Source: Pontederia crassipes (lineage: Eukaryota; Streptophyta; Magnoliopsida; Commelinales; Pontederiaceae). From it: 64,000 nucleotides of DNA. The stretch's first letter is position 1, and every line of letters starts with the position of its first letter. The translations under genes and the position numbers were made by a program. The stretch spans positions 27,923,001 through 27,987,000 of the forward strand of contig CM060189.1 of the NCBI GenBank assembly GCA_030549335.1. Direction: 5' to 3'. Under the pieces are notes generated by a model, which searched no databases, had not been told where the DNA came from, and saw only the letters and a program-made list of their open reading frames with translations. This document shows, in pieces, positions 1-64,000 of this stretch.

Positions 1-230
1 CTCCGTTTTTAACTTCGATTTGAGCGTAATTTTCTCCGATTGCTTCATAATTTATTTTTTTTGCTTACTAGATAATAAAATATAATATTTAGATAGATTT
101 TTATTTTTATAAAATTAATATAAATAAGCTCATAAAATGATGCATGCTATTACAAAATAATTTTAAATAAGATTAAATACAATACTAATAATATATTATA
201 TTTTACATTCATCAATCACAATTCAAATTA
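1..230 (+). repeat. 3' tail of an LTR-like dispersed repeat
   Basis: AT-rich sequence that resembles, by eye, the last 200 bases of the solo LTR at 39624-41425: both hold ATGATGCATGC, a long A/T run, and a terminus of the form TTTTRCATNCATCA. The element would start before the window. No coding content is visible. The match is degenerate. Confidence 0.35.
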
Positions 231-1500
231 ATTTATGTTCGAACTCTTAGAGAGTTTATATGTGCACTTCCTTTACATAAAAATTGCAGCTCTGAATTGA
301 TCTCTAGAGGAGATGACAAGATGAATTCCACTTTTGGCAAGTGTTTGAATCTATTATATTTCATCTCTTTCTTATTATCTTCAATGTGCAAATTGTATAG
401 CAGAGTTGAGTGTGAGAAGCATATGATGTAACTTGGGATTAGCTCGTTTGTACGATGGGTTGCCCTCTTATCTTTCCAAAGCATATGATGAAATTATTTC
501 TCCTCTTACCAAATTATTTCTCCTCTCTCTCTCCCCCTCTCTCTTTGATATATTATCTTTTTTCTAATATGAATACATATTTATCTATCATTTTTTATTT
601 TAAAAAGTAAGAATAACTTTTTAGTAAATAAAACTATTTAGTAAATATAAAATTTTATTCAAAATAAACATAAATACTATTTAAAAAATTAATACTAATA
701 TAATATATTCAATCGGGTCGAGACGTAAAATTCGAATTCGGTCCCGATCCGACTCGGTCGAGTCTCAAAGAAATGAGACCTGGTCTTGACCCAATTATCC
801 GTCGGGTCGGGAAAAAATTCGAAAAATTCGGACCGATGCAAGCGAGGGCGACCAGGTCGTTCCGGTTCATGTCCATCCCTAATTAATATTTATAAATACT
901 TTATATATATAATGAAGGATAAAAATGATTTTTTTACAAATAAAACTTTCGTTATCCCATCCCACATCTTATATAATTTAGTATTTAAACATGGACTTTT
1001 TAATGACACACCACACTTCACCACCCCATCACTCACCACCCCACCCCATCCCTCCCTCATTGGTAGAAAAGAAGATAGTGTAGTGAGATAATCTCCATAT
1101 GATACATTGAAAGAGTTTCCTACTAAAAGATGTTGTCTTACTTCTTAAAGTGAATAAAAAAAGTAGTGAAAAATATTTCTTTCTTCTCTCGTGTAGGTCA
1201 AGACGTAATTAAATCTCCTTTTACATTTTTGTTTGCATTCTCTCTTTCCCTCCTCATTTATTTTTGTATTAAAGATTTATGAGTAATTTTGCATTCTCTC
1301 TTTCCAAATATGCATTTTTCTTACGGCGAACAACGGTCCACTTAATTCTTTATTATTATTTTTTAAATGAGTCCAACAGTAACTTACTGCAAACATATAA
1401 TTCATGAAATATTTACTATTTCTTTTGTAAGAAAAAACATATAATTCTTAATGTTTCGGTATTGTAGATATGATTAATGAAAAAAAATATTTCAGTTATT
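231..1500. other. Intergenic; degenerate MITE end at 690-885
   Basis: I see no gene here. 690-885 is a GC-richer patch with repeated GGTCGGG/CCCGAC-like motifs that ends in CATGTCCATCCCTAA. This resembles the right end of a hAT-type MITE, but I could not find a matching left end. The rest is AT-rich with CT-rich patches. Confidence 0.3.
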
Positions 1501-1571
1501 AATTTGGTGCAATACTTTGGAAATTAATTTGGTGCAATACGATAGGCGGCATTCTTGCGCAAGAAGCCCTT

Positions 1572-1609
1572 CGAGAGAGAGAGAGAAGGGGGGGAGAGAG
1601 AGAGAGGTC
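1572..1609 (+). promoter_or_regulatory. GA-repeat tract in the leader of gene 1
   Basis: An almost uninterrupted GAGA run broken by a short G stretch, about 190 bases before the proposed start codon. GA/CT repeats are common in plant core promoters and leaders. Position and composition are seen; function is inferred. Confidence 0.4.
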
Positions 1610-1794
1610 CTTCGCAAATGTCTCGGGTATGATATGTTGATTTGTACCCTTTGAAATAGGATTTGGTCTCGAAGAAATAGTACGCAGTTCCCCTTCCCGC
1701 ATTTGAAGACGTCGTCTTTCGTTTGATCCCTTTCTTTTCATCTGCAGAAGAAGGATCTGGTTCCCCGTCCCGAAACGTTGCTGCAGGTTCGTTC

Positions 1795-4700
1795 ATGGAA
1801 TTACCATACATCAACGTCATTATAGCTGCTCTTCATGTCGGTCGAAGCAGCTCCTGGAAGGATTTAAAGCTCCACTTGCAAAAACTGGATTCTGCTTCAT
1901 TTGCATGCTATCCTCCAGATTCTTTTTCATTTGGATTGTCTCAGCGTTATTATTTGACTGTGAGCACCTAATTCCTTCAGAAAAAAAAGAAACTTTTCTG
2001 GGAAATAAAAGAACATTCTTTTTTCTTTCTACAGAAGCACCTTCTTGTTGCTGAAAAGATTTTTTTTGGGGGGGTTGTTAGTGCTTGCATTTGATATGAT
2101 AAACTTCCAGGACAGAGATTTTAATATGAACTGTAATAGATCGAATCTGATTTTTCTTTCCTCCTTTTTCTCCTCTAGAATTGGATTCGATTCCTTATGA
2201 AACTTGTGCTTATTCTGACTGTTGGTGCTCTCTCAAATGGTTTCTGGCTGGCTTGTCTGATCTTTGCTTGTGGAAGGAATTTGTTGCGACGTCAAGATAT
2301 GGCGACGTTTCAGAATAACATACTTCAGGTCCATTCCATCCTAATTTCGTATTAAAGCATTCGATTTTTATGGATTCTTGTTATTAATAACTCAAAAGAT
2401 TAGATTCCTCCATCTCATTATTCCCGATAAAAAGGAAAAAAGAAAAAGATATTTACATTCTCTATGATGAATCCTCCTGTTGCTGATTTCAATTAATATT
2501 TGGCGGTTCAGCGAGGCATCACACAGGGAGGAGAGAAGATTGTGAGGTCCTGATAAAGCTGTGGAGAGCAAACAGAATGGAGAGTCTTCCTGATGTCTAT
2601 CCACTGACAGGATTACAAATCGGGTGAGTGTCTAACCTTTGTGGACCTTTTTAGGCATCATTATGAATTTGTCCAAGTTCCTTTTGGGTTAAGGATCATG
2701 CACAGTGTTATGGATTTCATGCTTAAGTCAAGTTAACTATTTTAAAATGTTTTTGTGTATCCTCCTTGAAGTCCATGGGGCACTCATTTCTCCAAAGATT
2801 GCAGATTATTGATCCTAAAGCCAAAGGTTCATTAAGAAGTTTATAAAGCTAAATAGTGAATTCACTTATTTCACCGGGAACCCCAAAAGTAGGGAATGCT
2901 GATTTTTCAACGTGTGTAGGTTGATTTTTTCAGCTTCTTATCTTAACTTGGGAACTATATATTTTTATCTTCAAAGTGGAAAAAGACACTAGATACTTAT
3001 GGGATGTTTAAGATTTTTTGTCCTTGTCATTATCATGTATATAAGATTTGAAAGTTTCCAAATGCCATACGTTGCCTAAAAGTAGTAGGATGATCTATCA
3101 GTAATTTTGGTTTATTTCTATAATGCATTAGGTAGTTAGTATTTTTATCAGTTCATGCATTAATTTCTTTCATTGTCATAATGCATACATTTTACAACAA
3201 CAACAAAACCTTATCCCACTAGGTGGGATCGGTTACATGGATCATACGACGTCATGTTCATGAGATTCGACAGAGTTTTACGTTGGCTGTCGGGATCTAA
3301 CACAACCCTCCTCCTTTATCCGGGCTTGGGACCGGCTATGCGGAGTTGTTGTTGCACTGTACCATACCTGCAACAGCAGCCTTTCGTACTTCTTCATGGA
3401 AATAAAACTTAAGAAGTGGTACCAAAGTAGGAGCGACCTGATCAATCCATGGATACATTTGGACATACATTTTACAATTGGACAATTTGGCAGTACTAAA
3501 CTCACAAAATACACGTGTTCACCAGGGACATACAAGCCTATGTTTCTCAAGCTTTCTTGTATTTTGCTCCCTTAAGCAAAAGGATTTTCATTCTTGTCGA
3601 CAACGGGCCATGGTTGGTGAACAAGCTCTCGAAATCTGCAAGGTTATGGCAACTGGTGGTCACAAAGGTCTTAGTCAATTCATCTTTTATTTTTTTTCTT
3701 TTTCAAAGAAAAAGCTTTCTTTTGGTTCTGGAAATCTTTTTCTTCTTCTTGTACAAATGTATTATTAGACTAACTCTCTCATGACTTGCAGTACAGGATA
3801 TCTCCATTTATGAATAGCAAAGCAATTCCCGAGCCAACTACGCCAGAACGCCACGAAGCCAACCATGACAAGTCCAAGAAGTCCAGCAGATGGTTTCCAT
3901 CAATGGTTTCTATGAAACTGAAACATAAGTACCTCCGTGCAGTGTTGGACTTGAGCAGATCACTCCATGGATTCATAGTGTTTGAAGTGACATGGAAAGA
4001 TGTGCATGGTATCAACTATCTAAATGAGCTTCAGGTCTAAAACATGCATCATAGCTATTTCTGCAGGATTATTTTCTTAGATCATTTGGCCTTAAGAATA
4101 CTTGAACATTGAATTCAGATTGACACATCTCTAGCTCTGGAAGTGAGATCCATGAAGAAGTGGGAATTTTTCAGCCCTGACCAGGCGTCCAATTGCATGT
4201 CATTGTGGTTTTCAGGCCGTATATCAGAAACCCAGTCTCTCAAGAACTATCTCAAGAAGCTATGTGAAATAGATATTCAAAATTTCAATGCCCGCACCCT
4301 GTCGAAGGAGTTGTCTCTTCCGAAAGCACATCCTCTAAACGCCCTCCCTGAGGAGGAAGAAATGTTAGATGCACAAGAAACTCCATTCACCATGACAGAT
4401 GATAAAACCTGTAGCATGTTATCATCCCAGGAAAGCGAATGTCCTGCATTAGGCTCATCCCAGGAAACTAGACTGTTGAAGAGCAAACAGGTGCAGGAGG
4501 CTTTTATCACACCAAGTAATATGCAGACACATTGATATTATTTAAAATCAATGATAGTTTACTTCCATCGAAGCTACAACAGATCATTATGTCTGATATT
4601 AGGCTTCTAACATTGCTTGAGTCAGGACTTCCTTCTTGGGTCATATTCTTCCAATCTTATCCTCTCTTTTGCCACTTTTATCGCCCATGGATGCGGCCTT

Positions 4701-6284
4701 TAGTCAAGATACTTTACATCCTGATATCACTAACCACAGTCATAATTGGGTTCTATGATCTATATAAAAATGTGCCTGTTCTGAAGGCAACAGCAGCTAG
4801 GCTTTGTGGTCCGCTTTTCCTCTGGATAGAAGCATGGGATATGGCCACCAGGATTAAGTATTTAGGGACTATGTTGTTCCTCCGAAATTTTCGAAATAGC
4901 TGCAGATGGCTATTGGCGATGGCCCGTGCCACAAGAACAATAATTGCAGCGGTTGCGGAACCATTATCTAGTTCTTTCTCAGAGATTCAGGAATTTATTT
5001 CCCCTGTACTGAATATCTGTGTGGAGATCAGTGAACTGCTGTCATCAGCAACATGTTCACTTATTGATACGATACAGAACCTGGTTCTCATTTTTACAGA
5101 TACTTTCCTATGGCCATTGGAAGCACTTTATACATACATTTTGACTGCAGGTATTTTCGTTTGAATTATTAATAAATTTAATAGTGAAGGTATTCGAGCT
5201 ATATAAAAATATTATAATCATCTTTTGCTTTCCGTTTCAGCAACATCAATCTATCCGTTGGTGTGTTTCATTTGGAATCTATTGCTTTTTCCAGTTCAAT
5301 GCTTGCTTTCTATGTCAAGCTTCATCGGACTCCTACTCTCCAATACTTATGAATTTCTAAAGGACATCTGGGAGATTATAAGCAGCATCTTTGAGCTTAC
5401 ATATTTATCTGAAACGCAGCCAACTACGTATGACATTTCAGTCTTGCAGGACCTCTGGCAAGACCTCCTCTCGCAGGTAATCATTTTTGCTCCTATACAC
5501 TTTGCTCTCAACTTCTAAGCTGAAACTATTAGCTTCTGTGGCCTTAGGTTTTTCGACCAGTGCGGAGCATAATTAATGGCCTTGTGGCTTTCTGCATTTC
5601 TTGCAACCGGCACAGGCTGAGGTATGGACAGATTCTTACCTGTCCTGAAGCTTGACTTTGCATTCATGACTGATACTAATGTTCTGAGAAATGCAGCATT
5701 TAGGAACTATTGATCAATTGGATGCACAACAGACATGCCTAACAGGCACTGCTGCAAGAAATAAATCTTTTGTTATTTTTTTATCACTGAAATCTGTATG
5801 TTTTAACCTAACTGAATTTGTCAAGCTTCATCTGACACATATAAGACACAGTGACTTCATCAGAAATATTCATTCAGAAAGTGAGAAGACCGAGGGAAAT
5901 ATAAAAAATTGCTCAAAATACTAATGCGAAGATAATCTAAATATGATTCAGTGCTTGTCCTGATTCACTGTTTGTCTATCATTATTGTCAACAGATTTAT
6001 TTAACATCTGAGTTAGTTTAGCTAATCTATGCGCAAATTGCAGCATATATAACTACATGAAGGCATTCTTCCAGTACCTCGCTTGCATTCTCCACTTGTC
6101 GCCTCCTTCATGCAAGTGCCACAAAAAACTTCAGATAGAAGAACATCAGAAGGTAAATCTTTACCACATGGTTTACATATCTGTGCATGAAACAAAAAAA
6201 TGCATTCACTAAAACTACAAGAATCTGATGTTACAATTTATCTTATTTCAGGAAGATCTACATGAGTGTGATCACTGCAAATGA
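1795..6284 (+). CDS. Plant-conserved multi-pass membrane protein, function unknown
   Basis: Proposed exons are 1795-1959, 2179-2328 (or 2348), 2512 (or 2516)-2623, 3526-3667, 3792-4034, 4119-4490, 4583-5150, 5241-5476, 5548-5621, 6044-6152 and 6252-6284. From exon 3 onward every GT-AG junction keeps one frame to the TGA at 6282-6284, giving 629 codons. The product is about 740 residues. Hydrophobic segments lie near residues 62-85 (MKLVLILTVGAL...), 440-460 (ILYILISLTTVIIGFY) and 595-625. The middle is a soluble, acidic, Ser-rich linker, and the C-terminus carries a Cys-rich CKCHKK...CDHCK tail. No catalytic motif was recognised. The exon 2/3 junction is the weak point: the obvious donor (2329) and acceptor (2511) differ by one base in phase; only 2349 with 2515 restores frame. 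The start at 1795 is the first in-frame ATG of exon 1. The large intron 2624-3525 holds a retroposon. Confidence 0.75.
3184..3477 (-). mobile_element. Chimeric retroposon: importin-5 exon plus Au-SINE-like tail
   Basis: A perfect 14-bp direct repeat, CATACATTTTACAA, flanks the insert at 3184-3197 and 3464-3477. On the minus strand the insert reads 5' importin-5 coding sequence (3463-3368), then about 14 bases of intron starting GTATGG, then an Au-SINE-like body with the familiar blocks GGTCCCAAGCCCGGATAAAG, GATCCCGACAGCCAACG and CCACCTAGTGGGATAAGG, ending in a TTG repeat. Similar tails also occur on plant RTE LINEs, so SINE versus RTE 3' end is not settled. It sits in the intron 2624-3525 of the upstream gene, opposite to its transcription. 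Confidence 0.8.
3368..3463 (-). pseudogene. Importin-5 (karyopherin beta) exon fragment, retroposed
   Basis: Read on the minus strand, 3457-3368 encodes about 30 residues that I recognise as a HEAT-repeat stretch of importin-5: PWIDQVAPTLVPL followed by LKFYFHEEVRKAAVA. The reading is open and ends at GCAG/GTATGG, which looks like an intact exon-donor boundary, so the copied RNA was unspliced there. It lies inside the 14-bp target duplication of the retroposon and cannot be functional alone. Confidence 0.75.
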
Positions 6285-6975
6285 GTTTACATGATGAGAA
6301 AGCCATGGCAGAACTGAATTAAGTTAAGAGGGAATAACATATATTTTATATCTTCTAGCTAAAAATCGCTAACCTCCATTTGTTTGTAAATCCATCCTTT
6401 TTTCCTTCATTTTTTTCCTAACTTTGAGGGGTCATTTCCCATTTTTGTGGACGTATGCGTCCAGGAGTGACAGAGTTGATGAATTTACGTAGAGGAAGTC
6501 TGCATAAATGCAAATGTTCAATTTTGTATATAGTAAGTATGCATATATGCATATGTTCAATTTACAATACAACCATTTTTCTTTCAATCGATGATATGAA
6601 TTATAGGAATGGAACGAAGCAAATAACAACAATCTTTTAACTAATTCATAAATTTAAAATCTTAACTTCATCTTTTCAAATTATGATAAATTTTACAATT
6701 TTGTCTTTCTATTATTCGAGATAGCATGATATAAGTCTATAGCATGATAGTAGTTTGATTTTTTTGTCATAATTATTTTTATATATCTTCAAATTGGTTG
6801 AAACAAAAATCCGTTGAAACTAGTCTTTAAGTCATTTTCATTTATATATGATTTGTAACTTTTGGTTGAGTAAATCTTATTCAAATAATTATTTCAATAA
6901 GAGTCATAAGATTAAATAGGTAACAATGCGTCGTAAATTATGCAAGCCTCAATTAAAATTTATGTAAAAAATAAA
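6285..6975. other. 3' flank of gene 1, AT-rich, no gene seen
   Basis: Probable 3'UTR followed by AT-rich intergenic DNA. A short imperfect duplication around 6500-6570 (ATGCAWATGTTCAATTT, twice) is the only structure noted. Confidence 0.4.
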
Positions 6976-7330
6976 GTGTTTTAAATCTAAAACTCTTTTT
7001 TCCTTATGATCCTTTGTCTTTCTCCATTTGGAAATCTCTATATTATTGCCTTTGGCCTAGTAATATTAATCTTCTCCTCCATTCCCTCTTGAAAGATCTT
7101 CATCATGAAGAGAACCCTTTTTTTTGTAGAGAGAGGTGAGCAACAGTCAATCCAGGTAATTAACTGACCGAATAATTCGGTTAATTGATCGAATTTATAA
7201 AAAAAAATCATCATTCGGACCAATTGATCCTAATCAGAAGACCTGAACCGAATTTTCCTTAATCGGTCCGAGCTCAATTACAAAAGACATAAATGCTCAT
7301 TTTGGACCCGAACATCATAGTTGGGCCTCA
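6976..7330. repeat. Dispersed repeat, second copy at 47690-47890
   Basis: 6976-7135 and 47690-47845 share a clear alignment (CTCTTTTTCCT, GAAATCTCTATAT, GGCCTAGTAATATT, CTTCTCCT blocks). Downstream, 7140-7330 carries AATTCGGTTAATTGAT-like motifs related to the MITE at 47848-48907, so a diverged relative of that MITE may be present here too. Confidence 0.5.
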
Positions 7331-7640
7331 CTTTTTGTTATGCCCACTTGAAGCCATGTCCAATGTAGTAAAGAGTGTAATGAGCCTTTTTCCCTCAGGA
7401 AAAGGGATCTGACTTTATCATTTTCTCTGATTCATGATTTTTAAATTTCACAGATGATTAACAAGATAAGTAAAGCAAAGATCAAACTATGGGATTGCTA
7501 TGTGCCGCCCCAAAGTATAGATTACAGAGGCTAACAGGTGGGTATTAATAGCCCCACCACGGCCAACGTCATTATGTGGGTATTAATAGCTCCACTGTGA
7601 CGATATTATAAAGCAAAGATCATACCATTGTATAGTGAGG
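7331..7640. other. Intergenic with a short GTGGGTATTAATAG duplication
   Basis: The motif GGTATTAATAGC(C/T)CCAC occurs at about 7543 and 7581. No gene is seen. Confidence 0.35.
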
Positions 7641-7647
7641 GGCTAAG

Positions 7648-7862
7648 CTGAGAAAACAGTGAACCTATAGGTCTTTAACGACCACTGCTCCTAGGACACA
7701 GATCCTCTTCCACCTGTGTCTCGAAGAAGGGTGATGCATTGACACAATCCTTCCCCAAAGAGGCATAATTTCATAATATAGAGCCAGAGGGACAGGTAAC
7801 TTAGCTGAGGAGATAGTGAACCTACAGGTTCTTAAATGACCAATGTTCCTGGGTACAGGTCT
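7648..7862. repeat. 155-bp tandem repeat, CACTA target; continues at 14369
   Basis: 7648-7702 and 7803-7858 align (AGCTGAG, CAGTGAACCTA, AGGT, TTAA, GACCA, TGTTCCT). Unit 1 continues with CCACCTGTGTC...AAGGGTGATGCATTG. The equivalent part of unit 2 (CCACCTGTATTC...AAGGGTATGCATTGG) appears only after 14369, on the far side of the CACTA element. The repeat therefore shows the pre-insertion sequence. Confidence 0.7.
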
Positions 7863-7869
7863 CACTACA

Positions 7870-8381
7870 AGAAAATGGGCGCTTACCGACGCAAATTAGT
7901 GTCTAGTGATGCTACATAGACGTCACTAGCGCCTTTATGGCGTCCACTTTGCGTCACAACAACGGGACGCTATTTGCCTTTCGCTAGCGTCTCATTAGCG
8001 TGTTCTTAGCTATTCACGAAATAGACGCTAACGCTAGTGCAATGGAGATGCTACGTAATTATTTCGTGCCATGGATCGAAAATGCACGGCAAAACCTAGC
8101 GTCGTTCTCGTGTTGACCTCGCTCAACGCGAATCTCGCGTCGCAAGCCTTGCGGCTCTAAAGAGACGCTATATGCCATTACAGGATTAGGCGACGCTATG
8201 TAGACGCTAATGTGTTACTCAAGTTATCTATATTTATATCGCTATTTGTTTTATATTTAAACCCTATATATTATATATACTATATGTTAATCAATAAATT
8301 AATTAAATATTATATTAGTATTATCAACATATATATGTATTCCTACATGATTACCCATATTATATATATGTATTACACGAT

Positions 8382-8418
<37 letters not shown>

Positions 8419-8994
8419 GTATGCATTTTTACATGATAGGAGTGTTCCTAAATATATAATTTGTTACATATATTATTTATGTTATCTATACATACAATAT
8501 ATATAATATCTTAATTATGCATATATTATTATATACTTAATCATGAAATTACGATGGTTAAATTAAGAGAGTGTACAAATTATCACATTTTAGCGGCACC
8601 GTGGAGACTCAATAGCGTCCACGTCGCGCCTAGCTCGAGCCGCCGGTGATGTCGACGCTACGGTGACCCTATTGGCGTCTTTGTAGCGTTGTCGACTTGA
8701 GACGCGAATAAGCTTTAGACGCTAGTTCGGCGCTACGGGATCGCTAAATGTACCTAGCGACTCAATAGTGTCTGTATTGCGCCTCCTTAGCCGACTTTTT
8801 ATCCCCCTCACTTAATCGGGCATATATAGACATATAAATACGCGTATATACTTATACTTATATATAATAAGTACATATATATATTATCATCACTTAATCT
8901 CACACATATAAACATATACACATATATTCACTTCGAATACGTATACATATACACGTTATCTATATATGACTCGCATATGTATAGACATATACAT

Positions 8995-9045
<51 letters not shown>

Positions 9046-9520
9046 ATACATATAAACATACATACATGATAGATTTATAATACTTAATCTCCCACATGTA
9101 AACATATACATACGCATATATCACACACACATACATACATACATACATACATACACATATATATATATATATATACAATTTTATTATAGACACATATACA
9201 TATAGATTTATAATTTTATATACATACATGATAGATTGTCGGAAGAAAATAAAGCAATTGGAACGGGGCACAATGTGATGAGACACTATATTGATAAATA
9301 AAATTACATACATACTAGAAAATTTGAAAAATACTTTTAATTAGCGTCTCACTGGCGTCTCATTTGTGGGACGCTAAATCTATGTCGATGCCACTACGAC
9401 GCTATGGTGTCGCTACACTATCTTAGCGACACATTAGCTTCTCCATAGCGCCGCACTACCAGAATTTTGATAGAAGCGGCGCCTAGATTGTGTCTACGTA
9501 GCGTCGCGTCTTGGGAAGAC
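7870..9520. repeat. Left CACTA subterminal repeats with AT microsatellites
   Basis: GACGCTA/TAGCGTC-type motifs cluster at 7885-8225, 8590-8800 and 9340-9520, and reappear at the right end. Between them lie AT-rich stretches with TA and TATG/CATA microsatellites (8380-8425, 9000-9040, 9120-9175). No coding sequence is seen. Confidence 0.75.
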
Positions 9521-9539
9521 ATTAAAAAATTTACTTAAA

Positions 9540-10200
9540 TCCCTAACCCCTCTTCTTTGTTTTCACTGTTACTATTTTACCTTCGAACACCGCCCGACGC
9601 CCGATCTCCGACGCCTGACGTCGACGATCGACTCCTCCGACACCCGACGCCCGACGCCTCTGCCGCCCTCTGCCACTGACACCTTCAGCCTCCTCCGCCT
9701 CTGCCTCTACTGCCTCCGACGCCTCTGCCTCCTCCATTGCCTCCTCCTCCTCCTTCACCGTCCTCCTCCGTCGTTGCCTCCTCCACCGCACTGACGTCTG
9801 CCTCCGTTGCCCTCCGCCTCCTCCTCCACCGCGCCCCTCCGCCGCCCTCCGCCTCCTCCTCCTCAACCGCGCCCCTCAGCCGCCCTCCGCCTCCACTGCC
9901 TCCTCCTCCGACGTCCGCCCTCCGCCTCCGCCTCCTCCACCGCGCCCCTCCGCCGCCCTCCACCGTCGCCTCCGCCCCCTCCTCCGCCCTCCGTCACTGC
10001 GCCGACGTCCGCCTCTGCCTCCACCGCCGCCTCTGCCTCCTCCACCGCGCCCATCCGTCGCCCTCCACCGCTGCCTCCGCCTCCACTGTCGCCTCCTCCT
10101 CCTCCCTCTGCCTCGTCCGCCCCCCAATTGTGTTCCTCTGTCAGTCGTCACCCACCACCTTCCTCCACCGTCATCCGCCGCCATCCCTCACCGGTTAAGA
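9540..10200 (+). repeat. GC-rich CTCCGCC degenerate repeat in the CACTA element
   Basis: Abrupt change to a C-rich strand made of CCTCCGCC/CCACCGCGCC units. It is open in several frames on both strands (Pro/Ser/Ala-rich forward, Arg/Gly/Glu-rich reverse), as expected for low-complexity DNA. It may be the 5' leader of the transposase gene, because AT-rich intron-like DNA follows, but no conserved protein is visible. Confidence 0.6.
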
Positions 10201-10214
10201 AGGTACTAGCCTGC

Positions 10215-10600
10215 CACCATGTTAAGTTAATTATTAATGCATGAAGTTAAATACTACTTAATTACTTGAAAGTTATGAACTAATGCATGTTAAGTTTAAT
10301 ACTACTTAATTACTTGATTATTTTGTTGTTAAGTAAATTATTAATGCATGAAATTAAATACTAATTAATTACTTGAAACTATTGTTGTTAAGTTAATTAT
10401 TAACGCATGAAGTTAAATACTACTTAATTACTTGAAAGTTAGGAAGTAATGCATGTTAAGTTAAATACTACTTAATTACTTGATTGTTTTGCTGTTAAGT
10501 TAATTAGTAATGCATATTAAGTTAAATACTACTTAATTACTTGAAACTATTATTGTTAAGTTAGTTACTAAGAATGTACTAAGTTAGTAATGCATGTGAA
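10215..10600 (+). repeat. Degenerate tandem repeat of about 40-65 bases
   Basis: About six units are built on GTTAAGTTAATTATTAATGC followed by AAATACTACTTAATTACTTG. Long and short units alternate, suggesting a higher-order period. It lies between the GC-rich tract and the DUF4216 remnant, in what would be an intron or spacer. Confidence 0.7.
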
Positions 10601-10784
10601 GTTAAACTATTTTTTTTCATAATTCTAGAACCTCTTTTTGATCATGTTTTCATAAATTTTACTAAGGATGTACTTTCACATTCTTGGTGATAAAATGAGA
10701 TTATGATTCGACGATGAAGTACTTAAAACATGTGATTTTGGACTTCGTAAGTTCAAAATCACACGTTTCAAGTACACGAATTTA

Positions 10785-11527
10785 TTGACATATGGCTTAA
10801 TGTTGACCGTTACAGAAATGATAAAGCTAGATCGTAGTTGGATTCGTCGTTGGAATGATAAGCATGGTGTCATAATTGAAGAATATAAGGATGGTGTTGA
10901 TGAATTCATTAATGTGACATATCAAAATGAAGGTGTTACTTCTTCATATGGCACATATGTGTTCTAGGAAGCATGTACAGGGACGACGACTTTGATTACT
11001 ACGGTGTTATAGAAGACATCCTAGAATTGTCTTATTTGGAAAAATCTAACAAAGTCATGATGCTAAAATGTCGTTGGTTTGATCCAGAGAAAGGAGTTCG
11101 GATCGATCAAAAGTTTAAATTAATGGATACTAACCCTCGGTCGAGACTTCAGTCATACGTTCCATTCGTATTGGCGGAACAAGCACAACAAGTGTAGTAC
11201 ACTAAGTATCCATCGAAAAGAACCAAGGATGAATGGTGGGCATTATGCAAAGTGAGGAGTAGACTATTCTTAGCAGAAACAATGATAGATGACAATGAAA
11301 CATCATCCGTACACAACGATGTGCCCATGAACGATTACTATCAAGAAGATAGAGTGAATGAGATGATTGATGTGGTCGATGGAGTTGAGAATTTTCAATT
11401 GATCGATGACGTTGAGCCAATGAAAGATGCTTCACCACATTCTAGCGTTGGCGAGCGACATCTTACGCTAGGTGATATATTTATTGTTATTGATATTTCT
11501 CAATTAATTATATTAATTATTTTTTAA
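10785..11527 (+). pseudogene. CACTA transposase C-terminal region (DUF4216-like), broken
   Basis: 10990-11196 translates to YYGVIEDILEL...VMMLKCRWFDPEKGVRID...YVPFVLAEQAQQV, which has the layout I know for DUF4216 in plant CACTA tnpD proteins. A TAG at 11195-11197 replaces the usual Phe-Tyr continuation; after it the same frame resumes with an acidic tail (ALCKVRSRLFLAETM, NDVPMNDYY). Upstream, 10785-10967 (SWIRRWNDKHGVIIEEY) ends in another stop and joins in a different frame. The reading is therefore interrupted at least twice, and the gene is not expected to work. Confidence 0.65.
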
Positions 11528-11722
11528 TAATGTTAGTTGCTATGCTACCGATAGCACAAGCACCTGACTCAATTCATTCAAACTATACATATCTATCGAG
11601 GTGAGAACATTATTGTACATCTATCAATTATCACAATTTTAATTTGGTATGACACTAATGATTTATTATGTATTAGGGCCCGTAGATGATGTCGAGCCTT
11701 CACAGCCTACCCCAGCTATACC

Positions 11723-12092
11723 GGATGATGATTCCTCTTCGAGTGATGAAGTAAGGTTATACGATAATGGAGTGGTCACTATGAATAATATTGCTCGACC
11801 GTAAGTTAAATAAGTTGTACAAATTTTGTTATAGTTTTGGTTATCGTTGAAAATTAATTCTTCTTTGTAATTGGCAAGACCACTTTCATACCCTCTAATA
11901 CTGTGTGGGATGATGATTCCTCTTCGAGCGATGAAGAGGGGTTATACGATAATGGGATGATCACTGTGAATAATATTGCTCGACCGTAAGTTAAATAAGT
12001 TGTACAAATTTTGTTATAGTTTTTGTTATCATTGAAAATTAATTCTTCTTTGTAATTGGCAGGACCACTTTCATACCCCGCTAGTACCGTGC
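11723..12092 (+). repeat. 185-bp tandem duplication of a CACTA exon plus intron
   Basis: 11723-11907 and 11908-12092 are near-identical. Each unit has an exon segment encoding DDDSSSSDE...RLYDNG or GLYDNG...NNIARP, a GTAAGT donor, about 70 bases of intron and an ATTGGCAAG or ATTGGCAGG acceptor region. A third partial start (GTGCGGGATGTCAG) follows. The duplication includes splice signals, so it adds a whole exon. Confidence 0.75.
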
Positions 12093-12094
12093 GG

Positions 12095-13440
12095 GATGTC
12101 AGTGCTCTCGTTCTTTAACACTTGCCGGAAGGGGCAGGATCATGGAAAGATGTCCCAATTCAAGTGCCGGATGACATCTTTCGAGTCTTTACGGTATGAT
12201 CTTCTATTTGTGTTACATAATTAGATTTATATTATTTTAAAAGTACTAAGTTTTAATGTATTTTGTAGGAGACAAATTAGTTTCATCCGGATCTTAATTT
12301 AGGAACGATCCGGAGAGCTTTTGAGGAGGTCGCTGTGAAACGCCTCCGAAATCGATTATACAAGTTTCACAAGGTCATCACGTCCGCTGACCTCACTTTG
12401 GAGCAGGGCATACAAAGATGCTCAAGGCATATTAGGCGCTCAGTTTGGGAGTCCTTATGTAGGAAGTGATAAGTATATTTACTTTTAAATTATTTTTATT
12501 AAATTTATAGTTTTTAAAGGTGTAAGTATTTGATGTTCACAAAGAATGGTTGAACGATGGCAAAGGAAGTCAGAAAAGGCAATAGTTAACCGTCTTTCAA
12601 AGATTGAGGCCCACATCCACACAGAGGGGTCGATGCGATTTGACGAGCATCGACGGTGCAATGATAATTTACATATAAATTTAATTTATCAAACTTTTGA
12701 CTTATAATTGTGTTATCAAATTTGAAACTTTATTGTAGGAGGAGAAAGAAGGCGGTCCCGTAGACTTTCGTGTGGTCTACGAGGCCATGCAGAAGAACCG
12801 AAAGACAAATGACCTAGTCACACCCACTGCTCGTAGGCTTCTGATAAGTCTCATGACATGGTCATTTGGTTCTTGACGTTAGTGCACTATTATTGAAATA
12901 CACAATGTTTAAATTTTTTTGGATGAGTATAATGCGAAAATGACTAAAAGTATGGAGATGATCCGAGTACTCGGCCACCAGATAATGTTTCTTCGTTGGT
13001 TTAGTCATATTTTTAATTGATGTGTTTCTTAATATATAATTTATATATTATATGATTGTATAATTTTTTTTATTTCGTAGAGAACCTTGTTGTTTGGGAG
13101 GAGGTGGCCGGCACGACACGAGAGAGATACTTGCGTGGCCTCGGCACAACCGCTCAGATACCTAGGAGGATCGGAGGATATGCAGGAGGTGCATCTGCTC
13201 CGAGCTCATCAGTTGCACCTGATATGACACAGCTATCACAGCAGCTATCGCAGTAGTTATCGGCGCAGATATCGCAACAGGTGTCGCAGCAGTTGTCACA
13301 GCAGGTGTCGCAGCGATTGGCTCCGCTATTGCAGACGATTCAGGAATTGATCCCGACGCAGAATCCATCCCCGCGAGACCATGGACTGAGCACGTCTGGG
13401 TCGAACGTCCGGATGATAACAATAACTCCCAAACTTAAAA
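12095..13440 (+). pseudogene. Ptta/En/Spm plant transposase remnant (Transposase_24-like)
   Basis: Pieces in order: SWKDVPIQVPDDIFRVF (about 12136-12190), LGTIRRAFEEVAVKRLRN (about 12300-12355), then after an intron-like gap GGPVDFRVVYEAMQKNRKTN (about 12750-12810), which fits the conserved GxPVDFxxVYxxxxxxK block of plant En/Spm transposases. A Ser/Gln-rich SQQLSQQVSQ region follows (13215-13330) before the stop near 13436. A TAG at about 13254-13256 and other breaks interrupt it. Confidence 0.65.
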
Positions 13441-13649
13441 TAGAAAACAAATAGTTTGTTACTTAGACTTAAATATACATATAGTGTGTTAGTTCGATTT
13501 ATTACTTTTCATATTCTTATGTTATATATTATGCCTATAATGTTTTTATATTACATGTGATGCTTTTATATTGCTTGTGTGAATATCAATGCATTTTGAG
13601 ATGCATTATAAATTGTATGGTGTGTGAAGGGGAAAAAATGAGTCACTCA

Positions 13650-13667
13650 AGGGTGGCAACTAAACAC

Positions 13668-13701
<34 letters not shown>

Positions 13702-13810
13702 CCTTACGGCACGAGCTGACGACAGCCATGCACCACCTGTGTCCGCGTTCCCGAAGGCACCCCTCTCTTTCAAGAGGATTCACGGCATGTCAAGCCGGTT
13801 CTTCGCTTTG

Positions 13811-13846
<36 letters not shown>

Positions 13847-13903
13847 CCCCCCGTCAATTCCTTTGAGTTTCATTCTTGCGCCCCAGGCGGGATACTTAAC
13901 GCG
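13650..13903 (-). pseudogene. Plastid-type 16S rRNA fragment (nuclear plastid DNA)
   Basis: The plus strand is the complement of small-subunit rRNA: GGTTGCGCTCGTTGCGGGAC, GACGACAGCCATGCACCACC, CATCGAATTAAACCACATGC and CCCCGTCAATTCCTTTGAGT are universal antisense 16S blocks, and CACCACCTGTGTCCGCGTTC is the plastid/cyanobacterial form. Compared with the plastid gene from memory, it lacks about 7 bases near 13797 and about 8 near 13880, and has a few substitutions. It sits between the last transposase exon and the right subterminal repeats, so it was acquired by or inserted into the element. It is not an rRNA gene. Confidence 0.9.
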
Positions 13904-14368
13904 CTATGTGCAATTAGCGACTCCATAGCGTCGCATTTGCGTCGCACAGGCTGTCGACACTGAGTTAAATATATCGTACTTAGCGCCATATTCGCGCCTC
14001 ATTGGCGCCGCGTACACGATCATATTTGTGTCACTTCAGCGTCTTCCTAGCGCTTACAATAGCAACTCGTGGGCGCCGGAATAGCGCCTTAGAGATAGCG
14101 CCCCTTGAGTGTCGACTTAGCGATGCATATCTTGTACGCACAACTGAAAAACACGCGTCTTAATAACGTCGAGATAACATCAACATGTGGCGCTAGTAGC
14201 GTCTCATTTCCTTTGACTCTATTGCGACGCCAGTAGCCACCAATTTCTAGCGTTCCACAAATGCGGCACTAGTTGGATGCTATTGAGACGCGCTTTACAA
14301 CAGACACATAATAGCACTTCCCTAGTGTCGTCGATGTTGGGTCGCTAATCACCAATTTTCTTTTAGTG
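13904..14368. repeat. Right CACTA subterminal repeats
   Basis: Begins at the end of the 16S fragment with AATTAGCGACTCCATAGCGT and continues with many GCGTC/GACGC/TAGCG motifs in both orientations to the terminal TTTTCTTTTAGTG. This mirrors the left end. Confidence 0.8.
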
Positions 14369-14509
14369 TCATCTCCCACCTGTATTCCGAAAAGGGTATG
14401 CATTGGCATTACACCTTCCCTATTATAGGCATGCTGGCTTTACACATTCAGAGAGGCACCTCTGGCATCCCAACCTAATAAAGTTGAACTCGCATAGGAC
14501 AACGAACTT

Positions 14510-14810
14510 TAAGGACTGCATAGTAATGTAAAAGATGTAGTACAACTCATGGTAAAGTAAAGCATAATAAAATATAGTAAAGTATAATACAGTAAAATAT
14601 AGTATGATTAGGTACAGTAAAGTATAATAAAGTAAAGCACAGTAAAGCATAGTAAAGTATTGTATTGCAAAGTATAGCAAAGCATGGACAAGTAAAGCAT
14701 GGAAAAGTATAGTAAATTATGTCAAAGTAATGTAGCAAAGTACAGAGTATGGCATAGTAAAGACAAAATAAAGTTATAGAAGAAAATAGTGCATGGACAT
14801 AGTAAAGAAT
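14510..14810 (+). repeat. Degenerate AGTAAAGTATA tandem repeat
   Basis: About 25 loose copies of a 10-11 base unit (AGTAAAGTAT, AGTAAAGCAT, AGTATAATAA). Open frames on the reverse strand (Leu/Tyr/Phe-rich) are a by-product of the repeat. Confidence 0.75.
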
Positions 14811-15856
14811 AAAGTATAGATACAATGATTTATTGCCTTGTGCAACCAAAACATTGATCATTATGAAAAAAGAAGAGATCATTTGTTCATAGCAAAGTAT
14901 GTTATTACTTATCTATTATTAATTCAAACATGTTTGATTATGAATTTATAGCCTATGAATCTATTGTACTGGGCATTTTTTCTCACGGATATTCGATGCT
15001 CCTGCATTTGAGATTTTACAGATGAGAACCTTGCCTAGAGACGAGTGATGGAGGACGCAATGCTCAAGGATCATTGCACATGACTCATTAAGCTCAATAG
15101 TATCTTTTCTTTTATCTGCATTAGTTGAATAAATCATCGCTGCATCATAAGGATAATATGATCTTTTCCGCTGTAATCAAGTATGTGGTCATTGTCGAGA
15201 ATTTATTGGATATTATTGTCATTGTCCACTTCCTTGTGGATTGCATTAAGTGCTTAGTGTCCTTTGATATTCCAACACGCATTTATTATAGAGTTCTAAA
15301 TTGTTTTATCATTATATTTGTTGTCACGTATTACATTTGTTGATTGGTCAAGATCATAGTATAGTCAATATTGTAGTAGGCAGTCTAGCGCTCCCGGGAT
15401 CAACCTGACTGCCTACGTGACAGGAGAGACGATTTTGGGGGCGTTACATAAAATGCATAGTACGACTTATTTTACGTAAGGAAATATTTAAGACTAATTT
15501 TGTTGAATGGGGCAAACTATAAGAGCACGCTTACTCCAACTCGTCGACTCACAAATTACGAAAGATAGAGAAGAAGGTGGAAGAACAAGGTAATGTATGG
15601 GCTCTCGCGGCGCTGTTGTTGTGGAGGTCGACGTTGTTGCTCGACGGCGTCGCTGTTGCTCGACGGCGTCGCTGTTGCTCGACGTTCTTGCTGTGGAAGT
15701 CAAGACGTGTAACTGTTGGGAGATCCTTGCTGTGAAGGAAGTCAAGACAAAAAAGGGATTATAGAGAATTAAAAAAACTGATGTTCTTTTTTACAATCTC
15801 TTAAAACTAATCAAAACGATAATTGAATGTTGTTAAATAAATAGTGCATCCAAAAG
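14811..15856. other. Intergenic; possible minus-strand LTR end at 15448
   Basis: No gene is seen. 15361-15448 ends in GGGGGCGTTACA; on the minus strand this reads TGTAACGCCCCC, the same start as the element at 56170. 15605-15690 holds a short CGACGGCGTCGCTGTTGCT duplication. The other LTR end was not found. Confidence 0.4.
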
Positions 15857-16349
15857 CTTAAATGTAGGAGTGTTCACCGGGTCGGGTCGACCCGTGAACT
15901 CGATGACTCGACCCGTCCCGAACTGATTTGGGTCGGATCGATGGTTGGGTACCCGACCCGACCCGAACTCGACCCAACCATGGGGCGAGCTGAGTACGAG
16001 TTGGATTTTTCCAATCTGAGTCGACCCGACCCGACCCGATCAACCCGAGTTTTTTTATTTTTTATTTTTTTATTTTTTAATTCAAACTTAAGCTTATATT
16101 TGATTTAAAAATTGAAATAAAATATTTTAAGTGTCAAAATAATATTAAATAGTTAGAAAATTTATTTTATGCTTTTAAAATAATATTAAATAATATTTTA
16201 TATTAAATATAAATATAAAAATAGTAAAAAAATAAAAAAAAAGAAAATTGTGTGGTCGGGTAACCCGACCACCCGAACCGGGTCGGGTCAGATTCGACAC
16301 CCCCAGCCCTCTTGACTCGATCCGACTCGTGAACACCCCTACTTAAATG
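15857..16349. mobile_element. hAT-type MITE, 477 bp, 8-bp target duplication
   Basis: Element 15865-16341 has terminal inverted repeats TAGGAGTGTTCAC and GTGAACACCCCTA. It is flanked by the perfect 8-bp duplication CTTAAATG (15857-15864 and 16342-16349), the size typical of hAT elements. Both ends carry GGGTCGGGTCGACCC-like palindromic DNA around an AT-rich centre; there is no coding capacity. Confidence 0.9.
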
Positions 16350-17270
16350 CATGTAGAAAAAAGGAGAAAAAAAAGAAAAGAAAATAGAGAAAGGAAAGAA
16401 GGGATTTTGCTACAGAGGTAATTGCTATAATGAGATTTAAGATCACAACAAGTGCGGAGGATATGTAACTTCTATAGAACTGATTAATGATAATAATGAG
16501 GTAATTGCAACAGTGCGTTAAGCCATTAAATTGTACATGATAGATTAATGGGCCATAATGGATTTAAAAATGCAAATGAACGAAGAGAGATAAAGAGATT
16601 ATACAATGATTTTTGTGTGTATTTAAGAGAGAGAAAGAGAGAGAATTATATTCATGAATAAATAATCAAACTTGAAATCAATGTAGAAAAAGAAATAATC
16701 TGATAGGAAAAATATTATACAATTAAAACTTCAATGCATAGATAGAAAATCATTGCAAATTAGGATTAATTGTTTCCATTTACCTAAAAAATATGTGGGA
16801 GACGAAGGTGTGCACACTATAAAATTTATCTTGCTATTTTCTTCATTTTCTCATTCATAGTGGTTGTTGAGGTTCGGTAGACCAATAGACATTAAGCTTT
16901 TAATTCCTTTTAATGTATGTGTGTTTGTCATCGTGATATGTTAGTATTGGTACTCATGCGCCTGTTGCACTTCAAAACTAAGTTATACAAATATTTATTA
17001 TTGTTATATGAGGGAAATTAAATAATGAGAGAAATCCTTACTGTTTTGAGTCCCTGTGATCTTTTCAACGGCCAATATAATAAATTGGTAAATTAATAAT
17101 ATTAAATGGTATTGGAAATGGTATTAGTGGCTCCTTATGTATTGAATGCAAATTAGATAACTGAATACTTTTAAATCTTAAATTGTTAAAAAATGAGAAA
17201 AAATAATTAACAATGATGATATGTGAGAAGTTTGAAATGTTTATTTGAGTTCAGCTTTATATAAATATAA

Positions 17271-17305
<35 letters not shown>

Positions 17306-17876
17306 AAGATATATATATACTTCTCAACTTTTCCTTTTTTAATATTTTAAAAAGGATTACTTAATATAAAAATTGATATGTGTTAAAGTGGGATGATATC
17401 TAAGTTAATGTCTTCATTAAAAAAATGGGATAAATGTGAAACGTATGAGACTTCGGTGAGGAAAAAGCATACTTAATTGTATATCACAAGAAAGAGGGAA
17501 TAAAAAAATTAAAAGAACCAAAAAGAGATAAATCCAAATCGTGAAAGGAGAAAGCATGAAAATGGCCAACTTATATTAAGCTGCTGCAAACTTCCAGCAT
17601 AGGCATTCAATTCTTCAGGTGGCCATAGATCTTAGTTGGAAAAAAACTCTAACCGAAATCAATTAGACAAGCATAATTTTATGTTAGCATAATTTTATAT
17701 ATATTCTGGTTGCCTCATTATAATTATATGTTAGCATAATTTTATATATCAATTCAGGTTGCCTCGTTAATTTTCTTGATTGTGGGTCAATTTAGCACAT
17801 GAATCAAATGAATTCACATGCACAACTCCAAAATTCTTCATGACACATTGCTCTCATAGTATGACCAGTCAGTATA
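16350..17876. other. AT-rich intergenic, no gene seen
   Basis: Contains a TA microsatellite (about 17273-17302) and a duplicated ATGTTAGCATAATTTTATAT motif (about 17680 and 17728). Nothing else can be supported. Confidence 0.4.
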
Positions 17877-18464
17877 GTGATAACTTTACGAACGATTAGA
17901 AATGTGAGCTCACCTTGGGGTTGGATTGTTGTTTACTTTTATTACCATAGGACTTTTGCATTACTGTTTTCTTTGCTAAATACTCTGGCTTCAAACATGA
18001 TGATCATCTCTTACATTTTGCATGGTAGGTTGGGTACTTATGTGGTCATTTTTCTTTCCATTATAGGATATCGGCACACACAGCATTAGAATGGCAACCA
18101 GAAGATACTATGTTATCTACGAAGATTGCAAACTCAGAGTTTATGACACGTGGGTGGATTACGCAGTTGTTGGATTATTGTCATTGTGTGTATAAAAGAT
18201 TTAATACCTTTGATGCAGCCTCTAGTTCATTGGGGAGTTACTTTCATACCCGTGACAACCCATATACTATTGAGCCAAAGTCGAAGTCTCTTGAAGCCGA
18301 GGAAGTTGATTCCGAGGATCAGGTCCCTTCTGTTCACCGTGGGTGCAAGTGTAAGATTAATATCACGGTACTAGTGTTGTGTGTGTTTATTGTTGGAGTT
18401 GGTGAATACTTCAGGGTCCCTTATTTCTTACACCAGATTCGTCCACGTGAGTTTAGGGGGAATC

Positions 18465-18870
18465 TGAGTATTACCCAATTAATAATATTACTGACGTACG
18501 AACGAAATGGGGAGTTCGGGGGGCCCCGCTCGCCGGTGAGCGGGCGGGGGTTCGGGGGCAGCGCCCCCGAAACTTAGAGGGGTTTTGGGCTTTTGTTTAG
18601 TCGACCCGTGTGATTCGGATTAGGTTTTTTCTCTGTTTGTTTGAGTTTTAAACCCGGTTTGGAGAGGCTATTAATAGCCTAATTTTCTGGTGTAATCTGT
18701 GTGGCGGCTGTAAACCTAAACGATATAGTGGAACTTTTTTGCAGGACGTAGCCCTCATCTTAAGGGTGAACCTGGGTAAATTCGTGTGTCTCCTCTATTT
18801 TTCTGCAATCTCTCTGCGATCTTCTCTCCTTTATCTCGGATTTTCCCATTATTTATTTCGTATAAAGTCA
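18465..18870 (+). mobile_element. Copia-type LTR remnant
   Basis: GGTTCGGGGGCAGCGCCCCC, CGTGTGATTCGGATTAGG, TGGTGTAATCTGTGTGGCGG and GGACGTAGCCCTCATCTTAA followed by GGGTGAACC...GTGTCTCCTC match, in order, what I know as the transcribed part of plant copia LTRs. Neither the start nor the partner LTR was found. The open frame 18110-18577 that runs into it has no recognisable protein. Confidence 0.55.
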
Positions 18871-19667
18871 GTTTCAGAGTTGGTAAGTATTGTGAGGAGG
18901 CTTGAACCAAAATAACATGTATTAGTGTAAACTGGTGTGGATTGATGTATTAATCTTTCTATTTTGTTATGGTGTGGACTAATGTAGCCATGTGAGGCAT
19001 TGTTGTAACTTTTTGTTGGATTGCCCCCTTGCCGGTTTTGGTATGTAACTTTTACGATGAAGTTACGTGTTAGATGGGAACTTATCTGCCTGTTGAAAAT
19101 GTTGGAGATGAAATAGTGTTTAAGTCATTGAGTATGTTAGGCTGTGTTTGCATTTTATTCTTTTGTTAGGATAGCCTTTCTCTTTTTAATTACATTGAAT
19201 TGTGTGATTATTTATGTTGAACTGTGTTTGATATATAGCCTGAAGTTACTGTATGCATATTATTAATTATGATGAAATAGTGTTTTGGTTAGGAGATGAA
19301 ATGCAATTTGTTGCATTGATTCATGAATGAGTGTTGAAAGGTTTTACATCATTGTTGGTGAATAGCATGTCGCCGGTTCAGCACTTTATTTTGGCGCCAG
19401 GTGGGAAGCGCATGTCGCTGGTAACAGTTTACCAACATTATGTTGGCGCCAACGGGTCTCATGGAACTAACGCCAAACGCCGAGCAGAACTTCGGAGAAT
19501 TTAAACATCAAATCAGCAAAGTAGCTGTTCGTGAAATTGGAACATCACCAAACACGGAGATGGGACTTTTATGGCGGTTCATTGAAGTTCCTGGAACTAG
19601 AACTATGAAGTTCGGCTCATCCCAAACACAACCCAAATTCACTTTGAGTTTCTGGTTGGTGCAACAT
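18871..19667. other. Intergenic, no gene supported
   Basis: Contains two TTTTGGCGCCAGG / TGTTGGCGCCAACG motifs (about 19390-19450) and a 100-codon open frame (19440-19742) with no family resemblance. The frame runs across the left boundary of the duplicated block, which argues against a gene. Confidence 0.3.
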
Positions 19668-20065
19668 GGGTTTAATCTAGAATTCAAATTGTGCAAAGTT
19701 TTTGGCATCTCGCTCGGACAATGCATCAAATTCTTGATCTGAATTATGTAGGTAAAATAATATAGAGGATGTTTTGACAATAGCAGATTTGAGCCACCTT
19801 TGGACTTGGTCTTAATTTTTTAGGATTGCTTATCGAGATCTTCAAATCGGAACCCACCCCGAGTTCTTGTAAGAAACCAAATCGAGTTTTAAGAGTTCTA
19901 ACTCGAGTTGTTAGGAACCCGATTGGGGATGATTTTAAAGTGAATTTTGACTCTATTATTTTTTGACTTTTTGTCAATGTACTTCATCAGATAAATAAGT
20001 TTATCAAATAAAAGTCATAAAATATAATTTCTTCTTGTTTGTCAATTATATCATTTGCTTTGCAG
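19668..20065 (+). repeat. Left edge of duplicated block A; matches 51211-51640
   Basis: TAGAATTCAAATT, AAAGTTTTTGGCATCTCGCT, TGAATTATGTAGGTAAAA, TAGAGGATGTTTTGACAATA and AGTCATAAAATATAATTTC are shared in order with 51211-51640. Upstream of 19668 and 51211 the sequences are unrelated, so this is the outer edge of the paralogous block that contains the FGAM synthase genes. Confidence 0.75.
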
Positions 20066-20640
20066 TGGCATATTCTCCTTGTTAATTATTGAATAAAAAT
20101 AACTCTCACGTGCAAAATAACATGGAAAACTCATAATAAAATTAAAGAGCTTGATTAAGATAATGAATACCAAGATGAAAGAAGTTGAATTACAACTTAT
20201 GTAATAGCAAAAAAAAATGTAGTGCAATGCATTTGAAACAAAGTAAAGAAACATTTGATATTTGACATTTGATAAAGTGCCAATTAACATATGCCACTTG
20301 AACACTAATAAAGAAGAAACGTTCATTTACAATTGATGAAGATGTTTGTTACTTGGATTATTAAATATTTGCTATTGAGAAGTATTGTTTGTTTGTATCA
20401 TCTTATGTACCAAATATTATACTTTATAAAGATTTCATTTTTTGACATTTGAATCTTACAAATAATGATCATGCTAGGCCTTCATAGTGGTTGATGTTAT
20501 GTGGTGATACTGATTTACACTAGGGATTGAATAATAGAATGCATTTTATTTTCTTAATTCATTTGTATATCTTATTAATTTATTTGATATATTTGAGGAG
20601 ACATTATAATAATTATTACTTGACTTCCACACTTTAATAT
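20066..20640. other. Sequence partly unique to block A
   Basis: About 20080-20490 has no counterpart in block B, where the match resumes at TTGATGTTATG. It is AT-rich and no gene is seen. It is either an insertion in A or a deletion in B. Confidence 0.4.
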
Positions 20641-21176
20641 TATTAGATTGTGTTTCATCTTTTAAAATTGCTTTTCCTAGACTGATTCCTCAAACCACCT
20701 CAAATGAACTCTTGAGTGTTAAAAAATTGGAAATACAAAAAAGGAATACAAAAAACAATTTATGGCCTTAGAATTTTCCAAATCTAATAAGATAGCGATC
20801 TTTCCATATGTCAAAGATTTTGTCCGATCTCTTACCACGTGATAAGTGTCTTCGCATGCATTTTGTTTACTTTATTAAATAAAATATCGATCAATTATGC
20901 TTTTTTTAGAAAAATGATTTTAGAAGATAATTATCTTGGAATTACTTAACTCTCTCGGCTGGTTCTGGTTCTTATCCCGCCCAACCCCAATTCGAAACGT
21001 TGCCTTTGGTTTTCCAGTTCCCCAACTTGACCTCCAAAAAAAAAGGCACCTCCTTTTTTTCCCTTCTTACTTCAGCCCACCCACAACCCCCCTCTACTTC
21101 GCCGTCCAACTCCGCTGCCCTCCCTTCCTTCCTTCCGGTGATCACCATCCTTTCTTTTGGAAGGAAGTGCTCGCAG

Positions 21177-21803
21177 GTAAAGGTTGCTGGTTTCAAGTAC
21201 ATAGTTTTTTCTGTTAAAGATAGGGTTTTTATGATGTTGGTCTGGCTTTCAGTCTCTGAGTTCGCCAATTATTTTGTTGGGGTTTTTTATTTAATATGAT
21301 GTTTGATGTTTCAAGTTCTATACTTAGATGCTCTTGGCAAATGATTTTGGCGATAGTGTTATTTTTTATACGTGGGATAGGAATAATTTTTATGGCCTGG
21401 AAAACGAAGACAGGGATATGTACTAGTTCATACGATCTACATGGATAAGTTTTATCTGTAAATTTAACAGGACTAAGTTTTCTTTCAGGTTTAAGATTAT
21501 TTTTTAATGGGGAAATGTTGAATACAGTACCATTATATATATAACATTTCAACTTGATTTTGCTGATCGTTTTAAAAAAAAAACTTGATTTTGCTGATTG
21601 GAGTTATTTCTTAAGCAACATGTTTTTCAGTTTACAGTTTTCTCGAGCATTTCGAACTGTCATTGCTGCACACGAAGATGCCATGTCTGATTTGTCTGTT
21701 TGAGACTTAAATCACATAAGCTCTGGTCTTCCGAATGTGGTGGTTTTCTAGTTCTTAATAGATTATTTTTTTTTTCATATAATAGTATGTTTGCTGTCTG
21801 TAG
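21177..21803 (+). other. 5'UTR intron of FGAM synthase copy A
   Basis: Donor GCAG/GTAAAG follows a CT-rich leader (CCTTCCTTCC, 21121-21136); acceptor CTGTCTGTAG at 21803, with a second AG at 21809. Copy B has the same arrangement (61436-62060), which supports conserved leader splicing. Leader introns often raise expression in plants; that role is inferred. Confidence 0.75.
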
Positions 21804-21813
21804 GTGCAGTTAT

Positions 21814-21831
21814 ATGCAATGGCTTCTCTAG
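21814..21831 (+). promoter_or_regulatory. Five-codon uORF overlapping the FGAM synthase start
   Basis: ATGCAATGGCTTCTCTAG starts 5 bases before the main ATG (21819) in another frame and stops at 21831. The first ATG has a poor context (TATATGC) and the second a better one (GCAATGGC), which would suit leaky scanning. The same 18 bases are kept in copy B at 62071. Both ATGs are in the mature leader if the acceptor is 21803 or 21809. Confidence 0.6.
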
Positions 21832-24800
21832 GAGCAACTGGCTTTCTGCGGTTAAAATTTTGCTCAGCCAATGATGTATGTATCCTGGACTGCAATTGGT
21901 TTCTACCTTTTTTTTGCAGAATCGTATGTACTTGAAGTAGTTTGTGATATCCTCTACATGTATTACAGGGTTCAAGGCAGACTAATCTTTTACATCGGAC
22001 AAGCTGTTTTCGAAGGAGGTATCAAGTCGCTCGAAGCAGCTTGGATTATCTATGTCATTCTAGATTGTCAGTACAGAGGACTAGCATGTCACGGTTCCTG
22101 TACTCTTCAGAGGCAAGAGCTGTGGTTTCAAGAGATCTACACGCGTCAGTGACCGAGGAATCTGATGCTTTGATATCTTCCCCTGAGATCATACACTTCT
22201 ACCGACGCCCATTGATTCAAGAAAGTGCAACCACTGAACTTCTCAAGCAGGTCCAAGCAAAGATTTCCAATCATATTGTTGATATAAAAACTGAGCAGTG
22301 TTTCAATATTGGGCTGAATGGGATGTTGTCAAATGATAAGCTTGGTGTACTCAAGTGGCTTCTTCAAGAGACATATGAACCTGAAAATTTGCAGACAGAG
22401 AGCTTTCTGGAGGAGGAGGCCTCCAAGGACATTCATTCTGTTGTTGTTGAGGTTGGTCCGCGCATGTCCTTCACGACAGCATGGTCAGCTAATGTTGTAT
22501 CAATATGTCAAGCTTGCTCTTTGACAGAAGTGACTCGCATGGAGAGGTCAAGAAGATATCTTCTGTCCCTTAAGCCAGGTAGCAAATCCTTAGACGCGAA
22601 CCAAATAAATGATTTTGCAGCTATGGTTCATGATAGGATGACAGAATGCATATATTCGCATAAGCTGAGGTCATTCAAGTCCAGTGTTATTCCTGACGAT
22701 GTCCATATTGTTCCGCTAATTGAGAGGGGAAGGGAAGCACTTGATGAGATCAATTTGAAAATGGGTCTTGCATTTGATGAACAAGATATCCAGTACTACA
22801 CTAAGCTTTTCAGGGATGACATTAAGAGAAATCCCACTACTGTTGAACTTTTTGACATTGCACAATCAAATAGTGAGCACAGTAGGCACTGGTTTTTCAA
22901 TGGAAAACTTACTATCGATGGGGAAACCATGAAAAACACATTGTTTCAGCTTGTGAAGAGCACTTTGAAGGCAAACCCAAACAATTCTGTTATTGGCTTC
23001 AAAGACAACTCAAGTGCAATCAAGGGATTTGGTGCTAATCAACTTCGCCCTACATCTCCTGGTTCCACATCTCCACTCATCGAGTTCAAGCGTGAGCTTG
23101 ACATCTTGTTGACTGCAGAGACACATAATTTCCCATGTGCTGTGGCTCCCTACCCTGGCGCAGAAACTGGTGCCGGAGGCCGAATAAGGGACACACATGC
23201 AACTGGAAGCGGTTCATTTGTTGTTGCTTCCACAGCGGGATATTGTGTTGGTAATCTTAACATAGAAGGGGCAATAGCTCCATGGGAGGATCAATCATTT
23301 GTGTATCCATCAAACTTGGCTTCTCCTTTGCAGATTTTAATTGATGCTAGTGATGGTGCATCTGATTATGGCAACAAATTTGGAGAGCCTCTTATACAAG
23401 GGTATACAAGGACCTTCGGAATGAGACTTCCAAATGATGAGCGGCGGGAGTGGTTGAAACCTATTATGTTCAGTGGAGGGATTGGTCAAATTGACCATGC
23501 CCACATATCCAAGGGAGAACCAGAGGTAGGAATGCTTGTTGTGAAGATTGGAGGTCCAGCATATCGAATTGGCATGGGAGGTGGTGCGGCTTCAAGTATG
23601 GTCAGTGGCCAGAATGATGCTGAATTAGATTTTAATGCTGTACAACGAGGAGATGCTGAGATGGCACAAAAGCTGTATCGTGTAGTTCGTGCTTGTATCG
23701 AGATGGGAGAGAACAATCCTATTATTAGCATCCACGACCAGGGAGCTGGGGGAAACTGTAATGTTGTGAAAGAAATTATCTACCCTCAAGGAGCTGAAAT
23801 TGATATAAGATCTATAGTTGTCGGTGACCATACTATGTCAGTTTTAGAGATATGGGGTGCAGAATACCAAGAACAGGATGCACTGTTGGTAAAACCTGAG
23901 AACCGGAACTTGTTGCAAGCAATATGTGACCGAGAAAGGGTCTCCATGGCAGTTATTGGCACCATCAATGGTAGTGGCCGAATTGTGTTGATAGATAGCG
24001 CAGCTGTTGAGCTCTCTCGATTAAATGAACAACTTCTCCCTCCTCCTGTGGAGGATCTTGAGCTTGAAAAAGTGCTTGGAGACATGCCACAGAAATCCTT
24101 TGAATTTAAGAGGGTTCCTTCTATTCTGGAGCCACTTGACATGGAACCCAACCAAACATTGATGGACATATTGAAGAGGGTTTTGAAACTCCCTTCGGTT
24201 TGTTCGAAACGCTTCTTAACAACAAAGGTTGACAGGTGTGTCACAGGTCTTGTGGCACAACAACAGACCGTGGGTCCCCTTCAGCTACCAGTTTCTGATG
24301 TCGCTGTTATTGCACAGACATATACAGATCTGACAGGTGGTGCCTGTGCCATTGGGGAGCAGCCAATAAAAGGTTTACTAAACCCAGTAGCTATGGCGAG
24401 ATTAGCTGTTGGAGAAGCATTAACAAATTTAGTCTGGGCTAAAGTTACTTCTCTCGGTGATGTTAAAGCCAGTGGTAACTGGATGTATGCCGCCAAGCTT
24501 GAAGGAGAAGGAGCTGCCATGTATGATGCTGCCAATGCTCTTGCAGAGTCCATGATTGAACTAGGAATAGCTATAGATGGGGGAAAAGACAGCCTCTCTA
24601 TGGCTGCACATGCAGCTGAAGAAGTTGTTAAGGCACCAGGAAATCTCGTCATAAGTGCCTATGTGACATGTCCTGACATAACCTTGACAGTGACTCCTGA
24701 CCTAAAGCTAGGAAATGATGGTGTTCTCCTGCACATCGATCTAGCAAAGGGGAAACGCCGTTTAGGTGGTTCTGCTCTTGCCCAGGCGTATGACCAAATT

Positions 24801-26165
24801 GGTGATGAATGCCCTGATCTTGATGACGTTGGTTACCTGAAAAAAGTCTTTGAGACTGTTCAGGAACTTCTTGGTCAAAGGCTAATTTCTGCTGGTCATG
24901 ACATAAGTGATGGTGGAATTATTGTTTGTGTTCTAGAGATGGCATTTGCTGGGAACTGTGGTGTGCAGTTGAATTTAAAATCCAGGGGCCAGAATCCTCT
25001 CCAAGTACTCTTTGCTGAAGAGCTTGGTCTTGTCCTTGAGGTCAGCTCACAAAATGTTGATACAGTCAATCAAATACTTGAAGCAGCTGGCATTTCTGGT
25101 GAGGTAATTGGAAATGTTTCTGCATCTCCATGTATAGAGCTATCAGTTGATGGCATAAGACAACTACAGGAGGAAACTTCTTATCTTCGAGATTTATGGG
25201 AGGAAACCAGCTTTGAGCTAGAGCGGTTCCAGAGGCTGGCTTCTTGTGTTACTCTTGAGAAAGAAGGTTTGAAGAACAGACATGCCCCCTCATGGAAATT
25301 AAGTTTTAGTCCCAAGCTCACTGATGAAAAATTTATCACTGCTACCCTGAAACCTAAGGTTGCTATCATTCGTGAGGAAGGTAGTAATGGTGACAGAGAA
25401 ATGTCTGCTGCATTTTATGCTGCGGGATTTGAGCCGTGGGACATTACAATGTCTGACCTTCTTAGTGGACAAGTCTCATTAGATGTGTTTCGAGGCATTG
25501 CATTTGTTGGTGGCTTTAGCTATGCTGATGTATTAGATTCAGCGAAAGGTTGGTCGGCATCTATAAGGTTTAATAAGCCTCTTCTTCAACAATTTCAAGA
25601 ATTCTACAATAGGCCAGATACTTTTAGCCTTGGTGTTTGCAATGGGTGTCAGCTCATGGCTCTTCTTGGATGGGTGCCTGGAGCCAGCATTGGGGGGTCC
25701 TTGGGTGTTGGTGGAGATGTGTCACAACCTAGGTTCATTCACAACGGGTCTGGTCGATTTGAATGCCGTTTCACAAGTGTGAGAGTTGGAGAATCTCCGG
25801 CTATTATGTTCAAAGGAATGGAGGGCAGTACATTGGGAGTTTGGGCTGCTCATGGTGAGGGTAGAGCATATTTCCCTGACAATGCCATATTAGACAGTGT
25901 TCTTAATAGTAGCTTGGCCCCTATTCGCTATTGCAACGATGATGGTGATGTTACGGAGGCTTATCCTTTCAATCCAAATGGATCTCCAATGGGGATCGCA
26001 GCACTTTGTTCCCCCGATGGAAGACATCTTGCAATGATGCCACATCCAGAACGTTGCTTCATGATGTGGCAATTCCCATGGTATCCGACGGATTGGGAAG
26101 TGGAAGAGGGAGGTCCAAGCCCATGGTTGCGAATGTTTCAGAATGCCCGCGAGTGGTGCTCATAG
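21819..26165 (+). CDS. PUR4: Phosphoribosylformylglycinamidine synthase, organellar
   Basis: FGAM synthase (EC 6.3.5.3) converts FGAR, ATP and glutamine to FGAM in de novo purine synthesis; the plant enzyme is in plastids and mitochondria. Coding exons are 21819-21875 (MASLGATGFL...) and 21969-26165, joined in phase 0 across a 93-base intron, giving 1417 residues; the Arabidopsis protein is about 1,400. The exon 2 start GSRQTNLLHR aligns with the Arabidopsis leader from memory, favouring acceptor 21968 over the stronger-looking 21919, which gives a stop. Residues 1 to about 65 are Ser/Arg-rich transit peptide. Then follow the N-terminal domain, two synthase halves (NSEHSRHWFF; TAETHNFPCAV; GGAASSMVSGQND; KASGNWMYAA; SAGHDISDGG) and a C-terminal glutamine amidotransferase with nucleophile Cys1243 in GVCNGCQ and His1378/Glu1380 in PHPER. 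All key motifs look intact. The enzyme body is one exon. Confidence 0.97.
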
Positions 26166-26645
26166 GTAAGTTTGAATTTTATTTTCTCTGGTTTCTTTAT
26201 ATTTTGTATTCCCAACCTTTTAAGTCAGCTGCTTTTTTTTTCTTTTGAATCCCTATATCATAGAAAAGGAAATGGTATTCTGCTACATCCCAAATTTTCA
26301 ATATGTGCTTAGGCTTTCAGTGAAACTCACCATGGACATCAAACTGGCATGTTTATGGTTAACCAAAACTAGCAAATCGATTCATATGGATGCGCGGCTT
26401 TGCCTCTTGGCAGTTTAGCTGCACATGTTTTGTTCTTGGTTCTTACATATCTTATCAACTTTTGTGGAGCTGATAAAAATTGAAATTGCCTTTGTTTCTA
26501 GGTCGAGAGGAAGTTAGACTGTCTGGTTCCTTGTTTTGTTCGACAGAGATGAGCTGAAGGGGGGTGCGGAAAGTGTATCTGGAGATGATGCATTCTTAAA
26601 TAAAGATGCGGAAAGTGTATCCGTGGATTCTTAAATAAAGATGAA
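26166..26645 (+). other. 3'UTR of PUR4 with an intron abutting the stop codon
   Basis: The stop TAG (26163-26165) is followed at once by GTAAGT; the acceptor TTTGTTTCTAG lies at 26501, giving a 336-base 3'UTR intron. The final exon carries AATAAA signals at about 26598 and 26634. A junction at the stop codon is under the usual 50-base limit and should not trigger nonsense-mediated decay. Confidence 0.65.
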
Positions 26646-26729
26646 AGGCTGTTCCTTCTTTCCTTTATATGTAAATCATTGTCCTGCCAAAATTTATGCT
26701 TCTAGGAATTTTCTTCTCATGTACATTCA

Positions 26730-27440
26730 GGATGCTGGAACATGGAAACTGGATCTGCACGTGGATCTTTGAAGCCATATATGATGATCATATGCATATA
26801 TATGAAAGAGCTTGTGATGTTGTTCAAATGCATGGAGATGCCTAAAAAAGATTGATTTACACCTTATGAAATTATATATATATATATAAAGATTTTCGAA
26901 GCTGCAATGACCTTTAAAATGATGCACATGAAATATTGGATATTATTTCCTGAAATTTTTGTACCTTTATTGAAATATTGAACAATGACAACCACTAATA
27001 AATTTATGTTTACGACTTTTCTGGAAGAATGAAAAGAAAACAGTAAAATCATTCAGCATATACACGTCTACTCGGGGTTAATTTTATCATTAATCTTTTA
27101 ATCTGTTACAAGTTTAAACATTACTATGCGAATTAGTTGATAAAAAAAACTGATAGATAAGTTTAAATGGTAATAAAATGTTTATAATACTAAATAGTTA
27201 ATTTATTTATTTTATTTATAAATAGATTTTATATTTTTAAAACCATATTTTAAATTTTATTTATAAGCTTAGTCGATCACAGCCTTCGCATAATGAGCTA
27301 TTCAATCACATATTTTGCTTCGAAATCAAAATATGACATGAATAATAATTAAGTAATTGGTTTTTTTCAATTAATTAATTCAGAATTTCGCAATATTTTT
27401 TTTATTAAATTTAAATTGGAAGTAATTCGGGGAGAGAGAA
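26730..27440. other. Intergenic, AT-rich, no gene seen
   Basis: Contains a short TA microsatellite (26874-26888) and plain AT-rich DNA between the PUR4 3' end and the GC-rich promoter region of the next gene. Confidence 0.4.
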
Positions 27441-27454
27441 ACAAAGTCGAGTAA

Positions 27455-28009
27455 TCTATTTGTTCCCGGATCCGGATCGGCGAGGACGAGAGCCACGGAC
27501 CCACCGCCCGTTTCCTTACAGCGATTAGGTCCGTGATCCCCGACCGGTTCGGACCCCTCCGCCCCGCAAAATCCGCAAACCCGTCGTCGTTTTATGACAC
27601 TTCGATTTCCCCGCCCCCGACCGAAACAAACGAGCCACGTGGACGGACCCGATCTGCTGGGCCGTTCGTAGATACACGCCTAACGGGAGGCTTCTTCCGT
27701 AACGGTAAAAATATTACGGCAGAAGCGAATGTATTAAGTACGTGATTACCGGTTAATTTAACGGCTAAAGCTGCCAAATTTAACTTATTTACTATTTAAT
27801 TAACGCGACTTTTCTTACCTTTTTCCCATGACATAATAACAATTTATTCGTCTCTGTCTTCGTGCTGTCAAGTAGACCACCAGAGAGCTCTTTGGAGTGT
27901 CAGATCTCTCCCTACTCCTTCGCCTTCTGCTAGATTTTTGCGGTATAAACTCCCATGGAGTAGAAGGTTGGATTTCTGAGGGGCTTCTTCCCAGGCAGGA
28001 CGATTCAAT
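27455..28009 (+). promoter_or_regulatory. GC-rich promoter and leader of the XRI1-like gene
   Basis: 27465-27720 is sharply GC- and CpG-rich within AT-rich surroundings (CCGGATCCGGATCGGCGAGG and similar), then drops to AT-rich DNA (27720-27850) and a CT-rich leader. A minimal uORF, ATGGAGTAG, lies at 27955-27963, 46 bases before the main ATG. Promoter function is inferred from position; a transposon origin for the GC-rich patch is not excluded. Confidence 0.45.
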
Positions 28010-30107
28010 ATGGAGCTCGGCTGCAGCAACAATGGCGAGGAGTATGTCACCTTTGTTTTTCATCTTTTTTCTTGCTTCCGTTCTGCTTTGACTGTTCAAA
28101 AGTGCTTTTTTTTTTTTTGTCTTATCTCCTTCCCTAGAGGCTCATGTCATGGAGAAGGGGTGAAAGTTGGGATTTTTTGAGGCTTTATTTGGGAGTTCTC
28201 CTGATCACATTGTGGATTTAGGGGTTTCCTGACTCGGGTCTGCAAGTGCGTCAGGAAGACTCAGTCTGTACTGTGTTTCTTGTGTCTCTAGTCCCATCTA
28301 TTCAGTTTGAGGCCTCTTGTTCTTGCATTCACTTTGCAGTTACAGATACTAATTTGTTACTAGTATTGTGATGTGATGCGAGTCAAATTGATCAATTGTG
28401 CGATGCATGGGCCATGAAAAATAACTATTTGTTATTGATACAGATAGAAAACAAAGTTAGATCGTTCCCTCTTCGCCTACTTGAACCTTGTATATATGCT
28501 CACTTCCTGTAACCTGTTTAATTTTTTTTTCTTCTCTGTGACTAACAGCAGTGAGATGTGGGACTGGCAAGGTGAAGCATGTGGTCAGCAAAGATATTTG
28601 CGCAGTGGTTTGTTTTAACTATGCCGTGCTCCTTCGTAACAGCATTTGCGGGACTTGTAATTTTAATCTATTTGGTTCTGCAGATTTAACTCAATTTATG
28701 TGGGAAGGGATGCATCAAAAAGAAGATGAGGACATATTCTGCATTCTGGAGGAGCAAACTCCAATCAAGGATTGCACTGACGTGGGTTATCAAAGCAGTA
28801 GCTTGAAAGGTATATAATTCTTCTCTAAAACATGGTGATGAAGCAAGTTGATATCATATGCCAATTATGCAACTATGGGAGTGAAATTCAGATGAAAAAA
28901 TGAAAGTTACAGAGGAATTGAGGGAATCTTTTCAGCACAAGGGAAGACGAATGCTGCAATTTACTTCTGACATTAACGAGTCTTTCAGTACTGAACAGCA
29001 AATGACCTCTGATCTTGTTTCATCCGAGGTTAGTTGTATTCATACATGTAATTTATATTCTTTTCTCAGCCTCATTTTTATGGTTTTCGATGACACTGCT
29101 CCTATGAGTATTAGTTAATGGAGTGCTCCACCGAGGGAGATGGCATATCTGAATGCTTACAATGGAACACACAATGGGCTTTAGGATTTTCAGGTTTTTA
29201 GAAATTTCCTTTTCTGGCTTCCTAACAGTTCAGTTTTGGCGGCATATTTCCTTCCTTATTTTGGTCGCTTCGTATAGATCATAGTTGCAGCTATGCCGTT
29301 GATGAGCTCGACCAATTGTCTGATGAATGGTTGGTAGAATGTTTAAATGAAGAGCAGATACATTGCAGTCCTGATGAGATGTCAGTTGCCCTTTTTTTAT
29401 GTTTTCTTCCATAGGGCATTTGCTGGTGTCTATCTAACGTGTTATTGTCATCTTGTGGTTCTATGTGTAGGTGCAATAATGTGATACTGAATCAACAAGC
29501 TGATATATCTGGTATGTTTTTTAGCTACATCATTTCCATCCGAATAACAATGAAAGTGCATTGCTATAAAATAAAAAAAAACAATCAATAATTGCGACTT
29601 AATATCATATCTCCAGACTTTTGCCAAAATTTGCCACCAACAGAAGATGATATGGCACAAGAGAAGGCCCCAGATCCTGCTCCACATAGAGGGTTAAAGA
29701 GTATGCATTTTACTTTGAATGACTCTTTAAAGTCCACCTACATAATCTTGTGGCATGCACATCATATGCGTGAAGCCTATTTATTGTCTATGAAGCTTAT
29801 TTATTGTTTTCACAACTTCTCAGGTAATAGACCTTGTTTCATTAAATCTCCAAGGAAGTCAACTTCATCAGTTGCTTATCCTTTTGCCCTCATTAAACCT
29901 TGTGGCGTTCAAGGTGCTGTGACTCTGAGCGACATAAATCAACGAATTCACGCGCCTCCACCTACTAGTTTAAAGCATAAGAAGGATGAGATTCCTGCCA
30001 CTTCTTATTCCACCTCAGCCTTTTCTGGGAAACCTGTGGTTGTCAAAACAAAAATACGCACAGAAGGGGGACAAGGTAGCATTACAATCATGAGAACAAA
30101 AGGCTGA
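28010..30107 (+). CDS. XRI1: XRI1-like protein (X-ray induced transcript 1)
   Basis: Eight exons: 28010-28041, 28549-28607, 28684-28809, 28892-29028, 29229-29380, 29471-29511, 29617-29700 and 29824-30107. All junctions are GT-AG and in phase; the total is 915 bases, 304 residues. It matches, from memory, plant XRI1: an N-terminal MWDWQGE block, an acidic LTQFMWEGM...DEDIFCILEEQTPIK region, RRMLQF, LSDEWLVECLNEE...CSPDEM, and the diagnostic C-terminus VAYPFALIKPCGVQGAVTL...DINQRI...FSGKPVVVKTKI...GSITIMRTKG. Arabidopsis XRI1 is induced by ionising radiation, is needed for fertility/meiosis and is reported to bind MND1. It has no known enzymatic domain. The intron 1 acceptor is a CAGCAG tandem (28548 or 28551), both in frame. 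Exon 5 start (29229) is the least certain. Its neighbour PUR4 is unrelated in function. Confidence 0.85.
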
Positions 30108-31500
30108 TTAGATTAGTCTTATACAAGTTAGTTTCAAATGATGGTTTCTGGTGAGATACTTCACGAGTGATTGTGTCCTTTATGTTCCTCCATATGTTGG
30201 ATTCTTTATGTAGAACTCTTGGATTGATCTGATCCATTGTTTCATATTCATACCTTCTCGTGGTATCTGCTATTTATCATCTAGATAAAGTCAAGTGATA
30301 TCTAGTATGCTTCCGTACTAAATTATTTTCTGCATTGATGACTCTCATAAGTCATGGTCTTTGATAATTCAGAGGCACAAGTTTCTTGTTTTGTTATGCT
30401 GGGAGATGATAGCTTACCTTTTTATCTTTAGATGTTACACTTACAGGAATATATTTATGTTACTTGTAGTTACTACTTTTTCGGTATGAACCCCTATGCA
30501 ATGTGTGTGCTGTAATCCTAGCAAAGATTATTGATTGGTTTAACTGCATATAGACATTCTATTTACATCTAAACTTCGAACAATAAGTAGACAGACTCTA
30601 AAAGTTTATCATTTCAAGTCCTTTTTTTCAGCATTTAATTCCTAAAGTTTTTTACATTTGCTTCCTGTTTTCTCATTCCTGCTTTCATTTGATGTTGTCT
30701 GAGGATTTTCTGGTTAGTTCTAAAACAATGAAGAAAATGGATTAGAATGGAACCTTTGTTTCACTGATATTGGTTACTCTTAAACATCTAACTAGACCAC
30801 TCAGACAAATTACCAATTGTACTTTGTTGCACTTCATGTTGTTAACTTGTCGATTGTGCTTTAAAAGAACTGGATACCTTGGTTCAGGATTCAGTTGTTG
30901 GCTAACATCCTAAAGCAACAAAAGTGAATCTAAAACTTGACACATCATATGAAACATCAAACCTTTTTTTTTTTTTTTTGAAATTGGAATGAAACATCAA
31001 ACCTTATCAATACGGTTCAGCATTTCTCAGAAACCATGTAACTGCGAGGAGGAAAGTTGGCTTGGTTTCAGGCTACTATTATTATTGTTAGTTTTGCCTT
31101 GTTCCATCACTTTTTGGAATACCAGTTGAAGCTTTAGAAGGACATTAAATTCTTCTGAAATCCCTGGGTCTGGCGGTAGGAGACGGTTGGTGCCTCATTT
31201 TTTTCTGGACTTAAAGGAATTGATTGTCTTCACCTCTTTCTTGCCTTGTGTCTGAGGTGCATTCAAGTGAAGAAGACACGGAGAGCTCAAGTCCCTGCAA
31301 TGTTACAATCAGACATGGACCTTAATACAGTTATGGAAGGTAGGAAATTCGCCCAGGTTTATTTAATGACCTCCTTAAGAGTTTACAGACGATTTAACTC
31401 AAATGGGTCTTCAGGAATTTTAGATTTTTCTTACAAAAATCTAAAGGTCACAAGATAGAAAACGCATAATAAAATTGAAATGGAGGTTGGGGTTAAATGA
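30108..31500. other. 3' flank of XRI1, no gene supported
   Basis: Probable 3'UTR followed by unique-looking, moderately AT-rich DNA. 31246-31458 is open for 70 codons and its other frame encodes a short acidic run (SSEEDTESSSP), with no family resemblance; it could be an alternative 3' exon. Confidence 0.35.
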
Positions 31501-31507
31501 TAATGCT

Positions 31508-32157
31508 TAGGCTCTTTATGGCATTATTAGCGATTTGATGAACGGATAACAATTTAATAGCGGATAGCGGTTGATGATTAGCGGTTAATAATTTATTTAA
31601 GATATTAATAAATAAGTATTTGATAAGCTTAACGGTGAAATTAACGAATGAACATATAATGACATAATTGAACATATAATAAATTATTTATTCAGTCATT
31701 ATGCAAATTTTATTAAAATTTAATAAATAAATCATTAATATCTAAATAAAATAAAATAAAATTTCACAAGTAAATTTGTTTGTAAAATATATAAAAATAT
31801 ATTTACAATACATTTTATACAGTGCATACATGATATGAAAATATTAATTATTAAATTAATTTATATATCCATTATTATTACATAAATAATTTGTCATTAA
31901 TTAAATATGAATATAAAAGGAATATTGTTGAATGGTGATAAAAATAATAAGATAATAATAAAAATAAAGAATAAAATCGGGAAAAAATATAAATCTCTAA
32001 AATTAAAAGCTAAACGCTAGTAGAAATAGTTTTTTAATATTTTTATTCAAAACACTAAGCTCTATTTAATTATGTCTGCTATCAAATAAATGAATAACAT
32101 TTCAATTGCTAAATGGTATTCCAAACGCTATTCTTTTATTACCAAACGGAGCCGTAG
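31508..32157. mobile_element. MITE-like element with GGCTC ends
   Basis: The left end TTAGGCTCTTTATGGCATTA and the right end, reverse-complemented TACGGCTCCGTTTGGTAATA, form imperfect inverted termini around 600 bases of AT-rich DNA with GCGGTT/TAGCGG motifs. No clear target duplication was found. Confidence 0.5.
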
Positions 32158-32529
32158 TATAAGGTGTGATATGACAACCTGAAAAGAAAAATGAAGATAT
32201 CACTCTTTTTTTTCTCTTATTGACCAGTTTACTTTTATTTGTATCTCTTTTATTTTATTCTAATATCCTTAATGTCACTCTCAAATCACTTAGATTACTT
32301 TAGCCTTTCAATATTTTATAGCACGTAAGAATCATGACATAGGATATAAAAGTTGCCACTTCAAAATGTCACTCCATTTTATCTCAATTGAGTGATAATA
32401 GTATATTTTAAAATGACAATAATAATTCCCTAAAAATTTTGAATAAATTTGAAGCATCAATGGACTTTACTTTCTCAATGGCATGGGTTCTCAATAACAC
32501 ATCTCTCACGTGATACATTTTTGCAGGCT

Positions 32530-32592
<63 letters not shown>

Positions 32593-33590
32593 GTTGGAAA
32601 GATAATAATTTAACTTCTCCTATTCGATGTCTAAATTCGTACACATTATTTGCAGAATAAAATCAATCCGTAAAAAATCCTCATGCTAACTTATAAAAAG
32701 TAAAATTCTTATGCCAACTTATAAATGGCTACGAGATTTATAAATTTAGATTACAAATTATTAGTTAACTAATGATGTAGTTGTTAACTTTGCATAATAT
32801 TAGTATATTATAAAATATTTGATTATTTCCATTAATTAAAAAGTACTAAGCACATAAAATTTGAAGACAAAAAAATAACGAAAACAAATACCATAAGAAT
32901 AACAACTAGAAAATATTATCAACAACAAATTAAATATTAAAATAATAATAAAAGAATGAGAAAAATAATCTAGATATTGTATAAAATTCAAACTTCAAAG
33001 AATAACTTGTTTAATAAAATCCAAAAATTGAAATAAAAATCAAGTTAAAGCTTACTTACTTGGGGACAATTTTTCTTGGGTGATTTAGAGGTTTGTATCT
33101 ATCTATATGAAATTTGTCATGCTTGAATTTTTGTGGCCGAGGAAAAATATAACACCGAAAGTAGTTATCGGAAGATGACCTCTCAGATTTGTGGAGAAAA
33201 AAAAATAAAAAAAATGCTATGGGTTGATAAAGCATAAAGGAGATGAGTTTGAAAGTTTGGTATTCCCCTAAATTTTATCTTATAGTTGTTATGAGTTTTA
33301 TATGTAAAAAATATTGAAAGGGTAAAGTAGTCTAAACCGGAGTGGCAGGGCACCAATCATATCAACCAATAAGAAATGTAAAAATGTAAAAAATAAAAAA
33401 AACGCTTATTGTAACAATAAAAAGGTAATTTGTATATTTTTGTAGAATATTTTAGATGAGGAAGATTTAAAAGAATTGACATGGTTGCATGTACGGCTCG
33501 AGAGTAAAAAGGGTGTTCCAAATGCGTGGAACGATTTGTTTAATTAGTGTTCCTAATCAAAGATCACAAATCCAATGCATCTTGAAAAAT
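32158..33590. other. AT-rich intergenic with a TA microsatellite
   Basis: TA repeat at about 32535-32590. The rest is AT-rich and no gene is seen. Confidence 0.4.
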
Positions 33591-33718
33591 GTTAAGAATA
33601 TAAAATATGTTATTCTTCTTAATGACTTAAGCTTTTAAAAAAATTTAATTAGCACATCAACTTTTAACATAATATTAAAATTGAATTCAAACATCGTTAA
33701 ATTCTTATTAAAAAAATA
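33591..33718 (+). repeat. LTR-like fragment, left flank of the LINE
   Basis: TGTTAAGAATATAAAATATG followed by TTATTCTTCTTAATGACTTA is a start I know from plant copia LTRs. A diverged second copy begins at 38395, on the other side of the LINE (GTTAAGAATATAAAATTTTA, CTTATTTAAGTTTTTAGAAA). The LINE may have landed between two LTRs or in a duplicated LTR relic. Confidence 0.5.
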
Positions 33719-33759
33719 TTCTCCTCTCCTTATTTTTTTAGTGAAAAGTTATATATTCA

Positions 33760-36700
33760 TTAAGTAATTGCTCCGTTGGGGTCATCATACAAAATATGGA
33801 ACAGACCCGGAAGGAGACTGTCTAACAAAAAATTATCGCTACAACAAGTGCGACCAAAAGAGACGAGAAAGTCAGCGGCCAGATTTTTGTTCCTTGAGCA
33901 ATGCTTGACAATCACAGGCTGCAGAGCCTCAAGCAGGCTCCAAATATCATGAATGGTTCCTTTTATGTTCCAGGAGTACTTCTCCTGACGCGTAACAATC
34001 TTGATCAAAGTTAGAGAGTCCGAGTAGACCAGAATACGAGTCAAGGATCTATAGGCGCATTTTCTAAGGTCAGCCAGCATGTCACGCGCTTCAATCTCCA
34101 GAATAGTCTTGGCAAAAGTGCTTGAAGCCCCTGCAAAAAGAAGAGAACCAATGTGAGTTCGTAAAATTGAGCCAAAGCCCTCCAATCCTCCCCCCACAGG
34201 GAGGGAGCCATCTGATTGAAGAAGTAGCCAAGAATGGATGGGGGGGGGGGGGAGGGGGGCCTCCCACCGGGCCCGGAGAGGGCCTTGGGGGTTAAAGTGT
34301 GGTGCCTCAGGGGCGTGGGAATCAACATGGTCAGCATAGTCATGGAACCCCGCCAATGCTCTCTCCCATACTACCTTCACGATTGTGTGCTTGGACTTAA
34401 AATAGGCAGCGTTCCTAGAATTCCAGAGCTCCCAGAGGCAGTAGGAGAAAAGGGACTGAACAACATGGCGAGACTGCGCGCACAAGCCCGCACTCTCATT
34501 AACCCATGAGCCAGTATGCCAAGAATCGGTAAAAAGGAAGGGGATATTGAGCTGCTGCTGAAAAAGTTGCCAAAGTTGTATAGCAAATGAGCATTGAAAA
34601 AACAAATGGGTATTAGTTTCAAGAGTGAGCCCGTAGAACGAGCAGCAGGGGTTAATCGAACTATCAAAACGAAGGACAGTGTCCAGGGTAGGTAGCTTGT
34701 TCTGAAGGAGTTTCCATAGGAAGATATGAATTTTGGGAGCGATTGGAATTTTCAAATCCGAGACCAAGCACGCCCTCCACTGGAGGTGGTCGGCAGAGCA
34801 ACAGCGAACAAAGCTATAGACCGACTTTACATTTGCTAATCCATGGGTATCATTCACCCAGACCCACGCATCATCATAGGCAATGGCTGGAATGCATATT
34901 CTTTTAATTATTACGCCAAGATCCGGCCCAAATATGGTGGAGAGTAAGTTATCGTTCCAGTTTCCATTATCAATCAGATCGCTTACAAGAAGGTTATCGA
35001 GGGAAAGGAAGGTGTTTATGTACATGAGCCATTTACAAAATGGGGTAGGGCTGACCCAAGGATCGTAGAGAAGAGATGTTTTGACCCCCGAGCCAATCTA
35101 TTTCTGGAAGCCAAGGCGAAGGTCCAAGATGGAATGCGTAATCGTTCTCCAGATGGGTGAAGCTCTAGGATTGTGAGAGGGTAAATTCCAAAGGTTGAAA
35201 TCACCATACTTAGCATTGAATAGTTGAATCCACTACGAATTGTTTTGGTTTAACAGTGATAAGATACGCTTAGCCATTAGAGATAATTGCACAGCGTGAA
35301 GATTCTTGATTCCAAGGCCCCCTCAAATTTAGGTAGCTGTGCAGTGTGCCAGTTAATAATATGAAGGCTTCGATGGTTAGGTTCAGAGTTCCAAAGATAA
35401 GATCTCGAAAGCTTCTCAAGAGACTCAATGATTCCATTTGCAAGATGGGTGGTACTAAGCCAGTGGGTAGGAATTACTGATAAAATAGATTTAATTAAAG
35501 TAGTGCGTCCAGCCTGATTTAAAATGCGACGATTCCATCCTGCGAGTCTGGCACTGGTTTTTTCAATAATCTGGCGTTGATCTTGAATTAAGAGTTTAGT
35601 AGGAGAGATAGGAGTTCCCAGATACAGAAAGGGAAACTGCCCCAACTGGAAGCTAAGGGTGTCGCGGAGCATGTTCCTACGTCTAGTATTTAATTTTGGA
35701 AGGTACAGATTGGATTTATGAGTGTTGACTTTCTGTCCAGTAAGATATTTGTAAACTTCAAGAATTTCCTTAATATTTTTACAGTTTTTCTTTGTAGCTT
35801 TTAAGCATATTAATACATCATCAACGAATAGCAGATGCGAAAGAGTAAAATTCTGAATGTTGAAAGGAATGATTTTGCCAATAGCCTCATAAGAGGTCAT
35901 GAGGGAGGAGAACACTTGACTGATGAGGATGAAAATGTACGGAGAGATTGGATCCCCCTGGCGAATACCGCAATTGGAGGAAAAGATCTCAGAGCATTGT
36001 CCATTCACAATACACATAAAAGCAGGGGATCTAATGCACGTGCTAATCCAATTCCTAAAAGTAGGAGGGAAATTCATTAGAGTTAGGACAGTATCGACAG
36101 CCTCCCAGGAGACTCGATCAAAAGCCTTCTTCATGTCAACCTTCATAAGCATAAATTTTTGTCTACCAGAGTTGAGAGTGAGCAAGTTCTTGTGCGATGA
36201 TAATATTATCATGAATAAGCCTACCAAGGACAAAAGCCGATTGATTGTGGTCGATAAGGTGTTCTAGGGTTGGGCGCAAGAGATTAGCAAGGATTTTGGT
36301 TAGAAGACGGTATAGGACATTGCATAAGGAGATAGGCCGGTAATCTCCAACAGTCTTAGGATTTTTCTTCTTAGGAATAAAAATTAACGAGGTAAGAGAC
36401 CATTCTGTGGGAAAAGAGTTATAGATTAGGAAGGAATTGATGGTTTCGATAATCTTAGGTCCTAGAATATTCTAGTACTCCCTATAGAATTCAACAGTAA
36501 AGCCATCGGGACCGGGCGATTTGCCCGGGGGCATACTCCAAAGGGCATCCCGGATCTCCAAGTCGGAGACAACTTTAGTGAACTGGTCGTAGTAAGCATT
36601 GTCAAGTGTAGGTAGTGTTGGCCAACAAGAGAGAGGGATGGGGAGTGATGCCTCAGGCTATCACAAGTGTTTATAATGATTTACAAATAAGGATCGAATG

Positions 36701-37858
36701 TTTTTTTCATTAGTTATTAGGTGGCCATTACTATCCTGGATTTCAAGGATTGTATTTTGTCTATGCCTAATCATGGTTGATAGATGAAAGAAACGTGTGT
36801 TTCTGTCCCCCTTAACAATCCAATGAGATTTAGCTTTGTTCCACCACTTGAGGCTGATTTGCCTTAGTAATGCAGCGTGGTAATGGTATGCGGAACGTAG
36901 AAGGCCTAACTCAGCGTTTGAGAGACCTCTAGAGACGTCTAAGTTTTCAAGCTCAGAGATGCGCCTGAGGGTATCCTCTGCTCTAATTTCAAGGTTACCT
37001 AATGTGTGTTTGTTCCATTTTAGAGTATCGGTTTTAATTTTCTTTAGTGCCTTTGCTAATGAGTTGGAGTGAGAGACAACACTGGACAATGTCTCGTGCT
37101 TCCTGGTGCTGAAGCCAGAAATGCTCATACTTGAATGAGCGTGCACGATGAGAGGGGTTATCTATTTGAAGAAGAATTGGGGCGTGGTTCAAGACGCAAC
37201 GCGGAAAGGAAGTTAATGACAGATTAGGGAAGGTTTGTAGCCAATGATGGCTAAGAAGAAGACGATCTAAATGGTAGTGTATACGAGCCAGACCAGAACG
37301 GTTGTTACACCAAGTAAACGAAACCCCTTTTAAATCAATGTCGACAAGCCCATGCTTGTGGATTAGGTCTCTAAGTAGGCACGTCGATCTAGTGAGGGTA
37401 AAGGGTTGGCCTCCTAGCTTATCACCAAGGTCAAGTAAGGAATTGAAATCGCCAATAAGGGTCTAGGGAAAATCAGAAATGTTCATTCGACAAAGGTCGT
37501 GCCACAGGGCATTACGGATAGTAGAAACGGAGCTAGCATACACGCATGATAATAGGAAACTAAAACCATTAAAAGTACCAGCAGCATGGAGGATTTGCGG
37601 GGAGGAGAGGATCGAAGTCACCTGAGTGCCTTGACCATGCCAGGCCAAGGCAATACCGCCAGAGGCACCAACAGCCTCATGGTAGATGCCTTCCCACTGA
37701 GGCCACAATCATCGAACGACCTGTGTTATCTTTACAGAATCCGAGTGGGTTTCTAATAAAATTACAAAGTCTGGCTTTTGAGCCCTAATTAAATTAGCTA
37801 GTCTATCCCTAACTTTAGCACGGAAAGCTCCTCTACAATTCCAAGATAAAATACGCAT
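33760..37858 (-). pseudogene. LINE ORF2: endonuclease, reverse transcriptase, RNase H
   Basis: It starts MRILSWNCRGAF (37858), the classic plant L1 endonuclease start, with LLETHSDSV next. A TGA near 37709 and a TAG near 37460 interrupt it; TLIGDFNSLLD resumes. A frameshift near 37080 leads to HWIVKGDRNTRFFH (about 36830-36770). The reverse transcriptase has PPGKSPGPDGF (about 36530), KVDMKKAFDRVSW, GIRQGDPISPYIF and a catalytic FVDD at 35811-35828 (usually FADD). After a stop near 35277 comes a zinc-binding region (IFLWKLLQNKLPT) and an RNase H domain with QSDGSL, EIEARDML and VYSDSLTL supplying the D-E-D residues (35025-33760, open). The protein is dead as a whole, but the last 421 codons are uninterrupted. 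Confidence 0.88.
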
Positions 37859-37879
37859 TAAACAAAGTTTGAGGGAACA

Positions 37880-38320
37880 TCATCAGCCACCGAGGAAGAT
37901 GTCATGACCTGCACAGAATAGGCACGACGTGAGAGTTTTGCCGTGGAGGAAGATAGGGTAGTACCTGAGACCTTTGTAGTTTCTTCCGGCTGGAAATGCT
38001 TGGAAGGGGAGGTTTGAGGCACAGAGGCCGCGACTTCTCGTGCTCCAAGCGGGTTGGAGGGGCGAGATCGACAACAAGGTCGACGTCCGGCCCCTCATCC
38101 ACCTCCTCAGTGTCCGTCGAATCAACCTCAGACTCGCACACAACACCCTGTAGCATGTTAGAAGCCTGGATAACCAGTAAATCATGAGGATTCGTCATGG
38201 CACTAGAGGATCCCGAGCCCGACAAGGAGTTGGGGGTAGAGGTGGTAGGACAGACGGGAGTGGTAACCACAGCCAGTGGCGCAGGCGAAGGAACCACCAG
38301 GCCCGACGGAGGATGGTTGG
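37880..38320 (-). pseudogene. LINE ORF1 C-terminal remnant
   Basis: Open on the minus strand just upstream of ORF2: Pro/Ser/Thr-rich, with an acidic SEVDSTDTEEVDEGPDVDL segment. No CCHC knuckle is left, consistent with 5' truncation. The open frame appears to start at 38342, but that start lies in the target duplication, so the true element sequence begins at 38320. Confidence 0.6.
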
Positions 38321-38479
38321 TTCTCCTCTCCTTGTTGTTCACGTAGTGGGTTGAAGTAGATCAAAATTATCAACAACTCACGTATGAGAATGATTGTTAA
38401 GAATATAAAATTTTATTCTTCCTACTTATTTAAGTTTTTAGAAAAATTGACACATTGAAATAAAAACAGTAAATGAGTT

Positions 38480-39102
38480 CTTTTGCATTAATGGAGCTTA
38501 CAGTGACATACTTAATATCTTTATTCTTAATTAGGATGTCACGACAAAGGTAAAATTATATACAATTGCTGTTTGTTTTTTTGTCTCCTGTATAATTAGG
38601 AGAAAATTATATTTATTCGAAAATATTCTAAGATAAAGATAATATTATCAACGATAATATTATTACTCACTGCGAAAAACAATAAAGACAAAAACATTAG
38701 GTTTCTTCTCCAATTTGATTCCTTGGCGTGACATGGTCCACTGTGAACAAATTGGGGTGGACAGATGAATTTTTATAAACTTGATAGATCATTTGTGAGA
38801 AAACAATGAAAAGAAAAAGAGTTTAATTTGACAGATCATTTTCAGCATTTCATCCATTCTACCTTTTCCAACTGCAATTTCAACAAATACCTTTGAATTT
38901 TATCATTTTTTTAACTTTAATTTGTAATAAAATTATCCTCTAATTACTAACGAATAAATTTCAATAAATGTTCGCTACCTTTACTTTTTTTTTCCAACTA
39001 TGTTCTTCCAACTTTCTTCGCTTAAATGACACATCAAAACTAATAAAATTAGTATAAATTATAAAACAATAAAAATATTATTAAAATAATAATAAAAAGC
39101 TT
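38480..39102. other. AT-rich intergenic, no gene seen
   Basis: Lies between the LTR-like relic right of the LINE and the first recognisable gypsy sequence. Nothing can be supported. Confidence 0.4.
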
Positions 39103-39618
39103 AGGGCCTATGCTTCTCGAACATGAAGCCAATTGACCCACACATGATCTATAGTTGGCAAAGAGGTATTCACCTTAAATATCTGGGGTACTATCTTTAT
39201 GGTGAAACCATCAAGATCCACATATTATAAGAGTCTAAAGTATACATTTTATTAAAGAAATCTAAATATGAGGCAATGGTGTAGGAGCTCCTAAGGATTA
39301 TGAATTCATTATTAATTACCACCTCATTGAACAAAAAATGATAAGGCTAGCAGTCTTGGTTGCCCGATGGAACCTTAAGCCTAATAGGAATGGAATGTTG
39401 TCGATGATATATCAGGTTCAACCTAACATAAAGACAAAATAATAGTAGTACAACTAGCAACCCAAAGTACTAGAGGATGCACAAAATGTGTCAATATGAA
39501 GCAATAGGTTTTCATAGGTCGACATATAGTTGAACCTATAAGGGAAAATCTATAGGTTCCAAATGAAGAAGGCCATTAAAAAACATGTTGAACGAATGCC
39601 ATAAGTTAAAATTCATCA

Positions 39619-41430
39619 TTCACTGATGCTTCAAATGATGTAGCAAAATAAAATCGCTAGCAAGTGCACTAGTCGCTCAAGTAATATAGTAAAAAGGAGT
39701 AAGAGTGTCGAACCCACGAGGAATATTATTAATTCAATATTTGAATCTTTAAATTAATAAGAGAGGAAAAACATGGATTTTGAAAATGAGTTTTATAAAA
39801 TAAAATAAAATAAAGATAAGATAGTGGTATTAAAGTTAGGCCTTAGGATGAAAATAGATCAGGATAAATATTTGAACCATAAAAGATAAATTTAATATTT
39901 AAAGATGGATTAGGAAATTTCTTAAGTTATTAATTTACAAGATTAACATCACAGAGTCCACAAACTGGTAATTCTGCTATTTAATCCGGCAAATCAAACT
40001 ATCTTAAATTTAATCAAACCTAAAGTCCCACAAACTGGTATTCGTCAGATGAGATTAAAATTAAGATGCATTAATATGAAAATCCTAGACTATTAATCAC
40101 TCCACAAACTTGTATACATTAACAGATCACACAAACTCGATTCTCCACACACTAGTTATCAAATTTATGTCAATTATTAATTTCACATAAAATTAATTAA
40201 TTTAATTAATAAATTCTAAAATCAAATAGTTCACAAACTGGTAATTACTCAACTCAGAAATCCAAATAATTAAATCAAAAGTACTAAGCACAATTAATTA
40301 ATTGATCAGAAAAGATTAAAACAAATGATATAGGGTCCAAATACTTTCCCTTCAATAATAATCTGCTAAAATAATAATCCTAAAAACATGGAGTTCATCC
40401 TAGAAATTCTAGAGAGATAATAACAAAATAACAATAATAATTGAAAGAATTACACCAAGAATAAAATAGGATCATCAGATCTGGGCAGACAGTCGGGCAG
40501 CCTTTCGGACTTGATTAGAGTCGCGATCAACCTTCAGTCGTCGCACATCTCTCCTTTTGGTCGAAGCCTGCAGAGCTCACGACTCACCATGGAAGAAACC
40601 TGAACTTCCGAGCACCCCTTGGGACGATGGCTTCCTCACGTATTTATAGGGTGCAGACGACCTTTAATTCGATCACGGTCGTAACATCGTACGGTTGACT
40701 TTAATTTCATGAGATAAACTCGGTGTGGATAAAACTTTGGTTAATGATAAAAAGTTATTCATTTTACACTCTTCGTTCCTGGCCATAAAATGATAAACTT
40801 CTGCCAAAATATCATTACGCCCAAAGATTATGGATTTCTTCTTTACCCCTTCATGGAATCTCGGCCAAAACGAAGATTCTTTTATCTTTACCCCCTTGAG
40901 TTATCGGCCAAAACGATCACTTCACCCAAAGATTTGAGTTATCGGCCGGTGATGATAAATTTATTGGATTTTGCGGCCGATAACAGGATTGAAATGGATT
41001 TCTCGACTGTAATACTTCTTCGAATTGGAGTTCTCGAGCGATAAATTGGATGTCTCGGACGATACGAATGAAATTCTTTTGGATTTCAGCCGATACGTCA
41101 CAATCCATCTAAATCTCGGCCGATACGAATAAATCTTTGGTGATTTATCGGCCGATATAGTCTTTGGGGTTGAAATTCTCGGCCGAAACGTCCATTCTTG
41201 ATCAAATATAATCCTTGAATAATCATGAATTCGATTTTTCCTGCAAAATAATTATTCAAATTTAGTTAATCCATCCACAATTAAAATATTCAAAGAATTA
41301 ATAATTAAAATTTATAAATCCAAAATTATGACTAAAAGTGACTAAAAATGATGCATGCCATGATCAAATTATAGAAAAATTAATTAAAATAATAAACTAA
41401 AATATGTTGTATTTTGCATGCATCATTCAC
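39619..41430 (+). mobile_element. Solo LTR, 1802 bp, 5-bp target duplication TTCAC
   Basis: The element 39624-41425 starts TGATGC and ends GCATCA. TTCAC flanks it (39619-39623 and 41426-41430). Removing it restores the gypsy integrase reading ...IIH/HLGNK, an independent check of the borders. It holds the plant-repeat signature GCAAGTGCACTAGTCG...GTGTCGAACCCACGAGGA near 39660-39720 and a run of AAACTGGTAATT-like motifs. No internal domain or partner LTR is present. Confidence 0.82.
40780..41195 (+). repeat. Degenerate TCGGCCGATA repeat inside the solo LTR
   Basis: About ten copies of (A/C)TCGGCC(G/A)A(T/A)A spaced 25-60 bases apart, each followed by CGAA or GAT and a T-rich stretch ending GGATTT. 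The array looks like an old tandem repeat of about 40 bases or a clustered protein-binding site. Confidence 0.55.
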
Positions 41431-41598
41431 CTTGGCAACAAGATATACAAGAACATATGACGTAGTTATTGGTGAAATGACAAAGCATGAAATAGAAGAG
41501 TATGTCTCTAGATGCATTGACTAGATGCATTGAATTCCAACAGACTTAGGTCAAGCATTAAAGGTCTTACCATTTGCTCAAAATCTTTAGGAATTCCT

Positions 41599-42492
41599 TA
41601 AGGGTATGTTTGGATAAGAATTTTTGGGCAGAACACTGAACAAAGTTTTCATGAGCCCTACTAGAACTAAAGCTTTGATCAACGGATGAGCTCTCATAAA
41701 AAAGTTTCGATGAATGTCGAGAACTTGGTAAGTTTTACCTGAATGCCTGAACTCATCGCGTTTGTCATTTTACTTTTTCTTTGCTTTCCTTTTACTTTTA
41801 ATTATTATTTAATGTATGTATATATAATTATTTATTTATTAATAGATTATTATTTAACTTATAAAATAAATTATTTAAGTCAATATTTTTTCTTAATTAT
41901 TTATTATACTATAATTAGTATTATAGTGTAGTAAAATATTATTAATTAATATTTATTGCTAATACTATTTATTAAGCTATGTAATGACAAATTAGAAAGT
42001 TATGCAGGTCTCCTTCTCCTTGAGTAGCCTCTTTGGAATTTCAATAGTGAAAACTTTTTAAATAATTATTAATTATAAGATAAATTAAAATAATACTTTC
42101 TATATTATAAAATTAAATACTTTTTTGCTTTTTTATATCTTTTACTTTTCCTTTTATTATTATTTAATGTATATATAATTATTTATTTATTAATATATTT
42201 TTATTCCTCTTATAAACTATTATTTAATTCAATATTACTTTATTTATTATACTTTAAAACTATTTTTTATATTATTAAATAATAATTAATTAAAATAATA
42301 TTTTCTATATTATAAAAATAAATTTATTTCTTTAGTTCTTACTTTCTATCCAAACTTCTACTAAAACTTATCTATCAAATCACTTTTTAAATTCTCATCA
42401 TTGCATTTGTCATCCAAACATCAAACCTAGACATTTCTATCTAATTGATTAGTTCTTGAGAACTTAAGTTCTATCATCCAAACACAACCTAA
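41599..42492. mobile_element. Tourist/PIF-Harbinger-like MITE, 888 bp, TAA duplication
   Basis: Element 41602-42489 has ends GGGTATGTTTGGAT and ATCCAAACACAACC, flanked by TAA (41599-41601 and 42490-42492). It interrupts the gypsy integrase between the LQ-P-IP...W and EKF.VDFV blocks, and the reading resumes after it. The interior is AT-rich with two related halves (TTATTATTTAATGTATATAT appears in both), which suggests internal duplication. Confidence 0.82.
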
Positions 42493-43913
42493 AAGAAGTG
42501 AGAGAAGTTCATTGTAGATTTTGTGTCCAACCTCTTAATCTCAAAAGGAGTATGACATGATTTGGGTGATCATAGACCACCCACTTTTATCGAACGGAGA
42601 TAGATTGGGAAGATTCTACTGGTTCTTTAAGTTAAAGAGAACGTATGATTTAGTATTCCAATGTTGGTGGTATGTGATCGGGACTCTAAGTTCACATCTA
42701 AGTTTTGAACTGAACAATAGTATGACCTTCCATCTCAAATGGATGATTAATAGGAGAGTATCATTCATACTTTAAAGGACATGTTAAGAGTATGTACATC
42801 AAAATGACAATAGTTGAGACGATCACCTACCATTGATCAAATTTTCCTATAACAACAATTACTAAGCATTCCCATGGAACAATTTGAAGTCTTATATGGG
42901 TGACCGCGTTATCCACTTACCCACTATGGTGAAATAGGGGAGAGAAGGTCATGAGCGAAGAACAAGCAAAGTAGACAGCAAAGTACTTTAAGAAGAAATA
43001 TTTAATTAAGAAAAGTATGAAGGATGCATAGATTGATAGAATAATTATGTGGAAATAAACATATGAGAGCATGTCTTCAAAGACTATTAATCAAGTGTGC
43101 CAAAAGTTTATCCTAACAAAGGGGTCATAAAGTTCAATAAGAAGGGAAGTTCAGCCCCATTAGTACGTCAGATCCTTTGAGTTCCAAGAACTAATTGATG
43201 AAAGAGCATGCAAATTGACACTGCCCCTTTCTATGGGGAAGTGCATGTCTATTATGTCTTCATGCTCGAGAGGTACTATAGCATGATGATGCCAATATTA
43301 TCAAGATGCCTAAGAGACAATTGGCCACTTTGTCTCATGTCTAGAAGACATGAGTCCAAACCTATTGATGTGTGTTGAAGTAGGATCTAACACAGACTCC
43401 AAACTCTAGATGTTCGAATGAGATATGATGCCATGTCAGAAGGCTTTGGGAAAATCCTTTAGTAAAAAAAATTGCAAGCATAAAACTTCTTGATCCTTGT
43501 CATCGGAATATTGTTCATTGATAGGTTGGTCATTTTAAAATAGGTTCATACGTCCAAAAGTGTGCCAAAGGACATTGCTTCTGCATTTGAATGCTTACTC
43601 TTATCTTATTGCTAATACCTTGTCAATTACTTAATGATACTTGTGGTGTTACTGATTGGATGGCCTCCTACTCCCTAAAGATGTCAAACATTATTTTTAG
43701 ATTAATAAAATAAAAGATAAAAATCAAGGAAGTTATGTTAAAACAAATGCAATATCATTATTTGTCATGATCCAGATTTAAACGGTGGTTTTTGAACTAA
43801 CGATCAAATATTTCCTTTTTTAAAAAAAAATTGTGCATAATCCCTCTAGATACTACAAGAAAGTGAAAACACATATAACTAAACCACACAGTTTATATTG
43901 ATCATTCAGAGCA

Positions 43914-46699
43914 TGTAACAACCCTAGGGTTTACACCACCACATAGTCATGAAAGATTTACATTTTACAATATACAAATTACTTTTTATACGTAACACAT
44001 ATCAAACTTTCTCTATATTCTAACAGAGGAATATGAGAGCTACAAGTCTTCTATTTAGTGCGTGTGGTGGGGCACGTGACTTCTCGTTACCTTAGCAGCA
44101 AAAAGAATCCATACCCTGCTAAGGTTGTCTCTCGCGATCCCAAAAGTTCTACTAATCTGAAAAAGTGTACAACAATACTGTGAGCAAATAATAGCTCAGT
44201 AAGCTGATAATCATAAGCTATGTATTACCATTTAATAAATTCGAAGAAACATAAAAAATACATGCATTAATCATAATATCAAAGTCAATATCTTCACACA
44301 TTTAATAAATACATATATAACATTCCAATCAAAATTATTACACTCAATTTACACTCATTGTCCCTTAAACATATCAAACATGAGTATGCAATGCAACACT
44401 CTTATATGTATGCACGAATCACTGGCCAGTGGTCTGTAGGTGGATTCTAAAGATGGCTCCCATCATGATCATTGATGTAGCACTTAGCTCTATTCTACAT
44501 TATCCCTTTTGGGAACATATCATATAGCGATAGGTGGATTCTAGAGGTGACCCTTATGGATTCTAGAGGTGACTCCCATCGTGACCCCTCACAATGTAGC
44601 ACTTAGTTCCGTATGGCACTTAGCTCCAGTCTATCTCATCACATAGCTGGGGAACAAAAATGATGCATTGAATTCTAGAGGTGGCTCACATTGTGATCAG
44701 CGATGTAGCACTTAGCTCCAACCATCATACATGCAATGCAATTAGATGCAGATGCATGATTCATCATATAACAATTGTGTCTTGATATCAAAAGATGAAT
44801 CATATCAAATACCATTTCAAACGAAACAAAATTGCACTTCTCGTAGTCTATTCATATCATATCCAAAATATATTCAATAATATCACAGTCAATGCCACAC
44901 CGAATTCAAAAGAGGTGAATACATAAAGTAGAAAAAATCAACTTACTTATAAGGACTAACAAAATATTTCCCTTTCTCTTTTCACTACTTTACTCTTCTA
45001 CTCTTATAACAATAATAAACACATTACTACTATGATATAAGCACAATCCTAACACATATGAAACATAATTAATTGCAATGGTATATGAACCTTAAATATT
45101 TACTCTTATAACTTAAGTAACTATTAAACATAAGGATTGACATAATATTATGACAGATTGCACACATAGTAAAGAAAAAATCCATATCTTCTGATATACA
45201 TAATCAAATAACATCATTCAAATTTTCATTTCCTATGTCATTATGGTTTACTCTCATGAAAATCAACATTCAGCCTAACTTTATATTGTTTCTATGTCGT
45301 GACAGATTGAGTAGCCTTACTTTTATGATTTATATAAAATAATAAACATTCCATATTCTAGTACTTTTAATTTTCCCAAATATTAGACATCCTAGGGTGA
45401 AAGTCATAAAATTACTTGAATTTATATCTATTTGTACTGAGCACAATAAAATTAACCAATACTAGTATACTCTGCCTAAGCTCCATTCTGACAGACTGAG
45501 TAAGACTCGGTAAACTATTTATAACTTTCTCTACGTATATCATTTTCTAGTGATTACAATTCTCAATAAAATCTAACATTAGTTTCTATAACACCCTAAA
45601 TTATCAAATAATTTCACGACATATTGAATTTAATACATAATTTACCAATGTGGGTAGAAATTTCGATGGATAGAGTAATAGTACCTTAAAGATAAGAGCA
45701 TAACTTTATCTACAGAAATCATATTAACTTGATTCCAAAGCTAAATGAAAGTAGACTCATATAAGATCAATCAGAATAAATTTTATAATTTTTGGATCAC
45801 TCGAAGGTATGGAATTATGTAGCTAAAGATTCGTGAATCAATTGAATATGGCTAAGGTTAATCTTACCCATGAACAACATGAGTTTTGCCCCATGTTCGA
45901 GTAAAATCCGAAAATGAATAGATGAAACAAGTTCAGAGAAACCCTAATTAGGAACTATATAGTTAAAATCCAAATAAAATTAAGTAGGAACTTACTAAAA
46001 TCTAAAATCCTAGTTGCCCCTTCCCTTCCTCCAATTCCTTCAACAATTATTGATGTTTTTGCTCTTGCCTTAGGTGTTCGGCCAAAGTGGTAAAAAGGGT
46101 AGAGAAAGGTAGTAAAATGTAAAAGGATAAGTATTAAAAGGGAGGGAGATATCGACTTCTGCTCGTGTATGTGGTTCTTCCCAAAATGCCTTTCAAGTAT
46201 GACTTATTCACATGTAATGCCATTAAAGTAAATGGCTTTTGCATTTCTCTATTTATTTATTTATTCATTCCTTTACTTAAGACATTACATGTAAATAAAA
46301 AACTACCTCTCATTTGGATTCAAATAGAATATTTATAAAAATAAATAATCAAGGAATCAAAATATAAATTTTTGACCGAAGAACAAAAATCGTGATTTCA
46401 CATATTTTTCGATTTTGTGTCTACATTTTACCTAACTCACACACCTCCTAAAAATTCTTAAAAATCACTTTTAGAATTCTTTCATATACAGGAATAATTA
46501 CCAGAACTTTAATTTTCCAAATTTTCATTTTTTCGAAAATCACATTTCCATGCTTTAAATAAATTTTCATCGCTTTTGCACTCCAATAGTTGACATTAAA
46601 GTGTAAATCTTAACGTCACATTCATAAAGTTTATCAATAAGATAATATAGCATCACATTCATACATTTAATCATGCATGCTTAACTTAGGAATATTACA
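43914..46699 (+). mobile_element. Putative 3' LTR of the gypsy element, about 2.8 kb
   Basis: Starts TGTAACAACCCTAGG downstream of the integrase C-terminus and ends TTAGGAATATTACA, so the ends are TGTAA...TTACA. No protein is present. 44405-44725 carries three or four degenerate repeats of GTGGATTCTAGAGGTGRCTC followed by GATGTAGCACTTAGCTCC. The similar 5' motif and length of the 56170 element suggest one family. No polypurine tract is obvious, so the border is tentative. Confidence 0.5.
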
Positions 46700-47689
46700 T
46701 TATTATTCATTGATAAGGAATTCACCTAAAATAAGTGTGGTACTCTTCTCTTTAAAGGGTGCACTTGTCATGATTTGATCTACCTGTCATTTTTATCATA
46801 AGATTGTGTTATTGGTCTGATCTATCTTATAATTAAATGGAGAGCTCAACGGTTAATAACAAGATATGGGAAGTTAGAAATAAACTTCCATTGATCATGT
46901 TTCCAACAATATCATATTCATCGAAATCCCATTGATTATTTATGTGCCCTAAATAAATGTTAAATTAGTAATGTTGTTCCTCATTGATATTAATTATTCT
47001 ATGTTGTACTTCATACTAAGCTAAATCTGACCTAGCTGCATTATGTAACATTTTCTAATATACATTTCTATTTCATTGTTTGTTTATTACTTGAGCTTTC
47101 CATTATGGAAGAGGGTTCCCCTCTATATAATTCTTGTAGATATATATAGGTCAATGATAGATGGATTAAATGGTGTATGACGATGCTAGGACATTTGCTA
47201 TGCGCATGAATTTTGAAACTTTTCTGTTATCATATTTGTATCTTCTTTGTAGACTTGAGTTGTTCGCCCATTTGACTCTAACTTTATTATTAATTTTAGA
47301 TTTTCAGATTCTACAATTAATACAAGTTTGTTGAACTAGTTGTTTTATTTTATTCTTAATTATAATTACAATTAATACAAATAATTACTGACGTGCCATG
47401 ATTTTTTTTTTACCAGCCATGCTCGAACACCTTCGAAGGTAATCTTTGTCACATGACCAAAGTTGCTTTTGGTGGGTGTTACATTTGCACTCTCAATTGA
47501 ATTAGTGGGATACTAATAACGATTGGCATCTCTTTACAAGACTATACACAAGACTATACAGAGTAGTTCTTTCTTGAGGCGAGCAAGACAAACTTGGCAT
47601 ATCATTGTTGCGAATGTTGGATGGTTACGCCAATTCAACTATGCACCGAGAACTTAGGAGGAATCATGATTCTATTTCCAAACGTAGCC
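46700..47689. other. Repeat-derived intergenic DNA, no gene seen
   Basis: 46700-47490 ends with GGTGGGTGTTACA (47475-47487), on the minus strand a TGTAACACCC LTR-type start. No coding sequence was recognised. Confidence 0.35.
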
Positions 47690-47839
47690 TTGGGGTTTTA
47701 AATTTAAAACTCTTTTTCCTAATCATATTTTGTCTTTCTAGAAATCTCTATATCTTATTGTCCTTGGCCTAGTAATATTGGTCTTCTCCTTCATGTCCCT
47801 CTTGATAGATCGTCGTCACGAAGAGAATCCTAATATTTG
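47690..47839. repeat. Second copy of the dispersed repeat at 6976-7135
   Basis: Aligns with 6976-7135 over about 150 bases. The MITE at 47848 is inserted just at its right edge. Confidence 0.55.
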
Positions 47840-48915
47840 TGGAGAGGTAGAGATGAGCAGCGGCCAGTTCAGTTAATTAATCGACAAAAAAATCAATAAA
47901 AAAGTGGTTAACCAAACAATCAGTTCAGTTCGGTGAAATCACCATTTTAATCAAAAATAAAAATTTTTATAAAATTAAAAGTCTTAAAATATATCAAAGT
48001 AAAAATTAAATATGTATTCAAAATAAAAAGGTAAGTATTAAATTTGAACATGGTAATAAGATACAAATTACTAAATAATTAGGATACAAACATAATTAAA
48101 CAAAATAATAGAAAGGGTGATTTGGTATGAGGTAATTTAGATAGATTACCAATGCCCACCACATTGTCTCGTTTGGCTGCGACTAATTATCGATAATTTA
48201 AATTGCTCTAATAATCATGATTATCACCTCACTAGTAATCAAGATAGCGACAGAGGATGTGGCTTTCCACATTAGTGGAAATACATTTTAACAAAAATAT
48301 CCATTCAATTAAATTTTTATTTTAAATATTTTATTAATAAATAAATATCATTCAACTTCATCTTCTTTATTATTTGGAATCTTTTAAAAATAACTCTTAA
48401 TTTTGTCTCATCTTTTTATATATATTCACTTTTATAAATTTTTTTCTTTGTTTATTTATAATAATATGTTATTAAAATCTGAAAAAAATTTAGGGGTATT
48501 TTGGTAACTTTTTACTATATGTTTTGACTATTATTTTTATTATCAGTATTTACCAAACACTATAATGTACTATTATCGATAATTTAACTAGTGATAATCT
48601 ATTTAAGTGGTGATCTAACTTACCGATTAATTAAATTTATAATACGTTAAACAGCCCCTAAATTCACATACATGTAATATGTTTTCACAAAAATAATTTG
48701 AATATATTAAAAAGAATTATCGGTTAATTCGATTTTAACCAAAATTTGGTTAATTATCCATGACTGACCGATTGAATTCAGTTAACAAATTCTTTTATCT
48801 GTTAACCCAATCACAATTGAGTCGGATGATTCGGATCGATTAATCTATTATAAAATTGATTGTTGAAGTATAGTTAATGGTGAAATGGATAATCCCGCTC
48901 AGCCCTATGGAGAGG
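47840..48915. mobile_element. hAT-type MITE, 1060 bp, 8-bp target duplication
   Basis: Element 47848-48907 has ends TAGAGATGAGCAGCGG and, reverse-complemented, TAGGGCTGAGCGGGAT. TGGAGAGG is duplicated at 47840-47847 and 48908-48915. It carries GGTTAATTCGATTTTAACC-like motifs near both ends. About 48118-48660 inside may be a second nested element ending TTAAACAGCCCCTA, with unclear left border. Confidence 0.85.
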
Positions 48916-49044
48916 AGATGGCATGATAGTTACTTAGACAGAGCGTACTACCAAAAATAACAAGATATGAGAGTTGTTAGACTTTTATATAAGATTAACA
49001 ATAAGTTTGAGACGGCTATTAACAATAAGTTTAAGTTGAAAGAC

Positions 49045-49355
49045 TAAGGGGTTGTTTGGCTAAGTTTATAAGTCACTTATAAGTTAGTTTAAAAAATCTC
49101 GACATTTGATAACTTAAAAATATGACTGATAAAGAGATATCAAATCTACTAATAAGTAAAAAATATAAGCATGGGAGGGATGCTTATTTTTTTAAAAAAA
49201 AATAAGTCAATTATTGTATCATAACTAATTAATTGTTATTAATATTATTCAAATGTGTAACTATTTATTTTTAAAAATAATTTTTAGTCAATAAAATATT
49301 TATCAGCACTTTAACCTGTCAACTATTTTATATTAGCTAAGCAAACGAACCCTAA
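49045..49355. mobile_element. Tourist-like MITE, 305 bp, TAA duplication
   Basis: Element 49048-49352 has ends GGGGTTGTTTGGCTAAG and CTAAGCAAACGAACCC and is flanked by TAA (49045-49047 and 49353-49355). The GGG-TTGTTTGG end and TNA target are typical of Tourist elements. Confidence 0.85.
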
Positions 49356-50154
49356 GTATTCTTTACCAAAATTTGGGGTTGTTACATGTACCCTACTAAT
49401 TAGACTGGTACCTAACCCAACTATTCAATGACATAAATGGAAAGATATTTTTGAGTGGTTAATTTGATTTTGACAACATTGGCTGTAAATATAGATTAAG
49501 TATTAAATAATGCAAGGTGTGTATTAAATAATGCAAGATGTGAGAGAGTGTAACTGATTTAAATGGTTTTTCTTACAAAACACTAAAAGTAGGAATTATA
49601 TCTTAACTTAAATTCCATAAAACATGGTATCATTTTTGTGGCCAAATAAAAATGATAATAAAAGTTCATTTTCCTCCAATTTATGTGTTATTAGTGTAAC
49701 AAACCCAAACTTCTTTGGAAATTAAAAGGAAAATAAAAGTTTATTTATTATATCCAATAAATCTGAAAATTAAGGATTTAAATAGTAATATTTTATCATG
49801 TTTAATCCAACAATTATAAGAAAGAAAATAATTAAAATTTTAATAAATTTTTAAGGAATAATAAAATTAGATAGAGATCGAATAAGAAGAAAAATAAGAC
49901 ATATATTAAAGTAAGATTTCTAAGTTGATTGAACTTATAATTAAATTACCAAGGATCCCAAAAGCCCACATCTTCTCATCCTCTCATGTTTTCTGTATCT
50001 TTTGCTCTTCTCCCTCTCTCTTGATGTATGTGCGCAACTCCCCCTAATTGCCTAATTGACAATGAACGATGACTCACGAAGGACAAGGTGAAAATTGCAG
50101 CCAAATACATGTTATGAAGTTCAAGGGACATCGAAATCAAAGGCAGAGAACTTG
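49356..50154. other. AT-rich intergenic, no gene seen
   Basis: A short duplication (ATTAAATAATGCAAG, about 49503 and 49526) is the only structure noted. Confidence 0.4.
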
Positions 50155-50762
50155 GGTTTAAAGCATGGTTATCAGACCCGACCCGGCCGGTCGGACCGGT
50201 GTCCGAGGTCTAAAATGATCCGCGGGTCGATCGAAATCCGGGAACGGATTGGCCCACTTTAACCCGGTCAAATTCGGGTTCAACCGGCCGACCCGATAGG
50301 TTTAACCGACCCAACCGGGTCAATTGTTGAAATGAAAAAAATTGAAACATAAATAAAATTATTAAAGTATTTAGACATATTATATATATATATATATATT
50401 TCATGAAATTTATATTTTAATGTACTCTTGTCATATATATAATTTATTTCACTATTTTTTATTTATAATTACCTCACAAGAATTTTTTTTATTTATGTTG
50501 ATGACTTAATTAATGTTAATTTATTATATTATTTAATCTGAATTATTTTATTTTACTTTATTATACTATATTTTATATTTTTGTTAAATAAGATATTATA
50601 TATTAATACGATTATAACAATCTTTTTAACTTATTTCATTCTTTTATTAATTTATATTATCCGGTCCGACCATTCGGTTCAACCCGGTTCAATCGGTCCG
50701 ACCTGACCCATTGATCAATTCGGGTCGACGGCCGGGTCGAGTCTTATAACATTGGTTTAAAG
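50155..50762. mobile_element. Mutator-type MITE, 590 bp, 9-bp target duplication
   Basis: Element 50164-50753 has inverted ends CATGGTTATCAGACCCGACC and, from the other side, AATGTTATAAGACTCGACCC, both running into CGGCCG. It is flanked by a perfect GGTTTAAAG (50155-50163 and 50754-50762). A 9-bp duplication and long ends indicate a Mutator-like MITE. GC-rich arms flank an AT-rich core; there is no protein. Confidence 0.88.
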
Positions 50763-51210
50763 TCAAGACACATAAGATTTTTGAATTTACTGTCGTATGT
50801 GAGTTTTAATAGTTTAATCATAGTCACAAAAATTTGATTTTACCTTATGATGTTAAGACAAGATATAATTTATATAAAAAAATTAACTTCTCTTCAACCG
50901 CCCTGATGTTCTATAAATCTCTTCAACCGGGCTGATGTTTTATAAATCTGGCCTCGTTTAGTATAAAATAACTTATTTTGGAACAAATTTCTAACCTCAT
51001 ACTTGCTTTTCATTTCCTAACCTTGATGGAGTAAGACGTTCTTTCCATGGGAACAACACCAAAATCCAACTCTTATTCCCCCACCAAACGTCTATGCTCT
51101 CGAGTGAATTGCAGGAAATTCTGAGAGGCTAAATCATGACTGAAATAAAATGATAAGCATGGGTAATTTGACTCAAGCTTCGCAAGTTTCTATCACCCGA
51201 CGACTCTACC
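50763..51210. other. Intergenic left of duplicated block B
   Basis: Contains a 23-base near-duplication around 50890 and 50925 (CTTCTCTTCAACCG, GATGTTYTATAAATCT). No gene is seen. Confidence 0.35.
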
Positions 51211-51680
51211 GGGGTCTAATTTAGAATTCAAATTATGCAAAGTTTTTGGCATCTCGCTCAAACTATGCATCAAATTCTCCGCCTGAATTATGTAGGTAAA
51301 AATAATATAGAGGATGTTTTGACAATAGAAAATCTGAGCCACCTTGGACCTAATCCAAATTTGTTAGGATTATTTATGGATATCTTCAAGCTCGAGTTAT
51401 TGTAGGAATCTGGGCCGAGTTTTGAAAGACCTAACCCGAGTTGTTAGGAACCGGATTGTGAATTCTCATAATTTTAAGTGAATTTTTACTCTATTACTTG
51501 ATTGACTTTTTTGTCAAGTACTTGATCATGTATTACTAAAAAGCAACATATATTAGATAAATAAGTTTATCAAATAAAAGTCATAAAATATAATTTCTTC
51601 TTGTTTATTAACTGTAGCATTTGCTTTGGAGTGGCAGATTCTCATTTACTTGTTGATGTTATGTTCTGATACTGATTTCT
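51211..51680 (+). repeat. Left edge of duplicated block B; matches 19668-20065
   Basis: Collinear with 19668-20065 and then with about 20495-20515 (GATGTTATGT.GTGATACTGATTT form). After 51680 the match to block A stops and resumes at 55316 (ATTACTTGACTTCCAC). Confidence 0.75.
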
Positions 51681-51799
51681 TCGTGCTTTATGCAATTAAC
51701 AAAGATACATTATATTAATCATAAAATATATTTATTGTGTCAAAATAACACTACCTTCAAACAACTGAATTTATATATTTAGTTGAGCTATATACAATA

Positions 51800-52010
<211 letters not shown>

Positions 52011-52436
52011 GTGCGAAACCCCTAAACATAATTAGAAAAAACACCATAATTTGGTTTTAGCACAAAACACTATGTAATTTTATGTTATTATAATATAAAA
52101 AAGTTGAAGGGTCAAAGTTTCCAACATATGCATATGTAGTACAATTTATACCAAAAATGTCATAGAACCAAATTTATCCATAGGTACATCTAATAATATT
52201 TTTATCCATAGGTACAATTTTGTTAACGTTAGGAGGTTTTAAGAAATGTTTGTGGGTAGTTAGTTAAAGATAGGTGTTACGATAAAGCATGTAAGTAAAA
52301 GAAATATCATACTTTTCAGTGGATTGCAAACAGTAATAAGTTATTTTTGTCGGTTACAATGAGTTAGTGGATTAGAAATAATGAGTTAGCGGTTATATAT
52401 GTATTAGATTTGAGGATAATTGTTAATCTATCTATA

Positions 52437-52715
52437 ATGCTTTGAAATCATACTCAACACATATTTCCCTTTTTTTTCTTTTTTTCATATTTTTTTTGTG
52501 TTTTCTAATATATCTTAGTCATTATCTTATTTATTATGATTAATTAGAAAATTAAATCTATATATTCTATATATAAAGCAATGCTTTGAAATCATTCTCA
52601 ACACATATTTCCCTTTTTTTTCTTTTTCACATTTTTAAAATTTTCTAATATATTTTAGTCATTAACTTATTTATTATTATTAATTAGAATATTAAATATA
52701 TCTATATATATAAAG
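52437..52715 (+). repeat. 144-bp tandem duplication ending in TATATATAAAGC
   Basis: ATGCTTTGAAATCAT, CTCAACACATATTTCCCTTT and TCTAATATAT...TAGTCATTA recur with a period of about 144 bases (52437 and 52581). Both units end with TATATATAAAGC. Confidence 0.75.
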
Positions 52716-53068
52716 CTGAGGGCGCAATCGGAGGCGCCGTCGTACAGGAGGAGAGAAACTAGGCGGTGGCAATAGTCTGCCGTGGCGCACAAGACCCTAT
52801 TGACGATGTTGTTGCAGGTTCTCAGCTCGAGTCCGAGCAGGCCGTCATGAAGGCATTGCACGAAGGACCCCCAGTCGGAAGAGTTGTCATCGTTGCGCAG
52901 CTGCAGCCAACGAAAGTTGCCGCAGCGGTGCCACAACCAAGAAAACCCGGTCGTCTCTGCCATCTTCCTCATATCTCACTCATTGGGAGCAGCAGGGACA
53001 CATAAGGGATCGTCGTCGGACTTGCGGAGGACGAAGATGAGGGAAAGGGACTTAAGGGAGGGTGATGA
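52701..53068 (+). mobile_element. Helitron-like 5' end followed by a gene fragment
   Basis: TCTATATATATAAAGCTGAG at 52701 resembles plant Helitron 5' termini, and nearly the same sequence occurs at 55337. It is followed at once by GC-rich, coding-like DNA (52720-53068) open on both strands: plus-strand LESEQAVMKALHEGPPVGRVVIVAQLQPTK or minus-strand SWLWHRCGNFRWLQLRNDD. I recognise neither. No 3' hairpin with CTAR end was found, so the class is tentative. Confidence 0.4.
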
Positions 53069-54620
53069 TGTAACGCTCTCAAATTTCACCCTCTTGACTC
53101 GTGACAATTGGACTAGTTTGGTTCGTCATTACCTTTACATATAACTCTTTGTGGGCTTTCATAATCCAATAAGATAATAAAACACTAAAGCACAAAAATA
53201 ACTTCTTTCATAAAAATGCGGAAGCTAACTGATTCATCATAATAACTAATAACAACTAAACTAGGAATGAAATGCAGAAGCTGACAATTCTTCTATGCCG
53301 AGAAGTCCTCTAGCCATCACATAATATAAAACATCTATAACAATGTAATAACAAGGAACTAAAATAACAACTTCTAAGACCCTCATGTGCAATTGCATCG
53401 CCTTTGCTGCTGCACACACCTTCATCTATAATGTCAATTACTTGTGGGATCAAACACATGGACATAGAATATCTGTGAGCAATTACGATCAATACATGGA
53501 ATAATACAAATGACACAATAACTTAAATAAAGCAAAATTAGCAATTAAGTCATAAACATCAAAGAACATACAATAACAATGCCAAACTTTACTTTTCATT
53601 TATTTTTTTCATTATTTCCATACTTTTTCTTTTCATATTCTAGAATTTCTCCTTCATTATTTAATCTTTGACACCCTTTTTAATTTGGTTACTTTTTTCA
53701 GCTATTTTTCTCCCTTTGTATGTGTGCTGACATTCCGGAACTCCTAAAATTTTTAGTCTTATCCTTTTATATAAAAAATATTTTTTGTGAGGAGATCCAC
53801 CATCATTTCTCTTGATAACCAATCTAATATAATGTTACATATTACCTTCTAACTTTCTCACAACATCATAAGTTATAAATTCATCAATTTCTTTTAAAAA
53901 TGTCAGTATTTGAAGAATTATTAGGCAAGGCCAAAAGTTTGAGAGTATGTATCATTTTTCTCTTGCTATACATAAATATTCTGATTTATTTTAAAACTTC
54001 TAATTGGTGTGGAATGGGATTCGTCTTGCTTTTTTTTTTTCTAATGACATTGTAGTAACTATGTCAATTGTGTTTCCTTTATGATAAAATATAAGACATG
54101 ACAATAATTGGGTCAACACAAGATAAGACATCAACATGCAATTAATATAAAATATAAAAATATATATAAAAATATAAGAATTTTGATTAATATAAACGTA
54201 AATATAATCGAATCACGACATAATCTAAATTTTTATAATGTGGTTTCCATCCTATTATGCGCCAAGCTAGGACAAAATCTCTAAAATCCAAGTTAGACTA
54301 GGATGGATGATCCTTGTCCATAAATTGTGTGCACTCATAATTATGATGAGATACTCGTATTGTGTAAACGACAAAAAGAATGATAAAAAATTGTTAAACA
54401 TTTTTAATATGCTTAATTATTACACTTTAATTGGAACTCTAATTAATTTCATGCCACTTTATACTTATTAATGCTACATTGTTTAAATTTTTATATACTA
54501 ATGATGAATAACAATTGTTAACCAAATGCTACTAATTATTTTTCACCAATGCCATTCCATATTAGATAATATAGAAAAAATAGGAAAAAGAAAATATTAT
54601 CATTTTGGAAAATACTACTC
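53069..54620. other. Non-coding repeat starting TGTAACG
   Basis: Starts TGTAACGCTCTC directly after the gene fragment, like the elements at 43914 and 56170, and has a similar AT-rich, non-coding layout. The far end is not located. No gene is seen. Confidence 0.4.
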
Positions 54621-55000
54621 CTAATACATCAAATCCTAAAGCATAATATTGAAAAAAAGGTTAGTTAAAGTGATAGATATGCCTTTAATACATGAGATGA
54701 CCTTAATATTTTCAATATAAACCCTCATATCCACTATATCATGCAACTTCTTTTGTGTAATTCATGTTTACCCATCCAGCTAAGTGTATAGATAACTAAT
54801 ACATTATATTCTAATACATCAAATCCTAAAGCATAATATTGAAAAAAAGGTTAGTTAAAGTGATAGATATGCCTTTAATACATGAGATGACCTTAATATT
54901 TTCAATATAAACCCTCATATCCACTATATCATGCAACTTCTTTTGTGTAATTCATGTTTACCCATCCAGCTAAGTGTATAGATAACTAATACATTATATT
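54621..55000 (+). repeat. Perfect 190-bp tandem duplication
   Basis: 54621-54810 and 54811-55000 read identically by eye (each starts CTAATACATCAAATCCTAAA and ends AACTAATACATTATATT). It is AT-rich and non-coding. Confidence 0.95.
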
Positions 55001-55336
55001 CTCATATGATATCTAATGAGAAAGGCATTTGTCTTTGAAATAAGATTTATTTATTTTATGAATCCAATTAATTTATCTTAGAAATAAAAGGTTTATAATC
55101 GCACAAAGCGAGAAAAGTTCCTAGTTATATGATGATCTTCATCTATACTTAATAGTGTCATGATAGAGGAGTGAGCAAGAGAAAGAAGAGAGAATAAAAA
55201 ATTAGAAAAATTCAAAAACTAAAAAAAAAAAGATAAATAGCAATGAAGGAAAAAAGAAGCAATTTACCCATTACAAATCTGACATTAAATCCTCAGAATT
55301 ATATGTATATATAGATTATTACTTGACTTCCACAGA

Positions 55337-55490
55337 TCTTATATATATAAAGCTGAGCCTAAATGGCAGTTTCAAACTTCTCTACTTTCACCAATCTCTT
55401 TTATCATTTTCCTAAGTTTTTTAGAAGTAATGATGTTTTCTTTCTTTTTGCCTGAGATTTTTTAGAACTAATGATATTTTCTTTCTTTTG
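55337..55490 (+). mobile_element. Second Helitron-like 5' end
   Basis: TCTTATATATATAAAGCTGA begins at 55337, immediately after the A of CACAGA, where the block A match breaks (A: CTTCCACACTTTAAT). Helitrons insert between A and T. A P450 fragment follows 150 bases on, the gene-capture habit of Helitrons. The block A match resumes near 59700; a 3' end was not pinned down. Confidence 0.5.
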
Positions 55491-58400
55491 CCATCCAAAC
55501 GGTGCACATGTTCATGGAGAAGATGTCTCTGACCGACGGGGTGAGTTCCAAAGCCTCAAAGATGTAAACGAGTGCTCTAATCTCATGTCGATGTTGATGG
55601 ATGTCAACGTCGCCAAAGGATGCATCGGCGCCAAGTTCTCCAACAAGTTTCGGAAGGATTTCTGCATCAACTTCATCCTGGCCAAGTGAGACACGAGCTC
55701 AGTCGCCCTCGTGTGGTTCTTCTGGCTGCTTCAATGCCATCTGGCCATCAAGTTTCACGTCCTCGATGAGATCGGGGAGACCATCAAGAAATGGTCTTAA
55801 CCGTCATCGAGGACATGGTCTTAATCGTCAAGCGGATGGAGTACCTCTGGCTCTACCCGTCCGTGCCCTTCAACTTCAAGGAGGCCCTAGAAGATGACAT
55901 GTTCCTGGACGGCAATGCAGTGCATGCGGGCGGCAGGGTGGGTGTACTCGATATACTCATGTCCTGCATGGAGGGAATTATATGGGGTGCTGACTGCTAG
56001 GAGTTCCGGGCGGAGAGATGGGTGATGGATGGTGTGTTCGTCGGTGAGAGCAGGTTCAAGTAGGTAGTGTTCAACATGGGGCTCAGGCCGTGCTTCGAGA
56101 AAAAGTTTTCCTACATGCAGATGAAGATGGTGGCAGCATCCATGATGTTGCGTTACCGCATGAAGGTGGTGTAACGCCCCCGAAATCAGCCCCACAACAC
56201 GTGTCGTAAGCGAGTCTTGGAGCGTGTTACACGGTGGGCAATGCAATAGTTGACATCCGATCAAAACATGATAAGAATACAGTGACAATGACATTTTAAA
56301 ACTAATCTACTTGAAAATATAGCAGAAGAGAGAAAACATAATGGAACACTAAGTCCAATGACATCAAAGTGTACCACGACGGATAGCTCAAATACATAAG
56401 AGACTCGAAGTTTAAAAATAAGTCTAACTCCAACATAATCCATAGTAAAAGCCCATAGGCCGACTTATACATGACCCATAAAACAATATAAGACCAACAC
56501 CATTTGCTAACCGCTAAGCTCGCCACCGACTTCAGCCTACTCTTTCATACCTGCACGAACCCGAATGTAAGGGAGGTCCACCTCTCATTAGTTGTATGTA
56601 AGGGTTATAAAAATAAGCAATTCAATAATCCATAAAACATTTCAATTAAAGCAATAATCAATAAACAATAAAGATCTCTAGTAAGACAATTCTCTATTTC
56701 ATATTTCAATTTCATAATCCATACATTAATATCATTTAATGCTCAATTATCCGTATTCATAGTGGCTAAGAACATTTCATTGCATTTTCCCTTAAGATGC
56801 CCAATACATCATGATATCAATATGTTTTCGCCACTTAACCTATCTTCTTGATTAGGTTATCAATCTTTAGCAATACATTGAGGTACTTGATAGTCTTTCC
56901 GCCATTGGCCGGCCAAGCCACGGGTCACACTAGTACCCTTATGACATCTCGAAGTCATGTCATTTACATTACCCTTTTTACATGGGCACAGACAATGATA
57001 CATATTCATCCAGCAAGGACCAAGTACTTAATCTCAACATGCCGATTCAATTCGGATTCTATGTGGGTAATTAATAGCATGACAATCACATCAATAACAA
57101 CATGAGACATGGAATGGCATAGCATGATATCAACTAATGAACAATTGATAGAAGAATTTAAAACTTTGAAATCATACATTTCGATTGGCTGGTCAACCGC
57201 CCAGTTGCACGATTGATCGAAATAGTGGTTTTTGACCTATGTTTCTCCTATCGGAGTGATCGATCAATTTAACTAGAGACCGGTCAATAGATTTAACTAG
57301 AGATTTAAGACCTATGGTCCGGTCGCACTGTTCGACCGACCGATGCATTGACCGAGATAAATAGTGGTCCTTTTTAATCACGAAGCGATCGACAGATTCA
57401 CTCATCCAATCGATTGATTCAAATAGTCTTTCAACCTGACCAGTCACCGATGACACATCCGAATAAAATAGTAGCATTTACACATATTTATCACTTATAG
57501 ACTGGTCGATCGCTCAGTGAGGTCGGTCGACCGGTTTATACTCAAAGATCATGAAAATGTCCATTTAGATCCCTCGTCGACAAATGTATTCACACATAAG
57601 TTCATGAATAAAAAATGATAACTAGTAAGGGATGAAATCCATCACAGAAACGCTCAAATCCAATCCCAAGACAATCACAACTTCATTGTGATGATGATTA
57701 GAATGAGAAAAACATTAGGTTCACCCTATTTACCTACTTATTTCCAAGGTGGACAGATTTGATACCTTGTCGGTTTAAAGTCCATAACTCACTCTCTAAG
57801 TCATTAAATTATCTGGTTCTAATTTATCTTCGCATTAGACCTCTAGGTCAGTAACGTGTAATTATCTCCAATTTTATTCTTTTTTTGTTTACCCTCATAA
57901 TTTATCACAATGACTAAGTGTTTACCTCATCAGCCAGTTTGACAATTGATCACTAAACAATTAATCTCTCCCTACAGACATCTCCTTTTGACGTGAATCC
58001 AATTTTTATAGAAAGGTGACCCATTCATTATATACTCCATAAGTTTCATTCTCAGATTAGGTAAATATTAATTTTGGTGAAATTCCCAAATTTGTCGCAC
58101 TGCCACTCGAAGCAGTTTGACATTGAGAAACACTTTTGTTCATAAGTATAACTTTCAATACGTAGCTCCAAATGGGATGAAAGTAAAACCTTTAGAAACT
58201 AGTCTTTGAGTCCTTTCCAACCATATATTGTACATGATTTTTGGATAACAATAACATATTAAAAAATGCATTGGAACATGACACATCAAATATGGTCAGA
58301 TTATGGACGAACATGCTTCTAATTCTTAGAACACATAATTATCATCATAAATCAACTTAACGTCAAGAGGCCACATGCTCAATTACATTTAGGTTAGAAA

Positions 58401-59085
58401 TGTTTATGAGGGATATGAACCTAATAAATAATCTATTCATGCAACATTAATCCAATCCATAAGCCTAGACTTATAATCCATGAGTTATACATACCTAGGG
58501 TTTTGTCCAAAACTTTTTTTATACATCTTCTTCTCCTTCCTTCTTCATCTAGGTTCCCCTAGGCCTTCTTTTCCATTCCTCTAGTATACTTTGACATCCT
58601 CTTCCTATTCTCCCTCGAAGAGCTCCCCACCATGAATGAAGAAACGAGCTTAAAACCCTAGCTTTGTTGTGGAGAAGAGAATGTGGAAGAGAGGCTTTGG
58701 TTGCTGGTATTAGGGCAAGGAGATGAGAGGTGGAATGACAGTTTTGTGCTTATAAATCTACTATATTTTTACAAGGATGAGATTGCCCTCCAACTACTCC
58801 TATTTTTTGGGATATTTTAGTCTACTTTTACCTTTTGCCTAGACTATCCTAAAGATGCTATTGCTTTTAAGGGTATTTCCATTAATTAATCAGAGTTTTT
58901 TTGGCCTTTTATATTCTTTTTTCTTTTGCCCAAAAGATCTAATTTGCCTCTCTAAAGACATTTTTGTTCATTCTAATTTTGTGAGTTTTACAACCGAGCA
59001 GGAGGTGGCGCCCAAGACGACCACCATGTTGTACATGAAGAATGGTCTCAAGGTCACCTTCAAGATGAGGGAAGGACTCGGTGGT
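55491..59085 (+). pseudogene. CYP86-type cytochrome P450 fragment, broken
   Basis: 55491-56178 encodes the C-terminal half of a fatty-acid omega-hydroxylase-like P450 without introns: DVNVAKGCIGAKFSNKF, DFCINFILA then a TGA in place of the usual Gly/Arg before DTSSVALVWFFWLL, then YPSVPFNFKEALEDD, FVGESRFK and the heme loop FNMGLRPCFEKKF, which keeps the Cys but has Glu where Gly is usual. The K-helix ExxR segment is deleted (RMEYL runs straight into WLYPSVP). Frameshifts lie near 55540 and 55790. After a 2.8-kb insertion the last residues return at 58999-59085 (QEVAPKTTTMLYMKNGLKVT). It is clearly non-functional. Confidence 0.85.
56170..58998 (+). mobile_element. 2.8-kb TGTAACGCCCCC element inside the P450 fragment
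   Basis: Starts TGTAACGCCCCC (56170) within the P450 codons for KVV and ends near TTTTACA (58992) or CCGAGCA (59000), where the P450 reading resumes. It has no protein and no internal domains; the length is like that of the LTR at 43914-46699, so a solo LTR is likely. A clean target duplication was not found (GGTGG before, ACCGA or GGAGG after). 57180-57545 holds many GACCGGTC/CGATCGA-like motifs. Confidence 0.55.
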
Positions 59086-59700
59086 GCAATATCTACTTAT
59101 AGACCTTAATCCCGTTTGGTTGGGAAATAAGAGACCCACTTTTTAATCAAACGGGTAAAAAATTACTCTAAGTCCTAATCGGTTTGTTTGGATGCACAAC
59201 GATTATTCAAGAACATTTTTTTAATCTCACTCTGACCCCATTTGTTTCCTTATTTGAGCCCCCCAAAGAACTTGTAAACCTTAGTTTTTACACTCATTAC
59301 AAGTGGGGCCTACGATGTGAATAAAATGGAGTTTAGAAGAAATTAGAAGAACAAGCCTTTGTTCTCACCATATCCTCGTACCAAACCAGGCCAATGTATT
59401 TATTGCAGGAACAAGGAAAATATTGAGACTATCGTGTTTAAGTTGATGGCAAGAATTGTGTGCTCCCACTAGATTAATGCCAGTTGGATCACGTAGTCTT
59501 ATTTTCGGATTATATTTTTTACTGTCAAATGGATCTAAATAGTTAACTAATTAGTGAAAGCATGCACAAGGAGACTAATTAAAATATAAATCATAATAAC
59601 TTATAAAAAATATAAAATTATATTTTAGTTATATATTTAAACTTATATTTTAAATTTTACTTAAATTGGATGAAGCGCGAGTAAGTTATCCAGTTAATAT
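59086..59700. other. Right part of the block B insertion, no gene
   Basis: 59108-59160 has CCCGTTTGGTTGGGAAATAA and TTTTTAATCAAACGGG, facing each other as a small degenerate MITE or hairpin. The rest is AT-rich; block A homology resumes at about 59700 (ATTTCATCTTTTAAAATTG). Confidence 0.4.
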
Positions 59701-59756
59701 TATAAATTATATTTCATCTTTTAAAATTGATTTTCCTAGATTGATTTCTCAAACCT

Positions 59757-60006
59757 TAACATTGTGTTTGGATTGAGGTGAAAGGGGAGGGTAAAGAGGG
59801 GGAGGAGAAGAGAATTTTTTCCCCTTGTTCGGATAGAATTTTAAAGGAGGAGAATCTCCATTTTTTTTCCTCACTTCCTCTCCATTTGTGCTATTTTGTT
59901 TCAACCACAAATTGAAGTGTAAAATTTCTCTTCCCTTCTCTTCTTTTTCCTTCCCTCTCATTTTCTTTCCTTTTTCTTAATGAGACTTCATCCAAACACA
60001 GTGTAA
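59757..60006. mobile_element. Tourist-like MITE, 244 bp, with empty site in block A
   Basis: Element 59760-60003 has ends CATTGTGTTTGGAT and ATCCAAACACAGTG, flanked by TAA (59757-59759 and 60004-60006). Block A at about 20697 reads CTCAAACCACCTCAAATGAA with no insertion, so it is an occupied/empty pair. The interior is purine-rich on one half and pyrimidine-rich on the other. Confidence 0.9.
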
Positions 60007-60026
60007 ATGAACACTTGAGTGTTAGG

Positions 60027-61035
60027 TAAAATGGGGGTTTTGATAGTACTATCAATCCCAAAACGAATCTCATCCAACTCCATCTTGTACATTTGCTAGC
60101 TAATTGGGTCATCGTTTGATCGTCAACTAGTTCAACCGAATTGAATAAGATTTTTATTAAAATAATATTATTTTTATTACTTCAAGAAAATATATTACAA
60201 ATTAAAGTATAAAAGGTAATAAATAATAAAATAAAAATAATATTAGTCATCATTTTAAATTAATCAAATAGTAATAAATTATTTTTATATTTTTAAATCT
60301 AGATTTTTTATTATTTAATAATTTCATGAATAACTTTATTTTTTATTTAAATCTTTCTTTATTACTATATTCCCATGTTTTATTATATAATTTCAAAATT
60401 TTCTTCATATTATCTATTTCCTTTTTCATGTTCAACCTATAAAATTTATTATATTACTTATGTTTTAATTTTTAATATAATTTATTTATAATCATTTAAA
60501 TTTTATCGTCTTATTTAAGTCCATGATAATTTTCTCTTTTATTTAAATTTGACTTCTTTATTACCTTCTTACCTTGTATTTTCAAATTCAAATTTAATTT
60601 CCTTATTATTAATATCTTATTTTTACATTCATTCTATAAAATCTAATCCCTTATTTTTTTCTCCCCTTATAAGATATAATCCTTTATTTTTCTCTTCTTC
60701 ATATTTTTTCACCATTAATACTATAATCTACTTCCCTTTTTTCTATTTTTTTCCTATTAGTTTGAATTTTTTTTTACTTTTTTGAAAAAAATAGGTTAAA
60801 TCGATAATTGGATTGACCTAGTTAAATCTGATTACCAAACTAGACCAGATCGATTATCGGATTGAACCGATCGAACCGATTGGTCCAGTTTTAAAAATAC
60901 TGCAAAATACAATTAAATTAGATAAAGTCATCAAGTAACACGACTACCAATTTTTAAAAATAAAAATAAAAATTCTTCTAAAAAATAAAAATAAAAATAT
61001 CAAAATACTTGAAAATAGTTGGCCAAGAAAATGAC
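60027..61035. mobile_element. About 1-kb insertion in block B relative to A
   Basis: Block A reads TGAGTGTTAAAAAATTGGAA (about 20714); in block B the two halves are about 1 kb apart. The insert is AT-rich and carries GGTTCAACCGAATTGAAT-like and GATTGAACCGATCGAACCGA motifs at its two ends, typical of a MITE. Exact ends were not resolved. Confidence 0.5.
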
Positions 61036-61435
61036 TATTAAGAAATTGAAAATACAAAAATGGAATACAAAACACAATTTATGGTCTTTGAATTTTCCAA
61101 ATCTATTAAGATAGCGATCTTTCCATATGTGAAGAATTTTATCCGATCTCTTACCACGTCATAAGTGTCTTCGCATGCATTTTATTTACTTTATTAAAAA
61201 AATTATCTATCAATTGTGTTTTTTAAAAATAATTATCTTCGAATTAATTAACTATCTCGGCTGGCTCTTATCCCCCAACTTGACCTCCAAAAAAAGGCGC
61301 TTTCTTTCTTCACCCCACCACCAACCCTGCCCGCCCGATAGCCTCTCCTCTACTTCGCCGCCCAACTCCGCTGCCCTCCTTCCTTCCTTCCCTCCGGTGA
61401 TCACCAATCTTTCGTTTTGAAGGAAGTGATCGCAG

Positions 61436-62060
61436 GTAACGGTTGCTGGTTTCAAGTACATAGTTTTTTTCTGTTAAAGATAGGGTTTTTATGATGTTGG
61501 TCTAGTTTTCAGTCTCTGAGTTCGCCAATTATTTTGTTGGGTGTTTTTATCTAATATGTCGTTTGATGTTTCCAGTTCTATACTTAGATGATCTTGGCAA
61601 ATAATTTTGGCGATAGTGTTATTTTTTATATGTGGGATAGAAATAATTTTTATGGCCTAGAAAACAAAGGCAGGGATATGTATTATTTCATACGATCTAC
61701 ATGAATAAGTTTTATCTCTAAAATTTACCAGGACTAAGATTTCTTTCAGGTTTAAGATTATTTTTGAATGGGGAAAGGTTGAATACAGTACCATTATATA
61801 TATTCACATTTCAACTTGATTTTTGCTGATCGTTTTTAAAAAAAATTGATCTTGCTGATTGGAGTTATTTCTTAAGCAACAAGTTTTCCAGTGTATAGTT
61901 TGCTCTAGCACTGCTGACTGTCATTGCTGCACACGAAGATGCCATGTGTGATGTGTCTATTTGAGACTTAAATCACATAAGATCTGGTCTTTCGAATGTG
62001 GTGTTTTCTACCTCCTAATAAATAATTTTTTTCATATAATAGTCTGTTTGCTGTCTGTAG
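61436..62060 (+). other. 5'UTR intron of FGAM synthase copy B
   Basis: GCAG/GTAACG donor and CTGTCTGTAG acceptor match copy A. The flanking promoter and leader (61040-61435) also align with copy A, including the CCTTCCTTCC leader, so both copies have their own promoter. Confidence 0.75.
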
Positions 62061-62075
62061 GTGCAGTTATATGCA

Positions 62076-64000
62076 ATGGCTTCTCTAGGAGCAACTGACT
62101 TTCTGCGGTTAAGATTTTGCTCAGCCAATAATGTATGTATCCTGGACTGCAATTGGTTTCTTCCTTTTTTTTTGCAGAATCACATGTACTTCAAATAGTT
62201 TGTGATATCCTCTAGATGTATTACAGGGTTCAAAGCAGGCTAATCTTTTACATCGCCCAAGTTGTTTTCGAAGGAGGTATCAAATGGCTCCAGGCAGCTT
62301 GGATTATCTATGTCATTCTAGATTGTCAGTACAGAGGACTAGCATGTCAAGATTCCTGTGCTCTTCAGAGGCAAGATCTGTGGTTTCAAGAGATCTACAG
62401 GCTTCGGTGACTAAGGAATCTGATGCTTTAATATCTTCCCCTGAGATCATACACTTCTACCGACGCCCATTGATTCAAGAAAGTGCAACTGCGGAACTTC
62501 TCAAGCAGGTCCAAGCAAAGGTTTCCAATCATATTGTTGATATAAAAACTGAGCAGTGTTTCAATATTGGCTTGAATGGGATGTTGTCAAATGATAAGCT
62601 TGGTGTACTCAAGTGGCTTCTTCAAGAGACATATGAGCCTGATAATTTGCAGACAGAGAGCTTTCTGGAAGAGGAGGCTTCCAAGGACATTCATTCTGTT
62701 GTTGTTGAAGTTGGTCCGCGCATGTCCTTCACAACAGCATGGTCAGCTAATGTTGTATCAATATGTCAAGCTTGCTCTTTGACAGAAGTGACTCGCATGG
62801 AGAGGTCAAGAAGATATCTTCTGTCCCTTAAGCCAGGTAGCAAATCCTTAGACGTGAACCAAATAAATGATTTTGCAGCTATGGTTCATGATAGGATGAC
62901 AGAATGCATATATTCGCATAAGCTGAGGTCATTCAAGTCCAGTGTTATTCCTGATGATGTCCATATTGTTCCGCTAATTGAGAGGGGAAGGGAAGCACTT
63001 GATGAGATCAATTTGAAAATGGGTCTTGCATTTGATGAACAAGATATCCAGTACTACACTAAGCTTTTCAGGGATGACATTAAGAGAAATCCCACTACTG
63101 TTGAACTTTTTGACATTGCACAATCAAATAGTGAGCACAGTAGGCACTGGTTTTTCAATGGAAAACTTATTATCGATGGGGAAACCATGAAAAACACATT
63201 GTTTCAGCTTGTGAAAAGCACTTTGAAGGCAAACCCAAACAATTCTGTTATTGGCTTTAAAGATAACTCAAGTGCAATCAAGGGATATGTTGCTAATCAA
63301 CTTCGCCCTACATCTCCTGGTTCCACATCTCCACTCGTCGAGTTCAAGCGTGAGCTTGACATCTTGTTGACTGCAGAGACACATAATTTCCCTTGTGCTG
63401 TGGCTCCCTACCCTGGCGCAGAAACCGGTGCCGGAGGCCGAATAAGGGACACACATGCAACTGGAAGCGGTTCATTTGTTGTTGCTTCCACAGCGGGATA
63501 TTGTGTTGGTAATCTTAACATAGAAGGGGCAATAGCTCCATGGGAGGATCAATCATTTGTGTACCCATCAAACTTGGCTTCTCCTTTGCAGATTTTAATT
63601 GATGCTAGTGATGGTGCATCTGATTATGGCAACAAATTTGGAGAACCTCTTATACAAGGCTATACAAGGACCTTCGGAATGAGACTTCCAAATGGTGAGC
63701 GGCGGGAGTGGTTGAAACCTATTATGTTCAGTGGAGGGATTGGTCAAATTGACCATGCCCACATATCCAAGGGAGAACCAGAGGTAGGAATGCTTGTTGT
63801 GAAGATTGGAGGTCCAGCATATCGAATTGGCATGGGAGGTGGTGCGGCTTCAAGTATGGTCAGTGGCCAGAATGATGCTGAATTAGATTTTAATGCTGTA
63901 CAACGAGGAGATGCTGAGATGGCACAAAAGCTGTATCGTGTTGTTCGTGCTTGTATCGAGATGGGAGAGAACAATCCTATTATTAGCATCCACGACCAGG
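62076..64000 (+). CDS. PUR4: FGAM synthase, second copy, cut by window end
   Basis: Exons 62076-62132 and 62227 to beyond 64000 (94-base intron, phase 0), collinear with copy A at an offset of 40258 bases from about 62300 on, with no net indel. The reading is open to the last base: 19 residues plus 591 codons, up to the IISIHDQ block, covering the transit peptide, N-terminal domain and first synthase half (NSEHSRHWFF, TAETHNFPCAV and GGAASSMVSGQND are all kept). Differences from copy A are a few tens of substitutions, densest in the transit peptide (G8D, K13R, D19N in exon 1). Examples in the body are KGFGANQ to KGYVANQ and NDERR to NGERR. It appears functional as far as visible; the glutaminase half is outside the window. 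Confidence 0.93.

Follow-up and report, generated by a model that had tools for sequence, protein, structure and literature searches.

Architecture of the insertion and its empty counterpart

The window analysed here is a 64-kb stretch of DNA located on C7 of the 1.13-Gb genome of Pontederia crassipes. A large enzyme ORF, which we take to resemble FGAM synthase (PurL), occurs twice on its plus strand (22041-26165 and 62284-63999, the second cut by the window end), and the 94.6% identity of the two over 2.7 kb marks the pair as a local gene duplication. On the minus strand (33763-36233), RVT_1, RVT_3 (RNase H-like) and zf-RVT domains mark a LINE remnant, presumably L1-like, that is separate from the RTE-type family discussed below. 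A fragment on the same strand (13642-13720) matches bacterial-type 16S rRNA with E 9.3e-9 and 42 bits, short of a gathering score of 50, and is likely an organelle DNA insertion. The insert of interest joins importin-5 sequence to a retroelement tail, and its constituents are as follows.

3198..3463, minus strand (sense): whole chimeric insert, 266 bp; absent on the C8 homologue (L042), and the chimera is single in the assembly
3184..3197, no strand: target-site duplication copy on the 3' (tail) side; perfect 14-bp repeat, one copy at the C8 empty site
3464..3477, no strand: target-site duplication copy on the 5' (importin) side; perfect 14-bp repeat, one copy at the C8 empty site
3456..3463, minus strand: 8-nt filler TCCAAATG at the border of the 5' duplication and importin; differs from the source exon
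3438..3455, minus strand: 3'-terminal 18 nt of exon N (importin-5); identical to the C7 gene with intron N removed
3368..3437, minus strand: complete importin-5 exon N+1, 70 nt; 100% to L033, 99% to L034
3352..3367, minus strand: initial 16 nt of importin-5 intron N+1, unspliced; matches C7 importin-5, both assembled alleles being without an element there
3348..3351, minus strand: four extra nucleotides, CAAC, at the join; foreign to importin and to the element's usual start
3198..3347, minus strand: RTE-type short internally deleted element (SIDE), 150 nt, starting AACTCCGC and ending in TTG repeats; assigned from the family alignment, 5'-end tally and LINE ORFs
3302..3352, minus strand: type-P1 twister ribozyme match (Rfam RF03160); expected cleavage between 3348 and 3347
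3213..3229, minus strand: hairpin ATCCCACCTAGTGGGAT in the LINE 3' tail, overlapping the LINE ORF end

Read on the minus strand from 3477 to 3184, the order is thus 14-bp duplication, filler, importin exons, intron, CAAC, element and 14-bp duplication. The repeat, CATACATTTTACAA, is perfect; when the right flank was shuffled 3,000 times with dinucleotides preserved, a 14-bp match to the left flank arose once. The initial annotation had reported this duplication around an importin stretch and a tail, and had considered that the 14-mer might recur elsewhere by chance; the duplication is borne out by the single 14-mer at the C8 empty site, and within the 64-kb window the 14-mer occurs at the two copies alone. 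The importin stretch was likewise described correctly; the 8-nt filler and the 18 nt of the preceding exon had been missed. The source exon reads GAGGGTTTC before TATCCATGG, and the filler is not present there; by eye it is similar to the neighbouring target sequence, and flank-templated filler is also found in the element copies L062 and L092.

The right flank leads to a homologue on C8 at 97% identity, where the site reads ..GTCATAATG CATACATTTTACAA TTGGACAATTTGG.., with one 14-mer, no insert, and flanks of 95.6 and 97.2% identity. As the C8 site is empty and holds one 14-mer, the entire chimera was inserted as one unit, which upholds the earlier proposal that importin-5 RNA and a retroelement tail travelled together as a chimera in a single non-LTR retroposition. 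The insertion is younger than the split of C7 and C8, which may be haplotypes or homeologues. C11 and C12 carry related sequence that fails to align at the insertion site and is uninformative there. A search of the assembly with the importin half and junction (3340-3477) matched the window itself and four importin-5 loci; the chimera is therefore single-copy in the assembly, and the further copies envisaged earlier were not found by this search.

An importin-5 pre-mRNA fragment and an RTE-type element

The importin-5 loci matching the insert lie on C7 (100%), C8 (99%), C12 (91%) and C11 (90%), and the importin stretch matched three PDB sequences, all importin-5 (E 4e-5), so that the coding stretch proposed initially is genuine. 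Comparison with the C7 source gene (L033, L037 and L038; exon boundaries set by GT-AG and reading frame) gave identity at 104 of 104 bases to a half-spliced RNA (18 + 70 + 16 nt). Exons N and N+1 are separated in the gene by the 113-nt intron N, which is exactly removed in the insert, and the supposed donor GCAG/GTATGG, judged by frame continuity, is the true 5' splice site of intron N+1 (81 nt, GT-AG). Since intron N is gone and 16 nt of intron N+1 (not 14, as first counted) are kept, the importin part is a reverse-transcribed, partly spliced pre-mRNA; it arrived via RNA. Direct capture of importin DNA is ruled out by the exact excision of intron N, and a coding sequence continuing past GTATGG by the intron that the source gene has there. 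The importin-like stretch might also have belonged to the consensus of the repeat family, a possibility raised at the outset; this is ruled out, as its matches are itself and four importin loci, the importin half matches no element-family copy, and it stands upstream of 0 of the 29 other element copies first fetched. The notion of a mechanism for moving exons holds insofar as an exon with its donor site was carried, but is overstated: removal of the upstream intron took the acceptor away, and the captured exon is a poor ready-made exon because the acceptor site is missing, although the donor site is present.

In the assembled C7 and C8 alleles intron N+1 runs on GTGCAATTTCTG, and no element is present at the fusion point in either. 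The C7 importin-5 region (19 kb) contains two long sense copies of the element, the first 920 bp downstream of the junction, the second on its upstream side, and neither is present on C8. Both were examined as donors of the tail and are excluded by their own sequence differences, the downstream one by AAGCTCGG and a 3-nt deletion. Between C7 (L037 and L038) and C8 (L039 and L040), the importin-5 regions show two or more long element insertions that are not shared, and insertion differences between these paired chromosomes are common in the region.

The tail had been called Au-SINE-like. Judged from its sequence, it is instead a short, internally deleted copy of an RTE-type LINE, with a 3' part corresponding to the RTE-type LINE end and a 5' part corresponding to a twister-bearing LINE leader. 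Au-like SINEs are described as ending in poly(T) or short T stretches and plant RTE LINEs in (TTG)n or (TTGATG)n (PMC3747384). The insert ends in TTG repeats and not in an Au-type short T tract, and this tail together with the twister/LINE leader rules out an Au SINE. No tRNA was detected in the window by ARAGORN, the 5' region of the element being the twister/LINE leader.

A LINE ORF with RVT_1 (E 8.8e-22, copy within L019) ends ..RRMIHVADPT* inside the shared tail, while the copies L049 and L065 start AACTCCGCC, share their leader with the window element and continue into a 503-codon open frame, which in L049 contains an Exo_endo_phos endonuclease domain (E 2.6e-8). Pieced together from these separate copies, the leader, both domains and the tail would be united in one autonomous element, and the TTG tail, the endonuclease and reverse transcriptase domains and general features of the clade point to RTE. 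The combination of a LINE 3' tail with a LINE 5' leader and an internal deletion makes the window copy a SIDE in the sense applied to R2 (PMC3414825). The internal deletion point differs among copies (alignment of L002-L031 and two L037/L038 copies), hinting at repeated independent origins or at hairpin skipping; the point between leader and tail often falls inside an inverted repeat, CATGGATC/GATCCATG.

Compared with 31 other copies, with gaps and the leader start left out, the window element departs from the majority at eight bases. All eight changes are C-to-T or G-to-A, each common to 2 to 13 of the 31 copies, and likely reflect the decay of a methylated element copy. The importin part shows 0 changes in 104 bases, and the disparity suggests either a methylated, decayed donor or methylation of the element alone after insertion. 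No donor element was found at any other place in the assembly within three mismatches over 80 nt, in an ungapped search that a donor of different internal length would escape. Among the 124 core matches in the loci retrieved, the closest show 4 differences over 124 aligned bases, gaps excluded.

The twister match and the starts of family copies

The window copy matches the type-P1 twister model with 58.2 bits (E 1.7e-10), short of the gathering score of 67.2. Matches of 51.8-66.0 bits, all below that score, were obtained in 20 of 20 loci scanned among the first 30 (L002 being the window copy itself and the L013 match a neighbouring copy), along with one additional weaker copy of 45.6 bits. Exact copies of the 27-nt twister core number 9,254 in the genome, against 0 for the reversed control. 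A metagenomic viral contig (L001:2840-2862) carries a twister-like core identical to the plant core over 23 nt; pattern scans of viral and prokaryotic collections otherwise gave nothing useful.

In the window, a P1 helix of 4 bp (3352-3349 paired with 3305-3302) is supplied by CAAC and the last intron base. Family flanks form four P1 pairs in 2 of 57 copies, as compared with 5.7% for random 4-mers; P1 is not kept in new copies because the sequence upstream of the cut is lost. According to a review, P1 is dispensable for twister cleavage (PMC6154101), and truncated twisters that retain catalytic competence have been mentioned for the 5' ends of RTE elements, as work "in preparation" (PMC7761336). 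The window copy has lost most of the optional P3 hairpin, and this P3-less form occurs exactly once genome-wide with three more at one mismatch. In the minimum-energy, pseudoknot-free fold of the insert (z -2.06; 9 of 200 shuffles equally good), the CAAC run pairs with the TTG tail and P1 is unformed.

The starting points of family copies were tallied at 70 core positions on C1, drawn from the first 100 listed. The leader was intact at 57 of these, with no more than 4 mismatches over 24 nt, and 37 of the 57 SIDE-type copies had a duplication score of at least 13; L090 was dropped, its repeat being a TTG run, leaving 36. The start lay within -2 to +4 nt of AACTCC, the predicted cleavage site, in 29 of the 36 and within -2 to +2 in 28, with L104 starting at +4. 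This clustering suggests self-cleavage by the predicted twister. Four copies (L092, L099, L100 and L112) are internally truncated, and three (L054, L066 and L062) carry extra sequence joined at the cleavage point: pieces of the element's own leader in L054 and L066, and 42 nt in L062, of which 27 copy the local flank by eye. Extra pieces at that point were also seen by eye in 5 of 29 copies of a similarity-picked sample (L003, L019, L020, L025 and L028), and in L075, a longer copy that continues into the LINE ORF. The 5' end of the element is hence a recurrent jump point, from which element RNA or the local target DNA was reached and, in one case, probably importin RNA.

The filler of L092 copies the local flank in 14 of 20 nt by eye, so that at the 5' junctions of L062 and L092 on C1 stretches of 14-27 nt repeat target DNA close by, as though reverse transcriptase or repair had copied the target before joining. 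L062 was considered as a second chimera with host RNA and rejected: its 42-nt extra is unique within three ungapped mismatches, but is mostly local flank. No host transcript was recognised in the other copies with extra pieces, the genome search having covered the extra of L062; the extras of L025 and L028 include short unassigned stretches.

Origin of the chimera and relation to known systems

Two RNAs lie inside one target duplication and the assembly contains no joined source, the pattern by which chimeric retrogenes are recognised, and 4 nt separate the importin RNA from the predicted cleavage point. The explanation we prefer, with a probability of about 0.58, is a jump of the reverse transcriptase from a ribozyme-made 5' end onto importin pre-mRNA. 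A short RTE-derived RNA would have been freed from a read-through transcript by its 5' twister and taken up by an RTE reverse transcriptase. The first strand would then have been primed at the TTG tail on a nicked target (3197/3198) and extended to the 5' end at AACTCC, where the enzyme may have slipped or added 4 nt before jumping to a nearby importin-5 pre-mRNA, 16 nt into the unspliced intron. It would have copied the beginning of the intron, a whole exon and, already spliced to it, 18 nt of the exon before; the cDNA end would finally have been attached to the target through an 8-nt filler. Such a jump is favoured since it needs no unseen importin allele and matches the behaviour of the family. 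Against it stand the capture of mRNA seen once in the family, twister scores below gathering with flanks that lack P1, and a fold that pairs CAAC with the TTG tail. Jumping enzymes moreover prefer RNA 3' ends, whereas here the landing was inside an intron.

The initial annotation had left the choice between 5' transduction and template switching to the presence or absence of the element at the source, and its absence 16 nt into intron N+1 of both assembled alleles tips that choice towards switching. Nevertheless, as no donor is found within three ungapped mismatches in the assembly, an unsampled importin-5 allele with the element 16 nt past the donor of intron N+1 must be allowed for, and we regard transduction from it as a serious though clearly less probable alternative. 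The pre-mRNA of such an allele would have been spliced upstream with intron N+1 kept, its weak, P1-less twister uncut, and copied through from the element tail. No jump would be necessary, retention of the intron would fit its enlargement by an element, and insertions in the region are indeed often missing on the other chromosome, as are the C7 sense elements from C8; the ungapped search likewise left the assembly without a donor element. Yet this course requires both an unseen allele and an uncut ribozyme, while the two assembled alleles are uninterrupted at GTGCAA/TTTCTG. The four extra nucleotides at the junction are also at odds with the narrow spread of starts in the family (-2 to +2 in 28 of 36), L104 at +4 notwithstanding, and neither C7 nor C8 has a source locus with the element at that point, the C7 element 920 bp downstream not being the donor.

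Joining at the level of RNA, in which a host ligase (e.g. plant tRNA ligase) would have linked the 5' end of the cleaved element to the 3' end left by breakage of an importin pre-mRNA before the chimera was copied, appears improbable. Twister cleavage yields a 5'-OH end, which suits ligation, and the position of the junction beside the cleavage site would be accounted for; simple ligation, on the other hand, would not be expected to leave four extra nucleotides, and the extras of the family include copies of local flank, which are no product of RNA ligation. Trans-splicing or an assembly artefact, in favour of which nothing emerged, is most improbable of all, as importin runs past its donor into the intron, so that no splice made the join, and the duplication and the empty site are clean.

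The wider result is a twister-bordered RTE/SIDE family. We put it at about even odds that twisters set the 5' ends of this very large family here and that the ribozyme-made end launches jumps which capture RNAs, partly spliced nuclear mRNA precursors among them. If true, this would be a ribozyme-positioned route by which host exon sequence is placed in new sites, and the chimera is one site-mapped event in which unspliced, nuclear-type host RNA was carried to a new plant locus. The functions of plant twisters were called unknown in a 2023 review (PMC10226581); the occurrence of the core at RTE-type 5' ends that start, in the sample, at the predicted cut suggests a job for it, namely the trimming of the element from read-through transcripts. 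On twisters in plant RTE elements, one sentence announcing work "in preparation" was found in a literature screened mostly by title (PMC7761336). Titles on SINEs and template switching offered no plant twister case, and a sequence-based literature search likewise gave none by title.

The closest parallels are the R2 elements and R2/R1 SIDEs of Drosophila, which are described as having a 5' self-cleaving ribozyme, a LINE 3' end, an internal deletion and extra RNA at the cut end; in R2, both U12 snRNA and tRNA have been reached by jumps that start where the ribozyme cuts the 5' end (PMC3414825). R2 employs an HDV-like ribozyme and an rDNA target (PMC3414825), whereas the present case involves a twister, an RTE-type LINE, dispersed plant insertions and the capture of a partly spliced mRNA precursor. 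A truncated twister at the 5' end of the RTE superfamily is common to our family and the brief statement in PMC7761336; the present analysis adds, for one plant genome, the number of copies, the point at which they start, their short deletion derivatives and a chimera with host RNA. The tobacco TS SINE shares its TTG-repeat tail with an RTE LINE but includes a region related to tRNA that contains A and B boxes (PMC3747384), in place of which a twister leader is found here, with no tRNA by ARAGORN. The enclosure of host RNA and LINE sequence within one target duplication is shared with mammalian L1-mRNA chimeras (PMC13174262) and Magnaporthe chimeric retrogenes (PMC2104539). Among the L1-mRNA chimeras, 6 of 17 are given as ending exactly at splice donors, suggesting splicing (PMC13174262), while in the present chimera the host part ends 16 nt beyond the donor and the join lies beside the predicted cleavage point.
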